Positions 1-64,000 of a DNA stretch of 64,000 bases are shown piece by piece (position 1 is the stretch's first letter; every line of letters starts with the position of its first letter). Below the pieces are notes generated by a model. The model was not told the origin of the DNA, did not search any database, and saw nothing but the letters and a program-made list of their open reading frames with translations. The translations under genes were made by a program, and so were the position numbers. This DNA is from Phycisphaeraceae bacterium. GTDB lineage: Bacteria; Planctomycetota; Phycisphaerae; Phycisphaerales; Phycisphaeraceae. The stretch lies in contig PBAS01000051.1 of the NCBI GenBank assembly GCA_002716625.1, forward strand, positions 1 to 64,000. The letters run 5' to 3'.

Positions 1-201
1 ATTACGGATAACATCCCGGCGCCTTTCTACTTATCGCCATCTCAAAATTCACCTACAACACGGGCATACTAATTCAGAATCAGGGGGATGTGTTAATTTC
101 GATCCCAGTCTCCACGTTTCAGCCGCAGACTGCGTGAATATTCCCACTGTCATCACAACAAAAAAAACAATGGAAGATAAAAGACATGCAACCCATTCTC
201 A

Positions 202-1383
202 TTACACTTCGCGTACAACACATGCACACGGACGACGTTTGAAACAATGCGCAATCCGTGTTGACTCGCTTTTAGTGAAGTGGGGCATTCCGGGATTCAA
301 CGTATCGTAAATTGTTTCGTCGTACGAATAGTAACCGACGAATAAATTGCCATCTGGCAGATTAACAAAGCAAGGTTCTCCAGCTTCGTGATGAGCCCGG
401 TATTCCAGGCCAAGGGGATCAGGCAGCGCAAAAAGGTAGTCCCACTCTGAGCCGTCCTCCTTGGCCGCACGGAAAAAGTGAATTCCATATCCCTCTTGCG
501 GCGTGCGACGTCTAGCCAAATGTTTCTCAAGTTCAGCAGGCGAGTATTTCCCTGGATTGTGAACACCACTTCCATCAATGCCTCGACATGCCGCGACCAA
601 GGTTCCCTTGGCCGTATACCACGCATTAAAGTTCTCACCGAACATATTAATACGCTGCGGCGTGGTCCATGTGTAGCCGCCATCAGACGAATGAGCGTAG
701 TGTGTCTCAGGTTCAAAACCTCGTCCGCGGCGCAACAGAGCCAATATCCGCCCATCATGCAACAAGGTCAGATCCGTCTCACTGAAAACATCGCCAATTT
801 TGGCATATTGCCCAAAGGTCTCGCCTTGATCCTGGGAGCGAATGATCCCGGATCGAATCTCGCCTTTATCTGATGCGTACCCCCAGCCTGCACAGATGAC
901 CTCGCCATTGGATAGCTCGATAATCTTTCCGTACGGAGAAAAGGCCCACACCCCAATCTCCTGTGGATCGTAACCTTTCCACGTGACGCCATTGTCGTCG
1001 CTACGTAGGCAAACAAAATCTCCTTTCGCCTTTGCATGATTTTTACGACTAATACCATCAGTCCATGGAAGAAGCACTCGGCCACTGTGAAGTGCCTGCA
1101 TTCCAAGTGATAGGTGAATCCCGCCATGCCAAACACGCGATGCGAGTACGAGAATAGGATCCGACCACGTACGCCCATAATCCGTAGATCGAAGGACATA
1201 CCCGGTTGAGCCCTCCATGGCATCCGTGTAATCATCGTAGGTGTAAAGCAGATCGTTATTTTCCAAACATACTGCACTTGGATGCTGCCCCAAGGTGTGA
1301 CGCACCTCGAAACATTCAAGAATTCGAAACTGATCGTTACCACCCAGATCCGGAATGGCAAGTTGGTTGATATTGGTATTCAT
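202..1383 (-). CDS. Sialidase/BNR-repeat glycosidase-like protein
   Basis: A 393-residue protein of the sialidase (neuraminidase) superfamily fold. Four Asp-box motifs (S-x-D-x-G-x-T-W type) are visible near residues 66-73, 128-135, 183-190 and 232-239, spaced as in a six-bladed propeller. No signal peptide or lipobox is seen, so it is probably cytoplasmic or exported by an unrecognised route. Relatives in planctomycetes are commonly labelled exo-alpha-sialidase, but many act on other sugars or are uncharacterised. The catalytic Arg triad was not assigned, so sialic acid as substrate is unproven. A DapA-family lyase that could act on sialic acid lies at 50.4 kb, too far away to count as an operon partner. 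Confidence 0.75.
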   Translation of the reverse strand: MNTNINQLAIPDLGGNDQFRILECFEVRHTLGQHPSAVCLENNDLLYTYDDYTDAMEGSTGYVLRSTDYGRTWSDPILVLASRVWHGGIHLSLGMQALHSGRVLLPWTDGISRKNHAKAKGDFVCLRSDDNGVTWKGYDPQEIGVWAFSPYGKIIELSNGEVICAGWGYASDKGEIRSGIIRSQDQGETFGQYAKIGDVFSETDLTLLHDGRILALLRRGRGFEPETHYAHSSDGGYTWTTPQRINMFGENFNAWYTAKGTLVAACRGIDGSGVHNPGKYSPAELEKHLARRRTPQEGYGIHFFRAAKEDGSEWDYLFALPDPLGLEYRAHHEAGEPCFVNLPDGNLFVGYYSYDETIYDTLNPGMPHFTKSESTRIAHCFKRRPCACVVREV

Positions 1384-1501
1384 CTCTGAGAGGTTAAGCT
1401 ACAATTAATCACGTATCAAGGATTAGCAAGTCACATAAATATTTCCAAGGGTAAGATAATATGCCATCTTCTACCACGATTTACAGGCATGAAGGCTGGT
1501 C

Positions 1502-2665
1502 ATGACAAGTACGACATTCAACGTACCTTCCACGATCATTCATGGTGGTGGTGCCCGAAAAGCCGTTGCAGAACAAGCCAAACAATTAGGTGCCCATCGG
1601 ATTCTACTGGTCACTGACGATGGCATGGTTAAACTAGGTGTTGCTGGCCAGATCAGGCAACTGTTAGAAAATATTGGCCTAGATGTTGCAATTTTTGACC
1701 AGGTCCACCCAGATCCCACCGATCAAAATGTGCGTGACGGATTAGCGGTTCTTCGGGAACACCGCAGCGACGCAATCGTGGCGGTTGGTGGTGGCTCGCC
1801 AATTGATACAGGCAAGGTTATTTCCATTCTTCAATCGAATCCTGAACCCATGCGACAGTACATGGGCTATCACCAGATCCCCAATACTGGATTACCGTTG
1901 ATTGCAATTCCCACAACGGCTGGAACAGGCAGCGAAGTCACCAAAGTCGCCGTCATTACGGACACTGAAAACGATGTGAAGATGATGATGCTTAGCACCA
2001 TGTTGCTGCCCCGGGTGGCACTGGTGGATTACGAGTTGACCATGTCGATGCCCCATGAGCTCACCGCAGCTGTTGGCGTGGACACTCTGACGCATGCCAT
2101 CGAAGCATACGTCTCCACAAAGGCGAATGTAATGACTGATCCGATCGCGCTGTCCTGCATTCGCCTAGTGGCCCGGCACCTACCCACTGCATGGCAAAAC
2201 CCAACGGATCGTCATGCACGAAAAGGGATGATGCTGGCCGCCTGCCAAGGCGGAATGTCTTTTTCCAATAGCAGTGTCTGCCTTGTACATGGCATGAGTC
2301 GGCCAATTGGCGCGGTATTCCATTTGCCGCATGGCCTGTCAAACGCGGTGCTACTGCCCACTATTACACAATTCTCCATTGCCGGTGCCACCGAACGGTA
2401 CGCAACAGTTGCTCGCACCATGGGATACGCCCAAGGCAATCAACCCGACGAGACGGCGGCCGAAGCATTGGTGGAAGGCCTGCAACAACTGAACTACAAC
2501 CTTCAAGTCCCGCGCCTAGGCCAATGCAAGGGTGTGAATACAGATCGTTTTAAGAACGAAGTTCAAAAGATGGCCCAAGATGCGTTGGCTTCCGGTAGTC
2601 CACAAAACAACCCCCGGGTCCCCACCGAGCAAGAAATCATTGGTCTATATCACCAAGCATGGTAA
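1502..2665 (+). CDS. Iron-containing alcohol dehydrogenase
   Basis: A 387-residue group III (Fe-type) alcohol dehydrogenase, oxidising an alcohol or reducing an aldehyde with NAD(P). The nucleotide loop GGGSPID is at residues 96-102. The metal ligands are all present and correctly spaced: D194 and H198 (VGVDTLTH), H263 (HGMSRP) and H277 (HLPHG). Length is normal for the family. It is transcribed away from the sialidase-like gene, with about 118 bases between them holding both promoters. The substrate cannot be read from the sequence. Family relatives include 1,3-propanediol, lactaldehyde and maleylacetate reductases. Confidence 0.88.
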   Translation: MTSTTFNVPSTIIHGGGARKAVAEQAKQLGAHRILLVTDDGMVKLGVAGQIRQLLENIGLDVAIFDQVHPDPTDQNVRDGLAVLREHRSDAIVAVGGGSPIDTGKVISILQSNPEPMRQYMGYHQIPNTGLPLIAIPTTAGTGSEVTKVAVITDTENDVKMMMLSTMLLPRVALVDYELTMSMPHELTAAVGVDTLTHAIEAYVSTKANVMTDPIALSCIRLVARHLPTAWQNPTDRHARKGMMLAACQGGMSFSNSSVCLVHGMSRPIGAVFHLPHGLSNAVLLPTITQFSIAGATERYATVARTMGYAQGNQPDETAAEALVEGLQQLNYNLQVPRLGQCKGVNTDRFKNEVQKMAQDALASGSPQNNPRVPTEQEIIGLYHQAW

Positions 2666-2888
2666 CCGAGGGCTGATTGGTATAACCACCTTCAACCCGC
2701 AACACACACGAATCGGTCTGCAAATCCGACCTGCCCGCTATGCTTTGCATATTCAGTACCCGATTACGACCTTCAACGACCCGCTAAGTCCTTGAAGCCT
2801 TCTAGAGTCATCCGCCTTGGCAACGGTCACCGGGAAGAACCACAAACAGGTTCCCATGCATTGCGTCCCTAGGCGGAAACAGCTATGA

Positions 2889-3622
2889 ATGACTGCCATG
2901 CAATATGGCACACGACCACTTGATCCGGGGCTAGAGATTCGCAGCAATCTGACCAAGTGGTTTGATGGCAAGCCCCGCCTGACGTTCAAGGCCAGTTCAG
3001 TTCGGTCTGCCAAAGCATGGCAACGCCGCGCCCGTGACAAGTTCATGGAATGTCTTGGCCCACCGCTCAAGAGGGTGCCGCTTCGCCGACATGTGTTGGA
3101 TCGACAACAGATGGACGGCTATCACCGTACAACCTTCACGCTAACCACGGCCCCACACTTGAAAGCACTTTGCTGGCTGTGTATTCCCGATAGTGTGACA
3201 GCACATACGCCAAGACCGGCAATGATTGCCACACAGGCCACGGCATAGGGGCCAAGGATCTACTGGCCACAGACATGAAAGGCCACCTGCGGCCTGAAGG
3301 CCACGGCTATCAAAAGGACTATGCACTACAGGTCGTACGCCTAGGTTATCCCGTGCTGGTTGTCGAGCCGCTGGGGTTCGGAGAGCGACGTGACCGAGAG
3401 TTGCTGCACGAACCGATAGCGAGGAGTGGCTGTCATGCCGCGGCAACGCTGGCAATCTTCTTTGGTACCACGCTCGCCTCGATTCGTATCCATGATTTGA
3501 GGCGAAGCCTCGATTTCCTGTGCACCGTGCCGCAGATCAACCCAGACCGCATCGGCTTGATGGGGATCTCCGGCGGCGGACAACTGTCCTTGTGGGCCGC
3601 TGCCATCGATCCACGGTTCTAA
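2889..3622 (+). pseudogene. Broken acetyl-xylan-esterase-like alpha/beta hydrolase
   Basis: Remnant of an alpha/beta hydrolase of the large planctomycete esterase family (Abhydrolase_7 / acetyl xylan esterase type). Frame one (2889-3248) carries the N-terminal part up to PAMIAT. A one-base loss near 3230-3236 turns the expected T-H-G-H-G oxyanion motif into a stop in that frame, and the protein resumes in another frame as GHGIGAKD. The second part reaches the nucleophile elbow GISGGG and then IDPRF, and stops at 3622 inside a different gene's remnant. The acid and His of the triad are missing. With one frameshift and a lost C-terminus, it is most likely dead. A sequencing error could explain the frameshift but not the truncation. 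Confidence 0.8.
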
Positions 3623-4097
3623 TTCGCCGCTGCCAGATGGAGAATGGGCATGGAGGTGTTGCGATCGGAAGCGGTACATCAGGCGATGTCCGAAACGTGA
3701 CCGTGCAGGACTGTACATTCAAGGGCACGGACCGGGGCATCCGGCTTAAGTCTATGCGCGGACGGGGGGGGGTATCGTCGAAAATGTACATTTTGAAAAC
3801 ATTCGCATGCGTGACATCATTCACGAAGCGATTACGATCGACATGTACTATGGTTACAGCAGTGCACCGTCGGCGTCTAATACGCCACCGATATTCCGCA
3901 GTATTGGGATTCATAATATTTCGTGTGACGGCGCAGCCACTGCAATACAGTTACGGGGCCTGCTGGAGAGTCCCATCCAAAAATTAAACCTCGAAAACAT
4001 CGACCTGCGGGCCGATCACGGTGTCACCGTAAAATGTGTAGATGGACTTGATCTAATTAATGTAAGTGTACAGACTAAAACCGGATTCCCAGCATAA
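3616..4097 (+). pseudogene. GH28 pectinase-like C-terminal remnant, frameshifted
   Basis: The C-terminal part of a glycoside hydrolase family 28 protein (right-handed beta-helix, polygalacturonase-type). VLIRRC, then ENGHGG (the GHG motif) and GIRLKS (the R-x-K motif), are readable from about 3616. The reading frame then slips at a run of nine G (about 3764-3772) and continues as IVENVHFENI and MRDIIHEA to a stop at 4097. The N-terminal half with the catalytic Asp region is absent: the remnant begins immediately inside the end of the broken esterase. An intact GH28 paralogue lies at 35.2-36.6 kb. The homopolymer slip could be a sequencing artefact, but the missing N-terminus suggests a true deletion. 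Confidence 0.8.
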
Positions 4098-4162
4098 TCG
4101 ACCACCCACCCGGGTGAATAGCCTAAACCTTCATTCACCGGCCCGATTCGTTCGCGCTAGTT

Positions 4163-5494
4163 TTAATCCAAACCGGGAAACTTAGCGTCGCCAAAACGCA
4201 GCAGCTCACCGGTGCCGCCGGGCAACGTGATGCGAAACTTGCCTCCTTCAACGGCAAACGCTTCAGGTTGCCCTGTTTCACGTGACAACCTGCCGATCAC
4301 TTTCACCTCAGGGGCCAGCGTCAACGTCACCGTCACTGCCCGCTCAGCTGACGACCCGCCCATGCCGTGCCATAGGTTGGTCAGCATGAAATAGTCCCGG
4401 CCATCGTCATCTTTGAAGAACCCGATCAGTAGATCTTTCCACGCAACGGGCTCGTCACCTTCAATGGTGATCGCCTTGATCATCGTGTCACCCGCATCGC
4501 CCGGTTTCCAGGCGGTAATACTGTCGGGAACATTGTTACCGCCTTGCGGCACGTACCGCACCGCCGTGCTCTCCAGAAAGCGTAGTGCCGCGCCAAGGTT
4601 GACCACTTCATTGTTTAACCTGGCCACGTTGTAATAGATCGCCCGCCGTCGGCCGTTGGGATACTCGATCATGGCCGGCCCCTGTTGATCTTCGTAGGTG
4701 AAATACGCGATCCCCGTGTACCCGCAGGTCAGGTGCATGAATACCTGCATACGCACGTCTGATTCACTAGGCATGCGATAGCCACGTCTGTCGTCTGAGT
4801 GTGACTGCACGAACGCCCAGTATGGCACGTTTCTTTCCTTGCTAATTTTCCGTGCAGTCATCAACGTAGGAAACAGGTTGCTGGTCCCGCCGCCTTCCCG
4901 AAACGGATAAGCATTAAAAAGCACGATGTCCGTGTCCATGATCGTGGCGAAGTCGCGCAAATAGTCTTCGTAGCTGTAGCCGCCATCGGGCACCGGTCCT
5001 CCGTAGTACTCCTCAGCCGTTGCGCCCATCGGAAAGGCACAGGAATACACCAGGTCATCGGGATACGTCTGCTTGAGCCACTCGATCGTCTTGGCTGCGA
5101 TGAACATCTTCGGCCGGTTCGGCTCGTCCCAGACCAGCCACCCTGTCTGCCCGGAATAGTTGGCATTCAGCCGCTGCAGCGTGGCTTTGAGCTTGCCAGT
5201 CAGACCGTCCTGGTGCGGATATACGTGCAGGTGCCAGTTCAGCCCCTTGGCTGACACCTTTTCCAACAGTTTGGACTTGGTCTTCCACGCCATCACGTTC
5301 GTCAGGTTGGCCTGGGCGTGATGATCGGCGTTGAACGTGTTCGGTGCAATCGTCAGCGCCATCGTGGTAAATGGGTGGCTGCGTACCCAGCGCTTGCCAC
5401 GACTTAACTCCGCTACTTGCCTGTGCGTGCAGCCGAGTTGGAAAGCCATCATGGATATCAGGACCAACACCACCCATCGAATATTCCACTGCAT
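4163..5494 (-). CDS. Lipoprotein with glycosidase-like TIM-barrel character
   Basis: About 443 residues from the ATG at 5494, which has a good AAGGA site eight bases upstream. An in-frame GTG 24 bases earlier is less likely. The N-terminus is a lipoprotein signal with a Leu-Gly-Cys lipobox (FQLGC), so it should be membrane anchored. Features such as WLVWDEP, VLFNAYPFREG and YWAFVQSHSD look like strand ends of a (beta/alpha)8 glycosidase, and the C-terminal 120 residues look like a beta-sandwich. The Glu in WDEP could be the acid/base, but I cannot name the family with confidence. It lies downstream of, and convergent with, the broken GH28 gene. Confidence 0.6.
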   Translation of the reverse strand: MQWNIRWVVLVLISMMAFQLGCTHRQVAELSRGKRWVRSHPFTTMALTIAPNTFNADHHAQANLTNVMAWKTKSKLLEKVSAKGLNWHLHVYPHQDGLTGKLKATLQRLNANYSGQTGWLVWDEPNRPKMFIAAKTIEWLKQTYPDDLVYSCAFPMGATAEEYYGGPVPDGGYSYEDYLRDFATIMDTDIVLFNAYPFREGGGTSNLFPTLMTARKISKERNVPYWAFVQSHSDDRRGYRMPSESDVRMQVFMHLTCGYTGIAYFTYEDQQGPAMIEYPNGRRRAIYYNVARLNNEVVNLGAALRFLESTAVRYVPQGGNNVPDSITAWKPGDAGDTMIKAITIEGDEPVAWKDLLIGFFKDDDGRDYFMLTNLWHGMGGSSAERAVTVTLTLAPEVKVIGRLSRETGQPEAFAVEGGKFRITLPGGTGELLRFGDAKFPGLD

Positions 5495-5538
5495 TACAAA
5501 AATCCTTGTGATAGTCACTTCATTAAACAGAACGACAA

Positions 5539-5612
5539 TACCCCCGACAGGATTCGAACCTGTGACCTGCGGTTTAGAAGACCGCCGCTCTATCCAGCTG
5601 AGCTACGAGGGC
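5539..5612 (-). tRNA. tRNA-Arg (anticodon UCU)
   Basis: A complete cloverleaf reads on the minus strand from 5612 to 5539 (74 bases). It has a seven-base acceptor stem ending in a G-U pair, a D arm with AGCTCAGCTGGATAGAGC, an anticodon loop CTTCTAA giving UCU, and a T arm with GGTTCGAATCC. CCA is not encoded. It sits in the gap between the creatininase-family gene and the lipoprotein gene. tRNA genes are common integration sites, but no integrase or duplicated 3' end is visible nearby. Confidence 0.95.
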
Positions 5613-5631
5613 ATGCCTTTGATTATAAGTA

Positions 5632-6429
5632 CTAGCGCTTATTGGCGTGGCGAGCAGGCAATTCCGGATAGTTGTCGACAAGCCAACGGGCCTCGTCAGC
5701 AATGGCTGCGGCACAGGTCTCAAGCCATGCTTGACCTTGACGGGCCGATGCTTCAACAGCATTGACTCCAGCGCCGACACCGTGGTATTCGGGCTGACAG
5801 TCGATTTCACCGAGATCAACACTGTTGGGTTCAAGAGCCATCATCAAACTTGTCTCCCATTTGCCTGCATGGTCACCAGATAAACCCGCTGCATCAGACT
5901 CGCCGCCCCAATCGGTGGTCACAGGCAGTCCGGCCATAAGCGTCACACGCGAAAATGCCTTGGCAACCGGGCGAGCCCAGTGGACAAGCGGATTATGGCC
6001 GCTGCATAGATATATGGAACGAAAACCGAAACCTGCAATCTGTTCCAGGCTCATGCGCACCAAACGTTGATAGGAAAGCCATTGTTCCTGCTGATCGCCA
6101 CCACCATATGGTGAAATGACTTTAGACACATCATTGTCCACGCCATACCCACTAGCAATCAAATCATCGTACTGGCCATTGCTGTCCATGAAGAACGAAT
6201 CACGGGGAACACCCCAAACCAGCGACGGAAAAACCGCCCCGCCACCCAATTTCTGCGCCGCAGCACAACATACGCCATGCGACTTGATTGCATCGGTTCC
6301 AATCGGACTATGAATGCCATGCCACTCAAGAGCACCAAGTGGCAAGAACGCAATATCAGCATTCTTACGACAGGAATGAATCTGACCAGGGCGCATGAAT
6401 TCAATGCAAACATCAGCATAATCAGTCAT
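5632..6429 (-). CDS. Creatininase-family amidohydrolase
   Basis: A 265-residue member of the creatinine amidohydrolase superfamily (PF02633), metal-dependent hydrolases of cyclic or linear amides. The metal-site motifs are visible: LEWHG near residue 33-37, a following GTDA Asp, and CSGHNP in the middle. Length is typical. Family members act on creatinine, on formamide-type intermediates of riboflavin and F420 synthesis, or on mycofactocin precursors. Nothing nearby favours one of these, so the substrate is unknown. The tRNA-Arg gene follows 20 bases downstream on the same strand. Confidence 0.8.
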   Translation of the reverse strand: MTDYADVCIEFMRPGQIHSCRKNADIAFLPLGALEWHGIHSPIGTDAIKSHGVCCAAAQKLGGGAVFPSLVWGVPRDSFFMDSNGQYDDLIASGYGVDNDVSKVISPYGGGDQQEQWLSYQRLVRMSLEQIAGFGFRSIYLCSGHNPLVHWARPVAKAFSRVTLMAGLPVTTDWGGESDAAGLSGDHAGKWETSLMMALEPNSVDLGEIDCQPEYHGVGAGVNAVEASARQGQAWLETCAAAIADEARWLVDNYPELPARHANKR

Positions 6430-6933
6430 TATTTGAACTCGCCTTTATTAATGAGATGTAGCAGCATGACTCACAAACAACATGTTTCCTCAAGGGTAGA
6501 GCATAGGATAATCAAAAGGCATAAACACTTACGTACAACACTTACCTAAGACACGTTCATCGCCTCTAGATTACCAGTTCACGAATATATTGCCCGCAAT
6601 CACTCTTGCATGTTCTCAAATCCCTTTCACCACACGCCGTTTCCGTTTGGCCAGGGTATTTGATACTCAAAATCCAGCATCAATGGCCATGACCAATAAT
6701 ACATCTCGTACATCTCATACAACGACACCATTGATTGCGGATATCGCATTTGCTGTTCGAGTCCAACCAGAAAGGCAATATGGTCCTTCTTATGGGTCCC
6801 ACCCAACCCAAATATCCGTGCTGGAATATCATCGATCAAGTCGCCTTGGTCATGCTCCGATGTGAAAGTGGGGAAGATAAATGGTTTTTATGATTCCACG
6901 GCCCTCGCGTGGATCACTGCCCCACAGGGAATA
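6430..6933. other. Intergenic stretch with a possible decayed gene on the minus strand
   Basis: No intact gene is seen. On the minus strand a frame is open from about 6890 down to 6627. It reads, among other things, HDQGDLIDDIPARIFGLGG and later SMVSLYEM and LDFEYQIP, and then stops. The wording resembles the C-terminal domain of planctomycete Gfo/Idh/MocA oxidoreductases, but I cannot confirm this and no upstream half is present. It may be a remnant or chance. The promoter of the downstream response-regulator gene should also lie here. Confidence 0.25.
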
Positions 6934-7545
6934 ATGATGATGGGAGAAAGAAGCATCAACAATACTCTGACAAGCAAGCAGGTGTTTACCACCGGTGAAG
7001 CGGCAGAAATCTGCAAGATATCCCAGCAGACCATTATTCGCTGTTTTGATAGCGGTCGACTGAGCGGATTTCGTGTACCGGGTAGCCGTTTTCGTCGTAT
7101 CCCACGGGAGGACCTTATTCGCTTCATGCAGAACAACAACATGACAACCACTCAGTTTGAGGGTGGCGTACATAAAATCCTCGTCGTGGATGACGACCCG
7201 GAGATTGTCAATCTGTTTATCAACCTTTTTGAGAATGACGATCGATTCAAAGTACAAGCCGCCACGACCGGGTATGACGCGGGTGTAATGACTGAGCAAT
7301 TTCGACCTGACCTAATGATTCTCGACTTCATGTTGCCGGATATTAATGGCAATGTGGTCTGCCAGACGGTACGCAGCAAGCCGCACCTTGCCACCATGAA
7401 AATCATTGTTGTTTCAGGTGTGATCAAACAGGATGAGATCGAAAACCTAATCGATTCCGGTGCCGATGACTTTATTAAAAAACCATTTGAAATTAGTAAT
7501 CTAATGGATCGTATTGAATCCTTTTTGCATCTTGAAAATGCTTGA
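6934..7545 (+). CDS. HTH (excisionase-type) plus receiver-domain response regulator
   Basis: About 203 residues from the ATG at 6934; an upstream in-frame GTG at 6862 is less convincing. The N-terminal 60 residues form a MerR/excisionase-like helix-turn-helix (FTTGEAAEICKISQQTI, then SRFRRIPREDLIRFM). A CheY-like receiver follows: the acidic pair in ILVVDDDPE, the phospho-acceptor Asp in LMILDFMLP, the Thr/Ser switch in VVSG and the Lys in IKKPF. The domain order is reversed from the usual receiver-then-DNA-binding layout. It ends 77 bases before the likely start of the HDOD-kinase gene and is probably its partner. Confidence 0.85.
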   Translation: MMMGERSINNTLTSKQVFTTGEAAEICKISQQTIIRCFDSGRLSGFRVPGSRFRRIPREDLIRFMQNNNMTTTQFEGGVHKILVVDDDPEIVNLFINLFENDDRFKVQAATTGYDAGVMTEQFRPDLMILDFMLPDINGNVVCQTVRSKPHLATMKIIVVSGVIKQDEIENLIDSGADDFIKKPFEISNLMDRIESFLHLENA

Positions 7546-7622
7546 TCCACACTATTACTCCACTGCACCTAATCTCATTTAAATCGAGAGGTGACAGTAG
7601 AAACTTCTATATCAATCTAGTT

Positions 7623-9935
7623 ATGCAAGCATCTGAATCGGTCAAAACACGCCGCGTAGAATTAATCCTCCGACAGATTGATTCACTGCCGACGCTTCCC
7701 CATATCGCAACACGCATCATGACCGTAACCGCGGATGATGGATCTGATGCCCGCAAGGTCATCGAGTTGGTCAAATCCGATCAAGCCCTGACCGGAAAGA
7801 TCCTTTCACTATGTCGGGCAGCGGACAAGGGGGTGAGAAGCGGCGAGCTAACCATTGATCGCGCCGTGGTCATGCTGGGATTCAATACCATCCGAAACGC
7901 TGTATTCTCCATCAAGGTTTTCGAAACTTTCGGTTTGGAGAACGGAAAGCAAAGCAACTTTAATCCCAGCACCAGTTGCTCAGATCCCATGGTCGCTGCA
8001 GAAACATCACGTCCTTCATCAACCCCCACCGCTCCGCTCAACCGTCGCGAGTTCTGGCGCCACTGCTTGGCGGTGGCGGTTTCCGCTGAACTAATCGCAC
8101 AAATGCATGGGGACCACAAAAACCTAAAACCTGCGGAAGCTTTTGTCTGCGGATTACTACACGATATTGGCAAGCTTGCCCTGGACCATGTCTTGCCCAA
8201 AAGCTTTTCCCGCGTCGTGCAATTAGCGGATGAGAACCAAAGCAGTTTGGCCGATTTTGAGCAACGCGTAATGGGTATTGATCATCATACAGCCGGTAAA
8301 CGACTGGCCGAACAATGGCAGCTACCTCACAGTATGCAGGATGCCATCTGGCTCCACGGCTCGGCATATGAGTTGTTACCTGACCTTAAACATCGACAAC
8401 TAATCGGCCTGATTAACCTTGCCGACCATGTTGCAAGGCAAAACCATATCGGCCACAGCGGCAATTATGCGCTACCATCTGATCCCCGTGAGATTGCAAC
8501 CAAAATCGGCCTTAATCCAGATATCATTGACTCGATTACGGATGAGTTGCATGAAGAGGTCCACCACAGAGCCGAAGTGCTGGGACTAGATGACAACCTA
8601 TCACCGGGCAAGTACATTGGCTCCCTGCAACAAGCCAATCAGGCTTTGGGTCGACTTAATACTGTCATGCACAAGCGGGCAAGAATTGCCGTAGGCCAAA
8701 AAAAAGTATTAGAAGCTATTTCCCGCTTTCACCGTTACACCTCGCCCGGGCGAAATGTTCATGAGGTTTTGGACCAGGTGGTGGCGAATGCTGCGTTGAT
8801 TTTCAAAGAAGGGTTTTATGCCATCCTATATCAGAATGGTGGGTCCAATGATCCATCTGAACCCTGGCTAATTGGTCAGTATGGCCTCGATGGGCGGCCT
8901 GCAGGGAAGCAACTGGCAGATCCACCCCCACAAGTCCGTCATTTATCCGAAATCAACCCATCAGACTCGCTATCCATTGACCTGATGAGTTTTCACCCTT
9001 GGCTGATAGATTACCTGACGCAGACATCCGACATCCGACGTGTCAGGTTGTTGCCATTGACCTGTTCGTGGGGAACAGCAGCCATCCTATTGCATGATCG
9101 CCCCAGGTTGCCGGCGCAGTCACTCTTGAATGCCTTGATAACCACTTGGGGTGGAGCGATTGCCGCAGCCAAACAGCATGACGGAGCCCGGATATTGGGT
9201 GAAAAGCTTACTGAAACCAGCAACTTGTTATCAGAAGCCCATGATCAACTATTGCGTAACGAATCCATGGCACGTTTGGGTGAGATGGCCGCCGGAGCAG
9301 CCCACGAAATGAACAATCCACTGACAGTGATTAGTGGCCGTAGCCAACTCTTGGCGACGAACCCCGATAACGGTTCATGGACTCAAAAAACCGCACAAAC
9401 GATTGTCGACCAGGTCCAGCAGTTGAGTGACTTAATCAGCTCATTGCGAATGTTTTCTGACCCACCTCGAGCCAAACGAAGAGCAACGGACGTAGGAAAC
9501 TTGTTACATGATGTAGTGAAACATGTTCGACGCGATCATGTCAAAATGGCTGAAAAAATTGAATTCTTTGTGCAGATATCAAACGCCATTCCGGTTGTAC
9601 TTATTGATCCGGAGCAGATCAGTTTGGCATTGATCGAGTTACTAAACAATGCCATTACCGAAATCGGAACTGAATCAGTTCATTTATCTGCCAAACATCA
9701 ACCCGAGAAGAATATCATGCTATTCCAGGTTGTCGATGATGGTGCGGGGATGGATGCAGACACTCTGTCACATGCACTAGACCCATTCTTTAGTGCAAGA
9801 AAGGCCGGACGTGGAACCGGACTTGGATTGGCACGGGCCCAACAATGGATTGCCAGCCATAGCGGAACTCTTGAGATTAGATCCACGCCGGACGTTGGCA
9901 CACGGGTGACCATAACTGTGCCACTTACTGACTAG
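7623..9935 (+). CDS. HDOD-domain histidine kinase
   Basis: About 770 residues from the ATG at 7623 (the frame is open further upstream). It has an N-terminal HDOD domain (LPTLPHIATRIM onward) with an intact-looking HD pair in GLLHDIGKLALDH. A GAF-like middle region follows, then a HisKA helix with the phospho-His in GAAHEMNNPL, and a HATPase domain with N box LLNNAITEIG, G1 DDGAGMD and G2 GTGLGLA. No membrane segment is seen, so it is a soluble sensor kinase. HDOD-kinases are typical of planctomycetes and deltaproteobacteria. The HTH-receiver gene just upstream is the obvious phosphotransfer partner. The signal is unknown. Confidence 0.85.
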   Translation: MQASESVKTRRVELILRQIDSLPTLPHIATRIMTVTADDGSDARKVIELVKSDQALTGKILSLCRAADKGVRSGELTIDRAVVMLGFNTIRNAVFSIKVFETFGLENGKQSNFNPSTSCSDPMVAAETSRPSSTPTAPLNRREFWRHCLAVAVSAELIAQMHGDHKNLKPAEAFVCGLLHDIGKLALDHVLPKSFSRVVQLADENQSSLADFEQRVMGIDHHTAGKRLAEQWQLPHSMQDAIWLHGSAYELLPDLKHRQLIGLINLADHVARQNHIGHSGNYALPSDPREIATKIGLNPDIIDSITDELHEEVHHRAEVLGLDDNLSPGKYIGSLQQANQALGRLNTVMHKRARIAVGQKKVLEAISRFHRYTSPGRNVHEVLDQVVANAALIFKEGFYAILYQNGGSNDPSEPWLIGQYGLDGRPAGKQLADPPPQVRHLSEINPSDSLSIDLMSFHPWLIDYLTQTSDIRRVRLLPLTCSWGTAAILLHDRPRLPAQSLLNALITTWGGAIAAAKQHDGARILGEKLTETSNLLSEAHDQLLRNESMARLGEMAAGAAHEMNNPLTVISGRSQLLATNPDNGSWTQKTAQTIVDQVQQLSDLISSLRMFSDPPRAKRRATDVGNLLHDVVKHVRRDHVKMAEKIEFFVQISNAIPVVLIDPEQISLALIELLNNAITEIGTESVHLSAKHQPEKNIMLFQVVDDGAGMDADTLSHALDPFFSARKAGRGTGLGLARAQQWIASHSGTLEIRSTPDVGTRVTITVPLTD

Positions 9936-10207
9936 AACGAAAAATGAAATAAAACACAGGAATGCCAACTGATCAGCTTAGTAAAGCTGCTAAGAGACCT
10001 ATTTCAAAATCCTCTAGTCCATATATCAGGTCCATCGCAATTATAGAACCTGTTCGAATGTGGCAATCGATATAGACCCAACGGTTTGCAGTTGACAACT
10101 CAATAAATAAGCAAAATGACCAAGAAGATTGGTCGATAGTTAGTCATAGAACCCGAGATTAAGGCCTGGCGCCGACGGCGCCCATAACAAACAGAGGCAG
10201 GGGAAAA

Positions 10208-11305
10208 GTGGTGCCAAGTCGATCGCAAAAAACATCTTCACAATTAAAACACAACCCAGACAAAACACTGAGAGTCCTCCTGGTCAACGGTGATCCTAAA
10301 GTACGTGGTGAAGTTAACAAGGTCGTGCTTGACCAACCAATTGTACTCACCTGCGCAGCCAGTCTTGATGATGCACGCAGCGAACTGGCAAATAACAAAA
10401 TGGATCTAGCCCTTATAGATCTAGAGCAACCTGATGGCCAAGGCCTTGACCTGGCGGCTGAACTGGCAGGATCTAACACAAGTACCCAGTCAATCATGAT
10501 TGGCAGCAAGGCAAGTTTCGATAACGGACTGCTGACTATTCCACCATCAGCAACTGACTTTATTTGTAAGCCATTTGATAGTAGGGAACTGGCTTTTCGT
10601 ATCACCCAGGCCAAGTTACGTGTTGAATCACAGCACCAACAACATCGCAAAGTAAAGCGTCTCAAGCGGGTGTGCCGAAAACTCAACCGCGTGCGCAAAG
10701 ACGTGGCTCAGCAAGTTGATATTCTTTGCCAAGACCTGGTAACGGCCTATCATGAACTAGCGGTGCAGATGAACCAGGTCATGGTAACCAGTGAATTTGC
10801 CGGCCTGATACATGAGGAACTTGACCTTGAACAGTTCCTTCGCAAGGCTCTTGAGTTTCTACTTCAAAAGGCTGGTCCCACCAACGCAGCTATCTTTCTG
10901 CCATCAAGCGGTGATGAATATTCTTTAGGGGGTTACGTCAACTATGACTGCAGCAGCGGCTCGGCCGATATTCTGCTTGAGGGTCTCGCGGATGTGCTAG
11001 TACCGCGCATTGCCAACCATGACCAGCTGCTTCACCTGACCGACCGTCAGGATATGATTAGATGGCTGGATGGCGAATCTGAATTCATGGCTGACAGTCA
11101 TATGATTGGATTTACCTGCCGCGATGAACAGGAAAGTTTGGCGGTAGTGGTGTTGTTTCGAGATGGAACGGAACCCTTCAACGCCAGCGTGGTTGAACTA
11201 TGTGAGTCTATCGCCCCAATGTGTTCGGAGTACCTAGCCAAACTGATCCGCATTCACCATCGACATATCGTCGATGACGGGCCAGACTCCGCATGGGACG
11301 AATGA
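10208..11305 (+). CDS. Receiver-like domain with coiled coil and GAF-like domain
   Basis: A 365-residue protein starting at a GTG preceded by AGAGGCAGGGG. Residues 20-140 form a CheY-like domain: the Asp in LALIDLEQPDGQ fits the phospho-site, and the Lys in FICKPFD is conserved, but the acidic pair is reduced (VNGDP). A charged region of about 60 residues follows (HRKVKRLKRVCRKLNRVRKD), probably a coiled coil. A C-terminal GAF-like domain comes last (LDLEQFLRKALEFLLQKAG onward). There is no output domain for DNA binding or cyclic-di-GMP, so it probably acts through protein contact. It lies 270 bases after the HDOD-kinase on the same strand. Confidence 0.75.
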   Translation: MVPSRSQKTSSQLKHNPDKTLRVLLVNGDPKVRGEVNKVVLDQPIVLTCAASLDDARSELANNKMDLALIDLEQPDGQGLDLAAELAGSNTSTQSIMIGSKASFDNGLLTIPPSATDFICKPFDSRELAFRITQAKLRVESQHQQHRKVKRLKRVCRKLNRVRKDVAQQVDILCQDLVTAYHELAVQMNQVMVTSEFAGLIHEELDLEQFLRKALEFLLQKAGPTNAAIFLPSSGDEYSLGGYVNYDCSSGSADILLEGLADVLVPRIANHDQLLHLTDRQDMIRWLDGESEFMADSHMIGFTCRDEQESLAVVVLFRDGTEPFNASVVELCESIAPMCSEYLAKLIRIHHRHIVDDGPDSAWDE

Positions 11306-11467
11306 GTATAACCCTCAATATTTCCATCATATGGCTGAAAATACGACGCCACAGATTTCACCAATCACCCCCTCATCAAAAGCATTTTGAGTGACCAGAC
11401 GATCCCGCCGGTCGTCCACAAATCGCAACAACGTGCCGATCGTACCGTTGGGCGATACACTTAGCAT

Positions 11468-12928
11468 ATGAGCAGACGATCCAAATCTACTTCTAGCCCC
11501 CGAGCCGGTACCGCCACCACCAAAAGCTGGGAATCCGTCAAGGGCGGACTAGTTGCTGATTCGCTGGTTAGCAGTTTTGTCGAGTCGGTGTCCTTTGATC
11601 GACGTCTATATAAACACGATATCGCCGGCTCACTGGCCCACGCCCGCATGCTGGCGGACTGTGACCTGATCTCCAAGAAAGACCTTGGTCAGATTACCAA
11701 GGGGTTAGGGCAAATTAGCAAACAGATTGACCGGTTGGGTGATGCTTGGCCCGGGTGGAAGACCGAACTCGAAGATGTACACATGTGTCTTGAAGCTGCG
11801 TTAATCGAAATGATTGGCGACGCAGGTCGCAGGTTACATACCGGACGCAGTCGTAATGATCAAGTCGCCTTGGACCTGAAATTATGGATACGTGATGCTG
11901 TAACTGACCTGCGTCATATGATCGACGACCTATCAAGATCGTTTGTGACTCTCGCGGTACATCATGGCCAAATTGTGATGCCAGCCTATACCCACCTACA
12001 ACGAGCACAACCAATCATGGTCGGCGCCGAACTACTGGCATGGGTTGAAGCACTCGACCGCGGGGCCACTAGACTGGAACAGCTACTATCACTTGGACTG
12101 GAAAACCCTTTGGGCAGTGGTGCAATTGCCGGCAGCAGCCTACACCTTAATCGACATCACACGACCAAAAGCCTTGGATTAAAACGCCCTACGGCAAATA
12201 GTATTGACGCAACGGCAACAAGGGATGTAGCTCTCGACTTCGTCTACGGCTTGGCGATGATTGCCACAACCCTATCACGCTGGGCTGAGCAATGGATCTT
12301 ATATGCTTCCACTGAATTTGATTTTATCCGGTTGAGCGAAATCTATACCACTGGGTCCTCAATGATGCCGCAGAAGCGGAATCCGGACATGCTGGAATTG
12401 ATCCGCGGCCGGTGCGGCGATCTTTACGGCCGACTTGTCGCCCTACTAACCATGTGCAAGGGTCTGCCCCTTGGCTACAACCGGGATCTGCAAGAGGATA
12501 AACGCCACATATTTGATGCCTACGATGGAGTAGCTGAATGTTTGGTTATGGCATCGAAGATCGTGCGTACCACGCAATATGACAAAAGTCGGATTGCCAA
12601 TGCCTTAGATAAAGGATTTCTTGACGCAACGAGTCTAGCTGACTATCTGGTAACTAAGGGTGTTCCATTCCGCACTGCACACCAAGTGGTTGGTCAATTG
12701 GTACGCCAATGCGAGCAGATGGGATACGAACAACTATCGCAGCTGAAAATGGCAGATTTCAACCAAGCCTGCCATGCAGTTAAACTCGGCACAAAGCGAT
12801 GCAGCAATGATGTATACAAGTGGTTAGGCGCAGAAAATGTAGTTAAGCGATACTGCACAACAGGTAATGCTGGCGCATCGGGTGTGCGGCGGCAACTTCA
12901 GTCATGGCGTAAACGATTGAAGATGTGA
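11468..12928 (+). CDS. argH: Argininosuccinate lyase
   Basis: A 486-residue protein of the fumarase/aspartase superfamily that splits argininosuccinate into arginine and fumarate, the last step of arginine synthesis. The family signature GSSMMPQKRNPD is at about residues 296-307, TGRSRNDQVA near residue 120 and YTHLQRAQP near 175. Length is slightly above the usual 455-470 because of a short basic N-terminal extension of about 18 residues. argG is not adjacent. The gene stands between two signalling genes and is probably transcribed on its own. Confidence 0.96.
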   Translation: MSRRSKSTSSPRAGTATTKSWESVKGGLVADSLVSSFVESVSFDRRLYKHDIAGSLAHARMLADCDLISKKDLGQITKGLGQISKQIDRLGDAWPGWKTELEDVHMCLEAALIEMIGDAGRRLHTGRSRNDQVALDLKLWIRDAVTDLRHMIDDLSRSFVTLAVHHGQIVMPAYTHLQRAQPIMVGAELLAWVEALDRGATRLEQLLSLGLENPLGSGAIAGSSLHLNRHHTTKSLGLKRPTANSIDATATRDVALDFVYGLAMIATTLSRWAEQWILYASTEFDFIRLSEIYTTGSSMMPQKRNPDMLELIRGRCGDLYGRLVALLTMCKGLPLGYNRDLQEDKRHIFDAYDGVAECLVMASKIVRTTQYDKSRIANALDKGFLDATSLADYLVTKGVPFRTAHQVVGQLVRQCEQMGYEQLSQLKMADFNQACHAVKLGTKRCSNDVYKWLGAENVVKRYCTTGNAGASGVRRQLQSWRKRLKM

Positions 12929-13180
12929 TGGGCTGCCCTTCAATGGATCCCAAATTTTGAACTTCTCTGCCAAGACAATACTCAGTTATCTGATCGTGCC
13001 AAGCGACAAGGTGTCCACGGTAGAAAATTCTCGTCCCGCACTGGAAGTTGATATACATCCGGCCGCAGTTAGGCCTCCGGTGGTGGACCTTGCTGACCTG
13101 ACTACTGGTGGATTTATAAACGTGATCCGACCAATACGTATCGTCATGACAGCAACGTAATTATTGAACCACGTTGGCCA

Positions 13181-14866
13181 ATGGGGAGCAGAAACTTGCT
13201 CATCCTTACAGTACTTCAAGGCCCAGACAAAGGTAGGCGGTTTGAACTTCCAGATGACGAACCGCAATTGCTAGGCCGTTCCAGTGAAGCTGTACCAATT
13301 TCCGACCCCACGATGTCACGTCGTCATAGCGAACTAACCCCTGACGACGGGCTTTGGTATCTCAATGACCTTGATAGCTCCAACGGCACCTACCTGAATG
13401 GCGTACGGCTCACGGCAAGACGGCCCCTGGAACCCGGCGACCAATTCCGCATAGGCAATACGCTGATTCTATTCGGCACAGAAGCGTCTGATGCACGGCA
13501 GTACAAATGGCGCATTGCTGGTAAAGATGAACTTCAAATTCAGGTCGAGCATATCGCCAGCAGTAATGATGAATCGATGATCATGGCCGTGCCCGATCCC
13601 AGTGAAGAGGCGGTCATGCAGTTGACCGTCATTTATGAACTGACTGAGTTGATCGGATCGATCGTGGATCGCGGCGAATTACTGCAATGCGTAATGGATT
13701 TGATCTTTGAACATTTCCAGGCTGATCGTGGGTTCATATCACTCAAACGCACAACGGAGGATGCGATTGACCCGGTGGTTGAACGGCAGCGTATTGTAAA
13801 AGATAGTAGCGAGCAGACGAAGGTTCCCATTAGCCGAACCATTGTGAATCATGTAATCAAACATGGTGAAGGCGTGTTATCGAGCAATGCCATGACCGAT
13901 GAGCGGTTTGCTGGTGGTGACAGTATCCAGGACATGGCTATACACTCTGCTATATGCGTACCAATCAAGTACAAGGACCGCCTGTTCGGAGTCATTCATC
14001 TGGACAGCCAAATCACCAATTACACTTTTACAGAAGATCAATTGCGGTTGCTTACCGCCATCGGCGTCCACACCGGCTTGGCCTTGTCCAATGCCCATCT
14101 CTATGAGCGCCAACTACAACGCGAACGTCTAGCAGCAGTCGGCCAGACGGTTGCTTCTTTGTCTCATTCGGTTCGAAATATGCTTCAGGGCCTGAGAGGT
14201 GGCGCAGATGTCCTCGAACTGGGCTTGAAGAAAAATAAAATGGAGGTGGTTCGGGGGGGCTGGGATATTGTCTCTCGAAACCTTGATCGGATTTATTCGT
14301 TGACAATGAATATGCTTGCCTATTCAAAACAACGCCAGCCAGAAATCGAAATGACCATTCTTAACTCAGTGGTTGAAGAGGTCATCACCCTGATGCAACA
14401 TCAATTTGATGACAAGCACGTCGCACTAATCGTGGACCTTGACCAGGACATGCCACCTGTCCCACTAGATGCCTCAGGTATTCATCAGGCTCTACTTAAC
14501 TTGATCAATAATGCCCTGGAGGCAGTAGATCGAGAATCTGGGACAGTGACTGTTGGAACTGCGTTTGACCCGGTCACCCAACAAGCAACAATCCGCGTGG
14601 TTGATAGTGGTGCGGGAATTAGCCCCGAAAGTCGAAAGTATCTTTTTATACCTTTTCACTCGACCAAGGGACTACGCGGAACCGGCTTGGGGCTCGTGGT
14701 TACGAAGAAAATATGCGAAGAACACGGCGGATCACTCAGCGTACGCAGTTCACCAGCCAAGGGAGCGACGTTTACCATTGCATTGCCGGTGACAACAGAC
14801 AATGTCCCCACCGCTGCCGATACCCAAGGATTGACCAGTGTCCAGAAAAACCCTGATAAAGATTAG
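13181..14866 (+). CDS. FHA-GAF sensor histidine kinase
   Basis: A 561-residue soluble kinase. An N-terminal FHA domain spans roughly residues 5-100, with the phospho-Thr-binding pattern GRSSE, MSRRHSEL and SSNGTYLNG. A GAF domain covers about 145-310. The HisKA-like helix has its His in ASLSHSVRNML, and the HATPase has NLINNALEAVD, DSGAGIS and GTGLGLVV. The FHA domain suggests activation through a Ser/Thr-phosphorylated partner, which would link Ser/Thr kinase and two-component signalling. No receiver or Ser/Thr kinase gene is adjacent. The C-terminal 20 residues are a disordered tail. Confidence 0.87.
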   Translation: MGSRNLLILTVLQGPDKGRRFELPDDEPQLLGRSSEAVPISDPTMSRRHSELTPDDGLWYLNDLDSSNGTYLNGVRLTARRPLEPGDQFRIGNTLILFGTEASDARQYKWRIAGKDELQIQVEHIASSNDESMIMAVPDPSEEAVMQLTVIYELTELIGSIVDRGELLQCVMDLIFEHFQADRGFISLKRTTEDAIDPVVERQRIVKDSSEQTKVPISRTIVNHVIKHGEGVLSSNAMTDERFAGGDSIQDMAIHSAICVPIKYKDRLFGVIHLDSQITNYTFTEDQLRLLTAIGVHTGLALSNAHLYERQLQRERLAAVGQTVASLSHSVRNMLQGLRGGADVLELGLKKNKMEVVRGGWDIVSRNLDRIYSLTMNMLAYSKQRQPEIEMTILNSVVEEVITLMQHQFDDKHVALIVDLDQDMPPVPLDASGIHQALLNLINNALEAVDRESGTVTVGTAFDPVTQQATIRVVDSGAGISPESRKYLFIPFHSTKGLRGTGLGLVVTKKICEEHGGSLSVRSSPAKGATFTIALPVTTDNVPTAADTQGLTSVQKNPDKD

Positions 14867-14973
14867 GCCTTGATCTTTCAAACCGAGCAATAACTCCATG
14901 GGATCAAACGTTTATCTCTCAGAGTCATTATGGACCACACCAAGCACGTGGCGTTGGTCGATGGAGAAAACAC

Positions 14974-16458
14974 GTGGCCATTAGCCAATCCTTATCACCA
15001 CTACGACCAGACCAGTTCGGACCAGATCAGGCACAGCATCTACTCAACCGCGCAGGTTTTGGCGGAACGACTGCTCAGGTCGCCGAACTGGTGGAGATGG
15101 GGCTCCGTGAGGCCGTAAAACATCTTGTGGATTACCGGCAGGTTGACGCATCCTCACTTCCAAAGCCACAAGCTGATGCCGATATTATCGCCCCGCTTAC
15201 ACCTGAGCAACGCCAACGCCAGGCTGCCGCAATACGTGCTGGCAACGAAGCTGAAATCGCCAGATTCCGTGCGTTACGCCAACAGCGTAAAGCAGATGAT
15301 CGCCGACAATTGGAACATTTACAGCAATGGTGGTTACAGCGGATGATTGAATCACCTCGCCCACTTGAAGAGAAGCTTGTGCTACTGTGGCATAGCCATT
15401 TTGCCACCAACCACCGCACTGTCGAGGATAGCTTCCTCATGTTTAAGCAGAACCTACTTTTACGTCGCCATGCTAATGGAAGGTTCTCAGATTTAGCATT
15501 CGGCATCATCCGCGACCCGGCAATGATCCGATTCCTCGATAACCACGCCAACAAAAAACAGAAGCCGAATGAAAATTTAGCCCGCGAACTTATGGAACTG
15601 TTTACCCTTGGAGAGGGCAACTATACCGAAAATGACATTAAACAGGGCGCAAGGGCCTTGACCGGATACAGTTTCTATGACAATGAGTTCCAATTCATGG
15701 ATCATGAGCATGATGAAAAACCCAAAAGAATATTGGGCATATCCGGCACACTAAATGGTGAGGATTTCGTTCGCATCCTCCTGAAACAAAAGGCATGTGC
15801 AGCATTTGTCTGCTATAAGTTGTACAAGCATTTTGTTGCCGATATTCCTGATCAAATGCCCCGCGAAAGCAGGTCGGTCATATTACAGATGGCTAGAAGC
15901 CTTCGGGCAACCGATTATAGGATAGCACCGGTGCTTAAAAAGCTGTTTATGAGCCGTCATTTTTATGACACAGCAATCGTAGGCTCGAAGATTAAAAGCC
16001 CTCTGCAACTAATTGCCGGTACGATTCGAATGCTTGGGACCCCCGTACGCGATATGTCTCTACTGATTGATGCGGCAGGAACTATGGGCCAAACGTTATT
16101 CAATCCCCCATCCGTTGCCGGTTGGTCGGGTGGCAATACATGGATTAATACATCAACTTTATTTATCCGGCAAAACTTAGCAACATACCTTATTACCGGT
16201 AAGTTGCCCTATCTTGACGGATGGACGCGCAGACAACTGGATTATGACCCCACCTTTCTGACCGAAGGGGTGTCAAATCGATCACCTGAAGCTTTGATTG
16301 ACCATCTAATCAAAATACTGATTGCTGGACCTATTCCAGCCCAGCGACGCACCCAACTTCTTGCTTTTGTTAATGAGCGTGATGGCCAGATTAAGAAAGA
16401 TCGTATGATTGGCCTTTTGATGCTGATCACTGCAATGCCGGAGTACCAATTATGTTGA
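14974..16458 (+). CDS. DUF1800 family protein
   Basis: A 494-residue DUF1800 protein starting at a GTG with GGAG eight bases upstream. Recognisable family features are HLLNRAGFGGT near the N-terminus, LLWHSHFATN, NLARELMELFTLGEG and NPPSVAGWSGG. No clear signal peptide is seen. DUF1800 genes almost always pair with DUF1501 genes in planctomycetes and relatives, and here the DUF1501 gene overlaps its end by seven bases. The function is unknown; the pair is thought to act in the cell envelope or in export. High confidence in family, none in role. Confidence 0.9.
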   Translation: MAISQSLSPLRPDQFGPDQAQHLLNRAGFGGTTAQVAELVEMGLREAVKHLVDYRQVDASSLPKPQADADIIAPLTPEQRQRQAAAIRAGNEAEIARFRALRQQRKADDRRQLEHLQQWWLQRMIESPRPLEEKLVLLWHSHFATNHRTVEDSFLMFKQNLLLRRHANGRFSDLAFGIIRDPAMIRFLDNHANKKQKPNENLARELMELFTLGEGNYTENDIKQGARALTGYSFYDNEFQFMDHEHDEKPKRILGISGTLNGEDFVRILLKQKACAAFVCYKLYKHFVADIPDQMPRESRSVILQMARSLRATDYRIAPVLKKLFMSRHFYDTAIVGSKIKSPLQLIAGTIRMLGTPVRDMSLLIDAAGTMGQTLFNPPSVAGWSGGNTWINTSTLFIRQNLATYLITGKLPYLDGWTRRQLDYDPTFLTEGVSNRSPEALIDHLIKILIAGPIPAQRRTQLLAFVNERDGQIKKDRMIGLLMLITAMPEYQLC

Positions 16459-17756
16459 ATACCACTATGCAAGCGGCTTTTACGCGACGTGAATTTGTAC
16501 ATCGCAGCTTGGCTGTTGTTTCAACAGCAGCAACTATACCCACATTCCTGCATCAATCGGCCTATGCCCTGGTGGATCCCGACGATATGCCGCTGATCAA
16601 GGACCAACCAGGCATACCACAGGATCGGATCCTGGTCGTCGTTCAATTGTCCGGTGGAAATGATGGTCTAAACACGGTGGTTCCCTATGGGAATCCTACT
16701 TATCACAATGCTCGACCAGGCTTGGCCCTGCGAGAAAACCAAGTACTACCACTGGACGGTGGAGACGGTATTGGCCTGCACTGGCAACTCGAACCACTTA
16801 GAGAGATGATCGGCGAGGGGCTGGCATCAATCATCCAAGGTGTTGGCTACCCCAATCCCAACCGATCACATTTTGCCAGTATGGACATTTATCACACATG
16901 CCAGGCACGTGGTGGCAAGGGACTGGGTTGGTTGGGTCAATTACTCGACCAGATCGATCCGACGAACGGTACTTCACTGGTTGCCCTCAGCGGCGAAGCA
17001 CCGCTAGCCGGCCAGGGTCACAAAACCCAACCGATTGCATTTGAAAACCCGAAACTGTTTCGCTGGATTGGTTCAGAAATGCATGCAGCCCTGGAGGCGC
17101 GTTACCAGCAGATCAGCCGAGACTCTGTGGAAGATCCCAATGGAATTAACACCCTCATACCCCAACCGGACAACCCAAGATCATTCATACGGCGCACAGC
17201 GCTGGATGCACAGGTCGCCTCACAGGCGATTAATGAAGCTGTTGCGCAAGGCAGTGTAACGAGCTATCCTGGCGGCCAGTTGTCAGAACAACTACGTATG
17301 GTGGGAGCCATGATCCGAGCAGGGCTGGGTACTCGTGTTTTTTATGTGGGACTAAATGGCTTTGATACGCATGCTGGACAGGCAGGTCGTCATGCAAACC
17401 TACTGCGCCAATTTGCCGTGGCCATGCAGGCGTTTTATCGGGAACTACAGGCCATTGGACAAGACCAACGTGTTTTGACTTTGGCATTCAGTGAGTTTGG
17501 ACGGCGCGTAGGACAAAATGCATCACAGGGTACGGACCATGGCACAGCCGGGCCCATGTTCATGTTTGGACCAATGATTCGAGCAGGTCTGCTTGGAAAA
17601 CATCCGAGCCTGGCCAAACTTGATCAAGGGGACCTCATTTATAATGTGGATTTCCGAAGTGTTTATGCCGCTGTCATGGAAAAATGGCTGAAAGCCGATA
17701 GCCGCAAAGTACTTGGCAAAACATTTCGCCCGGCGAATATACTGAAGAATGTATAG
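16452..17756 (+). CDS. DUF1501 family protein with Tat signal
   Basis: A 434-residue DUF1501 protein, distantly related to sulfatase and alkaline phosphatase folds. The N-terminus has a twin-arginine signal (FTRREFVHRSL, then a hydrophobic stretch to about residue 35), so it is exported folded. Family motifs include VVVQLSGGNDGLNTVVPY, GFDTHAGQ and the C-terminal EFGRRVGQNASQGTDHG. Its ATG overlaps the end of the DUF1800 gene by seven bases, implying translational coupling and a shared function. It is convergent with the next gene, 28 bases away. Confidence 0.92.
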   Translation: MLNTTMQAAFTRREFVHRSLAVVSTAATIPTFLHQSAYALVDPDDMPLIKDQPGIPQDRILVVVQLSGGNDGLNTVVPYGNPTYHNARPGLALRENQVLPLDGGDGIGLHWQLEPLREMIGEGLASIIQGVGYPNPNRSHFASMDIYHTCQARGGKGLGWLGQLLDQIDPTNGTSLVALSGEAPLAGQGHKTQPIAFENPKLFRWIGSEMHAALEARYQQISRDSVEDPNGINTLIPQPDNPRSFIRRTALDAQVASQAINEAVAQGSVTSYPGGQLSEQLRMVGAMIRAGLGTRVFYVGLNGFDTHAGQAGRHANLLRQFAVAMQAFYRELQAIGQDQRVLTLAFSEFGRRVGQNASQGTDHGTAGPMFMFGPMIRAGLLGKHPSLAKLDQGDLIYNVDFRSVYAAVMEKWLKADSRKVLGKTFRPANILKNV

Positions 17757-17784
17757 AAAAGACATCACCAACTACCCATACAGG

Positions 17785-19926
17785 TTAGGAATTAAAACCC
17801 CCAATCCATAAGTAGTAGGTCCCCAGCCCGACCACTAGAACGACAATCCCAACGATGATGCAATTGATCACCCAAAAGCGAAAACCCCGTAGACCCTTAG
17901 TGCCTCGCGGATACCTAGGCATACGGGTAAAACTGTGGCTTTGGCTGCGGGACAGGCGCATCCGCAAATTGATCGCCCATCCTGAACCTTCAAGGATTGC
18001 ACTCAGATCTCGACGGCGAAGCTTTAACACGGCCAAAAGAATGCTTGGCAGCAGGACGGCCAGAATCGCACCACCCAAGCCACCAAGGATGAGAGTTGGA
18101 TTTTGGGAAATCTTGTCGGCGATATAGGCCAAGGCAGAACCCACAGCCGCCAAAGCGACACCCCCTCCGGCCAGCAAACCACCAGCCGCCAGCAAGCCAC
18201 GTTGCTGGACTGCCTGGTGTTGGACTTTGGAGGTTTCAGCATCGGTCACCGCCTTCTCAACATTTGACATGCTCTGCTGAGTAGCAGTATCAAGTTTCTT
18301 TTCTGCCCCACTGGTGAGTTGTTCAATCTTTCCGGTCACGAGTTGGCCAATACGTTTAAAGGGGGCAAACATCGCCTCATTGAGACTAATAGGATTTTCG
18401 ATGATTTGTATGACCTGTGCATCCCACTGACACTCATCAATATCGTTAAACACACCTCGCTTACCAACCACAAGGCCACCTTTTCCTCCCGAAGTAACCG
18501 GTACAGCAAGTTCATATGGCTTTTCGCAACGATGGTCATTAACGCGTATATAAAGCACGAACATGCTGCTTAGTGCCGTGACCTTGGCATGGTCAGCACG
18601 CTTTATCACTTTGACCGCCATATTAAAACGCCGTCCATCCATAACCAAAGTGCCCATCTCGAAAACCGCTCGTCGTGTTGGATCATACAAATCGGGAAAG
18701 CTTACAAAATTATTGGCTAACTCCAGCAAACAGGATTGATACAGCAGCAGTTTTTCTATCAGACGGATATTATCGAGTTGGAAAGCCGTCTCATGGCTCT
18801 GGTCGATAAGATGTCTGACATTAGAGATACACGACCCATCCAGATAGCCTTGGAGTTTTGCCACTCCCAACTTAGCAAACGCACCTTCGGGCTTGGAATC
18901 GCACCATTTTTCATAAGGCATTAAGCGTTTTTTGACAGTTTCCCATTGGCATTCAGTCAAATGATCGAGATCCTCATCAAGCAATTGTTTCAGAACATGC
19001 TGGTGTAGATTAGCGAATGATTCAACGAAGTGAGGATTGATAGCACCCTTGCAGTCAAGTGTACGTTCAGCACAAGGCCTGGCCAACGGCGCAATGGCCA
19101 TCAAATGAGTGATCGATTGGGAATCTCCTAGATCAGCGTTTTCTGCATCGCTGGTACGTGGTGGAATCTGGTCAATCATTCGAGAATCCAGTGCTAATAT
19201 TTGACACTGGAAAAAATACTGGTCGATCTTGGACCGCAGATCAGAAAACAGCTTGAATGCTTTTTCAGTCTTTTCACCGAGCGGCAACAGTTCACCTGCA
19301 TCCTGTTCTTTAGTTTTCACCCACTCCAAATAAGCCTTTGCCATATTGCAGAAGCGGCCCAACTGTTCTTGACCCACACCAGCCTTACCGCATGGGTGAG
19401 AAGCGCCACCCACGGTATCCACCACATCCTTAATGAACTGCGAGGTCTGTTCATCAGCAGCTGCATCAGGCAACGTGATGCCGGCTTCACTGACCGGCAT
19501 CTGCTGAACTTCAGATTTAATCTGTCGAATTTGGGACAACGTTATGCAATCTGTTGCCGTGGATCCCAGTCGATTTATAATTTTTTCGGCTGAACTAAAA
19601 ATCCTCTGCCCGTCAGAACTCTCGCAATTAATCGCGCTGAGTTGTAGAGCCGTGCTCTTTGCCTCCAAGCCGCTGTAGTCCGTAAGAGTCTCTAGGGTCC
19701 AGATCACAGCGTCTCGAAGTTCACAGACTCGGATGCGTCCATCATGGTCAGAATCAATCAGTTCAAGAAATGCGGCATCGCCACGGATGGTATTAATCGG
19801 CGCACTTGTTGCCACCCAGTGTGCCTCATCAAGCAGCAGCACATTCGCTAGATCTTTTGCAGAATCAATACGTAGATGATGAGCACGACCAAAATGATGT
19901 AATGTCAACTTAGCAGAAGCACACAT
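17785..19926 (-). CDS. EF-hand-containing membrane protein, unknown family
   Basis: A 713-residue protein that I do not recognise. A canonical EF-hand loop is at residues 58-69 (DSDHDGRIRVCE), so the N-terminal part probably binds calcium. A long, soluble, helical and charged body follows. Near the C-terminus are three hydrophobic segments: AAGGLLAGGGVALAAVGSAL, LGGLGGAILAVLLPSILLAV and IVGIVVLVVGLGTYYLWIGG. There is no signal peptide. The protein is therefore tail-anchored in the membrane, with a large domain on one side. It is transcribed alone, opposite to the DUF1501 gene. Proteins of this make-up may be planctomycete-specific. Confidence 0.75.
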   Translation of the reverse strand: MCASAKLTLHHFGRAHHLRIDSAKDLANVLLLDEAHWVATSAPINTIRGDAAFLELIDSDHDGRIRVCELRDAVIWTLETLTDYSGLEAKSTALQLSAINCESSDGQRIFSSAEKIINRLGSTATDCITLSQIRQIKSEVQQMPVSEAGITLPDAAADEQTSQFIKDVVDTVGGASHPCGKAGVGQEQLGRFCNMAKAYLEWVKTKEQDAGELLPLGEKTEKAFKLFSDLRSKIDQYFFQCQILALDSRMIDQIPPRTSDAENADLGDSQSITHLMAIAPLARPCAERTLDCKGAINPHFVESFANLHQHVLKQLLDEDLDHLTECQWETVKKRLMPYEKWCDSKPEGAFAKLGVAKLQGYLDGSCISNVRHLIDQSHETAFQLDNIRLIEKLLLYQSCLLELANNFVSFPDLYDPTRRAVFEMGTLVMDGRRFNMAVKVIKRADHAKVTALSSMFVLYIRVNDHRCEKPYELAVPVTSGGKGGLVVGKRGVFNDIDECQWDAQVIQIIENPISLNEAMFAPFKRIGQLVTGKIEQLTSGAEKKLDTATQQSMSNVEKAVTDAETSKVQHQAVQQRGLLAAGGLLAGGGVALAAVGSALAYIADKISQNPTLILGGLGGAILAVLLPSILLAVLKLRRRDLSAILEGSGWAINLRMRLSRSQSHSFTRMPRYPRGTKGLRGFRFWVINCIIVGIVVLVVGLGTYYLWIGGFNS

Positions 19927-20182
19927 ATGTACACTTTCGTCATGTGAACAGTCATACAGAACATGATCGCAGCCGCCGGCAGAGCATCATGATGACAAGA
20001 AACAGATCCAGAACCATCGCGAGGCAATCCTTCGGCCAGAATGAACACGAGATATCTTGATCGCGTTAACCATACCGTTCAAATCTGTACCAGTTGGTCG
20101 CCGGAATGAAACGATGAACAAGCCACTAATTGAAAATGGTTGGCGCTGGTAATTCGAAATACGTCGATGGGTTTACGTTTTC

Positions 20183-20785
20183 CTAAGTGCCGGACTTGGA
20201 TGCAGCAACCACGGAAACGGCAGACGAGTTGGAACCCCCACCACGGTCTGGCGTGAGAACCATCGTCATTCGACGCCCTAACATCCGAGGCATCACTTCG
20301 ACTTTTCCTTGCTCGCCGAGTGATTCACGGACCCGGTCCATTGTCCGCATACCCAACTCACGATGTGTCATTTCCCGACCCCGAAACAACATCGTGAATT
20401 GAACCTTGTGACCCTCACCCAGAAACTGCTTGGCTTTATCAAGCTTGATCGTCAAATCATGGATATCAATTTTAGGTCGAAGCCGTACTTCCTTAAGTTC
20501 ACTTTGCTTGGAATGGCTCCGTGCTTTTTGTTCCTTTTTCTTTTGCTGGTACATCCATTTGCCATAGTCCATAACACGGCAGACTGGCGGCTTAGCCTTA
20601 GGCGCAACCTCAACCAGATCAAGGCCTGCAGCACGGGCCCGGCTTCTACCTTCTTCCAAATCTACAATGCCTATTTGCTCGTCATCTGCGTCGATCAGAC
20701 GGATAGGAGAAATGCGGATCTGATCATTCGTACGAAGTCTTTTCCCGATTTTTTGAACCGGCCGGATAAATCGTCCTCTAGCGAT
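20183..20785 (-). CDS. infC: Translation initiation factor IF-3, apparent AUC start
   Basis: IF-3 binds the 30S subunit and rejects non-AUG starts. Conserved N-domain text (GKRLRTNDQIRI, then LIDADDEQIGIV) and C-domain text (LRPKIDIHDL, VQFTMLFRGREM) are complete. The N-domain begins well upstream of any ATG, GTG or TTG in this frame; the first such codon (TTG at 20659) lies after conserved sequence. A perfect GGAGGT at 20797-20792 stands six bases before an ATC at 20785, and an in-frame TAA lies just upstream. The gene therefore most likely starts with AUC, giving 200 residues. infC in other bacteria uses AUU or other rare codons for autoregulation. rpmI and rplT do not follow. Confidence 0.93.
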   Translation of the reverse strand: MARGRFIRPVQKIGKRLRTNDQIRISPIRLIDADDEQIGIVDLEEGRSRARAAGLDLVEVAPKAKPPVCRVMDYGKWMYQQKKKEQKARSHSKQSELKEVRLRPKIDIHDLTIKLDKAKQFLGEGHKVQFTMLFRGREMTHRELGMRTMDRVRESLGEQGKVEVMPRMLGRRMTMVLTPDRGGGSNSSAVSVVAASKSGT

Positions 20786-20791
20786 GGTAAT

Positions 20792-20797
20792 ACCTCC
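20792..20797 (-). promoter_or_regulatory. Strong Shine-Dalgarno site setting the infC start
   Basis: GGAGGT on the minus strand, separated by ATTACC from the ATC at 20785-20783. No other good ribosome-binding site lies between the upstream in-frame stop and the first conventional start codon, so this site decides the start. An ATT directly abuts the site and is too close to serve. Confidence 0.85.
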
Positions 20798-21004
20798 ACG
20801 TTAAACTTTGATTGAATTGATCGATATTCAACATTACTATTACTCCGCACCAGTCCCCACTGAGACAAGTTCTACAAAATAGCACCCGCCCCCTGTGACC
20901 ACCGATATTTCACATGGTTTACCATACCGACACGGCCGATAAGAAGCAAGAAAAAAACAGGGTGTAAGCCAATCTCGTTGCATGACAAACAAACCCCACG
21001 GTCC

Positions 21005-21913
21005 TCACTTAATCGCCCAAAGGAGCCAATAAGCAACTGGCGCCACCAGCAGGGGAGAATCAACCACGTCAAGGATACCACCAAAACCAGGTATTGATGA
21101 TCCTGAGTCTTTGATCCCTGCATCCCGCTTTAAAAGACTTACTAATAGATCCCCAAGTTGGCCTACCCCACCGAGGACCAAGCCGCCAATACCGGCCCAT
21201 ATCAGTGGCCAGCACACCGCCCCATTGCCATTGTGGTTGGTAATGACGGCCAATCCCAGTGCAAGTAATGCCGATAGCAACAAACCGCCGATCAGACCTT
21301 CCCATGTTTTGCCTGGGCTGAGCCATGGAACCAACTTGCGGTGACCGATCGCCTGACCGGTAAAATAGGCGCCGATATCACATATTTTTGTGATGCCGAG
21401 GATGGCTGCAATCATCCAAACCCCATGATGAATGCGAATGGCCATGAGAAGCCCCGGCAGCAACCCTAGATAAATAAAAGATAATATCGTGGCTGAGATT
21501 GTGGCAATTGCACCTTGAGTTTGCCTACGGCGGCAATGGGCGGCAAGCGAGAGCATGGCAATCATCACTGCCGCGGACGCTATGCAAGCTGGCATATGAT
21601 GCGGACTATCATGGTTCACAGACAGATAAACACATGCAAAACCAGAGATACCCGCAGTCGACACCACCCAAGGCTCCACCTTGATTTGTTTGGCACGAAA
21701 GATACCGCAGAGTTCATTGGCTGCTAAACAAATAATCCCCAAAAGCACGAGGAACATCAGTATCCCAGGCGGCAAGGCTTCCCGGCCTAAGAAGAGCAAT
21801 TGCCAAAATGTACCCGCCAACACAATTCGCTCAAACGTGCTGTCGAGATACAAGATGGCTGCCAGCAAGCCAATCATCACCGGACCGAAGATAAGACGCC
21901 GCTGCAGCATCAA
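21005..21913 (-). CDS. cdsA: Phosphatidate cytidylyltransferase
   Basis: A 302-residue integral membrane enzyme making CDP-diacylglycerol from CTP and phosphatidic acid, the entry to phospholipid synthesis. About eight hydrophobic segments are visible. The family signature is at the C-terminus, with key residues LLKRDAGIKD followed by IPGFGGILDVVDS, and PGKTWEG lies in the middle. The His usually found in the PGHGG part is Phe here (PGFGG), a conservative-looking but notable change. It is upstream of infC on the same strand, 219 bases away, and divergent from the RDD gene. Confidence 0.93.
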   Translation of the reverse strand: MMLQRRLIFGPVMIGLLAAILYLDSTFERIVLAGTFWQLLFLGREALPPGILMFLVLLGIICLAANELCGIFRAKQIKVEPWVVSTAGISGFACVYLSVNHDSPHHMPACIASAAVMIAMLSLAAHCRRRQTQGAIATISATILSFIYLGLLPGLLMAIRIHHGVWMIAAILGITKICDIGAYFTGQAIGHRKLVPWLSPGKTWEGLIGGLLLSALLALGLAVITNHNGNGAVCWPLIWAGIGGLVLGGVGQLGDLLVSLLKRDAGIKDSGSSIPGFGGILDVVDSPLLVAPVAYWLLWAIK

Positions 21914-22030
21914 TGCATCGTATCTCAGCCGGTGGAACGCTGCGAATCGCTGGTGCTGAACAGCGATTTATTACCCACTGGAGCGTGAGCAGGACCAATG
22001 GGTGGATAGGGCTTAAACGGCTGGATATGG

Positions 22031-23830
22031 TTGCATCTTTTAATTACCTGTGGATTGGCCCTGATATGCTCCTCACCGCTTTGGCGTCGAATCCAACGAT
22101 GCACTATCGTGTCACCCGTGCAACACAAATTGACTATTGGCGTTTTGCTATTCATGGCCGGCGTATTGACTGTACCCGCTAACCATGTCGCTGCACAGTT
22201 AATTCAAGCAACTAGCAATTCAAAGCATTTATGGATTGTGCAGTCGAATGAGGACAATACGGTGGTGATCTGGCATCGGGGACAGGATGACGAACCACAG
22301 GTACTTTATCGAGCGTTATCTCACCATGGCCAGATTGTCCCCGGGGGTGTAGCCAGTGCTGGCGAGTGGCTATGGGTTGTTTATAACGGCAATTTAGCAG
22401 TTCAATCAATCCGCGTAAGTGCCACTAATCCTACGGAACAGATCACTTATGAGACACGGTTGGCGACCAGACTCCCCAAGGATGTGACATTACGTAGCTT
22501 CGCCGCAGGTACCGCAGATGTTTGGGCCTTGGTGTCATCATCAAGCCCAACGGTACTTGCGCTCATTGATGCAACTGTCGAAACAATCCATGTGAATAAT
22601 GAAGATGAATTACAACACGACTCTGAAAACACCAATAATCTAATACCACAGGATCCCACCACACCCAATCCTGAACCACCGCTGGATCATCTAGAGCCCG
22701 ATACTGATTCCATTAAAGAGTATTCTGGCAGTGACCGACTTCTACGGTTAGATGCCACAGGCTGGAGCAATGTCCGTCTACCCCGTAACTGGCTGCACGG
22801 CGCAACAGCAATTCTGATTCCCAACGATGATGATCCCACACAGCCCCCTAGCATCGTATCGCATCACCTCGATGACCGCGGGGCAACTATTCGATGGCAT
22901 ACGCATATCGGTCCTTCAGAACGCTGGACAGCGCAAGACTTTCCGCTCAACAGTTCACTTCCGTTCAGGACCGCATTGATCGATGGGCAGGTCGTAGTGG
23001 CACAACCACTGGACCAGACGGCACCGTTTACAGTACAACTCATGCTGCTTCGCCATGAGGCACTGAGTGCACTTGGCCAGTTGGTCATTGGGCCAGATCA
23101 GCCAACAGGGTGGACGATAACCCCATCTGCCAACAAGTATCCAATCGGAATCCTATCTTGGAATCCAGAATCGAACTTTACCGAAAATCGCATAAATTGG
23201 GATGGCGAGAAAGCTCCAGAGGAAATCCTCAAGCGCACGCCTAGAAGACCGTGGTCAGGTAATCTCGATAGTCTGGTTATGACTGCCACCTTGGCTGTGG
23301 CAACGTTGATCCTTTTTCTTTCATGGCGGCGTGACCCGGCATGGAATCGCCTGGAATTACCCGACAATCTAATGTTGGCTGATCTGGCACGACGTGGGCT
23401 TGCGGCTGGTATTGATTTGACGCCACCAATTGGTGTTTGTCTTTTTATATTCAATTTCAACATTGGTGATTTGCGCAGCTACTGGCCAGGGCAGGATGCC
23501 GGCAGCGCCCAACAGATGATGCCGGGAGGTACGATGATTGGGCTGTTTTTTGCCCACACCTTGATGACAGAGCTCTTTGTGGCACGCACACTTGGCAAGG
23601 CGTTGTTGGGTTTACGGGTGAGTAGCTTGACCGGAAAGCGGCCAAAACTGTGGCAGATCTTGGTTCGTAACATCATGAAAGTTTTCGGGCTGATCGCGTG
23701 GTTTCTCCTTATCCTGCCGCTCATTGGCCCGTACCGACAACGTCTCGGTGATCTTGTTGGCCGGACTGTTGTGGTTTCTGATGCGTCCAGTCAACCCAAC
23801 AAAGATGATGGACGATCGACGCAACCATGA
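22031..23830 (+). CDS. RDD-domain membrane protein with large N-terminal domain
   Basis: Up to 599 residues. The start is uncertain: the frame opens with TTG at 22031, and GTG codons at 22109 and 22118 would put a signal peptide ([17 protein letters not shown], ending AAQ) at the N-terminus. Residues to about 410 look like an extracytoplasmic beta-rich, possibly propeller-like domain with an acidic Pro/Asn-rich insert near 195-235. A membrane segment follows, then an RDD domain ([40 protein letters not shown]). RDD proteins have proposed transport roles. The stop overlaps the queC start by four bases. Confidence 0.75.
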
Positions 23831-24552
23831 CCGAAGCCAAACCCGACAACTACGTCACAACCGATAACGTTCGCCCCACTGCAGTCGTCTTAATATCTGG
23901 CGGTCTTGACAGCGCAACGACTCTAGCGATTGCACGTAAGGAAGGTTTTGCATGCCACGGTCTAACTTTTGATTATCACCAGCGGCATCGAATCGAAATA
24001 AAGGCAGCCAAACGTGTTGCTCAACAGCTGGGGGTCTCGTCCCACCAGTTCGTCGAAATTAATCTCCGCATGTTTGGCGGATCTGCGTTAACTGATCGGA
24101 TCGAAGTCCCCAAGGATCGTGATGCATCACAAATGAGTCGCGAGATACCGGTTACCTATGTGCCAGCTCGCAATACCATCTTCTTTTCATATGCCCTTGG
24201 GTTATCCGAGGTCATTGGTGCCAGCAACATTTTTATTGGCGTCAACGCTGTTGATTACAGCGGTTATCCGGATTGCCGACCAGAATATATCCAAGCATTT
24301 GAGAAAATGGCGAACTTGGCTACCAAGGTCGGTGTTGAAGGCCAACGGCTTACCATCCATGCACCATTGATTGACATGACTAAGACAGAAATCATAAGAC
24401 ATGGTTTGGAAATGGGTGTTGATTATAGCCTAACCCACTCCTGCTACGACCCAACTCGAGATGGAAATTCCTGCGGAAGATGCGATGCCTGTCTTCTGCG
24501 TATCCGAGCCTTTGAATCACTGGGAATGCGTGATCCGGTATTGCCCCATTAA
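23827..24552 (+). CDS. queC: 7-cyano-7-deazaguanine synthase
   Basis: A 241-residue PP-loop ATPase converting 7-carboxy-7-deazaguanine to preQ0 for queuosine synthesis. The PP-loop SGGLDS is at residues 24-29, and the zinc site CYDP...CGRCDAC is at the C-terminus with all four Cys. Length is typical. The ATG overlaps the RDD gene stop (ATGA). Other queuosine genes (queD, queE, queF) are not in the window. Confidence 0.95.
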
Positions 24553-24572
24553 ATTCCAGTATACTTCCACGT

Positions 24573-25394
24573 ATGGAACTGCCAATTGCACCCCGCGCGG
24601 TTCAGGTATCACCCGACGAGTTGATCCGTGCCGCCAAGCGTGCCAGCATCATCTTGGGTCGTATGGCGGCCACTGAATCCCAACTTGACAGCGCGACGAC
24701 CTTGACCAATCCGGATCGACCAGATGTACAAACTGTGAACTTTGCCGCGGACGTACACCTGCCTGAGAACGTGGAAGCGACAGAGGTCTTTGAACAGATA
24801 TCCAAACACTTTGATCATGCCGGTACGGTTTGCAAAATGCTGTTGGCACGGGAATCCACATGGCCCGAGGCGCTTGCCAGCCAGTTTGAGTCGCATGGCT
24901 ACCAACCCCAAAAAGTGACTGTTTATTTGCTGACTGGCTACTTGAGACCCACGCAGATTGATAAAACCCTCCAGATCATTCCCGGACGAGCTGCATACAA
25001 ACAGTTGCAACAGTTCTTTAAGCACGATGCAACTTCCGGTAATTCCATAAATGACATAAAAGCCAATGACCTGGCCTACACACAGATTGATTTTCTTGAT
25101 GAACCGCGAACCGAATCATTTTTAGGACGTCGCAATGGTAATCCGGTCGGCTCTGTATGCTTGGTAAGTCTCGGCCAGACAGGGATGATTTACAATGCAA
25201 CAGCTGCCCAGGACACCTTTAGCTCTGAGACAATGATAACATTATTGGCCCATACACTAGATCACTGCCAACGGGCGCTATTTGAACAGGTGATCGTGGA
25301 ATGTGCCGATCAAAATCCAGTAGCTGATATTTTTTTGCAGTTGGGATTCAGACCTGCTGCTTCATACATTAAATTCCTGGGGACTGGAAACTAG
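24573..25394 (+). CDS. GNAT-like acetyltransferase
   Basis: A 273-residue protein. The C-terminal half has a GNAT-type pattern: the strand-turn GNPVGSVCLVSL, a stretch spanning the acyl-CoA site (IYNATAAQDTFSSETMITLL) and the terminal DIFLQLGFRPAASYIKFLG. The canonical R/Q-x-x-G-x-G/A loop is not evident, so the call rests on overall pattern. The N-terminal half (RAAKRASIILGRMA onward) is less clear and could be a second, decayed GNAT domain. It follows queC by 20 bases and precedes the VKOR gene by two, so it is in the same transcription unit. The substrate is unknown. Confidence 0.6.
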   Translation: MELPIAPRAVQVSPDELIRAAKRASIILGRMAATESQLDSATTLTNPDRPDVQTVNFAADVHLPENVEATEVFEQISKHFDHAGTVCKMLLARESTWPEALASQFESHGYQPQKVTVYLLTGYLRPTQIDKTLQIIPGRAAYKQLQQFFKHDATSGNSINDIKANDLAYTQIDFLDEPRTESFLGRRNGNPVGSVCLVSLGQTGMIYNATAAQDTFSSETMITLLAHTLDHCQRALFEQVIVECADQNPVADIFLQLGFRPAASYIKFLGTGN

Positions 25395-25396
25395 GC

Positions 25397-26785
25397 ATGG
25401 CCAAAACCAGCCGATACCAACCACCCAGCTTATCGATTCGCATTTTGATACCGGTCATTGCTTTGGTTGCGGTGGTCGTTTGCCTTTTACTCTTGTGGGA
25501 TTCTGTTTCCGGCAACGCATTACCGGGCTGCGGACCAGACAATGCATCAGGTTGCAGCTCCGTACTGGCAAGCAGATGGGCCTCCGTTCTAGGCGTCCCC
25601 GTCAGCGGGCTCGCCTTGATCCCCTACATTTTCATCTTTACCGCCTCCCTGCATATCTCCGGTGACCAGCCAATACAATGGCAACAGATTGCATGGAAGG
25701 TCTTGATTGTTGCATCTTTCATTGCTGTGACCGCAGCAGCATGGTTCACAGTCCTGATGTTTCTTGTTGGCATAGGCCTGTGCCCTTACTGCCTGACCAT
25801 TCACGCCTGTGGTGTTGTCCTGCTTGTGCTCGTAGTGACCAACGGACCAATCAACTTCCGTAGCAATGATATTAAAGCCCCACAGATTGGCCTGACAACC
25901 GCCGCCCAACTCGCAACCTTGGCCATACTAGCAGTTGGCCTACTGACCACCTGCCAGTTACTGAAACCACCCCAGATGGAGTCGCAGGTGATCGCCGGCC
26001 TTGGCGATGTTGTCACCGATGGGTACACCAACCCATCACCAAACATTGATTCGCAACTTCCGCCCGATGGTAAAAAAAAACAGCCGTCGCCTGATATTAA
26101 CTCCCGTAATCAAAACCACACGGCGCCGTCACCTTCAACTCCAAATCAGCCGGCCAAACTCCCACCAAACATTCGCAAGTTGGTTGTACGCGATTCCCAA
26201 GGTAATGCCCGGACGATTCAATTCAATCCCCTAGGCCTTCCCATCCATGGCTCACCATACGCTCCTAAGCTCATGCTGTGCTTGTTTGATTACACATGTA
26301 AACATTGCCGCATCATGCACAACTATTTAAAGCTTGCCCAAAGCCGGTATGGCGACCAGTTTGCAATTATTTCATTACCAGCCCCCTTGGAATCCACCTG
26401 TAACGCGCAAATCAAGGAAACACACAAAAGCCACAAGAATGCTTGTGAATTGGCCAAATTGGCCCTTCGGATTTGGCGTATCAACCAAGATGCATTCCGA
26501 CAATTTGATCATTGGATGTTTGAAAGTGATGAACCCCGTACTCTTGAAGAGGCTTATGTCCATGCATCCCAGCTCGTAGGCTACCAACCGCTCGAAAACG
26601 CCCGAAAAGACCCATGGCCCGCAAGACAAATTTCCAACAATATCGAACTGCAAAAAATACTTCCAAGCCAATCCCTCCCCGCACTGATTTTTGGACAATA
26701 CTTCACCAAGGGTAGCCCAGCAAATGCCAAGACGCTGTTTGATTGGATTGAACAAGATCCAGACATGCAGCCAATTCATCCTTAG
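25397..26785 (+). CDS. VKOR-DsbA fusion, disulfide-forming membrane protein
   Basis: A 462-residue fusion. Residues 1-190 are a vitamin K epoxide reductase domain with about five membrane segments, the paired loop Cys C45 and C53 and the active CPYC at 129-132. A Pro/Asn-rich linker (about 205-255) leads to a DsbA/thioredoxin-like domain with CKHC at 301-304. It should pass electrons from periplasmic substrates through the Trx domain and VKOR to quinone, replacing DsbA/DsbB. VKOR fusions of this kind are known in cyanobacteria, actinobacteria and planctomycetes. It is part of the queC transcription unit by spacing. Confidence 0.88.
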   Translation: MAKTSRYQPPSLSIRILIPVIALVAVVVCLLLLWDSVSGNALPGCGPDNASGCSSVLASRWASVLGVPVSGLALIPYIFIFTASLHISGDQPIQWQQIAWKVLIVASFIAVTAAAWFTVLMFLVGIGLCPYCLTIHACGVVLLVLVVTNGPINFRSNDIKAPQIGLTTAAQLATLAILAVGLLTTCQLLKPPQMESQVIAGLGDVVTDGYTNPSPNIDSQLPPDGKKKQPSPDINSRNQNHTAPSPSTPNQPAKLPPNIRKLVVRDSQGNARTIQFNPLGLPIHGSPYAPKLMLCLFDYTCKHCRIMHNYLKLAQSRYGDQFAIISLPAPLESTCNAQIKETHKSHKNACELAKLALRIWRINQDAFRQFDHWMFESDEPRTLEEAYVHASQLVGYQPLENARKDPWPARQISNNIELQKILPSQSLPALIFGQYFTKGSPANAKTLFDWIEQDPDMQPIHP

Positions 26786-26859
26786 CATTGTGTTTCGTTA
26801 CAATCACATCTAAACCCAAGCAGGCCCGTTATCCCCTTACATATACAAAGAAATCCCAG

Positions 26860-28404
26860 ATGCCCCCTACAACAGCAACAACTCATTGTATTCCGCAGGA
26901 TATCAATGCACAGCTCTGTGTTGGCCTCGAAGTACACGTTGAATTGGCCACTCGTTCAAAAATGTTTACCAATGCACCAAACCTTGCCCACCACCACCAC
27001 TACGACGCTGAACCGAACACCTTGTGTGATCCGGTCGTATTGGGAATGCCTGGCGTGCTACCGGTAATCAACCAGGATGCTGTTGAAAAATCCATACTGG
27101 TAGGATTGGCACTGGATTGCCAGATCAACCGGTTTACCAAATGGGACCGCAAGAGCTATTTTTATCCAGATTTACCCAAAAACTATCAAATCAGCCAATA
27201 CGATAAACCACTGTGTTTTGGCGGAAGCATTGATATCCCGGCACATGACGAAACCGACACACCATCAGACACAACCAAAAAAATTCGTATTATTCGTGCG
27301 CATCTAGAAGAAGATGCGGGAAAACTACTACATGAAGCGCCAGGTGGCAAAAAAATCGACCACTCCATTGTCGACCTCAACCGTGCTGGTACGCCACTAT
27401 TGGAAATTGTCACTCATCCCGACTTCACCTCGGCTGACCAGGCTCTCGCATTCTGTGAAATGCTGAGAAACATCTGCCGCTTTCTCGGCGTGTCAGAATG
27501 CGTGATGCAACGAGGACACATCCGGTTCGAGCCCAATATCAATGTGATTATTGAAAGGGCAGGCCAAATCCATAAAACACCAATTGTTGAAATCAAGAAT
27601 CTAAACAGCTTCAAAGCCCTGCACGGTGCCATTGAATATGAACATGTCCGCCAAGTTGAACAATGGCTGGAAACAGGACAAGTCATGAGCAGCGGATCGA
27701 AGAGTACTCGCGGCTGGGATGATGAACATGGGGTCACCACCCTGCAGAGGGAAAAGGAAGACGCCCATGACTACCGTTACTTTCCAGACCCGGATCTCCT
27801 ACCAGTAACGATCAGCGATGAGTGGCTCGAAACCATTCAAAAACAGATGCCACAGTTACCACACGATCGGTTGCGCAAGTATGTCAGGGACTATCATCTT
27901 CCCAATAAACAGGCTAATGCACTGATCGCTGAACGCGAGGTTTGCTACTTCTTTGAAGAAGTAGTCAGCGAAGGCGTTGATCCCAAACGATCCGCAGCAA
28001 TGCTACTTAACTCCGGAGCCAAACGAGCCAACGAACAAAACTGTCTGATCAGTGATATTGGAATCCAGCCAAAACAGATCAAGCAGATTATAGAACTCCT
28101 AGATGAGGACAAGATTGGTTCAAATGCAGCAGACGAATTATTTGGTTTATGCTGCAACAGTAAAAGCGATGCCGAACAACTTGCCCAACAGCATGGCCTA
28201 CTACAAGTCAGTGACCATGGGGCACTGAACGACTACATTAATCAGGTACTGGAAAACCCCAAGATGACAAAAGCCGTCGAAGACATCCGAAATGGCAAGA
28301 ACCAAGCTATCGGCGCACTCATTGGACAGGTGATGAAGCTTTCCAAAGGCCAGGCAAATCCCAAGCTCGTGACTGAGATTATCAAAAACAAACTGCAATC
28401 ATGA
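26860..28404 (+). CDS. gatB: Asp-tRNA(Asn)/Glu-tRNA(Gln) amidotransferase subunit B
   Basis: About 514 residues from the ATG at 26860; a TTG at 26788 is an unlikely alternative. GatB of the GatCAB complex corrects mischarged Glu-tRNA(Gln) or Asp-tRNA(Asn). Family text is clear: VGLEVHVEL, KNYQISQYDKPL, HLEEDAGKLLHE, VDLNRAGTPLLEI and DYRYFPDPDL, with the C-terminal tRNA-binding YqeY-like tail ending IGALIGQVMKLSKGQANPK. Length is somewhat above average owing to a short insert near residue 150. gatA and gatC are not adjacent. Confidence 0.95.
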   Translation: MPPTTATTHCIPQDINAQLCVGLEVHVELATRSKMFTNAPNLAHHHHYDAEPNTLCDPVVLGMPGVLPVINQDAVEKSILVGLALDCQINRFTKWDRKSYFYPDLPKNYQISQYDKPLCFGGSIDIPAHDETDTPSDTTKKIRIIRAHLEEDAGKLLHEAPGGKKIDHSIVDLNRAGTPLLEIVTHPDFTSADQALAFCEMLRNICRFLGVSECVMQRGHIRFEPNINVIIERAGQIHKTPIVEIKNLNSFKALHGAIEYEHVRQVEQWLETGQVMSSGSKSTRGWDDEHGVTTLQREKEDAHDYRYFPDPDLLPVTISDEWLETIQKQMPQLPHDRLRKYVRDYHLPNKQANALIAEREVCYFFEEVVSEGVDPKRSAAMLLNSGAKRANEQNCLISDIGIQPKQIKQIIELLDEDKIGSNAADELFGLCCNSKSDAEQLAQQHGLLQVSDHGALNDYINQVLENPKMTKAVEDIRNGKNQAIGALIGQVMKLSKGQANPKLVTEIIKNKLQS

Positions 28405-28535
28405 CGTACCGACCTAGCCGCCACCGCTCATCAAACACATGCAAACACCGTCGCCCTTTCAAACAACTGGCCAATCATATTGAAGAACTCGGTTGCCTGG
28501 CGCATAGGCTGCGATCATGGAGCTCTTTCCCATAC

Positions 28536-29130
28536 TCATTCCCCCCATGGCAAGCCAGCGATTCCTATCTTCAGATTCCCGGTCGCCGGATTATCAACAG
28601 TCCCAGAATTATCCGGCCACACCACAGATAAGTTGCCATGATGAACCACCTTGGGATTGCCCGGTTGAATATCAATAGCCTTCACCCAGATATCCCTATC
28701 GACAGGACGATCACCTTCAATCATCCTGAATTCATCCTCACTAGTCGTAGTAACTGATTGGCTGGTTTTCAAACGGAATTTAAGATCCGGCTCTCCAAGC
28801 CCCAAAAAAACAGATGACGCTTGCCCTTTTTGACTAGTGGATCATTGCCTTGCCCCCTGAAAAATCCTTGCTCAACCCAACCGATCAGTATTTTTTCTTT
28901 CTCTGCAGACAATGAATTGTCTTCTTGAAATCTCCCGTAAGCTGGATCCGCGTGCCAAGGGGGCATGTGCTTGGTCCTAACAACCTCTCGGATCATTGGC
29001 CTCACCCTTTTATACGCTTATAACCGTCCATACTCCAAGGTGCTGCACCACCAATGGAATGACAGTCAACACAGTGCTTATTCAGGATGGGAACGGCCTC
29101 TATCGCCCATAAAGTCGAGCGTCGTGTTTG
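28536..29130 (-). pseudogene. Decayed cytochrome c / monooxygenase-like gene
   Basis: Three minus-strand pieces in different frames can be assembled. The first has a haem-binding CVDCH (29073-29059) in ILNKHCVDCHSIGGAAPW. The second has IREVVRTKHMPPWHADP and GWVEQG (29005-28769). The third has EPDLKFRL and KVVHHGNLSVVW (28805-28536). Together they match the planctomycete family in which a c-type haem segment precedes an MPPWHADP motif and a copper-monooxygenase-like domain. Two frame breaks, no signal peptide and a missing C-terminal domain show it is a remnant. Confidence 0.8.
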
Positions 29131-29157
29131 TGCCAAGCATCACCCATACCGTATTGA

Positions 29158-31506
29158 TTAGGTAGGTGTAACAGACTTCCCTGTCTGGCTGTGCAGCGTA
29201 CTTACAACTTCAATGGGCTTACACTTCTTGGCAGGAGTACGCTGGGCACAAAATTCACGTGTTGCCAAGGCAGCAGAAAGCCAAACAAGTGTAGACTCCG
29301 CACCATGATTCTCATTGGCACCATGCGGATGTAATCCATCGGCACAGCCACCACAGCCTGCATCTACTAGTGGTATCTGGAGGTCATTGGCACCCAGAAA
29401 CCATTTCAAAGCATGGTCAGCACAGTTGACCCAGTGTTCGTCACCTGTTGCCCGGGCTGCTTCCAAACAAGCGTCAACCATGCAAGCTGCTTCAATGGGC
29501 TGCTGGTCAAACCGCGATTGAACCTGATTTTTCGGATACCAGCCTTTATTTCCGATGGGAACAAAATATCCTGCTTCACTGGTCTGGATATCGGCGAGCC
29601 AGCCCAGTGCTCGCAGTGCCAGGTTAACCATGCGCTGATCAAACATCCACTGGCCAGCCAGCAGCAAGGCGTGCGGAATCCGTGCATTGGCATAAGTCAA
29701 TTGATCTTCAGGCCAAGGCCAACCCTCCGTGGCATGCTGATCAAATTGCACTAGAAGTTTTTGGCTTAGCTCATCTCGGGTACGACGCACCTCGGTATCA
29801 CCCCCAAACTGTCGAAGATAGGCATGGATACCTATTAAACTGTATGACCAGGCACGACAATGTTCGAAAGCAAGCGTTGCGGGAATGGCTTTGTGAAATA
29901 ATTCACAGGCAAGTGAAACATGGCCTCGAAGATTACTTCGGGCCACCGTTTCACCCAGCGCCCAAAGTGCTCGACCATGGCTGTCCTCGGATCCAATTTC
30001 CTCCTGCCAGTGCCGGTTATAGCTCATGAAGTTACGGAACCGACCCACATCTGGATTAAACGCATCGTGTAAAAAACTCAGGTATCGCCCAGTCAATACC
30101 GAGCAGTCATTGACACCCGTGAGATGGTCTTGAACAAGCAATGAAACGATTAGAGCTCGCGCATTGTCATCTGTGCAATAACCATGACTTCGATTTGGAA
30201 CCGTGCCCCGAGCATGCTGCAGAATGCCGGTGTCATCCGTTAGTGTTCGCAGGTGATCTAACTTGATATTGGATCGCCGTTGTGGACGTAGTTGCTCGGC
30301 ATGATCCAATAGAACAGCCGAGTTACCCCGCGGTCGATGACTGTGTGCGACATCCGCAAACAGGTCCATGTATTGCTTGGCCACCGCCGACCAGATCATG
30401 TCCCGGGTAAATCCATAGGCCCGCTTGCGCATTGCATGACGTTCAACCTCATTATCGAAAAGCTTAATAATCGCTCGGGCCAAGGCTTGTGAATCACGAA
30501 ACGGCACAATTTGACCACGACCCTCAGCCAACATTTCCTGTGCATAACAGTAGGGCGTTGACACGACGGCATTACCCGTACCCAGCGCATAAGCCAGCGT
30601 GCCAGAAACTATCTGTTCTTGTGACAGATAGGGGGTCACATAAATATCAGCAACACCCAAAAATTCGCACAATTCCGACAATTCAACAAACCGATTATGA
30701 AAAATCACGTGACTGGAAACACCATTGGCCGCCGCACGGCGTTGTAAACTCTTTCGGTAATCCTGGCCTGAACTGGCTTCTACATGTGGATGTGTCGCAC
30801 CAAGTATGATGTAAACGACATCAGGCTGAGATTTGATGACTTCCGGCAGCGCATCAATCATTGACTCAATACCCTTGTTAGGACTGAGTAAACCAAATGT
30901 CAGAATGACACGCTTGCCTTCAATATTAAACTGCTCTTTGTAGTAGTTAGGATCGACAAACGGCACATCAGGGATGCCGTGAGGAATGTGTGCAATTTTT
31001 TGTTCTGGAACACCGTAGACATCCTTGAGAAACTCCACACCTAATTTAGCCATGACAACCATGCGATCTGAAAGTTCAGCAACCTGTGACAGCACATCCC
31101 GTTGTTGCGATGTGGGTTCTTCCAAAATAGTGTGCAAGGTCGTCACGACGGGCATGCGAAGTTGCTGCAGCAGGTCAATGATATGCTGACCGCCCGAGCC
31201 CCCAAAGATGCCGTATTCATGTTGTAGACAAACCACATCGGCCTGCCCCATATTCAAGAAGTCTGCAGCCAAACGATAATCAGATCGCCGATCTTGATGG
31301 ATTTCAAACTTCACGCGGGACGGATACCGATAGCCCTCAGGCTGATCATTAATGGCAACAGCCCATGACTGGGATCCTACTCCCGTGGCCACCAATGCCT
31401 CGGTAAGATCTGATGTAAAAGTAGCAATCCCGCATTTGCGGGGCAGGTATGTGCCTATGAGTGCCGCTTTAATGGCGGCGTCGCCAGGTCGAATCCTTTG
31501 CTCCAT
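29158..31506 (-). CDS. GT4-family glycosyltransferase fused to an alpha/alpha-barrel-like domain
   Basis: About 782 residues from the ATG at 31506, which has GGAG eight bases upstream; an in-frame GTG at 31545 is weaker. Residues 1-370 form a GT-B glycosyltransferase of family 4: LPRKCGIATFTSDL at the N-terminus, LQHEYGIFGG, LTFGLLSPNKGIESMIDALP and the EQIVSGTLAYALGTGNAVVST donor-binding region. Residues 400-780 are rich in helices (DDNARALIVSLLVQDHL, GRALWALGETVARS, DACLEAARATGDEHWV), like a six-hairpin glycosidase fold. Similar fusions in other bacteria often sit near GH130 mannoside phosphorylases, which are absent here. It is probably a cytoplasmic glycan-building enzyme. Confidence 0.82.
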   Translation of the reverse strand: MEQRIRPGDAAIKAALIGTYLPRKCGIATFTSDLTEALVATGVGSQSWAVAINDQPEGYRYPSRVKFEIHQDRRSDYRLAADFLNMGQADVVCLQHEYGIFGGSGGQHIIDLLQQLRMPVVTTLHTILEEPTSQQRDVLSQVAELSDRMVVMAKLGVEFLKDVYGVPEQKIAHIPHGIPDVPFVDPNYYKEQFNIEGKRVILTFGLLSPNKGIESMIDALPEVIKSQPDVVYIILGATHPHVEASSGQDYRKSLQRRAAANGVSSHVIFHNRFVELSELCEFLGVADIYVTPYLSQEQIVSGTLAYALGTGNAVVSTPYCYAQEMLAEGRGQIVPFRDSQALARAIIKLFDNEVERHAMRKRAYGFTRDMIWSAVAKQYMDLFADVAHSHRPRGNSAVLLDHAEQLRPQRRSNIKLDHLRTLTDDTGILQHARGTVPNRSHGYCTDDNARALIVSLLVQDHLTGVNDCSVLTGRYLSFLHDAFNPDVGRFRNFMSYNRHWQEEIGSEDSHGRALWALGETVARSNLRGHVSLACELFHKAIPATLAFEHCRAWSYSLIGIHAYLRQFGGDTEVRRTRDELSQKLLVQFDQHATEGWPWPEDQLTYANARIPHALLLAGQWMFDQRMVNLALRALGWLADIQTSEAGYFVPIGNKGWYPKNQVQSRFDQQPIEAACMVDACLEAARATGDEHWVNCADHALKWFLGANDLQIPLVDAGCGGCADGLHPHGANENHGAESTLVWLSAALATREFCAQRTPAKKCKPIEVVSTLHSQTGKSVTPT

Positions 31507-31889
31507 GCGTGCATCTCCATGACGTCTCACCCTCCTCCGTGCCACACCTGAGACTCAAGACACCTCGAGGGTTAGCACGATACGGCTTCCTTGCGGTAAA
31601 GCTAACTGACGGTACTGATCTTAACCGACTGCACCAAGAATGTGTGCCGCTAGGCTTCACCTCCTATGAATGAGCACGCGACTGAACAATCTCCAAGACA
31701 TAAAACCCACCAGCCTCTACAGGATCTGGCATGCGTAATTGGCCTTGGCGGTGTCATTTTGCGCTTTATGATTTGAGGTAATTGAGTATTCGTGATTCAG
31801 GTTTGTTATCGGCTGATCATTTTGTGTGTCAATAAAAATGGGGTATTTGATTTGTGTCTGGCGGTATTGCAACCGCCTTGAGGCACCAA
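31507..31889. other. Intergenic region with a hairpin
   Basis: No gene is seen. A hairpin with arms GGCGGT (31860-31865) and ACCGCC (31872-31877) lies 13 bases beyond the end of the four-helix-bundle gene. It lacks a T tract on the minus strand, so it is at most a weak terminator. An AGGAGGTGAAG stretch on the minus strand near 31656-31666 looks like a strong ribosome-binding site but no start codon follows at useful distance. The promoter of the glycosyltransferase gene presumably lies here. Confidence 0.3.
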
Positions 31890-32261
31890 TCAGTCACCAG
31901 ACTCTAATATCCGTTCCCGCATTTGATCTAGGCTAGCGGCCGTCGCCTGGGCACGGCGTCTGGGGCGACGGAATCGCCATCTGCGGGCAAGCCGCAAGCG
32001 TTCGGCAATATCCAGATAGGAGTATAGTTCCCGCAAGGTATCCTCAGCGGTCGCAAGCCTACGAACTGATTCATCTGGGTCTTGCTGGTAATGGCTGTCC
32101 GCAAGGATGGTGGGTATACGGGTTGAAGTACGCCGTAACATTGAAATCATTCCAGACTTTTCGTTGTCTGGAAAATGGGCGGTAATATCGTACACAGCAT
32201 GCACCAACCGCATCGCTGAGCGACAGGCTGGAAGTTTAGAGCAACTGCGGTCAAGCTTCAC
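31890..32261 (-). CDS. Four-helix bundle protein (23S rRNA IVS-type)
   Basis: A 123-residue helical protein of the four-helix-bundle family often found in 23S rRNA intervening sequences and as free-standing genes. Typical text is AVYDITAHFPDNEKSGMISM followed by LRRTSTRIPTILAD. The C-terminal 30 residues are unusually Arg-rich (RRWRFRRPRRRAQ). No rRNA is nearby, so it is a stand-alone copy. The function is not established; a nucleic-acid or oligomeric scaffold role has been proposed for the family. Confidence 0.75.
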   Translation of the reverse strand: MKLDRSCSKLPACRSAMRLVHAVYDITAHFPDNEKSGMISMLRRTSTRIPTILADSHYQQDPDESVRRLATAEDTLRELYSYLDIAERLRLARRWRFRRPRRRAQATAASLDQMRERILESGD

Positions 32262-32712
32262 GAGTAAACCTCAATATCAGTCTACAAATACCATACTGGG
32301 CCAGATCCTTTGCGGAGACAGATCATTGGCCGGCATATCCGGCATCATCGTCACATTTGATGTTGAGCTTGGTCACCAAATTCATATTATCGGAACATCC
32401 AAACGGTCAGACATGCGGATTAGATGAGAATCATTGAATCTACAAGCGCATCATCAATTGCTTGCGATAGATTCCACAACGTCAAGATTAGGTTTGCCCA
32501 TCACCACGGCACCATCCGTGGGCGTCAATACTTAAGGACTAGCCGCAATGAATGCAGTTTAAGCTCATCCGCGTTCACGGTTCTCCGATGAATTTTCCCC
32601 GATCTATTCATACAATCACATGATCTCGTCGTTCTATCAATGAGAATTTGATATCGCCTTACTTCCAGCCACTGTGATGGCAAATAGTTTTCTGGTCTTA
32701 TAAAATCATACC
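32262..32712. other. Intergenic region, no gene recognised
   Basis: About 450 bases between divergent genes. A short minus-strand frame near 32460-32540 reads TPTDGAVVMGKPNLDVVESI before a stop and could be the tail of a lost gene, but it is only about 24 codons long. Nothing else is supportable. Promoters for both flanking genes are expected here. Confidence 0.3.
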
Positions 32713-33573
32713 ATGAGTTTGTGCCAAACAATCTCCATTCTTCTGATACTGTCACTAGTCGCTGCAGCTAACTGCCTGGCCAGTGGCCAGTCTTCTGAAC
32801 CGGACCAGTTGGCACACTCAGTAATGGATGTTTTTTTGAACCATTGTGCTAAATGCCATGACCCGCAGCACGGAAAGATTCATGGCGGTTTTGATCATGT
32901 TTTGGATCTAAAACGAATGGTAAGTGAAGCAATCTTCATTACCCCCAACCATCCCGAGCAGTCAATTCTATTCGACGTCATTGTAACCGGAGATATGCCT
33001 CGCAAGTCACCACGTTTGCCCGAGAGACAGATCGACATGATTCGTCGTTGGATTCAATCCGGTGCACCAACACCTAAAAATCTCAAGACAGCCCAAGACC
33101 ATTCCTCACCCAAGATCGCAGCCGAGTTGGAGACTCGATATCGGAATAGATTTGTTGTGTGGCTTGGGAAATTCCATCCATCGATCGTGCATTTCCCCAT
33201 AGGACTTATCACAGGTGCGGCCATCGCAGAGCTACTGAAAATGGTGATTGGCTCCTCCTGGCTGGGCGGGGCTGCACGCTTCTGCATGGGTACAGGCGCT
33301 ATTGTTGGAGTATTGGCAACCTTACTTGGTTGGGCAAACGCGGGATTCTGGAGTGGCGAAGATCTTCTGACGACACTACACCGTTGGCTGGGCACAGTAA
33401 CCGCAGGACTATCAATTACCGCCTTTATTCTTTCTGAACGATTTCATCGTCGGCCATCACCACAGCGGCGCAAGGCATATCGCATGGGCTTGTTTATTTC
33501 TGCAGGCTTGGTTCTCATAACTGGGTTCTTAGGTGGTGCCATCGTTTATGGTCTTTACCATCTTGCGTGGTAG
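32713..33573 (+). CDS. Cytochrome c-like (PSC1-type) plus membrane domain protein
   Basis: A 286-residue protein with a signal peptide, a single haem-c site C45-A-K-C-H49, and the planctomycete cytochrome C pattern continuing to RLPERQIDMIRRWIQSGA. From about residue 150 there is a membrane domain with roughly four segments beginning FHPSIVHFPIGLI, as in DUF2231-type proteins. Such fusions are abundant in planctomycetes, often before DUF1501 or dehydrogenase genes. Here the neighbours give no clear partner. Role: presumed electron transfer at the cytoplasmic membrane; substrate unknown. Confidence 0.8.
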   Translation: MSLCQTISILLILSLVAAANCLASGQSSEPDQLAHSVMDVFLNHCAKCHDPQHGKIHGGFDHVLDLKRMVSEAIFITPNHPEQSILFDVIVTGDMPRKSPRLPERQIDMIRRWIQSGAPTPKNLKTAQDHSSPKIAAELETRYRNRFVVWLGKFHPSIVHFPIGLITGAAIAELLKMVIGSSWLGGAARFCMGTGAIVGVLATLLGWANAGFWSGEDLLTTLHRWLGTVTAGLSITAFILSERFHRRPSPQRRKAYRMGLFISAGLVLITGFLGGAIVYGLYHLAW

Positions 33574-33785
33574 TAAGTTGTGGGCTTTTAAACACACCTA
33601 ATTTATCTAACCCCTACTATCCAAATTAAATGTTGAGTTGGAGAATACCTGCCCACTTTAGCGGGGTATCCGTTGAAGCTCGTTTGCTTGCTTAGGTTAT
33701 ACAGTACGGTTATTCTTGAGGATGATGTAATCTGCAATAGCCGGAATAAAGCGAGACAAGCGTATTTTATCGTATCGAGGTAGAC

Positions 33786-34958
33786 ATGACTGGCCAAGAA
33801 AGAATATTGTGTGCCATGCGGGGCGAAACCCCCGATCGAATCCCATGGGCACCAAATCTGAACCAATGGTTCTACGGCAATAAATTCAACAATACGCTAC
33901 CTGATGATTTAGATGGCTGCACCACACCAACCGAAGCGATCCAGTGGTTAGGTGGTGAAGTTCTCACGCGATGGGATGGACAGATCAAAGGGCGTGGGTT
34001 CCCCGGACTTCACACGCAATTCAGCACTTGCCGATTATCACTGGAATACGAAGGCGAAGCTCCCGAAGAAAAGCTAATCACAGCATTCAATGAATACACC
34101 GAGGGCACAAAAATCCATCGCAAACTAGAGACTCCGCACGGGACATTGAGCCAAACGTGGCGGTTTACCGAAGAAAGCTGTGCTGATTTTGAAGAAGCAT
34201 TTTGGTGGAAAGATTTCGAAAAGGACTACCCAGCCATTCGAACGTTTATCGAAGATAGGCACTATGGCTGCGACACAACGGAATATGATCAGACCAAGAA
34301 ACAAATAGGCGACAGCGGCTTTGTGATGCAGGAGTTACCGGAAAACCCGTTGAAGATGCTGCACTGGTTGTGTGGGCCTGAAAGAGCAATCTATTTATTG
34401 ATTGACCACGGGCCAAAGCTCAAGGAGCTATTCGATATCCACACACGAAAAACACTTGAATTCACAGAACAACTGCTGGAGAAAACCGACACCAAGTTTT
34501 TCATCTCGAATGACAACTTGGATGCAATGCTTTTTCCACCATACTACTTCGATGAATATCTGTACGATCACTATATCCCACTAGCGGATCTTATCCATTC
34601 CAAAGGTGGATACTTCTGGGTCCATTCATGCGGAAATAACCTTAAACTTGCTAAGTGCATCAAGAAATGCAAGATCGATTGCATGGAGGGGCTGACCCAT
34701 CCACCGCTGGGGGACTTCCCATTACATGAAGCACATGAGCGTATTGGCCCTGATTTTGTAGTCGACGGCGGCAATAGTTGCCATGAGCAAGAACTCTTTG
34801 ATGAAGATGGGCCACAAAAAATCCGAGATTTCAGCAAGAACCTCTTTAAGCAAATAGCTGGCAACCCACACTTCATCTTTGCCAGCAGTTGTAATACAAG
34901 TCCACGGACACCGTGGCAAAATATTCTTGCGATGCGGGATGCTGCAGCGAACAGCTAG
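33786..34958 (+). CDS. Uroporphyrinogen decarboxylase-family protein
   Basis: A 390-residue URO-D superfamily protein, more like the corrinoid or cobalamin methyltransferase branch (MtaA/CmuA and O-demethylase types) than HemE. The start MTGQERILCAMRGETPDRIPW is the classic N-terminus. HSCG in the C-terminal half and a Cys in FIFASSCNTSP near the end could form a zinc site (His, Cys, Cys). No corrinoid protein is adjacent. It is only about 37% as close in wording to the URO-D protein at 59.4 kb as true paralogues would be by eye, so it is a different subgroup. The substrate is unknown. Confidence 0.78.
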   Translation: MTGQERILCAMRGETPDRIPWAPNLNQWFYGNKFNNTLPDDLDGCTTPTEAIQWLGGEVLTRWDGQIKGRGFPGLHTQFSTCRLSLEYEGEAPEEKLITAFNEYTEGTKIHRKLETPHGTLSQTWRFTEESCADFEEAFWWKDFEKDYPAIRTFIEDRHYGCDTTEYDQTKKQIGDSGFVMQELPENPLKMLHWLCGPERAIYLLIDHGPKLKELFDIHTRKTLEFTEQLLEKTDTKFFISNDNLDAMLFPPYYFDEYLYDHYIPLADLIHSKGGYFWVHSCGNNLKLAKCIKKCKIDCMEGLTHPPLGDFPLHEAHERIGPDFVVDGGNSCHEQELFDEDGPQKIRDFSKNLFKQIAGNPHFIFASSCNTSPRTPWQNILAMRDAAANS

Positions 34959-35165
34959 AGAATAAACCAGCAATTTTGACTGCTTATACCCGCGTGTAAA
35001 ACAAACAATACACTCGCAACCCTGTGGGCCCATAGCCAGAACCAAGAATCACCACAGCAATCCATCCGGACAGAAGGGCCGGTGGCAAAGGCACCCTAAG
35101 GTCAAAATCCAGCGATAAAGTTGACATCACAATGAAATGGGTGGATTTGCTCAATAAAACAGAAG

Positions 35166-36611
35166 TCAAATACCATTGTTCGCAACGAATAGAATATCTT
35201 TCGATAGGTCTTTACTGTGGCCATCCGCACCCTGCCCATCAATGACCGCCCCCACTGCATCCTCGAATATAACCGCAGGGCGCTCATCTGGCGTCAGCGT
35301 CGAAAGACTTATATTTTCAAGACTTACATTCTTCACGTGCCAAAAGAACAAGCCATACGCCGGCAATCGGCCCATACTACAAGTCTCACCACGTAGACGA
35401 AATGTATCTGGCTCTAAATCCCCCTCGGCAATTGGGCCAATAACTCGTTTCGTGAACATGACTGACTCGGGATAGTCGTTGGGTAATTCCGTAAAGCATC
35501 GAGTTATATCCTGCCGGGTTCCACCGCCTTTAAATGAAAAATCCAAGTCACGCATCGTGACATTCTCAATCTCATTACCTTCAAGACCTGCAATAACACA
35601 TCCCAGTGAATTACCCCCAGTTGCCTTGATATTCGAAAGAAAAATATTGCGCATCGACCCGATAGCGGGACGGGAACGATCCGGGCCAACAGGTCGACCA
35701 CGATCCCCCAACCGCATAAATATTGGGGCAACAGAGCCATCTATCGTGATGTTGTCGGCCGTCACATTATCTAATGTTCCACCATCAACAATTTCCAATG
35801 CCAAACCAGCCCATCCTTGATGGCAACCGTTGATTACATGTCTTTGCTTTGACGGCACAACTATACAGTCTGTAATATAAATATTTTTGAAGCCACCGTT
35901 TGATTCGGTCCCACACTTGATCGCGCTACAGTGGCTTGCGACAGTACAGTTTGCAACGGTGACATTTTCACATGACCGATCACATGAACTTTTAATAGTG
36001 ATCCCATCATCACTGGAATCGCCTATACACCCCGTAATCAACACATCATGACAGCCATCAATATCAATCATATCATTGTTGATATTACTGTGGTTCCAAA
36101 CTTTAATTCCACGAATCGTGACACGGTCACAGGCCAGGTAATGTTGCATCCACATCGCAGAATTACGCAGTGTCACATTCTCAACGCGAACATCAGTGCA
36201 TGTAACAAAACGAATACCATAGGGACGCTTGAGATAAGGCCCTGAAAATTCTTGTCCTTGGCCGTCGATCGTACCTTGACCAGTGATGGCGACATCATGT
36301 TCACTTTCCGCGTAGATCAAGCTCTTTTCTGTATAGATGTCAGTGTACGAACGGAATGTCTTGGGCACCGCACGCCTATAATGGCTTAAATCCGTACTAC
36401 CAAGCAGGATGCAATCTTCTTCCAAATCAAGCGTTACACCACTTTTCAAAAACAGCGTCCCCGTAACGTACCTTCCCCGAGGCAGACAAACAATGCCGCC
36501 ACCCACAGCAGCACATCGATCGATGGATTCTTGAATAGCATGTGTACAAACAGTCTTCGCGTCACCGACCGCCCCGTATTCAATTGGATTGATCTGTTCC
36601 GAGTTAGCCAT
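35166..36611 (-). CDS. GH28-family polygalacturonase-like protein
   Basis: About 481 residues from the ATG at 36611, with GAGG five bases upstream; the frame is open 27 codons further. This is a right-handed beta-helix protein of glycoside hydrolase family 28. The N-terminal pectate-lyase-like piece INPIEYGAVGDAKT is followed by IKVWNHSNINNDMIDIDG (the N-x-D motif), SSDDGITIKS (the D-D pair) and SAIKCGTESNGG. The GHG and R-x-K sites are modified, as in many planctomycete members. No signal peptide is seen, so it may act on oligosaccharides inside the cell. A broken relative lies at 3.6-4.1 kb. Confidence 0.82.
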   Translation of the reverse strand: MANSEQINPIEYGAVGDAKTVCTHAIQESIDRCAAVGGGIVCLPRGRYVTGTLFLKSGVTLDLEEDCILLGSTDLSHYRRAVPKTFRSYTDIYTEKSLIYAESEHDVAITGQGTIDGQGQEFSGPYLKRPYGIRFVTCTDVRVENVTLRNSAMWMQHYLACDRVTIRGIKVWNHSNINNDMIDIDGCHDVLITGCIGDSSDDGITIKSSCDRSCENVTVANCTVASHCSAIKCGTESNGGFKNIYITDCIVVPSKQRHVINGCHQGWAGLALEIVDGGTLDNVTADNITIDGSVAPIFMRLGDRGRPVGPDRSRPAIGSMRNIFLSNIKATGGNSLGCVIAGLEGNEIENVTMRDLDFSFKGGGTRQDITRCFTELPNDYPESVMFTKRVIGPIAEGDLEPDTFRLRGETCSMGRLPAYGLFFWHVKNVSLENISLSTLTPDERPAVIFEDAVGAVIDGQGADGHSKDLSKDILFVANNGI

Positions 36612-36862
36612 CACATCCTCAATCTTTCGACTACCCATAAATGTACAAGTCACACCCCACAATTCCGAATGGAATTCTACACGATCTGACACTTAATGGC
36701 CGAAACAAGTTGCCTCACGGCAATCCTCAAGAAAATATTTTCTACCGGTTGGTATCGCTGCCACTCAACTTCGTTCCCTCTAAACAGTGATGGCTATAAA
36801 AAAAGACGATTCCCCAGTAGACGGTTATAATGTCACCACCTATGGAGGAAAGGATTAAAACC

Positions 36863-37312
36863 ATGAAATGGCGATCACCCATCACGAATACCTCTGTCTT
36901 CCTAGCATTCATTCTGATTCATGGCTGCACGATGAACAGTGAAAATCTACCACATGCCAGCCTCATTAAACTATTGCCACTATCTGATTATCCAAACATC
37001 CGCGTATCCGAAGATCTACAATCCGCGTTGAATTTTTCACCACCATCCAAAACGTTTTCCTCCATGAGCCTAAAGGCAAGCTCCCCACACATACCATCAA
37101 TGCGGGTGAGCGTCCCATTCAAGTCCGTTGATGACAATATTCACCCCCTGTATTACCGCTTTTGGTTCTTCAATCAACTTGGCCATACCATAGGACAAGC
37201 CCCTGGCTTTACCCTTATGCAACTTAAACCGCAGATACAGGACTACCTGGAAGGCAGTACCCTTGACACCACGGCCACCGACTGGCGGCTCGAAATTCGA
37301 TCCGCACGTTAG
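36863..37312 (+). CDS. DUF1425 (YcfL-like) lipoprotein
   Basis: About 149 residues from the ATG at 36863, which has GGAGGAAAGG upstream. A lipoprotein signal ends in the lipobox LIHGC. The C-terminal domain resembles YcfL/DUF1425: LYYRFWFFNQLGHTIGQAPG and then a terminal DWRLEIRSAR. YcfL partners LpoB in some bacteria, but no such gene is nearby. The larB start lies 24 bases downstream, so the two could share a transcript, although the functions appear unrelated. Confidence 0.7.
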   Translation: MKWRSPITNTSVFLAFILIHGCTMNSENLPHASLIKLLPLSDYPNIRVSEDLQSALNFSPPSKTFSSMSLKASSPHIPSMRVSVPFKSVDDNIHPLYYRFWFFNQLGHTIGQAPGFTLMQLKPQIQDYLEGSTLDTTATDWRLEIRSAR

Positions 37313-37335
37313 TGGCTGCAAGCGATTAAAAGTAG

Positions 37336-38112
37336 ATGTTTACGCCCGAACACATTCGCAACCTGCTTGATCGTGTGGCAAGTAGGGAATTAGACGTTTC
37401 AGAAGCATTGGACACTTTGCGTGCAATGCCGTTTGAACAAACCCCCTACGCCACGATTGACCATCATCGCCAATTGCGTGATGGCTTTGGCGAAGTGGTT
37501 TATTGCCAGAGCAAATCAGCCGAACAGGTGGCACAGATTGTGGCGAAGCTCGTGGATCATGGGGGACGAGTGTTAGCCACTCGCGCAACCGATGAACAGT
37601 TTCAAGCTGCCTGCGCACTGGTCCCGGATCTCCACTATGACGAATTAGCACGGGCGATCTGGCTGGACCGCAACCCGCGATCTGCAACAGAAGCATATCC
37701 CGGGACGGTGGTTGTTGCAGCTGGAACCAGTGATCTACCGGTCGCTGCAGAAGCAACACTCACATTAAAGCTGTTGGGACATAAACCCCAATGTATTACG
37801 GATGTAGGAGTGGCTGGTTTACATCGTCTTTTACACCACGTTGAAACCCTTCAGGCTGCAAACGTGATCGTGGCAATTGCAGGCATGGAGGGCGCTCTAC
37901 CCAGTGTGATCGGCGGGATAACGAGCGCCCCTGTGGTTGCCGTACCAACCAGCGTGGGTTATGGCACGAGTTTTGGGGGAATCACCGCATTGCTTGCCAT
38001 GTTAAATACCTGCGCTTCGGGGGTAACGGTGGTTAATATCGACAATGGATTTGGTGCCGGATACTTTGCCGGAACTGTTAACCGCAAGATTGTCGAGGCC
38101 GGAAGATGTTAA
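37336..38112 (+). CDS. larB: Nickel-pincer cofactor synthase step 1, LarB
   Basis: A 258-residue LarB, related to PurE-type carboxylases. LarB carboxylates and hydrolyses nicotinate adenine dinucleotide, the first step in making the nickel-pincer nucleotide. Conserved text: GMEGALPSVIGGITSAPVVA, PTSVGYGTSFGGITALLAML and VVNIDNGFGAGY. Length matches the family. It is the first gene of the lar cluster. The 112 bases before larE contain no recognisable gene. Confidence 0.94.
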   Translation: MFTPEHIRNLLDRVASRELDVSEALDTLRAMPFEQTPYATIDHHRQLRDGFGEVVYCQSKSAEQVAQIVAKLVDHGGRVLATRATDEQFQAACALVPDLHYDELARAIWLDRNPRSATEAYPGTVVVAAGTSDLPVAAEATLTLKLLGHKPQCITDVGVAGLHRLLHHVETLQAANVIVAIAGMEGALPSVIGGITSAPVVAVPTSVGYGTSFGGITALLAMLNTCASGVTVVNIDNGFGAGYFAGTVNRKIVEAGRC

Positions 38113-38224
38113 CGATTGGGCTGAATACAGATCCAATTGAAATGGATACTATCGTGATGCCTCTCATACACCGGCAAAGCAAGACAACCTGCGAGTTGAT
38201 CGTTCTGGTCGGAAAGGCATAGCG

Positions 38225-39058
38225 ATGAATCAAGTTGTCGCAACTAAGATCAAACACCTTGAACACTGGTTCAACCATTTCGAGTCGATCCTGATTGCCT
38301 ACTCTGGCGGTGTCGATAGTGCTTTGGTCATGACAATAGCACACCGCCAGCTCCACGAGAAGGCATTAGCATGTATCGGCGTCTCTCCCAGTTACCCCCA
38401 TCGCGAAAAAGAGCAAGCCATCACTATGGCTAAGGAACTTGGCATTCCCTACCGCCTGATCGAAACAAGTGAATACTCTGATCCTAATTACACGGCGAAT
38501 CCCAGTAATCGCTGTTATTTCTGTAAAACCGAATTATTCAACCAACTTCAACGGGTCGCAGACAAAGAGGGATGGCAAGTAATCGTTGATGGCACCAATG
38601 CCGATGACACCAGTGATGATCGGGCGGGCATAAAAGCCGCTCACGAATACGGTATCCGCTCTCCATTGCTTGAGGTAGATATCAGCAAGGAGCAGGTACG
38701 AGCCATTGCGCATCCACTAAAAATCCCGGCATGGGATAAACCCGCAATGGCCTGTCTTTCCTCCCGTGTCCCACACGGCGTACCCATCACTCCCACCCTG
38801 TTACGCCAGATTGAACTGGCCGAAGACAGCCTTGCCGAAAAAGGATTCAAACAGTTTCGAGTACGTCACCATGGTGATTTGGCCCGCATCGAAGTACCCC
38901 AGGAAGATTTCCTGCGTGCCCATGACCTTCGATCAGACATCGTGGCAGGTTTGCGCAAAGTTGGCTATCGCCACGTCTGCCTGGACCTTGCTGGCTTTCG
39001 ATCTACACCATCAACGGATCTTGATGTGGTCTCGGTTACCGTGAAGGGAAAGACATGA
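38225..39058 (+). CDS. larE: ATP-dependent sulfur transferase LarE
   Basis: A 277-residue PP-loop enzyme that adenylates and then sulfurates the pincer precursor. The PP-loop SGGVDS is at residues 27-32. C177 in ACLSSR aligns with the sulfur-donating Cys176 of the Lactiplantibacillus enzyme. C97 and C100 (NRCYFC) are also present. The third Cys expected in the iron-sulfur type of LarE is not seen after C177, so the sacrificial-Cys mechanism looks more likely; this is inference. The stop overlaps the larC start (ATGA). Confidence 0.93.
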   Translation: MNQVVATKIKHLEHWFNHFESILIAYSGGVDSALVMTIAHRQLHEKALACIGVSPSYPHREKEQAITMAKELGIPYRLIETSEYSDPNYTANPSNRCYFCKTELFNQLQRVADKEGWQVIVDGTNADDTSDDRAGIKAAHEYGIRSPLLEVDISKEQVRAIAHPLKIPAWDKPAMACLSSRVPHGVPITPTLLRQIELAEDSLAEKGFKQFRVRHHGDLARIEVPQEDFLRAHDLRSDIVAGLRKVGYRHVCLDLAGFRSTPSTDLDVVSVTVKGKT

Positions 39059-40230
39059 TTGGTTACCTTGACCTGCCATCGGGTCTATCAGGCGACATGA
39101 TGCTGGGATGTCTTGTGGACGCTGGATGGTCAATTAATCAACTAGATCATATGCTTTCGACACTTGGGATTGCACAGACAGGCTGCCAAGTTAATTCTCG
39201 GTCGGTCATGAAGGGTCCTCTTCGCGCCACAAAGGTAGATATTAAAACACCTCATCAACATGTCCACCGGAATTTAGAAGACATTCATCAGATCATCGAC
39301 AAAGCCGACCTTCCGGCGGTTGTCCAAAAACGTGTCTTAGGTGTTTTCACGCGCTTGGCACATGCGGAAGCAAAAGTACATGGAATGGGCGTAGACCAAA
39401 TCCACTTCCATGAAGTCGGTGGACTGGATGCAATCATTGACATTGTCGGCTGCGTCCTTGGCTTGCACGAACTGAACATCGACCGCCTATACGCATCACC
39501 ACCAATGTTAGGCGCCGGGTGGACCAAGAGCATGCACGGACCGATACCACTGCCGGCACCGGCAACACTTGAGTTGCTTGCCGCCGTGTCCGCACCAACG
39601 AGGGTGGCTGGCGATACATCTAGCGGAGAGTTGCTGACGCCGACTGGTGCCGCATTACTGGCAGAACTAACAACTTTTGAACAGCCTGCAATGCAACTGG
39701 GACGAATTGCAATCGGGGCGGGATCGCGTGACACCGAGATGCCGAACATTGCACGTTTATGGCTTGGTGAAATCTTTGAAAATGGACCCATGATTCAGAT
39801 CGAGACTAATATCGATGACATGAACCCGCAGCACTACGCCTCGGTAAGCGATCGTTTATTGACCGCTGGTGCCCGTGATGTATGGCTCACACCCGTACAG
39901 ATGAAGAAGGGTCGGCCGGCCGTTGTTTTGAGTGTACTGGCAGCCCAGGAACACGAGCAAGTTCTGGTTGACTTGATAATGCGCCAGACAACCACCCTTG
40001 GCGTACGGGTTGTCCCGATCCGCCGGCACGAAGCAGTACGTGAAGAATCTTCCGTCGAAACGCCCTACGGTTCAGTACGAACCAAACTAAAATGGATCGA
40101 TGGCCAAATTATTGCAGCAGGACCCGAATATGATGATTGCCTTGCGATAGCGGATAACCTTGGAATTGGTGTCCGGCAAGTCTATGAAGCGGCTTTAACA
40201 GCAGCCCACAAAAGATTTCAGTTGGCTTGA
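39055..40230 (+). CDS. larC: Nickel insertase LarC
   Basis: A 391-residue LarC (DUF111), the CTP-dependent cyclometallase that inserts nickel into the pincer nucleotide. Typical text: DLPSGLSGDMMLGCL at the start, QIHFHEVGGLDAIIDIVG, and the C-terminal IETNIDDMNPQHY and TLGVRVVPIRRHE. In L. plantarum the gene is split and read through by frameshift; here it is one continuous frame. It overlaps larE by four bases and larA by four. Confidence 0.95.
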   Translation: MIGYLDLPSGLSGDMMLGCLVDAGWSINQLDHMLSTLGIAQTGCQVNSRSVMKGPLRATKVDIKTPHQHVHRNLEDIHQIIDKADLPAVVQKRVLGVFTRLAHAEAKVHGMGVDQIHFHEVGGLDAIIDIVGCVLGLHELNIDRLYASPPMLGAGWTKSMHGPIPLPAPATLELLAAVSAPTRVAGDTSSGELLTPTGAALLAELTTFEQPAMQLGRIAIGAGSRDTEMPNIARLWLGEIFENGPMIQIETNIDDMNPQHYASVSDRLLTAGARDVWLTPVQMKKGRPAVVLSVLAAQEHEQVLVDLIMRQTTTLGVRVVPIRRHEAVREESSVETPYGSVRTKLKWIDGQIIAAGPEYDDCLAIADNLGIGVRQVYEAALTAAHKRFQLA

Positions 40231-41594
40231 CAGAGTTAAACCTTATGAACATCACACGAGACCGATCCAAAGTTAGATTGCTTTACGGTCGCAAAGATCT
40301 ATGCATTTCAGTACCCCGGACGGCAACTACACTCACCAGTAAATCCGTCTCGCCACTGGCAAACCCAAACTCAGCTATTCGCAAAGCCTTGAATGCCCCC
40401 ATTGGCACCGCCCCGCTTGCAGAACTGGTTCGACGCAGACGGCCCAAACAGGTGGCAATCACGATCAGCGATATTACACGACCTGTGCCAAATGAACTCA
40501 TTGTAAAACCACTGCTGGATGTACTTCATGCAGCAGGAATCCGGGATGAACAGGTCGTCATCGTTATCGGCACGGGCATGCACCGTCCAAGCACATCACA
40601 AGAGCGTACCGAAATGCTTGGTGTTGACCTGCTAGAACGGTGTGAAGTGATCGATCATTGCGGCGATGATCCTGGTGGGCTTATACAAGTCAGCCAGGAC
40701 CCGCCCGTCTCAATTAATCAACGATTTGCAGAGGCTGATTTCCGGATCGTCACCGGGCTCATTGAACCGCACTTCATGGCTGGATTTTCCGGCGGACGCA
40801 AAGGGGTGTGCCCGGCCTTGGCGGACTGTACAACCGTGCAGCGATTTCACAGCTTTCCAGTCTTGGCTGATCCGAAAAGCAGAACTGGCCTGCTGGATGG
40901 CAATCCCTGCCACACCGAGTCGCTTCGTGTGGCCCGGTTGGTTGGCGTAGACTTTCTTGTCAACGTAGCAATTGATCGAGACCGGGAATTGGCCGGTATT
41001 TATTGTGGCGATCTTGAAAAGGCTCACCTAGTCGGCACTGAACAGGTTGGCAGGTGGAATTCGGTGCAGATTGATCGGACTTACGATCTGATTATCACCC
41101 ACGGTGGTGGTTACCCACTAGACCAAACTTTCTACCAAAGTGTTAAGGGTATCGTGACGCCACTACCTGCTATGCATGACCAGACAACCGTGCTCATCAC
41201 CAGTCACTGTGGCGAAGGAATTGGATCACCACCCTACACAAAGACCATGATGCAGTGGGGGCAGGATTGGCGTGGTTTTATTCAAGCAATATCCACCTCG
41301 CATCATGTGGTGAAGGATCAATGGCAATACCAAATGCACGCTCGAGTATTGTCCAAGATCGGGGTGGAACAACTTCGATTTATAACTGATCAGATTGACA
41401 CCAATACATTAAAGCAACTCGCCGTCAATCCAGTCCTAGGCGAAAAACCAGTTGAACAGCGTTGTCAGCAATTCATCGACAATTTTATTGCTGAGCACCC
41501 ATCGGCTTCCATTGCAGTTTTTCCGGAAGGCCCCTACACCTATCCATTGTCCCTTGGTTTTCTCAATAGCACACCCGAAAGCAGTGCGGCGTGA
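40227..41594 (+). CDS. larA: LarA-family nickel-pincer racemase/epimerase
   Basis: A 455-residue LarA homologue. With the TTG start that overlaps the larC stop (TTGA), the active-site residues are H119 (GTGMHRP), H182 and K192 (EPHFMAGFSGGRK), H208 (RFHSF), and D82/R85 (SDITRP). Their spacing agrees with H108, H174, K184, H200 and D72/R75 of lactate racemase: K192 would carry the pincer adduct. An ATG at 40245 is a possible later start. LarA homologues racemise or epimerise various 2-hydroxyacids, so lactate cannot be assumed. It is preceded by its maturation genes and followed by an AKR-like gene. Confidence 0.92.
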   Translation: MTELNLMNITRDRSKVRLLYGRKDLCISVPRTATTLTSKSVSPLANPNSAIRKALNAPIGTAPLAELVRRRRPKQVAITISDITRPVPNELIVKPLLDVLHAAGIRDEQVVIVIGTGMHRPSTSQERTEMLGVDLLERCEVIDHCGDDPGGLIQVSQDPPVSINQRFAEADFRIVTGLIEPHFMAGFSGGRKGVCPALADCTTVQRFHSFPVLADPKSRTGLLDGNPCHTESLRVARLVGVDFLVNVAIDRDRELAGIYCGDLEKAHLVGTEQVGRWNSVQIDRTYDLIITHGGGYPLDQTFYQSVKGIVTPLPAMHDQTTVLITSHCGEGIGSPPYTKTMMQWGQDWRGFIQAISTSHHVVKDQWQYQMHARVLSKIGVEQLRFITDQIDTNTLKQLAVNPVLGEKPVEQRCQQFIDNFIAEHPSASIAVFPEGPYTYPLSLGFLNSTPESSAA

Positions 41595-42436
41595 CGACGC
41601 CCAATTATGATCACAACATGGCACGCTTTGCCCAATTCCCTGGTTTAGGACAGGTATGCCGATTGGGACTTGCCACGCGGGGCAACACACATCTGGACCT
41701 ACAATCCGTGAATGAAGCAATTCACCGCGGCATCAATTACGTCAACTGGTGTGGCCGCGATGATGGACTTAGCCAGGCGATCGCCTCAATGAATAAGCAA
41801 CAACGCCAAGGACTCTTTATCGCCACGCAATTATCCGCCCGAGATCGTATCGGTGCCGAACGAGAACTGACCAACTATCTGCGACAACTCAAAACCGATT
41901 ACATCGACGTTCTCACATACTACTACGTGGAACATGAAGACGAATGGGAGCGGATCATGGCTCCCGATGGCGCCGCAAAAACCGTGCAACGGGCTAAATT
42001 GGATGGGCGAGTACGGTCCATCGGCCTAACCAGCCACCAACGTTCTTTGGCTGCAACCATTGCACAAAGTGGGCAGCTTGACATGCTCATGATCCGCTAC
42101 AACGCAGCACACCGGGGTGCAGAACAGGATGTATTCCCAATCACCAAGCAACGCGGCATGCCAGTAGTCACCTTCACAGCCCAACGCTGGGGAGCATTGA
42201 TGAAGAACACACCAGATGATCCGCCCAATTATCAACCCCCAATAGGGGCGGCATGGTATCGCTTTGTCCTCTGCCATAAGCAGGTAACGGTGGCTATCAT
42301 GGCGCCCAATGGATGTGACGACCTCGAACAGAACCTGCAGCTATTAGATGATTGGCATAGTTTGGACGCAGATGAGTTCCAGCAAATGCGTGCTCACGGT
42401 GATCGTGTTCGCCGACATGCCGGACACTTTGTCTGA
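41591..42436 (+). CDS. Aldo/keto-reductase-like protein lacking the catalytic tetrad
   Basis: A 281-residue protein with an AKR-type (beta/alpha)8 pattern: NEAIHRGINYVNW, LFIATQLSARDR, YLRQLKTDYIDVL and VRSIGLTSHQ. All four catalytic positions appear changed. The Asp of the usual D-T-A is Asn (YVNW), the Tyr is absent (CGRDDG), the Lys of ATK is Gln (ATQ), and the His of the fourth strand is Tyr (TYYYVE). It starts with GTG overlapping the larA stop (GTGA), so it is co-translated with LarA. It may be a non-catalytic partner, or may have a different chemistry. The alignment is by eye. Confidence 0.72.
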   Translation: MTTPNYDHNMARFAQFPGLGQVCRLGLATRGNTHLDLQSVNEAIHRGINYVNWCGRDDGLSQAIASMNKQQRQGLFIATQLSARDRIGAERELTNYLRQLKTDYIDVLTYYYVEHEDEWERIMAPDGAAKTVQRAKLDGRVRSIGLTSHQRSLAATIAQSGQLDMLMIRYNAAHRGAEQDVFPITKQRGMPVVTFTAQRWGALMKNTPDDPPNYQPPIGAAWYRFVLCHKQVTVAIMAPNGCDDLEQNLQLLDDWHSLDADEFQQMRAHGDRVRRHAGHFV

Positions 42437-42449
42437 TCATTCTACACCG

Positions 42450-42493
42450 CAGGTGGTGCTTTCAAATCTCAATGCAATGGGTAGAACCACCTG
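42450..42493. terminator. Possible bidirectional hairpin between convergent genes
   Basis: Eight-base arms CAGGTGGT (42450-42457) and ACCACCTG (42486-42493) flank a 28-base loop in the gap between the lar operon end and the cyclophilin gene end. The loop is long and there is no clear T tract, so it is a weak candidate for a terminator serving both strands. Confidence 0.35.
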
Positions 42494-42523
42494 TTAAGCG
42501 TTCTTATGGTCGGATCTACTTAT

Positions 42524-43282
42524 TTACTCCACCACAATCGTCGCCTTGTCGATCTTGAGTGGCTTGGATGTTGTGCCGTCGCGACTGCCATACTTCTCAA
42601 GTTCCTTGACGGTATCCATTCCAGAAACCACCTCGCCAAAAATAGAGTGCTTGTCATCGAGCCAATCCGTGGGCACGAAAGTTAGAAAAAACTGGCTGCC
42701 ATCCGTACCGGGCCCCGCGTTCGCCATACTCAACAGGCCCGCTCGGTCATGCCGAACAGAAGAATCGAACTCGCCATCATATTTGTACCCTGGCCCACCG
42801 GTGCCTGTACCCAGTGGGCAACCGCCCTGTGCCATGAAGCCAGAAATCACGCGATGAAAGCTGAGCCCGTCATAGAAGCCCAACTCCGTAAGATAGATGG
42901 TGCTCGTGACGTGCATGGGGGCCACATCGTGCATTAGCTTAATCCGGATCGGCCCGATGTTGGTTTCCATTACCCAATAGTAATTCTGGCCCTCGCCAAA
43001 TGACACGGGGGTTGGCTTGGGCAAACCCAGCCGCCATTGCTGGGAGGTATGGTCGATATTGTTTGTTTCGATAAAGTTACGGATCTGTGTGAGGGCATCT
43101 GTGGACACACTATTTCCTTCGGTTGGAGGTGATAATTGGGGCTCCATAACCTCGCCATTTTGATTCACATTAAGATCCGAATGATCTGATTCACCGCAGT
43201 TTGGCAATACGATGACCAGCCCGACCACCATCATAGCTAGCAACCAACGCTCGAATCTCAACAAAGGTCCTTTGGCATGCAT
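42524..43282 (-). CDS. Cyclophilin-type peptidyl-prolyl isomerase, lipoprotein
   Basis: About 252 residues from the ATG at 43282; the open frame runs further upstream but that part overlaps the divergent mscS start region. The signal ends in LVIVLPNCG, a lipobox-like site, so it is likely an envelope lipoprotein. The cyclophilin domain occupies the C-terminal 170 residues: FHRVISGFMAQGGCPLGTGTG, SMANAGPGTDGSQFFLTF and WLDDKHSIFGEVVSGMD. The catalytic Arg (FHRVI) and Phe/Gln site are present. Role: folding of exported proteins. Confidence 0.9.
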   Translation of the reverse strand: MHAKGPLLRFERWLLAMMVVGLVIVLPNCGESDHSDLNVNQNGEVMEPQLSPPTEGNSVSTDALTQIRNFIETNNIDHTSQQWRLGLPKPTPVSFGEGQNYYWVMETNIGPIRIKLMHDVAPMHVTSTIYLTELGFYDGLSFHRVISGFMAQGGCPLGTGTGGPGYKYDGEFDSSVRHDRAGLLSMANAGPGTDGSQFFLTFVPTDWLDDKHSIFGEVVSGMDTVKELEKYGSRDGTTSKPLKIDKATIVVE

Positions 43283-43501
43283 CAGTTTTTCATGGATCCC
43301 AGGCAAAGCAAGGGGGAGCACATATAGCAACACAACAACTGCCGTTATAGCATAAATCAGATATGATGTTCCCCTTAGGCACCTCCTGAGAGGCTGACAA
43401 AGTAAATCCGCTTTGCTCCACGATTGCCATTTGAAATTCACAGCAGGAGATTTCCCCAACCCAATTGGCGCCGCACCCATATCTTGGCAGACTAGGGCAG
43501 C

Positions 43502-44404
43502 ATGATGTGGCAAGAAATCTGGAACAAAAGGCTATTTGAGATTACTGACGGGCAGACGATCAGCGTCAGCCAGATCATATTGGCAGGTGCGCTGCTCTTA
43601 TCAGGCATTGCCCTTAGCCTGCTCATCTCCCGCCTGATCGAATACCGGCTTAAAAAAACACGGATTGACCGAGGCCTTGCGCACACGGTCCAGAAGGTCC
43701 TGTTTTACACCATGTTGGTGATCGTGGCGCTTACCGTATTGCATATGCTTAACATCCCAATCACCATGTTTGCCGTGGCAGGAGGCGCCCTGGCCATTGG
43801 TGTAGGTTTCGGTGCTCAAAATATCATCAATAATTTCATCAGTGGTTGGATCCTGACTGCCGAACGTCCAGTGCGAGTAGGTGATCTGGTAGAGGTGGGC
43901 TCAAATCTTGGCCGTATCGAATCGATTGGCACACGTTGCACTCACATCAGGCGAACTGATGGGATTGACATGATGGTCCCCAATAGTGTGATCCTTGAAC
44001 GCACTGTGGTTAACTGGACACTTATCGACCACGATATCCGAACATCTGTTCGTATTGGTGTGCAATATGGGTCACCCACCGACCAAGTTGCCAAGTTATT
44101 GCGCCAAGCTGCCGACAAACACGACCAAATTCTAGATTCGCCAGATCCAATAGTCATATTTGAGGATTTCGGGGATAATGCGCTTATTTTTGATGTGTTT
44201 TTCTGGTGTCATGTGGAATCCGAAATGGCATTACGCCTGATACGTAGTGACTTGCGATTCCATATTGACAAGCAATTTTCAGATGCAGGAATTGTCATTG
44301 CCTTTCCACAGCAGGACACACACCTGGATACACCCGTGCCGCTTGATGTCCGATTAATTTCAACTTCAAACACCGTTACGGGATCCATTGATCAACATGA
44401 CTGA
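43502..44404 (+). CDS. Small-conductance mechanosensitive channel (MscS family)
   Basis: A 300-residue MscS-type channel releasing solutes on hypo-osmotic shock. It has two N-terminal membrane helices and a pore helix with the Gly/Ala pattern AVAGGALAIGVGFGAQNIINN, then the beta domain SGWILTAERPVRVGDLVEV and the C-terminal cage region. Length is close to E. coli MscS. It is divergent from the cyclophilin gene. The tail after about residue 275 is poorly conserved. Confidence 0.93.
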   Translation: MMWQEIWNKRLFEITDGQTISVSQIILAGALLLSGIALSLLISRLIEYRLKKTRIDRGLAHTVQKVLFYTMLVIVALTVLHMLNIPITMFAVAGGALAIGVGFGAQNIINNFISGWILTAERPVRVGDLVEVGSNLGRIESIGTRCTHIRRTDGIDMMVPNSVILERTVVNWTLIDHDIRTSVRIGVQYGSPTDQVAKLLRQAADKHDQILDSPDPIVIFEDFGDNALIFDVFFWCHVESEMALRLIRSDLRFHIDKQFSDAGIVIAFPQQDTHLDTPVPLDVRLISTSNTVTGSIDQHD

Positions 44405-44542
44405 CTTACACCATATCATGCCCGACCAAATCTATTTCCCAACCTAATCTACAATCATGGATACCCAGCAGTTCATATCATCCACCATTCACTCCGTTTG
44501 GGGTTGCATATATCTCCCCGTTTGTTATGTTAGGCCTAGTGA

Positions 44543-44831
44543 TCAACAGGTATCCATGCTGTCGTGTAGGCCACCTGCCCAACAGCGCGGATCAAGAAGA
44601 GGAAGTGTGGTGATTGGCCTGCGGAATCGACCCTTGATCGATTAGGATTAGACACACCATGTCTGTTCATGCAGGGCTAAAATTCCACCGCGGACGCGCC
44701 GCCGTAATGGACTAGCCTTTTCATAAAAAAGGCGGCGGGTGACTGATCATGCCACTGTCAGGTCTGCAACGGACCTAACGGGAAGGCAGTCAACCCAGCA
44801 AAAGCCCTAAGCCGGAAGACCTGCCTGTTGA
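44543..44831 (+). ncRNA. Cobalamin riboswitch
   Basis: All main parts of a btuB-type cobalamin riboswitch are visible. P1 is a perfect eight-base helix, TCAACAGG (44543-44550) with CCTGTTGA (44824-44831). The B12 box AAGCCGGAAGACCTGCC is at 44809-44825, GGGAAGG at 44780-44786 and CACTGTC before it. The J/P3-P5 core AATTCCACCGCGGACGCGCC runs into GCCGT at 44681-44705. Between the AAGAGGAAG stretch (about 44597) and that core is an unusually long insert with short hairpins. The strands of P3 and P4 are not fully assigned by eye. B12 binding normally represses the downstream gene, here a PEP-CTERM protein. Confidence 0.87.
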
Positions 44832-44918
44832 GACCGACACGTGTCCTCGCGAAACGGGGCGCAGCCGGCTCGACTGTTCAATTCTTATAGAACAGCACCC
44901 GATCAAGCTGCTTGACCT

Positions 44919-44940
44919 ATTTCGTCAGGACGAAATTATT
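44919..44940 (+). terminator. Possible riboswitch expression-platform hairpin
   Basis: ATTTCGTC (44919-44926) and GACGAAAT (44929-44936) are perfect complements. With a four-base loop, seven pairs form, followed by TATTCTTGTT. It resembles an intrinsic terminator, but the T tract is interrupted and the stem is AT-rich, so it may instead be a pausing or alternative element of the riboswitch. Confidence 0.4.
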
Positions 44941-44958
44941 CTTGTTCGATGGAGAAAC

Positions 44959-44984
44959 ACTCTGCGCGAATCAGAGTATGGAGG
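44959..44984 (+). promoter_or_regulatory. Hairpin abutting a strong ribosome-binding site
   Basis: ACTCTG (44959-44964) pairs with CAGAGT (44972-44977), and the GGAGG site (44980-44984) follows two bases later, six bases before the ATG at 44991. A helix so close to the ribosome site suggests translational control as the riboswitch output. Confidence 0.45.
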
Positions 44985-44990
44985 TAAACG

Positions 44991-45989
44991 ATGGGTAAGG
45001 CGAATCAAGTATGGGCAGGAATATTAGCGGTAAGTATCTATCTGTCAGCGGTGCATATTGCAGTTGCAGCCCCGGTGGTTCTTCTCGATGAAACATTTGG
45101 TGATGATCCAATTTTACAGTTGCGAGCTTCGGTAGTTGATGACCGGGCACCTGATTCACGGTTCAGCCATTCAGCCCAAGATGGTTCACTGACCACCTTC
45201 TATCACTCGGGACTACCAACCACAAAACTTCGATGGCCTTTGCCACGGACTCTTCATGAACATGACAGCTTTTCAATGATGGTCAGCTATAAGATCGTCA
45301 ATGACATCCATTATGCGGCGGACAATACGGGCGGTTTGTCCCAGATTTCCTTTGGACTGGAAAACAGCATGACCACGGGGTCCAACCGAACCGGAAGCCT
45401 TGATTCAGGATATGCCAGCGACACCTATGACCTGATCTCATTGGATTACTTTCCAACAAATCATCCTGACTTTGATACGGTCACTCTTACCCCCACGGTG
45501 ATTGCCAGCCAGGGATTGAACAGTCAGGATGCTTTCCATGGATTCTTTGCCCCATTTGGATCCGAAAGTGTCATCACCGAACCGCGTGAGGTTGGCATAC
45601 TCGATTTAGATACAACATACACGGTCACAATGGATCATGATGGCTCGACCGGACAAGTCACCGTCACTTTATCCGATCCAGCTGGACCAGTTGTTATCAA
45701 CCAACGTGGTCTGAGTGGCGTCATCGGGGGGGGGGACGGAGACATATTCACCATCCAGCATGATCTACAAGCCGAATTCTCAGTCGATGTATTCTCACTG
45801 CTGTTATGGGCTGACGGCTTTGATACTCAATTCAGCAATGCAGGTGCACACTCGCTAATTGCTAACGTTGCATTCAAGCATATAAAGGTTGCCTTGGTAC
45901 CGGAACCAGCCAGTCTTGGACTTGCAATAGGCTTGGCAATAATCCTGCTCTACAACAGAGCGGGCAGACAGCAAAAAACGTGTGTGTAA
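44991..45989 (+). CDS. PEP-CTERM secreted protein under cobalamin riboswitch
   Basis: A 332-residue exported protein. It has an N-terminal Sec signal (VWAGILAVSIYLSAVHIAVA, cleavage after VAA) and, at the C-terminus, VPEPASLG, a hydrophobic helix and a basic end (NRAGRQQK), the PEP-CTERM sorting signal recognised by exosortase. The body is beta-rich with few Cys and resembles extracellular adhesin or lectin-like domains, but I cannot assign a family. A G run (45727-45734) is in frame. It is the first gene after the cobalamin riboswitch, so it is presumably made when B12 is scarce. The prepilin-like gene follows 40 bases after its stop. Confidence 0.85.
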   Translation: MGKANQVWAGILAVSIYLSAVHIAVAAPVVLLDETFGDDPILQLRASVVDDRAPDSRFSHSAQDGSLTTFYHSGLPTTKLRWPLPRTLHEHDSFSMMVSYKIVNDIHYAADNTGGLSQISFGLENSMTTGSNRTGSLDSGYASDTYDLISLDYFPTNHPDFDTVTLTPTVIASQGLNSQDAFHGFFAPFGSESVITEPREVGILDLDTTYTVTMDHDGSTGQVTVTLSDPAGPVVINQRGLSGVIGGGDGDIFTIQHDLQAEFSVDVFSLLLWADGFDTQFSNAGAHSLIANVAFKHIKVALVPEPASLGLAIGLAIILLYNRAGRQQKTCV

Positions 45990-46029
45990 CTGTATCACAT
46001 GTGCTAATGGCTTCAGATTGGACCCTCCC

Positions 46030-46776
46030 GTGAAGTATCGAGCAAAGGCATTCACACTGATCGAATTAATGGTTTCCGTTACGATCGTCACCCTACTGAT
46101 AGGCCTGCTCCTTTCGGCAGTTGGTGCCGCTCAGCGTAACGGACAACGAGCTACCTGCCTTAGCAATCTGCACCAGGCGGGGCTCGCCACCTCCATGTAT
46201 CTGGCTGAATACAAGGGACAGTTCTGGCGATACTTTTCTACCATCCCTGATGGGCGATTATGGTGGTTTGGCTACGAACCAAATGGCCCCGGCCATGGTA
46301 CCGGACGTTCACTAGATACCAATCGTGGTGTTTTAAGTGCATACCTTCAAGCCGCCGGCGGTGAACTACAGTGCCCGACTTTCCCTTATGACGACCCGCA
46401 GTTTTATGCCAAGTTTGACCGTCGAGCAGCCAGCTATGGCTACAACCTCAAACTGGGCTCAGCAAGCCAGTCACGAGACCCCAGGCATCTCGATCATTTC
46501 ATGGGCCGTGCCCATCGTGTGGTTGTCTTTGCCGATGCGATCCACTTCGATCATAACCCCGGCTTCAACGAAGGGCATTACATTACGATCAACCCCAATG
46601 TCCGCGTACGATCTGGCTATGCTCATTTTCGCCATGACCTGATGGCGCATGTGCTGATGGTCGATGGCCATGTTGAATCGCAGACTCATCAAGGGCAATA
46701 CCATCGCGAAATAGCCGGCGGTCTGGCAGCAAACCTCAGGTCACCTGATGGTTCTGATGCGATCTACGGCAACTGA
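46030..46776 (+). CDS. Prepilin-like protein with H-X9-DG motif
   Basis: About 248 residues from a GTG at 46030; the frame opens at 45982, overlapping the PEP-CTERM gene. The type IV pilin/pseudopilin signal AKAFTLIELMVSVTIVTLLI is perfect, with prepilin peptidase cleavage before Phe and Glu at position five. The C-terminal region has the H-X9-DG motif (H, nine residues, then DG in DLMAHVLMVDGH) seen in the large planctomycete prepilin-processing-associated family (DUF1559-like). These proteins are thought to be surface or secretion components. It is probably co-transcribed with the PEP-CTERM gene and so also under B12 control. Confidence 0.85.
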   Translation: MKYRAKAFTLIELMVSVTIVTLLIGLLLSAVGAAQRNGQRATCLSNLHQAGLATSMYLAEYKGQFWRYFSTIPDGRLWWFGYEPNGPGHGTGRSLDTNRGVLSAYLQAAGGELQCPTFPYDDPQFYAKFDRRAASYGYNLKLGSASQSRDPRHLDHFMGRAHRVVVFADAIHFDHNPGFNEGHYITINPNVRVRSGYAHFRHDLMAHVLMVDGHVESQTHQGQYHREIAGGLAANLRSPDGSDAIYGN

Positions 46777-46957
46777 TATCATCATTCGCAATGTGCAGCC
46801 GCTATCAACTGTCCGTACCCAAACAGAATTCACGAGATGGTTTAACCATTCGCACATTGGATTGGTTGGGCTGGGGTTTTACGTCACCATTCCCCAAGGG
46901 AAATAGCATGGTTTTTAATACCCGCAGCGAAACGATCCTTCACCGCCGCAATGGTAA

Positions 46958-47689
46958 CCACACTTAAACCATCGCTGCATATTTCCACTGACCGGAGCCA
47001 TCGAGTGGCAACACCAATTCAACAGGACCACCGGAAAAATCACCAAGATGCCCCAAGTTATTCAATTGGTCCATGGCGGACTAGGGGCGATCGCCGAAAT
47101 ATATGATCCCGAACAACACCGCTGCTCAATGCTCACATGCAAGGCCAACCTATGGTGGCAGAAAACACATAATGCCGCCCCAGACAATCCTAGAATGGTC
47201 TGTTTCCTGAAAAATGAAGGAGAAATCAGATCCTGGCTGAATCCGAACCAGCACATTCAACATATCCAACCACTTCTAAGACCTACCCCAACAAACTGGT
47301 TCAAATGCCAACCCCTGAGTTCCAGACTCAGCAGGCAGTTGAACTTGTTCTCCATCTGAATTTATTCCGCATAACATCCATGCAGACAGACTCGAAACAG
47401 CATTCCCAAAACCGATGGCGTAGTCATGATGGTCCATCACAATGCTCCAGTTCTCAATCCAAACCGGGGCTGGACATCCTTGCCACAACCACAATAACTG
47501 TTGGCACAACTCATATGAGCGTATTATGGATGCAGCATACACTTCATGAAGTCACTGGATGGTGAATCTGTGGCGCTTGATAACTGGTCGAGCCCAAGAA
47601 TTGCCCAAACCTATCGTGGACTTATGAAGGAACATCTCGATTTTGATGCACAGATTACTGAACGACTTCAAACATTGGAATATGTGTAA
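46958..47689 (+). pseudogene. Decayed coding stretch of unknown family
   Basis: No intact gene is present in the 946 bases between the prepilin-like and GT-C-like genes, but coding-like pieces on the plus strand switch frames. From about 46958 to 47359 a frame reads LTGAIEWQHQFNRTTGKI and LVHGGLGAIAEIYDPEQHRC. Later, one frame reads HNSYERIMDAAY to 47545, and another (47546-47689) reads ALDNWSSPRIAQTYRGLM and ends LQTLEYV. The parts may be one broken gene. I do not recognise the family. The earlier 180 bases hold nothing readable. Confidence 0.4.
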
Positions 47690-47722
47690 TAATCATATGG
47701 CAAAGCACTGAATCGCCATCCA

Positions 47723-49369
47723 ATGAAAAACACCCCACCCATTTCATACCCACTCAAAATCGATGCACAATCTAGCCCGATTACTTACTGGCAGTGGTCC
47801 TTCGTAACCGCGTGGTCCCTGATCATGCTTGGCCTCGTTGCCGCCCCGATAGGACATGGTTTCTTGGCAACACCGTCTGGATGGCAATTTACAGGTTTCA
47901 TTCGGGGCTTTCACCAAGACTACAACAGCTACCTCACCTGGATGCGGCAAGCATATGACGGGCATGTGTTATTTCGCGACATGTATACCACAGAACCACA
48001 TAGCCGAGCCTTTTTTCATCCCCTCTTCTGGTTGATGGGGATATCCGCAAAGCTTATAGGCCTACCATTTCTTCCCATATGGTACGCAACACACGCAGCC
48101 GGGTGCGTTCTCATGATTGTGACCGCATACCGCTTTTCCACCCTATTTACAGACTCAACGCGTACGCGCATGCTGTCGCTTGTCCTCGTTACCACAGTTT
48201 CCGGATTCGGCTACCTCACAGATACGACCCCCTCAACAAGCCGTTCCCACCAACCTATTGATCTATGGATGGCCGAAGCCAATATCTTTGACGCCATGAC
48301 GTCTTCGTTTTTTACGCTACCGATCGCCCTTGGTCTCATGCTAGCGGCTTGTGAGATGTACCTTCGTTATTTACGCGGGGGGTGCACGCGTCACGCAGTC
48401 TATAGTGGCTTGATCGTACTATCACTCACAGCAACCCATCCATATGACGTCGTCACACTATTCCCAGTCTTGATGGTCTGGACAATGATGATGCGACCGC
48501 TCCGCTTTAAAGGAATCATCCTAGTCCTGATCATCTGCCTGCCATACTGCATGTACAGTTTAGCTGTTATGAAGTTACACCCGGTTTTCTCAAACATTGC
48601 CTGGCGGTTACCAAATCCAACCTTGAGGTCATATCTCATTGGGCTAGGACCACTTGTAATTCTTGGTTCAGCCGCACTGGTAATACCCGCCATCCAAAAA
48701 CAACACCGGCATGTTGGCCTGTTACTCGCATGGATATGTTGTGGGGTACTGTTATTACATGTACCAATCGGATTCGAACGTAAACTTCTGTGGGGCATTC
48801 AAATCCCCATTTCATTACTTGCCGCGATGCTTCTTAACCATGTCGGCGGAATCATGATGAAACCAAGCGGTATACAGCCCGTCATCGCAACTGTATTTGG
48901 CATTACCATTATCAGCGGGTCTGCCATCGGATCGGCGGTCTCTTACTTGCAGTTGTTTGACCGGAATCGAGAAGGCCAATTCGGAGATTTTCTACCCAAA
49001 ACCGCGATCAATGGCTTTCGTTGGCTCGAACAGCACGGCAAACCACCTGATGTCGTGATCTCAACCCCATTGATTAATGGGTATCTCCCGGCAAGAACCG
49101 GATTAACGGTTGCCGAGGGGCATTGGGCCCAAACCATCAACTGGAGATCGAAACGCCAGTTTTCCGCAGCACTCTTTGGACCACCCAAAACCATTAGCAC
49201 ACAGCAAGTTGAAAAAAAGCTGCGGCAATTCAACATCCGTTTTATTCTCTTGGATGACGTCAGCGCAAAGCGATATGGCTTCAATGGTTACACCTTTGCC
49301 TTTGAACCACTGGTTCAAGATCGCCATCAAGGTGACGGCTTTATCATTTGGGAACTACCTGGTGGATAG
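47723..49369 (+). CDS. GT-C-like polytopic membrane protein
   Basis: A 548-residue protein with about ten membrane segments over residues 25-420 and a soluble C-terminal region of about 120 residues (WLEQHGKPPDVVISTPLING onward). The first large loop has HQDYNSYLTWMRQAYDG, whose acidic residue is where GT-C-fold glycosyltransferases place the catalytic Asp. Such proteins transfer sugars from polyprenyl-phosphate donors at the outer face of the membrane. The family is not identified more precisely. It lies upstream of mraZ. Confidence 0.6.
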   Translation: MKNTPPISYPLKIDAQSSPITYWQWSFVTAWSLIMLGLVAAPIGHGFLATPSGWQFTGFIRGFHQDYNSYLTWMRQAYDGHVLFRDMYTTEPHSRAFFHPLFWLMGISAKLIGLPFLPIWYATHAAGCVLMIVTAYRFSTLFTDSTRTRMLSLVLVTTVSGFGYLTDTTPSTSRSHQPIDLWMAEANIFDAMTSSFFTLPIALGLMLAACEMYLRYLRGGCTRHAVYSGLIVLSLTATHPYDVVTLFPVLMVWTMMMRPLRFKGIILVLIICLPYCMYSLAVMKLHPVFSNIAWRLPNPTLRSYLIGLGPLVILGSAALVIPAIQKQHRHVGLLLAWICCGVLLLHVPIGFERKLLWGIQIPISLLAAMLLNHVGGIMMKPSGIQPVIATVFGITIISGSAIGSAVSYLQLFDRNREGQFGDFLPKTAINGFRWLEQHGKPPDVVISTPLINGYLPARTGLTVAEGHWAQTINWRSKRQFSAALFGPPKTISTQQVEKKLRQFNIRFILLDDVSAKRYGFNGYTFAFEPLVQDRHQGDGFIIWELPGG

Positions 49370-49416
49370 AAAATCTTGAAAATTTCCCCATAAATTTTCC
49401 ATAATGTGTTGCAATG

Positions 49417-49431
49417 TGGGGCCAAGTGGGG
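49417..49431 (+). promoter_or_regulatory. Likely MraZ operator
   Basis: Two direct repeats TGGGG at 49417-49421 and 49427-49431 with a five-base spacer. This matches the known MraZ operator of TGGGN repeats at ten-base periodicity. It lies about 40 bases before the mraZ start, so it should mediate autoregulation. A weaker copy may precede it at 49407. Confidence 0.65.
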
Positions 49432-49470
49432 TATTATCCCATTCCATGATGGTTATGGGGCAAATGCATC

Positions 49471-49938
49471 TTGGTATTCGCTGGCACCCACGAACATACG
49501 ATCGACTCCAAAAACCGGCTGGCGATCCCCGCCGAAATCCGTGCCCAGATCCAATCAGAAACTGGCGAGAATCGATCGCCGTCACTGATCTTTTTTGTCA
49601 CGCTTGGTGAGGGACAGTCGCTTTATCTGTATACGGAACAGGGATTTAATGAACGGGCACAAGAACTACTGGCAGCTGAAACTGATCCAGACCAGTTGCT
49701 GGCCTATGAACGAGTTTGGTTTAGTCTCTCACGGCGTGTTGAAGCGGATAGTTCGGGGCGTATCACATTACCCGAACCGCTGATCGACCGTGCTAATTTG
49801 GACAGTGAAATTGTATTATTAGGGGTAAACGACCACCTTGAAATCCGCGACCGAACCACTTGGTGTACTTATGTGGAGCAGGTTCTTACCGAGCAACCAC
49901 AGATTTTGATGGATCCGCGTCGCGTGATGCGTAACTGA
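49471..49938 (+). CDS. mraZ: MraZ transcriptional regulator
   Basis: A 155-residue MraZ with two AbrB-like SpoVT domains: FAGTHEHTIDSKNRLAIPAEIR at the N-terminus and ADSSGRITLPEPLIDRANLD in the second half. The start is a TTG at 49471; the upstream ATG codons are in another frame, and a stop at 49447 closes this one. MraZ normally heads the division and cell-wall cluster with rsmH, ftsL and ftsI. None of these follow here, so it is an orphan copy, consistent with the reduced or rearranged cell-wall cluster of planctomycetes. Confidence 0.9.
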   Translation: MVFAGTHEHTIDSKNRLAIPAEIRAQIQSETGENRSPSLIFFVTLGEGQSLYLYTEQGFNERAQELLAAETDPDQLLAYERVWFSLSRRVEADSSGRITLPEPLIDRANLDSEIVLLGVNDHLEIRDRTTWCTYVEQVLTEQPQILMDPRRVMRN

Positions 49939-50429
49939 ACGGAATAAACGTCGAAACAGGGCCTCGACAGCCTAATCGGACAACCATGCCCAACTGTTAA
50001 CTAGCGAAGGAAGAACGGATTCGCTTCCCGCAAGTGCAGTGTGCCAGGGCCAACCTCGCGATTGTTCACGGAAGAACTAGCGCCGGTTGGCGTATCTCGG
50101 AAATCAGTGATCGGATGGCCGCATGCGGCTTCACGTTCTCTCCGATGGTTAAGGCACACAGCCCTACCGGGACCTTCGCTTTTTTCCGCCACGATACATG
50201 TTCCGTGACCATAGCGTCAAAAGTGGTCCGACGTGTACCCTTGGTACTATCAACGCCTTGCGTCAAATCGCAACTTTAGCCATCTGACAAATTAGGCAAC
50301 AATGGGTGACACACCACCTTTTCACCCGTCTTGATCCGCTTTACAAGCAGGTCCAGCAACAGCACATCACCATCAGAATGATGATAACGGCGTCAAACCG
50401 CTACCAGCAAACCAATCCGAGAATGAAGT
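49939..50429. other. Gene-free stretch with a perfect palindrome
   Basis: No credible gene in about 490 bases. A 12-base perfect palindrome GCCGCATGCGGC lies at 50118-50129, flanked by GATGG repeats (50113 and 50144). The base composition of 50000-50280 is more structured than its surroundings, and short frames are open on both strands. It could be a structured RNA or the remnant of a mobile element, but I cannot match it to a family. Confidence 0.3.
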
Positions 50430-51353
50430 TTAATTCGATACCGCTAATAGTCCCGCAGCCGCTTCAACCTGCTGACACATGGACAGCACTTCCGCGTCTT
50501 CCCAGTCATCACCAGCACTGCAATGCGGCGAGACACCAGGGCCAATATCAATTCCGTGAAGCAACTGCATAGCTTGCCGCTCAAAGCGGTATCTACGACC
50601 CGATGCCATTATTCGATCCAACACCTGCTGAACCGTCAGCATAAAATCCCGACTGGTCCCAAACTGACCGTCAATACAGGCCTGCCGTACCTTTTTGAAG
50701 GATCCGCCCCAAACATTGTAGTAGGTACCAATAGCACCATGCGCACCTGAAAGTGTGGCATGACAATTCAATTCATCCGCACCGCTGTAAAGTAGAAGCC
50801 GATCTTTTGCAAACGAATGAACCAGGCCGAAAGAATAAAGATCATGCGAAGTCAGTTTCATCCCCACGACATGGGGAATGTCTAAAACACGCTTAACATA
50901 TTCGGCAGTTGACACGGGAAATCCACCCGATGATACCGCATTGTAATAAGGCAAGAAGGGAAGATCGGTTGCCGAAGCAATCGAGTGATAATGATGAAAA
51001 TCCACATCAATAGTTGTGGGAAAAAAGATGGTGGGTACCGATGAAACACCCTCAACTCCTAAGTCTGCAGAATGCTTGGCCAGTTCTATCGCATCTGCCG
51101 TTGCAATAGCTCCCACATGAATAACAATCGGCAACCGGCCACCATTGGCCTTCACCGTCAATTCAGCCACCTGCTTGCGGACATCCACCGTCATCCCCGG
51201 GCCTTGACCAGTTGCGCCCAGTAGGTAAATACCATCCAATTCTTGGGCAACAAATAGCTCGACCAGCTTTTCAATCATTGCTGGATTCGGGGAACCATCC
51301 GCAGTCAACGGTGTATACATTGCAGGCCATAGGCCACCGGGGAGATCTCCCAT
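50430..51353 (-). CDS. DapA/NanA-family lyase
   Basis: A 307-residue class I aldolase of the dihydrodipicolinate synthase and N-acetylneuraminate lyase family. The Schiff-base Lys is in VVGMKLTSHD, the catalytic Tyr in FLPYYNAV, and the carboxylate-binding GATGQG replaces the usual GSTGE or GTTGE. The short loop and wording are nearer to sialic acid lyase and 2-keto-sugar-acid aldolases than to DapA. Natural substrate unresolved. It is transcribed alone. A sialidase-like gene is at the other end of the window. Confidence 0.85.
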   Translation of the reverse strand: MGDLPGGLWPAMYTPLTADGSPNPAMIEKLVELFVAQELDGIYLLGATGQGPGMTVDVRKQVAELTVKANGGRLPIVIHVGAIATADAIELAKHSADLGVEGVSSVPTIFFPTTIDVDFHHYHSIASATDLPFLPYYNAVSSGGFPVSTAEYVKRVLDIPHVVGMKLTSHDLYSFGLVHSFAKDRLLLYSGADELNCHATLSGAHGAIGTYYNVWGGSFKKVRQACIDGQFGTSRDFMLTVQQVLDRIMASGRRYRFERQAMQLLHGIDIGPGVSPHCSAGDDWEDAEVLSMCQQVEAAAGLLAVSN

Positions 51354-51461
51354 TAGTTACATCCTTTCCAATAACCATGATCCAAGTCAACCCGCGATGG
51401 GATTAGAACGACTATTGTAGCACGACAGCACAACCACCCCAAGCTATAATCCTTATCTAAA

Positions 51462-51839
51462 ATGAAGATTAACCAGCTTAATCACACTGCATTACCCGTC
51501 CAGAACTTAGAAAAATCCTGTCAGTTCTACCAAAACGTCCTTGGCTTGGCGCCAATTGCCAGACCAGCTTTCAACTTCCCTGGTGCCTGGTTCGGAATGG
51601 GGGATCAGCAGGAACTGCACCTGATTTCAAAGGGCACCATCTTTGAGGTACCACCCTTGGACCGTCACTTTGCTTTTCGGGTTGATGACATTCATGCATT
51701 CGCTGCTCACCTTCAAGAGCAACAAATCGAATTTGTCGGCCCCAAATGCCGACCCGACCGTGCACTGCAAATTGTTTTGCGTGACCCCGATGGACATGTC
51801 ATTGAATTATGCACGAAACCAGGTATCGCACCTGATTAA
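51462..51839 (+). CDS. VOC (glyoxalase/bleomycin-resistance fold) protein
   Basis: A 125-residue single VOC domain unit: LNHTALPVQNLEKSCQFYQ at the start, LHLISKG, HFAFRVDDI, and ending LRDPDGHVIELC. Metal ligands His8, His53/His69 region and Glu near the C-terminus are in place. Members include glyoxalases, dioxygenases and fosfomycin-type enzymes; the substrate is not inferable. It is divergent from the lyase gene, with 108 bases between. Confidence 0.85.
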   Translation: MKINQLNHTALPVQNLEKSCQFYQNVLGLAPIARPAFNFPGAWFGMGDQQELHLISKGTIFEVPPLDRHFAFRVDDIHAFAAHLQEQQIEFVGPKCRPDRALQIVLRDPDGHVIELCTKPGIAPD

Positions 51840-52031
51840 GCTACGACTGACCGGACAGCGTACGAGTCATTATGGAATCCTCAATATTCATAAGATATGC
51901 AGCATTAAATCCTTAGCTCTGCACGTTGGAACTTGGAATTAATGAGATAAAGTCTTATTTAATACGTGACATCTGAAACTTCACAGTCCACCGTATATTC
52001 GCCCAAAAGACCTTGACGCCTGCTGGTATGC

Positions 52032-53006
52032 ATGGGATTTCCCCGATACACTCACCGCATGCCTCCCAACACCGTTCGGTGCGATGAACCACAACTGCGA
52101 CGGTCACTACACATGAATTCGGGTTTTATTGGCGGCGCAGTCTTTGCGGTGATTACGATTGCCTGCTTCGTGACTTTACCTTGGTCGGTCCAGCGATATG
52201 AGGGTGAAGCGGGCGATGAAGCTCAAGCGCGTTTGGCACCAAGCCTTACACATCCGATGGGTACCGACGAGTTGGGACGATCCATGTTATGGCGCTGCCT
52301 CTTGGGCGGTGCAATCAGCTTAGGCATTGGCATCAGCGCCGCCATCATTGCCGTGCTGATTGGCGTTGCATGGGGCGCAATTGCAGGCCTTAGTGTGGGT
52401 CGAACTGATGCCATCATGATGCGAACGGTGGATGTCCTGTATGGTTTGCCCTATGTGCTGCTTGTGGTTCTAATCGGTATAGGGCTGCAACCACTGGTCG
52501 AAAGGATGCTTGGCGGTTTACCCGCTGATATTGCCGCTGCCGTGGCCAATGTTGCAACCCTTTTGGTTGCGATCGGTGGCCTAAGTTGGATGACCATGTC
52601 ACGTGTCATTCGTGGACAGGTCTTGAGTCTTCGCTCCCAACCATTTATTGAAGCTGCCCGGGCCTGTGGAGTGGGGTCAACGGGCATTCTTTGGCGGCAC
52701 CTGTTACCAAATCTGGTTGGCCCAATCATCGTCTACGGCACCCTGGCGGTACCAACAGCCATTCTTACCGAATCAACCCTCAGTTTCCTAGGTATCGGCG
52801 TTCAGGCCCCACTGCCAAGCTGGGGTAATATAGCCACCGAAGGAATGAGTGAATTGCACGGGCTGGCCGTTCCCGGCCGAAAGAACCAATGGTGGCTGAT
52901 ACTTTGGCCATGCTTATTGTTAGGATTGACCCTCATGGCATTAAACTTTCTGGGTGATGCGTTACGGAACCGGCTAGATCCACGAAGCAGGGTAAATACC
53001 GCATGA
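52032..53006 (+). CDS. Peptide/nickel-type ABC permease (DppC-like), first copy
   Basis: A 324-residue inner-membrane permease of the DppC/OppC type with about six segments. HPMGTDELGRSMLWRCLLGG is the usual N-terminal motif, and the EAA loop is in EAARACGVGSTGILWRHLLP. The start is uncertain: ATG codons at 52032, 52059 and 52113 are all in frame, and none has a strong ribosome-binding site. The stop overlaps the binding-protein gene (ATGA). A second DppC-like gene follows three genes later. Confidence 0.87.
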   Translation: MGFPRYTHRMPPNTVRCDEPQLRRSLHMNSGFIGGAVFAVITIACFVTLPWSVQRYEGEAGDEAQARLAPSLTHPMGTDELGRSMLWRCLLGGAISLGIGISAAIIAVLIGVAWGAIAGLSVGRTDAIMMRTVDVLYGLPYVLLVVLIGIGLQPLVERMLGGLPADIAAAVANVATLLVAIGGLSWMTMSRVIRGQVLSLRSQPFIEAARACGVGSTGILWRHLLPNLVGPIIVYGTLAVPTAILTESTLSFLGIGVQAPLPSWGNIATEGMSELHGLAVPGRKNQWWLILWPCLLLGLTLMALNFLGDALRNRLDPRSRVNTA

Positions 53007-54805
53007 AGACTTTGCATACCATCCAGTTGATCATTATTTGCCTCATGGGAATGCACGCTGGCTGCGGTCAGGAGGCGAGCCCCCCCTCTTCCAGTCCAGA
53101 AGGACTGGTGGTCCGCTACAGCACGTTAAGTTCAAAGATTCGTGGTTTGGACCCGATGGACATTGGCGACACCACATCAAGTGCAATCGGTGGAAATATT
53201 TTTGATTGCCTTTATCAATACCATTATCTAAAGCGTCCCTACCAGTTGATCCCAAATCTTGCGGCCGCAATGCCCACGGTGAGTGAAGATAGCCTGACCT
53301 ACACCATTCCCATTCGGGACGATGTGGTTTTCTTTGACGATGAATGTTTTAAAGCGACCTCAGGCAAAGGCCGGGGACTCACTGCCGCCGACTTCATCTA
53401 TGCATGGAAACGTATCGCCAATATTAAGAACGTATCGAAAAACTGGTGGATATTTGATGGCCGCATCGTAGGCTTTGATGAATTTCGAGAATATACCAAA
53501 ACGATAAAAGACAAAGCCGATGTCGACTACTCAAAACCGGTCGAAGGCCTGGTCGCGTTAAATGATCACCTACTGCAGATCAAACTCAAAAAGCCATGGC
53601 CACAGCTGCAATTCATGCTTGCGCATTTACCCACGGCACCCGTTCCACACGAAGCAGTCAATCATTATGGTGAAGAAATCCTGAACCATCCTGTCGGCAC
53701 CGGGCCCTTCATATTGGAAGACTGGAAAAGAGGCAGCAAAATCATCCTTTCACGAAATCCAACTTTTCGTGATGAACGCTATCCAAGCGAAGGCGAACCA
53801 GGTGACAAGGAAGCAGGATTGCTCACAGATGCCGGCAAACGACTTCCATTGATTGATCGTGCAGAATTCCTGGTGATCCAAGAAGACCAACCCCGCTGGC
53901 TCAAATTCATGGCTGGTGATCTTGACGTTGCCGGTATTCCCAAGGACTCATTTGACAAAGTCATTAATACAAATCGGCAACTGACACCTGAGATGCTGGC
54001 CAAGGGAATCATTCTTACAAAATACCAGACTCCTTTGACACTCTGGTACGGCATCAATATGGAAGATCCCATACTTGGAACCAATCTTCCACTTCGACGC
54101 GCCATGAATCTAGCCTTAAACCGTAAGGAATACATCAAACTTTTCGCAAACGACCGAGCCATTCCGGCCCGCGGCATCCTGCCAGCCATGTTCGGCGATT
54201 TTAATCCAGAGCTCGTCAGCCCATACATTAACTATGACCCCCAAAAGGCTAAGCAGTTATTAGTCGAAGCACAGCGCATCCATGGCGGACCACTTCCTAC
54301 AATTACCATGACCATGGGTGGAACAGATTCCACCGCCAGACAAATTGGGCAATATCTCACTCGTACCTACAAGGCGGTGGGCCTTAATTTTCAGGTGGAA
54401 TATATGGACTGGCCAACATCCCAGGACAAGGTCAAAAACAAGAGTGCACAGATTTATGCCATGGGCTGGTATGCCGACTACCCTGACTCTGAGAACTTCC
54501 TGCTCCTGTTCTACGGTCCTAATGGATCACCAGGCCCCAACAACATGAATTATAAGAATGCGGAATTCGATGAACTTTTCGAGCAAATGGGCACCATGCC
54601 TAGTTCACCGGAGCGTAAGGCACTCGTGCAGAAGATGGAGCAAATGGTTATCGAGGATCTGCCCTGTATCCTAACCTCGCACCCTATTGCATTCGCATTA
54701 CACTACAACTGGGCCCTGAACCGCAAACCCCATGTCTTTGGCGAGGGTCATTTAAAGTACGGTAATATTGACGTCGAACGACGTCACAAAGCTAAAACAG
54801 GTTGA
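53003..54805 (+). CDS. Peptide ABC transporter substrate-binding lipoprotein
   Basis: A 600-residue SBP family 5 protein (OppA/DppA). The lipoprotein signal ends in MHAGC, and the family text includes LTAADFIYAWKRIANI, HPVGTGPFILEDW, LPLRRAMNLALNR and MGWYADYPDSENFLLLFYGP. It captures peptides or similar solutes in the periplasm for the permeases encoded around it. The tail is about 50 residues longer than E. coli OppA. It overlaps the preceding permease by four bases and ends one base before the DppB-like start. Confidence 0.92.
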   Translation: MKTLHTIQLIIICLMGMHAGCGQEASPPSSSPEGLVVRYSTLSSKIRGLDPMDIGDTTSSAIGGNIFDCLYQYHYLKRPYQLIPNLAAAMPTVSEDSLTYTIPIRDDVVFFDDECFKATSGKGRGLTAADFIYAWKRIANIKNVSKNWWIFDGRIVGFDEFREYTKTIKDKADVDYSKPVEGLVALNDHLLQIKLKKPWPQLQFMLAHLPTAPVPHEAVNHYGEEILNHPVGTGPFILEDWKRGSKIILSRNPTFRDERYPSEGEPGDKEAGLLTDAGKRLPLIDRAEFLVIQEDQPRWLKFMAGDLDVAGIPKDSFDKVINTNRQLTPEMLAKGIILTKYQTPLTLWYGINMEDPILGTNLPLRRAMNLALNRKEYIKLFANDRAIPARGILPAMFGDFNPELVSPYINYDPQKAKQLLVEAQRIHGGPLPTITMTMGGTDSTARQIGQYLTRTYKAVGLNFQVEYMDWPTSQDKVKNKSAQIYAMGWYADYPDSENFLLLFYGPNGSPGPNNMNYKNAEFDELFEQMGTMPSSPERKALVQKMEQMVIEDLPCILTSHPIAFALHYNWALNRKPHVFGEGHLKYGNIDVERRHKAKTG

Positions 54806-54806
54806 C

Positions 54807-55787
54807 ATGTGGAACTACGTTGTTCGTCGTCTACTCTACACCCCATTGATCGTCATCGGGGTTCTGCTCGTCACCTTTCTCCTGTTCGTTGTTGTACAAG
54901 GTGACCTTTCTACCGAGATTGCCGGCCGATCCGCATCAGCCGAAACAATCGCCGAGATTCGGGCCGAGTATGGATGGGACAAGCCGCTATTCATTAATAT
55001 CGAGGGGATGAAACAACATGGGATTGAAGCATTATTTGACTCGCAGTTCGTCAAACATTTCGTAGACACCGTCACCTTTGACTTTGGCAGAAGCCGGGCA
55101 AGCAAACAACGAATTTCCGAATTACTATGGGACGGCGCCGGACCATCCCTGTGCCTCACCCTCCCCATGTTTGTCGGACTTCTTTCAACCTCGCTCAGTA
55201 TTGCCCTGATCATTGCTTTTGCGAGGGGCACCATCTGGGACACGATATTGGTTGTCATCTGCGTTCTTGGAATGAGCCTGCCATCATTGGCATTCATCCT
55301 TTTGGGTCAATATTTTCTGGCGTATAAACTCGGGTGGTTCCCTATTTTTGGATACGAGCCCGGCTGGTCCGGTGCCAAGTTTCTGACCTTACCTGTACTC
55401 ATCGGCATCATTGCAGGACTTGGGTCTGATGTCCGGTTCTACCGAACCGTCATGTTGGACGAAATCCGTGCCGACTATATTCGTACAGCCTACGCAAAGG
55501 GTGTAAGCACCCGTCGCGTCCTTTTCGTACACCTACTAAAGAACGCGCTCATTCCTGTGATCACGAGCGTTGTCCTAGCCATTCCATTTCTATTTTTGGG
55601 TTCACTACTCTTGGAACGTTTCTTCGGCATCCCAGGCTTGGGCTACATGATGATCGAAGCCATCGGTAATCGTGACTTCAAAGTCATTAGCGCAATGACC
55701 TTCATTATTTCAGTTCTTTTCGTCTTCGGTAACTTGGCAACCGATATCTGTTATGCCCTCGTCGACCCAAGGATATCGCTACATTGA
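54807..55787 (+). CDS. Peptide ABC permease (DppB-like)
   Basis: About 326 residues from the ATG at 54807, one base after the binding-protein stop; the frame is open 13 codons earlier. It begins with WNYVVRRLLYTPLIVIGVLL, the classic DppB N-terminus, and the EAA-type loop is in YIRTAYAKGVSTRRVLFVHL. The extracytoplasmic insert near residues 60-100 is large. Together with a DppC partner it forms the channel. Its stop overlaps the next gene's TTG start (TTGA). Confidence 0.9.
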   Translation: MWNYVVRRLLYTPLIVIGVLLVTFLLFVVVQGDLSTEIAGRSASAETIAEIRAEYGWDKPLFINIEGMKQHGIEALFDSQFVKHFVDTVTFDFGRSRASKQRISELLWDGAGPSLCLTLPMFVGLLSTSLSIALIIAFARGTIWDTILVVICVLGMSLPSLAFILLGQYFLAYKLGWFPIFGYEPGWSGAKFLTLPVLIGIIAGLGSDVRFYRTVMLDEIRADYIRTAYAKGVSTRRVLFVHLLKNALIPVITSVVLAIPFLFLGSLLLERFFGIPGLGYMMIEAIGNRDFKVISAMTFIISVLFVFGNLATDICYALVDPRISLH

Positions 55788-56698
55788 ACGCCATCACCGC
55801 CACCGCCGCTGATATTCCTGAAACGCCCACACGTGGCCTGTGGGCGGATGCGTGGCGGCGGGTATTTAGAAACCGCCTGGCCCTGTTCATGTCCCTGATC
55901 GTATTACTCTATGTGCTGGTTGCACTTTTTGTTGCGTTCGGATGGCTCGCAAATGATTGGGATCAATCCGTGGGCGGCTCCTATGAACCGCCCTCCACTA
56001 CGAATATGCTTGGAACGGACATCTTTGGATTATCCGTGCTACGAAAAACTCTCTATGGCACAAAGATTTCCATGACCGTCGCACTTGTTGCCGCACTGAT
56101 TTCACTAGCGATTGGCGTTCCACTGGGGGCAATGGCCGGATACTTCCGGGGTATTGTTGATGAGATCATCGTATGGATTTATTCAACCCTAAGTTCTATT
56201 CCCGGACTGCTACTGGTCATGGCATTCGCTTTCGTCTTGAAAGACAAATCACTATTTGGCCAACCACTACGTGGCATTACCGTGGTCTATTTGGCATTGG
56301 GCTTGACAAGTTGGGTCGGAATCTGTCGCCTTATCCGCGGGGAAGTGATCAAACACAAGCAACGTGATTATGTCGCCGCGGCGAGAGCCTATGGTTGTCC
56401 GCGCTGGCGAATCATTCTTCTGCACCTGATACCAAACGTTTCTCACCTTATTCTTATAGATTTTTCGCTTCGGTTCGTCGGATTTATCCATGCAGAAGTA
56501 ATCCTCAGTTTTCTGGGCCTCGGTGTTAAAGATGAACCATCGTGGGGTGTCATGATTGATGACGCCCGCCTCGAGCTTTCTCGTGACGTATGGTGGCAGA
56601 TGGCTGCGGCTACTGCTGCAATCTTTGTTGTGTCACTTGCACTCAATATTGTCAGCGATGCATTACGAGATGCATTGGATCCAAAATTGCGAGAATAG
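55784..56698 (+). CDS. Peptide ABC permease (DppC-like), second copy
   Basis: A 304-residue DppC-type permease that starts with TTG overlapping the DppB-like stop. Key text: LADAWRRVFRNR-like N-terminus (LWADAWRRVFRNRL), NMLGTDIFGLSVLRKTLYG, and the EAA loop AARAYGCPRWRIILLHLIPN. It is the more standard partner for the DppB-like gene by position; the first DppC-like gene of the operon differs clearly in sequence. Two C-type permeases suggest alternative channels sharing one ATPase. Confidence 0.9.
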   Translation: MNAITATAADIPETPTRGLWADAWRRVFRNRLALFMSLIVLLYVLVALFVAFGWLANDWDQSVGGSYEPPSTTNMLGTDIFGLSVLRKTLYGTKISMTVALVAALISLAIGVPLGAMAGYFRGIVDEIIVWIYSTLSSIPGLLLVMAFAFVLKDKSLFGQPLRGITVVYLALGLTSWVGICRLIRGEVIKHKQRDYVAAARAYGCPRWRIILLHLIPNVSHLILIDFSLRFVGFIHAEVILSFLGLGVKDEPSWGVMIDDARLELSRDVWWQMAAATAAIFVVSLALNIVSDALRDALDPKLRE

Positions 56699-56704
56699 AG
56701 TTCA

Positions 56705-57781
56705 ATGATCGAAACACCACTAATCGAAATCGAGGATCTCGCCATTAGTTTTCCTACCGGTGATGATCGACCAGGCCATCGTCGCCGTGTGCGGGCTGTC
56801 CACAATCTGAACCTGTCGATTTATAAGAAACAAACCGTCGGGGTTGTCGGGGAATCGGGTTGCGGCAAATCGGTGACGGCCCTATCGATTCTCAAACTGG
56901 TTCCACAGCCGCCTGGAAAGTACGAGTCAGGCCAGATTATATGGCAGGATGACGCTGGACAGAATTGCAATTTACTTCAAATGACGGAAAAGCAGATTCG
57001 TGCCATTCGTGGAAATGAGATCGCCATGATCTTTCAGGAGCCCATGACCAGCCTCAACCCGGTCTATACGATTGGGGACCAGATCATGGAAGCAATTCTC
57101 CTACATCAGAATGTTGACCGTCGTCAAGCCATTCAAATTGCTGCGGATGCACTTGATGATGTTGGCATTGCAGATGCGGTTTCTCGACTAAAAGAGTACC
57201 CACACCAACTTTCCGGTGGCATGCGTCAACGCGTCATGATAGCAATGGCCTTGGCATGTCAACCACGACTACTGCTGGCCGATGAACCTACAACCGCATT
57301 GGATGTGACCATACAGGCACAAATACTGGAACTCTTGCGGGAACTTCAAGACAAACGTGGCATGGCGGTCATGCTGATCACACATGACCTGGGAGTGGTT
57401 GCGGAAAATGCCGATGTCGTGGCGGTCATGTATGCTGGCAGGATTGTCGAATATGGTTCGGTCCATGCCGTGTTCGCCCAACCACTACATCCCTATACCC
57501 AAGGATTATTCAATTCAATGCCACGCCTTGGGAACCAGAATCACAGGCTCTCGACCATTCCCGGGAATGTACCCAACCCGGCCAACTTCCCGCCCGGATG
57601 CCCTTTTCATCCACGATGCGAAACCGTAGATGCAGACCCTAAGTGCTCCAGTGATGACCCACCATTATTGGAGGTTCAAGAGGAACATTGGGTCGCCTGT
57701 TGGCATACACCGGGTTACAATACGGGTCGGCAAACTAGGCCAAAGGTGGAATATCGACGAGAAGAAGCGGAAGTAATCTAA
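56705..57781 (+). CDS. Peptide ABC transporter ATPase (DppD-like)
   Basis: A 358-residue ATPase. Walker A GESGCGKSVT, signature LSGGMRQRVMIAMAL, Walker B LLLADEPTTALD and switch His in LITHDLGVV are all present. The C-terminal oligopeptide-transporter extension has PGCPFHPRCETV with its Cys cluster, which in this family can bind an iron-sulfur cluster. A second ATPase (DppF) would be expected next but is not here, so the transporter may use a homodimer or an unlinked partner. Confidence 0.94.
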   Translation: MIETPLIEIEDLAISFPTGDDRPGHRRRVRAVHNLNLSIYKKQTVGVVGESGCGKSVTALSILKLVPQPPGKYESGQIIWQDDAGQNCNLLQMTEKQIRAIRGNEIAMIFQEPMTSLNPVYTIGDQIMEAILLHQNVDRRQAIQIAADALDDVGIADAVSRLKEYPHQLSGGMRQRVMIAMALACQPRLLLADEPTTALDVTIQAQILELLRELQDKRGMAVMLITHDLGVVAENADVVAVMYAGRIVEYGSVHAVFAQPLHPYTQGLFNSMPRLGNQNHRLSTIPGNVPNPANFPPGCPFHPRCETVDADPKCSSDDPPLLEVQEEHWVACWHTPGYNTGRQTRPKVEYRREEAEVI

Positions 57782-58423
57782 ATGGGAAAAACACTCGACT
57801 TGGGAATACGTATCGAACTACTATCGATGGATCCGCACTGCCAGAACATCTCGCTGGGACTCTATCGGCGTAGCTGCGGCGGAATCCCTGAGGTTAAAGT
57901 ACATACCTACAGCAACGTAGAGCAAGCGGCCGGTCGAGTTACATTTATTCGCCAAGCTCTAATCCAAATGCTTGGCCTAGTAAAATCGCCCGAAAATCCT
58001 GAATGGTTACGGTTTACTTGCCGTACCATGCATGAGCGGGCTCTTAAGAGGGCATTTCTTGATCTGTGCAAGATCGAAACAGGAGCCCCCCTCACGCCTA
58101 AACCACTTACCGCTTTTGACAAGAAAGCCGATTGCAACCTCACCGTCGCCAACTTGGACGATGGTCTATATGAAATGAAATCCGAACAACCAACCGAAGC
58201 TGGTGCCAAGCGGGCAGCTGCCCTTGCTCGGGGATTCATCAAACTTTTTGAAATTGAAGCTGGAGACGGCGGTAAAGACCGCATTGTTTTCCCCTGCCGC
58301 ACCAACCATGACCCAATAATTGGCGCACTGATGTATCGTGCTCAAAACGTGCGTAGTGCCATGAAGGAAGAAGAGGAAGCAGCCACACGTGGAGTTCTTT
58401 CAGCACCAAGCCAACAGAACTGA
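57782..58423 (+). CDS. Conserved-looking protein of unknown function in ABC operon
   Basis: A 213-residue soluble protein starting immediately after the ATPase stop codon. I do not recognise it. It begins LGIRIELLSMDPHCQNISLG and is mixed alpha/beta in appearance, with LTVANLDDGLYEMKSE near residue 120 and a charged tail. It has no signal peptide or membrane segment. Its position in the ABC operon suggests a role with the transported compound or its breakdown, but the sequence gives no direct clue. Confidence 0.7.
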   Translation: MGKTLDLGIRIELLSMDPHCQNISLGLYRRSCGGIPEVKVHTYSNVEQAAGRVTFIRQALIQMLGLVKSPENPEWLRFTCRTMHERALKRAFLDLCKIETGAPLTPKPLTAFDKKADCNLTVANLDDGLYEMKSEQPTEAGAKRAAALARGFIKLFEIEAGDGGKDRIVFPCRTNHDPIIGALMYRAQNVRSAMKEEEEAATRGVLSAPSQQN

Positions 58424-58616
58424 CGGCCACTACTTCAGCAGTTAGTTGAAGTGGCCACATACTCCAAAACTTCGTCACAACATATTTTCGAATTTACCCC
58501 GCAACCAAAGCACCTTGACACGTGCCGGTTGACATCATCCCCTCGCGATCATATCATTAACCTTTAATTCACAAGCACTTAGATATAATTCAGATAATCA
58601 GTTGAGATTTTTCGGA

Positions 58617-59387
58617 ATGGTCGCAATGCAGAACACCGGCGCTAATCAAGACCAGGATGACACGAATAAATCTAGTCCTGATAAGGAATTGCGCAATTTG
58701 GCACGGTTCTTGGCCGCTTGGTGTGACGCCGTAGGTATTCATCCATCGGACTTGGCTGAGCGGGCTGAGCAGATCAAACAGCGTTGGCTTGATGAAAATC
58801 TCCTAACTCCTTCAGAAATAAAGCGTTTTGGAAGCAGCCGCCCTCACTTTTACCGCCTGCTCAAAGGACAGATTCCGATCGAATACAACGATCGCGATAT
58901 GCTGCAGTACCTCAGCGAAATCTTTGAGATCGACGTAGTACAACTGTTCGATACGCTGGCCGATCGTGTGTGGCCAACCGTACATTTGGCACCCGGCGAC
59001 TATATCGAGGCCCCGCTACAAGACCCTGTTGCCAGTGGTGCTCGATACCTGTTCCCGCCAGAACAACTGGCCAGTTGTCCCATGCATCATCTATACCTTG
59101 AACTTGATCCCGGTGGGACCTCGGGCATGCACCGCCACTTTTCCGGTACCGAGATGATGAGGCTCGACGAGGGTGGCACGGTCGCCGTCAAGTTCCCCTC
59201 ACGCACCACCAATCAGCAGCAAGTAACTTTGAAGCAGGGTGAAGTCGTGTTTTTTGATGCGACCCTACCCCACCAGGTGGTCAATGAGTCTGGCAGGCAG
59301 GCTCGATTATTTATTAGCCGCAACTATGACTTCGATGTTGCATCACCAGGTACACATGACATGTCGGATATAAACCAAGAGATGTGA
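58617..59387 (+). CDS. HTH-like and cupin-domain regulator
   Basis: About 256 residues from the ATG at 58617; TTG at 58602 and ATG at 58626 are alternatives. The N-terminal 100 residues look like an XRE-type helical domain (ARFLAAWCDAVGIHPSDLAE, SSRPHFYRLLKGQ). The C-terminal domain is a cupin with a metal site in GMHRHFSGTEM and DATLPHQVVN. HTH-cupin proteins are usually repressors or activators sensing a small ligand. It lies 12 bases before the methyltransferase gene and is probably co-transcribed with, and controlling, the corrinoid operon. Confidence 0.75.
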   Translation: MVAMQNTGANQDQDDTNKSSPDKELRNLARFLAAWCDAVGIHPSDLAERAEQIKQRWLDENLLTPSEIKRFGSSRPHFYRLLKGQIPIEYNDRDMLQYLSEIFEIDVVQLFDTLADRVWPTVHLAPGDYIEAPLQDPVASGARYLFPPEQLASCPMHHLYLELDPGGTSGMHRHFSGTEMMRLDEGGTVAVKFPSRTTNQQQVTLKQGEVVFFDATLPHQVVNESGRQARLFISRNYDFDVASPGTHDMSDINQEM

Positions 59388-59399
59388 AACGAGGATGTC

Positions 59400-60455
59400 A
59401 TGCATCAGAACACCCATACCGTAGAGTCAATGACCAGTAGACAACGTGTTCTGGCAGCTTTAAGGCGCGATCCAGTCGACCGCACACCTGTATGCAACCC
59501 CACGTCCGTTGCAACGGTTGAATTGATGGATCTGGTCGACGCTCACTTTCCGGAAGCCAACCGGGACCCGCACAAAATGGCCCGCTTGGCCGCAACAAGC
59601 CATACGGAACTTGGCTTTGACACCGTGATGCCGGTTTTCAGCATCATCCAGGAGTCGTCTGCGCTTGGCTGTAAGATCCAATGGGAGGGAAAAGATAACT
59701 GGCCAACTGTAAAGATGAATGAACCCATCTGGTTAGAACCCGAGGACATTGCGATCCCTGATAATTTGTGCACCCATCCCGACACCAAGTGTGTACTTGA
59801 TGCGATCAGGATACTCCGCAAGGAGTTCGGTGATGACGTTGCCATCATCGGCAAGACCATGGGGCCATGGTCAATGGGATATCACTGTATGGGTGTTGAA
59901 AGATTTCTATTGATGTCCTTGGATGATCCAGACAAGACACGCCGCTGTCTGGACAAATTCAAGGAGTCGACCATCCTGTTTGGCCAAGCCCAGATCGATG
60001 CTGGCGCCGATGCCCTGACCCTTCCGGACCATGCAACCGGCGATCTGGTGAGCGGCGAATACTACGAACGTTACCTGCGGGACATGCACATTGAGTTCAC
60101 CGAGGAACTGAAGATTCCACTCATATTGCATATCTGCGGTAAGACGGAAGACCGGATGGAATACATCTCGCAGACCGGGATGGCTGCTTTTCACTACGAT
60201 TCAAAGAACAACCCCTGCAACTCGATGGATATCTGCAACCACCGAATCTCGCTTGTGGGCAACATCAATAATCCGCAAACGCTTTATTCAAAGGGACCGG
60301 AGGAGGTCCATGCAGAAGTGAAAGAAAATCTAGAAGCTGGAGTTCAACTAGTCGGACCCGAGTGTGCCATTCCACTGCAAACCTCAATTGAAAACTTAAA
60401 AGCAATTCCAGCAGCTGTCCGTGAATGGCACAAGGAACAGGCAGCACGTAATTAA
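59400..60455 (+). CDS. MtaA-like corrinoid methyltransferase (URO-D family)
   Basis: A 351-residue URO-D superfamily methyltransferase. GAGG stands five bases before the ATG. The zinc site of the MtaA/MtbA type is intact: H244 and C246 in LILHICGK and C322 in VGPECAIP. These enzymes move a methyl group between a thiol or substrate oxygen and a corrinoid protein. The corrinoid protein is encoded next. With MTHFR at the end of the operon, the acceptor is likely tetrahydrofolate, or this protein is the substrate-side methyltransferase; the two cannot be told apart from sequence. Confidence 0.88.
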   Translation: MHQNTHTVESMTSRQRVLAALRRDPVDRTPVCNPTSVATVELMDLVDAHFPEANRDPHKMARLAATSHTELGFDTVMPVFSIIQESSALGCKIQWEGKDNWPTVKMNEPIWLEPEDIAIPDNLCTHPDTKCVLDAIRILRKEFGDDVAIIGKTMGPWSMGYHCMGVERFLLMSLDDPDKTRRCLDKFKESTILFGQAQIDAGADALTLPDHATGDLVSGEYYERYLRDMHIEFTEELKIPLILHICGKTEDRMEYISQTGMAAFHYDSKNNPCNSMDICNHRISLVGNINNPQTLYSKGPEEVHAEVKENLEAGVQLVGPECAIPLQTSIENLKAIPAAVREWHKEQAARN

Positions 60456-60491
60456 CCCATAACCTTAAAGGCAATAGATGGAGTATTTTTA

Positions 60492-61247
60492 ATGGCCGAA
60501 CTTAGTGATATTGCAAATGAATTCGCCCGTGGAGAAATTGATGAGTTCATCGAGAACGAAGATGAGCGTAAGGAGATCATTGACCTCTACGCCGCCGCCT
60601 CACCTGATATGCAGGATATCGCGGCCACGGTGCTTGAGGGTGATAATGATAAATCTGATGAGTTGACCAAGCAGGCGCTCGATAATGGCGTCACAGCGCT
60701 AACGGTCATGGACGATGGTTTGATTGCAGGAATGGCCATCGTCGGCATCAAATTTCGAGAGAATTTCATCTTCGTACCTGAGGTACTTGCTTGCGCCCGC
60801 GCCATGAAAGCCGGGATGGCTCATATCGAACCGATTCTCTCAGCGTCAGGGGTTGAGCCTATCGGCAGGGTCCTCATGGGCACCGTCAAGGGCGATCTAC
60901 ACGACATCGGCAAGAACCTGTGCATCATGATGCTGCGTGGTGCCGGATTTGTCGTTATTGATCTTGGTGTTGACACATCTCCTGATGATTTTCTTGAAGC
61001 AGTGGACAAGGAAAACGCCAACCTGATCGGCATGTCAGCTCTACTCACGACCACAATGCCCAACATGGGGAAAACAATTGAACTGTTCATCGATGAAGAC
61101 AAGCGGGATGACGTGAAATTCATGGTTGGAGGCGCCCCGGTAACCCCTGAGTTCGCTGACGACATGGGCGCTGACGCCTATGGTGATAGTGCAGTTGAGT
61201 GCGTGGAAGTAGCCAAGTCGCTGTTGAAAAAGAATGCATCCGCCTGA
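60492..61247 (+). CDS. Methyl-accepting corrinoid protein
   Basis: A 251-residue cobalamin-binding protein like MtaC, MtbC or MttC. The N-terminal helical cap covers residues 1-120. The Rossmann domain has D135-L-H137-D-I-G140, with H137 as the lower axial cobalt ligand, and the downstream NLIGMSALLTTTMPNM and FMVGGAPVT loops. A GGAG site is eight bases before the start. It carries the methyl group in the Co(I)/methyl-Co(III) cycle between the neighbouring methyltransferase and the acceptor step. The first 45 residues are an unusually acidic extension. Confidence 0.94.
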   Translation: MAELSDIANEFARGEIDEFIENEDERKEIIDLYAAASPDMQDIAATVLEGDNDKSDELTKQALDNGVTALTVMDDGLIAGMAIVGIKFRENFIFVPEVLACARAMKAGMAHIEPILSASGVEPIGRVLMGTVKGDLHDIGKNLCIMMLRGAGFVVIDLGVDTSPDDFLEAVDKENANLIGMSALLTTTMPNMGKTIELFIDEDKRDDVKFMVGGAPVTPEFADDMGADAYGDSAVECVEVAKSLLKKNASA

Positions 61248-61261
61248 TTAAAGAATCACCC

Positions 61262-63190
61262 ATGGAACGCATTAACAAAGATGAGTACGCAAAGCGTATT
61301 GACCGGATCACGAATATTTTTTCAAAGATCGCAGTCCATGCTGATACACAGGCGCAGATACGTTGTCCTTATAAAAACAGATTCGACCAATGTACCGCCA
61401 AGTTTGGCTGCCAAAACAAGCGAAAACCACATACTCCAGGAGAACTACCGGGATGCGCCAGTGATGACAAACTTGACTATCGCACCGCATGGGAAAGTGA
61501 ACCAGAAAGCTATATGAAGGTTAAGAAACAGATCAAGACTGCATCAGCCACCAGATCGCGCAGCAAACCAACACGATGTGTCATGCATGATGGTGAAAGC
61601 CGCCCTTCCGAGGTTGGCAAGACTATGTTTGACTACGCAGATGAATTAAGTGTCCGTGTCCCGACATCTTGTGGCCGTACGGGGCATTGCCACGAATGTA
61701 TTGTCGAAATCAAGAATGGCGGTGACGCCCTGTCACCACGCGCCGAATCCGAGGCTTTCCTGTCCGGGGATTACCGCTTGGCATGCCAGGCGGTTGTCGA
61801 AAAGACCGACCAGGATATTGAGTTCACTGTCCTCCGTCGATCACCCCAGATTTTGACTTCGGCAGTTCTTGGTAAAACACAACTCGATCCAGTAGTCACG
61901 CGAGAATCAGATCATGTTTTGTACGATGGCAAGGTGGTAGACGAGTATCGTGGTGGAATTTACGGATTATCCGTAGACTTGGGCACCACGACGATGGTAG
62001 CGGAACTGGTAGACCTTGAATCAGGCAAGTCGGTCTACACCACCGCATTGGAAAACCCACAACGATTTGGTGGCAGTGATGTAATGTACCGCATCAGTTA
62101 CGATCGGGATGAATTTCATGGCGAACTGCACCGCGCTATCATTACCACAATGAACTCAGAAATCCGGCAGATGTGCCGCGACTTGGATATCAATCGGCGG
62201 CAGATTTATGAGCTTGTCATTGTGGGCAACTCGACAATGCGTGACTTGTTTTTTGATTTAGATGTGCAACCCATCGGTCAAAAACCTTACAAGTCAACCA
62301 TCGAGGAGGAATATCTTGAGGGCAAGCGAGAATCAACGTCACTCAATTACGCCACACGTAAGCTTGGACTTTGGGCAAACAAGAATGCCCGTGTATACGG
62401 TGCTCCGCTAATTGCAAGTCACGTGGGCGGCGACATTGTAGCTGACCTACTAGCAATTGACGTCGAATCCCATGACGAAGTAATGATGCTTGTTGATGCC
62501 GGCACAAACACCGAGGTCGTCATCGGCCATAAAGACCGCTTGATTGCTGCCTCCTGTCCAGCAGGACCAGCTTTTGAAGGTGGACTTGTGACATACGGCA
62601 TGCCGGGGTGTGACGGTGCCATTGAGTCCATCCGTTGGCAAGATGGCGAGTTTAAATACAAAACAATTGGCGATAGTGACCCACGTGGTTTATGTGGATC
62701 AGGCCTCATTGACCTGCTGGCCGAACTTCGCCGCCATAACCTGATGACACCCAAGGGCGTGTTTGCTGATAAGGCAACCCAGTTCACTATTGCACCAAAC
62801 CAGGGAATTACATTTTCGCGTAGGGATGCAAGTGAATTGGCGCAAGCCAAAGCAGCCAATTATTGCGGCCAGATCATCCTGATGCGCAAGTTTGGAGTTA
62901 CGCCTGACCAGATCGGGGCGCTCTACCTAGCTGGAGGTTTTGCTAATTACGTTGATCCGGCCAGTGCAATTGACATCGGATTTCTTGCCCCGGTTCCAAC
63001 TGACCGAATAAAAAAGATTGGCAATGGAGCATCAGAAGGTGCACGCCAAATGCTGCTCTCGGGCACAAAACGTCGATCGATCGAAGAACGAATCAAGACC
63101 ATTGAGCACATTGAATTGGAAACAATGGAAGATTTCTTTGATGTCTTCGTCGAAGGCTGCCAGATGAAACCGATGCAGATCCCTCACTAA
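61262..63190 (+). CDS. RACo-like ASKHA-domain corrinoid reactivase
   Basis: About 642 residues from the ATG at 61262. A [2Fe-2S] ferredoxin domain with CGRTGHCHEC and a later Cys (LACQ) is followed by the ASKHA ATPase fold: LSVDLGTTTMVAELVD, VIVGNSTM and DAGTNTEVVIG. The C-terminal domain is of the DUF4445/RACo type. RACo reduces inactive Co(II) to Co(I) using ATP. The N-terminal 100 residues are extra to the usual layout and hold a Cys cluster (RCPYKNRFDQCTAKFGC, then GC) that may bind a second cluster or zinc. Confidence 0.9.
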   Translation: MERINKDEYAKRIDRITNIFSKIAVHADTQAQIRCPYKNRFDQCTAKFGCQNKRKPHTPGELPGCASDDKLDYRTAWESEPESYMKVKKQIKTASATRSRSKPTRCVMHDGESRPSEVGKTMFDYADELSVRVPTSCGRTGHCHECIVEIKNGGDALSPRAESEAFLSGDYRLACQAVVEKTDQDIEFTVLRRSPQILTSAVLGKTQLDPVVTRESDHVLYDGKVVDEYRGGIYGLSVDLGTTTMVAELVDLESGKSVYTTALENPQRFGGSDVMYRISYDRDEFHGELHRAIITTMNSEIRQMCRDLDINRRQIYELVIVGNSTMRDLFFDLDVQPIGQKPYKSTIEEEYLEGKRESTSLNYATRKLGLWANKNARVYGAPLIASHVGGDIVADLLAIDVESHDEVMMLVDAGTNTEVVIGHKDRLIAASCPAGPAFEGGLVTYGMPGCDGAIESIRWQDGEFKYKTIGDSDPRGLCGSGLIDLLAELRRHNLMTPKGVFADKATQFTIAPNQGITFSRRDASELAQAKAANYCGQIILMRKFGVTPDQIGALYLAGGFANYVDPASAIDIGFLAPVPTDRIKKIGNGASEGARQMLLSGTKRRSIEERIKTIEHIELETMEDFFDVFVEGCQMKPMQIPH

Positions 63191-63216
63191 TCCCCTCTAA
63201 CTTACAGAACGGCTTA

Positions 63217-64000
63217 ATGGCAAGAACAACCTCCATTCCGAAGATGATTTCTGGCAAAGTAGATCCATGGCAAAAGCCTACGCTGCGCCAGATCCTGCAA
63301 CGAGGTGAAAAGTTTGCCGTGGCTGTGGAACTGGTCACTTCACGGGGCGTGATTGCTGAACGCAGTGGGCAACGCGTGCTAGATCTTGCCAGGTCACTGT
63401 CATCTCATCCGGAAATTGATGCGATGAGCATCACTGACAATCCGGGCGGCAATGCAATGTTGGGGGCGGACGTCCTGGGTACCGACCTTATTTCCCGGGG
63501 ACAGGAGGTGATTATCCACCTCGCCTGTAAAGACTGGAATCGCAACGCGATACAGAGTCGTGGGTGGGAGTTGGCCAGTGCAGGATTCCACAACGTGCTG
63601 GCGCTTTCGGGGGATTGCCCAGTATCGGGATTCGAAGGCCAAGCCAGCGGCGTTTTCGATATCGACTCCGTTGGCCTGCTCAAGATGTTCGATGACATGA
63701 ACAAAGGGCTGAAATATCCGTCACGAATCAGCGACAAGATGCTCACGATGAAGCGTACCAACTTCTTTCTGGGCACCGTGGTCAACAATTACAAACGCTA
63801 TGAGCGTGAAGTAATGCCACAATATTTCAAACTGGCCAAGAAGCTTGAATCAGGCGCAGGCTTCGTAATCAACCAACTTGGATATGACTCGCGCAAACTG
63901 GATGAATTACAAAGATACATGGCCCTTAAGGAAATGGATGTCCCAGTCCTAGCCAATGTTTATATTCTCAGCGGCAGAGCCGCTCAGTTCTTTCATGATG
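63217..64000 (+). CDS. Methylenetetrahydrofolate reductase-family protein (partial)
   Basis: A frame open from the ATG at 63217 to the window end (261 codons seen). It resembles the MTHFR family: FAVAVELVTSRGV for the first strand, DAMSITDNPGGN, VIIHLACKDWNRNAIQSR with the conserved folate-binding region, and NVLALSGD. In the context of the corrinoid operon it probably handles the methyl or methylene tetrahydrofolate made from the transferred methyl group. It could use a non-standard acceptor, since the family also includes methyl-transfer adaptors. The C-terminal end is beyond the window. Confidence 0.82.
   Translation, partial: MARTTSIPKMISGKVDPWQKPTLRQILQRGEKFAVAVELVTSRGVIAERSGQRVLDLARSLSSHPEIDAMSITDNPGGNAMLGADVLGTDLISRGQEVIIHLACKDWNRNAIQSRGWELASAGFHNVLALSGDCPVSGFEGQASGVFDIDSVGLLKMFDDMNKGLKYPSRISDKMLTMKRTNFFLGTVVNNYKRYEREVMPQYFKLAKKLESGAGFVINQLGYDSRKLDELQRYMALKEMDVPVLANVYILSGRAAQFFHD

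Follow-up and report, generated by a model that had tools for sequence, protein, structure and literature searches.

Vitamin B12 is of a size that porins do not admit, and the route given in textbooks takes it across the outer membrane through BtuB acting with TonB. The cobamide loci of Bacteroides thetaiotaomicron, which carry cobalamin riboswitches, encode BtuB together with BtuG, BtuH, BtuJ, BtuK and BtuL (PMC6143338, PMC8941943, PMC12751083). Binding of B12 by BtuH has been described, and the C-terminal ~270 residues of BtuG1 are a BtuH-type region (PMC8941943). Eight members of the DUF4465 family are also reported to bind B12, including one from Mucisphaera calidilacus (PMC13398666), a species of the class Phycisphaerae (PMC8882080).

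The locus considered here lies in a 64,000-nucleotide stretch of a Phycisphaeraceae genome (hereafter the window), and it places a cobalamin riboswitch in front of a gene for a secreted PEP-CTERM protein and a gene for an H-X9-DG pseudopilin. We propose, with a probability of roughly 0.8, that these two genes form a B12-repressed surface capture operon that stands where BtuB normally stands. The features are as follows.

44543..44842, + strand: cobalamin riboswitch aptamer (RF00174 match 44552-44842, P1 from 44543)
44843..44860, + strand: P13-like hairpin GTCCTCGCGAAACGGGGC, part of the riboswitch element (a motif found 3' of the aptamer at 52 of the parsed sites)
44916..44945, + strand: possible expression platform, TTTCGTcaggACGAAA with a T-rich stretch after it (fold and complementarity; weak)
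44991..45989, + strand: secreted PEP-CTERM protein of family F, a candidate corrinoid-binding surface protein (sequence; homologues under RF00174)
46030..46776, + strand: H-X9-DG pseudopilin of the riboswitch-linked group (reading frame open from 45982; motif models, tree)

The original prediction had recognized the riboswitch from its P1 helix, B12 box, GGGAAGG and core. These motifs were found again on re-reading, and the Rfam covariance model agrees: RF00174 matches 44552-44842 on the forward strand over all 189 model positions with 45.3 bits (gathering score 31.5, E 3.6e-08), and this is the single copy in the whole genome (3.35 Mb, 88% complete). Read from the sequence, P1 consists of eight perfect pairs between TCAACAGG (44543-44550) and CCTGTTGA (44824-44831), the core GCGGACGCGCCGCCGT occupies 44690-44705 with GGGAAGG just after it, and GCCACTG stands at 44751-44757. 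A hairpin of the form GTCCTCGCGA...GGGAC directly follows the aptamer at 52 of the parsed sites, and in the window its loop (hairpin 44843-44860) could form a kissing contact with the CGCG of the core. AGGAC of the platform (44927-44931) can pair with GTCCT of the hairpin (44843-44847), and does so in the minimum free energy fold of 44843-44990, which is unusually stable (z -3.5); the complementarity of the window platform to the hairpin has a p of 0.05, and a terminator scan found no terminator there. Across these 52 sites, the downstream complement to the hairpin beats 95% of shuffles at 17, and several relatives have clear T-runs after it. From what is known of the family, control of the window genes is likely B12-off.

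The first gene (44991-45989) is preceded by a Shine-Dalgarno sequence, GGAGG, at 44980-44984 and encodes 332 amino acids with a signal-peptide-like N-terminal segment and the C-terminal end VPEPASLGLAIGLAIILLYNRAGRQQ. By eye this tail is VPEP, a hydrophobic stretch and R, and family members have the same tail; the Pfam PEP-CTERM model gives it 13.1 bits, below the cut-off of 20.7. Exosortase is present in two copies in the window genome (E to 6.8e-52). Family F is small: a search of 301 genomes from the order gave three strong matches, all of them under RF00174, and one further member comes from a genome outside this set that is more distant, again under RF00174 with a pilin (G137, E 3e-13), so that the family sits under a cobalamin riboswitch in four of the four cases found. 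The search for relatives of the PEP-CTERM protein yielded one locus (L032), a chance peptide match in an unrelated enzyme with no riboswitch. The second gene probably begins at GTG 46030 rather than at 45982, where its frame opens, and from this start the leader MKYRAKA is followed by FTLIELM. Over 45982-46776 the N-methylation motif scores 27 bits, above the Pfam cut-off of 21.2; a literal H-X9-DG motif is present (HDLMAHVLMVDG), and TIGR04294 scores 13.6 bits against a cut-off of 19. Because the PEP-CTERM and H-X9-DG models both fall below their curated cut-offs, both names rest partly on reading of the sequence and on homologues. The pilins of G004 and G006, two genomes that share its family F partner, group with the window pilin (support 96). 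Single-sequence structure models of the two proteins were worthless (pLDDT 33 for the secreted protein, 39 for the pilin).

Organisms of this group appear to be B12 auxotrophs that rely on uptake, with B12 enzymes present and de novo corrin synthesis absent as judged by CbiC. The B12-binding domain PF02310 occurs in all 61 genomes compared and CbiC, the sole synthesis marker searched, in none of the 61. A FecCD/BtuC-type permease is found in 57 of them and exosortase in every one, and a full-length BtuB homologue in only three. The window genome has no TIGR01779 (BtuB) match at E 1e-20; as this genome is 88% complete, BtuB could sit in the missing part. The search for TonB receptors used the BtuB model only, and B12 could be carried by others. 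The one genome of good quality that lacks the pilin at E 1e-45 (G049) has BtuB under its riboswitch. On another contig of the window genome, adjacent genes encode a BtuF-like lipoprotein and a BtuC-like protein; both score below curated cut-offs and the BtuC score is hardly above that for FhuB, and their B12 specificity is uncertain. Elsewhere in the window, some 13 kb downstream from the operon, 59400-63190 holds a corrinoid-dependent methyltransferase cluster with an MtaA/MtbA-like methyltransferase, an MtgC-type corrinoid protein (60492-61247) and a RACo-like corrinoid activase (61199-63190), and neighbouring frames at 39055-41594 resemble, by eye, LarC and LarA, a nickel-cofactor protein and lactate racemase.

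The arrangement is not peculiar to one genome. RF00174 is present in 57 of the 61 genomes (the window's own and its relatives), nearly always as a single copy, and the genes downstream were read at 64 riboswitch sites in 55 genomes, two more genomes having a site near a contig end. A homologous pseudopilin follows at 56 of the 64 sites (52 genomes). At 52 of these 56 secreted proteins were identified as well, the majority of which end in a PEP-CTERM or GC-type dockerin tail. At the eight sites without a pilin, the riboswitch leads to BtuB-like receptors three times (G013, G031b, G049; TIGR01779, E to 5.7e-86), to BtuF-BtuD-BtuC once (G002b) and to a family C protein only twice, with one contig end and one site (G036a) without assignment. 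Two genomes without a called RF00174 also fit the rule. One (G003) has a sub-threshold AdoCbl-II match (L110 3715-3817; 31.7 bits, cut-off 36.5) that precedes a PEP-CTERM gene and a pilin, and the other (G027) has riboswitch motifs by eye and the exact 3' motif, with no Rfam score. The combination of riboswitch, secreted protein and pilin is thus a conserved regulon rather than the curiosity of a single genome, and the reading first made from the window is strengthened because the pairing that it described is widespread in relatives.

The secreted partners in these relatives provide the link to B12 binding. Seven are DUF4465 proteins by Pfam (E to 3.9e-55) that also match BtuJ structures, and the DUF4465 proteins of several riboswitch operons share a conserved NTP-x-Y/F loop. 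For the largest partner family the PDB gave one relative only, 8blw_B over residues 389-638 (E 1.6e-9). Judging by length and by what the papers describe, we take this 663-residue YncE-type chain to be BtuG1 (BT_1490). Some other partner families look like propellers and others have no assignment, and PDB profile searches with families C and D returned nothing meaningful. Family C, a secreted PEP-CTERM family of ~220 residues (for example L042 3492-4235) with no PDB relative, occurs at 13 riboswitch sites and is a candidate new family of B12 binders. The window protein itself has no Pfam DUF4465 match; when family F was aligned with DUF4465 (BtuJ) by hhalign, or compared by profile with the BtuH-like proteins, the sorting tail alone aligned, and a PDB profile search with the family found no relative. 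It is a candidate corrinoid binder in that its family lies under a cobalamin riboswitch in all four cases found.

Because the pilin profile was built from riboswitch-linked sequences (54 pilins), only its application to a wider sample, 139 genomes drawn from the phylum, counts as an independent test. At E 1e-40 it matched in 15 genomes outside the first set, and in nine of these (G069, G083, G115, G137, G144, G150, G154, G182, G192) a same-strand RF00174 match lies no more than 3 kb upstream of the pilin; for the other six, no cobalamin riboswitch turned up near the pilin at the loci scanned. Several operons of the sample are telling in their composition. In G115 the riboswitch is followed by a DUF4465 PEP-CTERM protein, a surface protein, the pilin, BtuF and BtuD; in G150 by BtuF (L147), BtuC, BtuD and the pilin, with overlapping stop and start; and G133 has BtuC, BtuD and the pilin. 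The presence of the pilin inside BtuF/BtuCD operons places it, by operon context, in B12 transport. In G083 and G192 (the latter by likeness to the former) the pilin is followed by a lipoprotein, a Dph6-like protein and a DUF6580-type membrane protein; the DUF6580 membrane protein and Dph6-like ATP pyrophosphatase behind the riboswitch-linked pilin (L163 825-2158, L165) are possible B12 uptake genes. The idea that corrinoid is captured at the surface with no TonB receptor in view, put forward from the window alone, gains support from the BtuJ- and BtuH-homologous partners, the operons joining pilin with BtuF/BtuCD and the rarity of BtuB.

It could be argued that the riboswitch is no more than a relic, or serves a gene farther away, and that the two genes stand behind it by chance. 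The weak expression platform of the window would suit such a history, but the gene order recurs at most of the sites read and in distant genomes of the phylum. A random site would have a ~3% chance of a same-strand pseudopilin within 4 kb (an estimate from pseudopilin counts), and we regard coincidence as very improbable. Nor do we think it probable, although the odds are less extreme, that the operon serves some end other than uptake, with cobalamin as the signal by which structures for adhesion or at the surface are repressed. PEP-CTERM proteins and pilins are often found among the components of surface or matrix, and the window protein is without similarity to known B12 binders; however, relatives fill the same slot with B12 binders of the BtuJ or BtuH type, with BtuB or with BtuFCD.

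A subtler alternative accepts that the secreted protein captures corrinoid and makes the pseudopilin a generic assembly or anchoring partner, a frequent companion of exosortase-sorted proteins in planctomycetes, with no part in transport. This we consider unlikely, if well short of far-fetched. Six genomes carry 39-94 pseudopilins each (by the pilin profile), and five of 17 sampled, riboswitch-less and unrelated pseudopilin loci in G005 have a PEP-CTERM neighbour, so the pairing of PEP-CTERM protein and pilin is not in itself specific to B12. Against a generic role, the pilins linked to a riboswitch come close to forming a single clade. On a tree that holds 66 linked, 22 unlinked and 5 unclear pilins, the label for riboswitch linkage requires 5 changes, compared with 23.5 after shuffling (none of 500 shuffles was as low). 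One weakly supported region (support 30), however, contains linked and unlinked pilins together, so that a strict single origin goes beyond what the tree says. The pilin is also kept at sites for which no PEP-CTERM protein could be named (G002a, G002c, G016 and G031a; G083, G144 and G192), and it lies directly behind BtuD in G150 and G133. As for the partners, each of families F, E, C and D is more clustered on the pilin tree than it was in all 200 shuffles; shared ancestry accounts for part of this, but three genomes (G005, G026, G057) have two operons each in which different pilin types go with different partners. Near relatives of the B12-linked pilin also occur with no riboswitch in two genomes (L099 4394-5362, L100 3898-4749), where they adjoin a gene for what by eye is a PepSY-like membrane protein, a hint of an iron-linked counterpart.

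Returning to the reading of a B12-repressed capture operon, we infer the sign of its regulation, the surface location and B12 binding of the window protein, and every mechanical step of the pilin, as follows. When corrinoid is scarce the riboswitch would permit expression of both genes, which would fall once corrinoid is bound. The first product would be exported and, once sorted by exosortase, would stay at the cell surface and capture corrinoid there. The pilin would be a substrate of prepilin peptidase, built into an assembly resembling a type IV pilus or type II secretion system and dedicated to this pathway; most likely the assembly would present the capture protein or help the ligand or the protein across the outer membrane. 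Corrinoid would then be handed to BtuF and a BtuC-type permease encoded elsewhere in the genome. More tentatively, and here we see a possibility rather than a probability, a pseudopilin-based machine might replace BtuB and TonB altogether, with a riboswitch-controlled pseudopilin dedicated to one ligand and matched to its own exosortase-sorted capture protein. If that were so, the large pseudopilin sets of planctomycetes would be parts for ligand-specific uptake.

A whole order of B12-dependent bacteria appears to be without de novo synthesis, and mostly without BtuB, yet keeps one B12 switch, and the placement of secreted proteins and a pilus-type protein under that switch, in place of BtuB, suggests an undescribed way of entry for B12. 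If our reading is true, it gives a likely ligand to one group of the many planctomycete pseudopilins of unknown role. It would also connect with the observed binding of macromolecules by fibres on planctomycete crateriform structures (PMC5394234). Since the sequence itself names the ligand, the regulator and the partners, the idea is directly testable. In the open-access papers searched we found no described pilin that is regulated by or linked to B12, and no paper that joins riboswitch, PEP-CTERM, pilin and B12; a description elsewhere is possible. The text of the DUF4465 report does not mention PEP-CTERM, exosortase, pilin or planctomyc- (PMC13398666).

The locus can be set beside several described systems. 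With the DUF4465 binders (PMC13398666) it shares the family through several of the riboswitch operons examined here, whereas the window protein is not DUF4465 by profile. With the BtuB-TonB/BtuFCD system of the Escherichia coli type it shares a BtuC-type permease and a BtuF-like lipoprotein in the window genome, but that genome gives no BtuB match and its riboswitch does not precede the transporter genes. The window pilin has the N-terminal methylation motif and the H-X9-DG of type IV pilins and type II secretion pseudopilins (TIGR04294). The closest likeness in plan is to the loci of B. thetaiotaomicron, where a cobalamin riboswitch also stands over several secreted surface proteins and whose BtuJ and BtuH-type region have homologues in the window's relatives. 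In those loci, however, the TonB receptor BtuB is the partner of the surface proteins, which are lipoproteins. In the present group the surface proteins end in PEP-CTERM or dockerin tails, BtuB is for the most part absent, and the most constant member is a pseudopilin.
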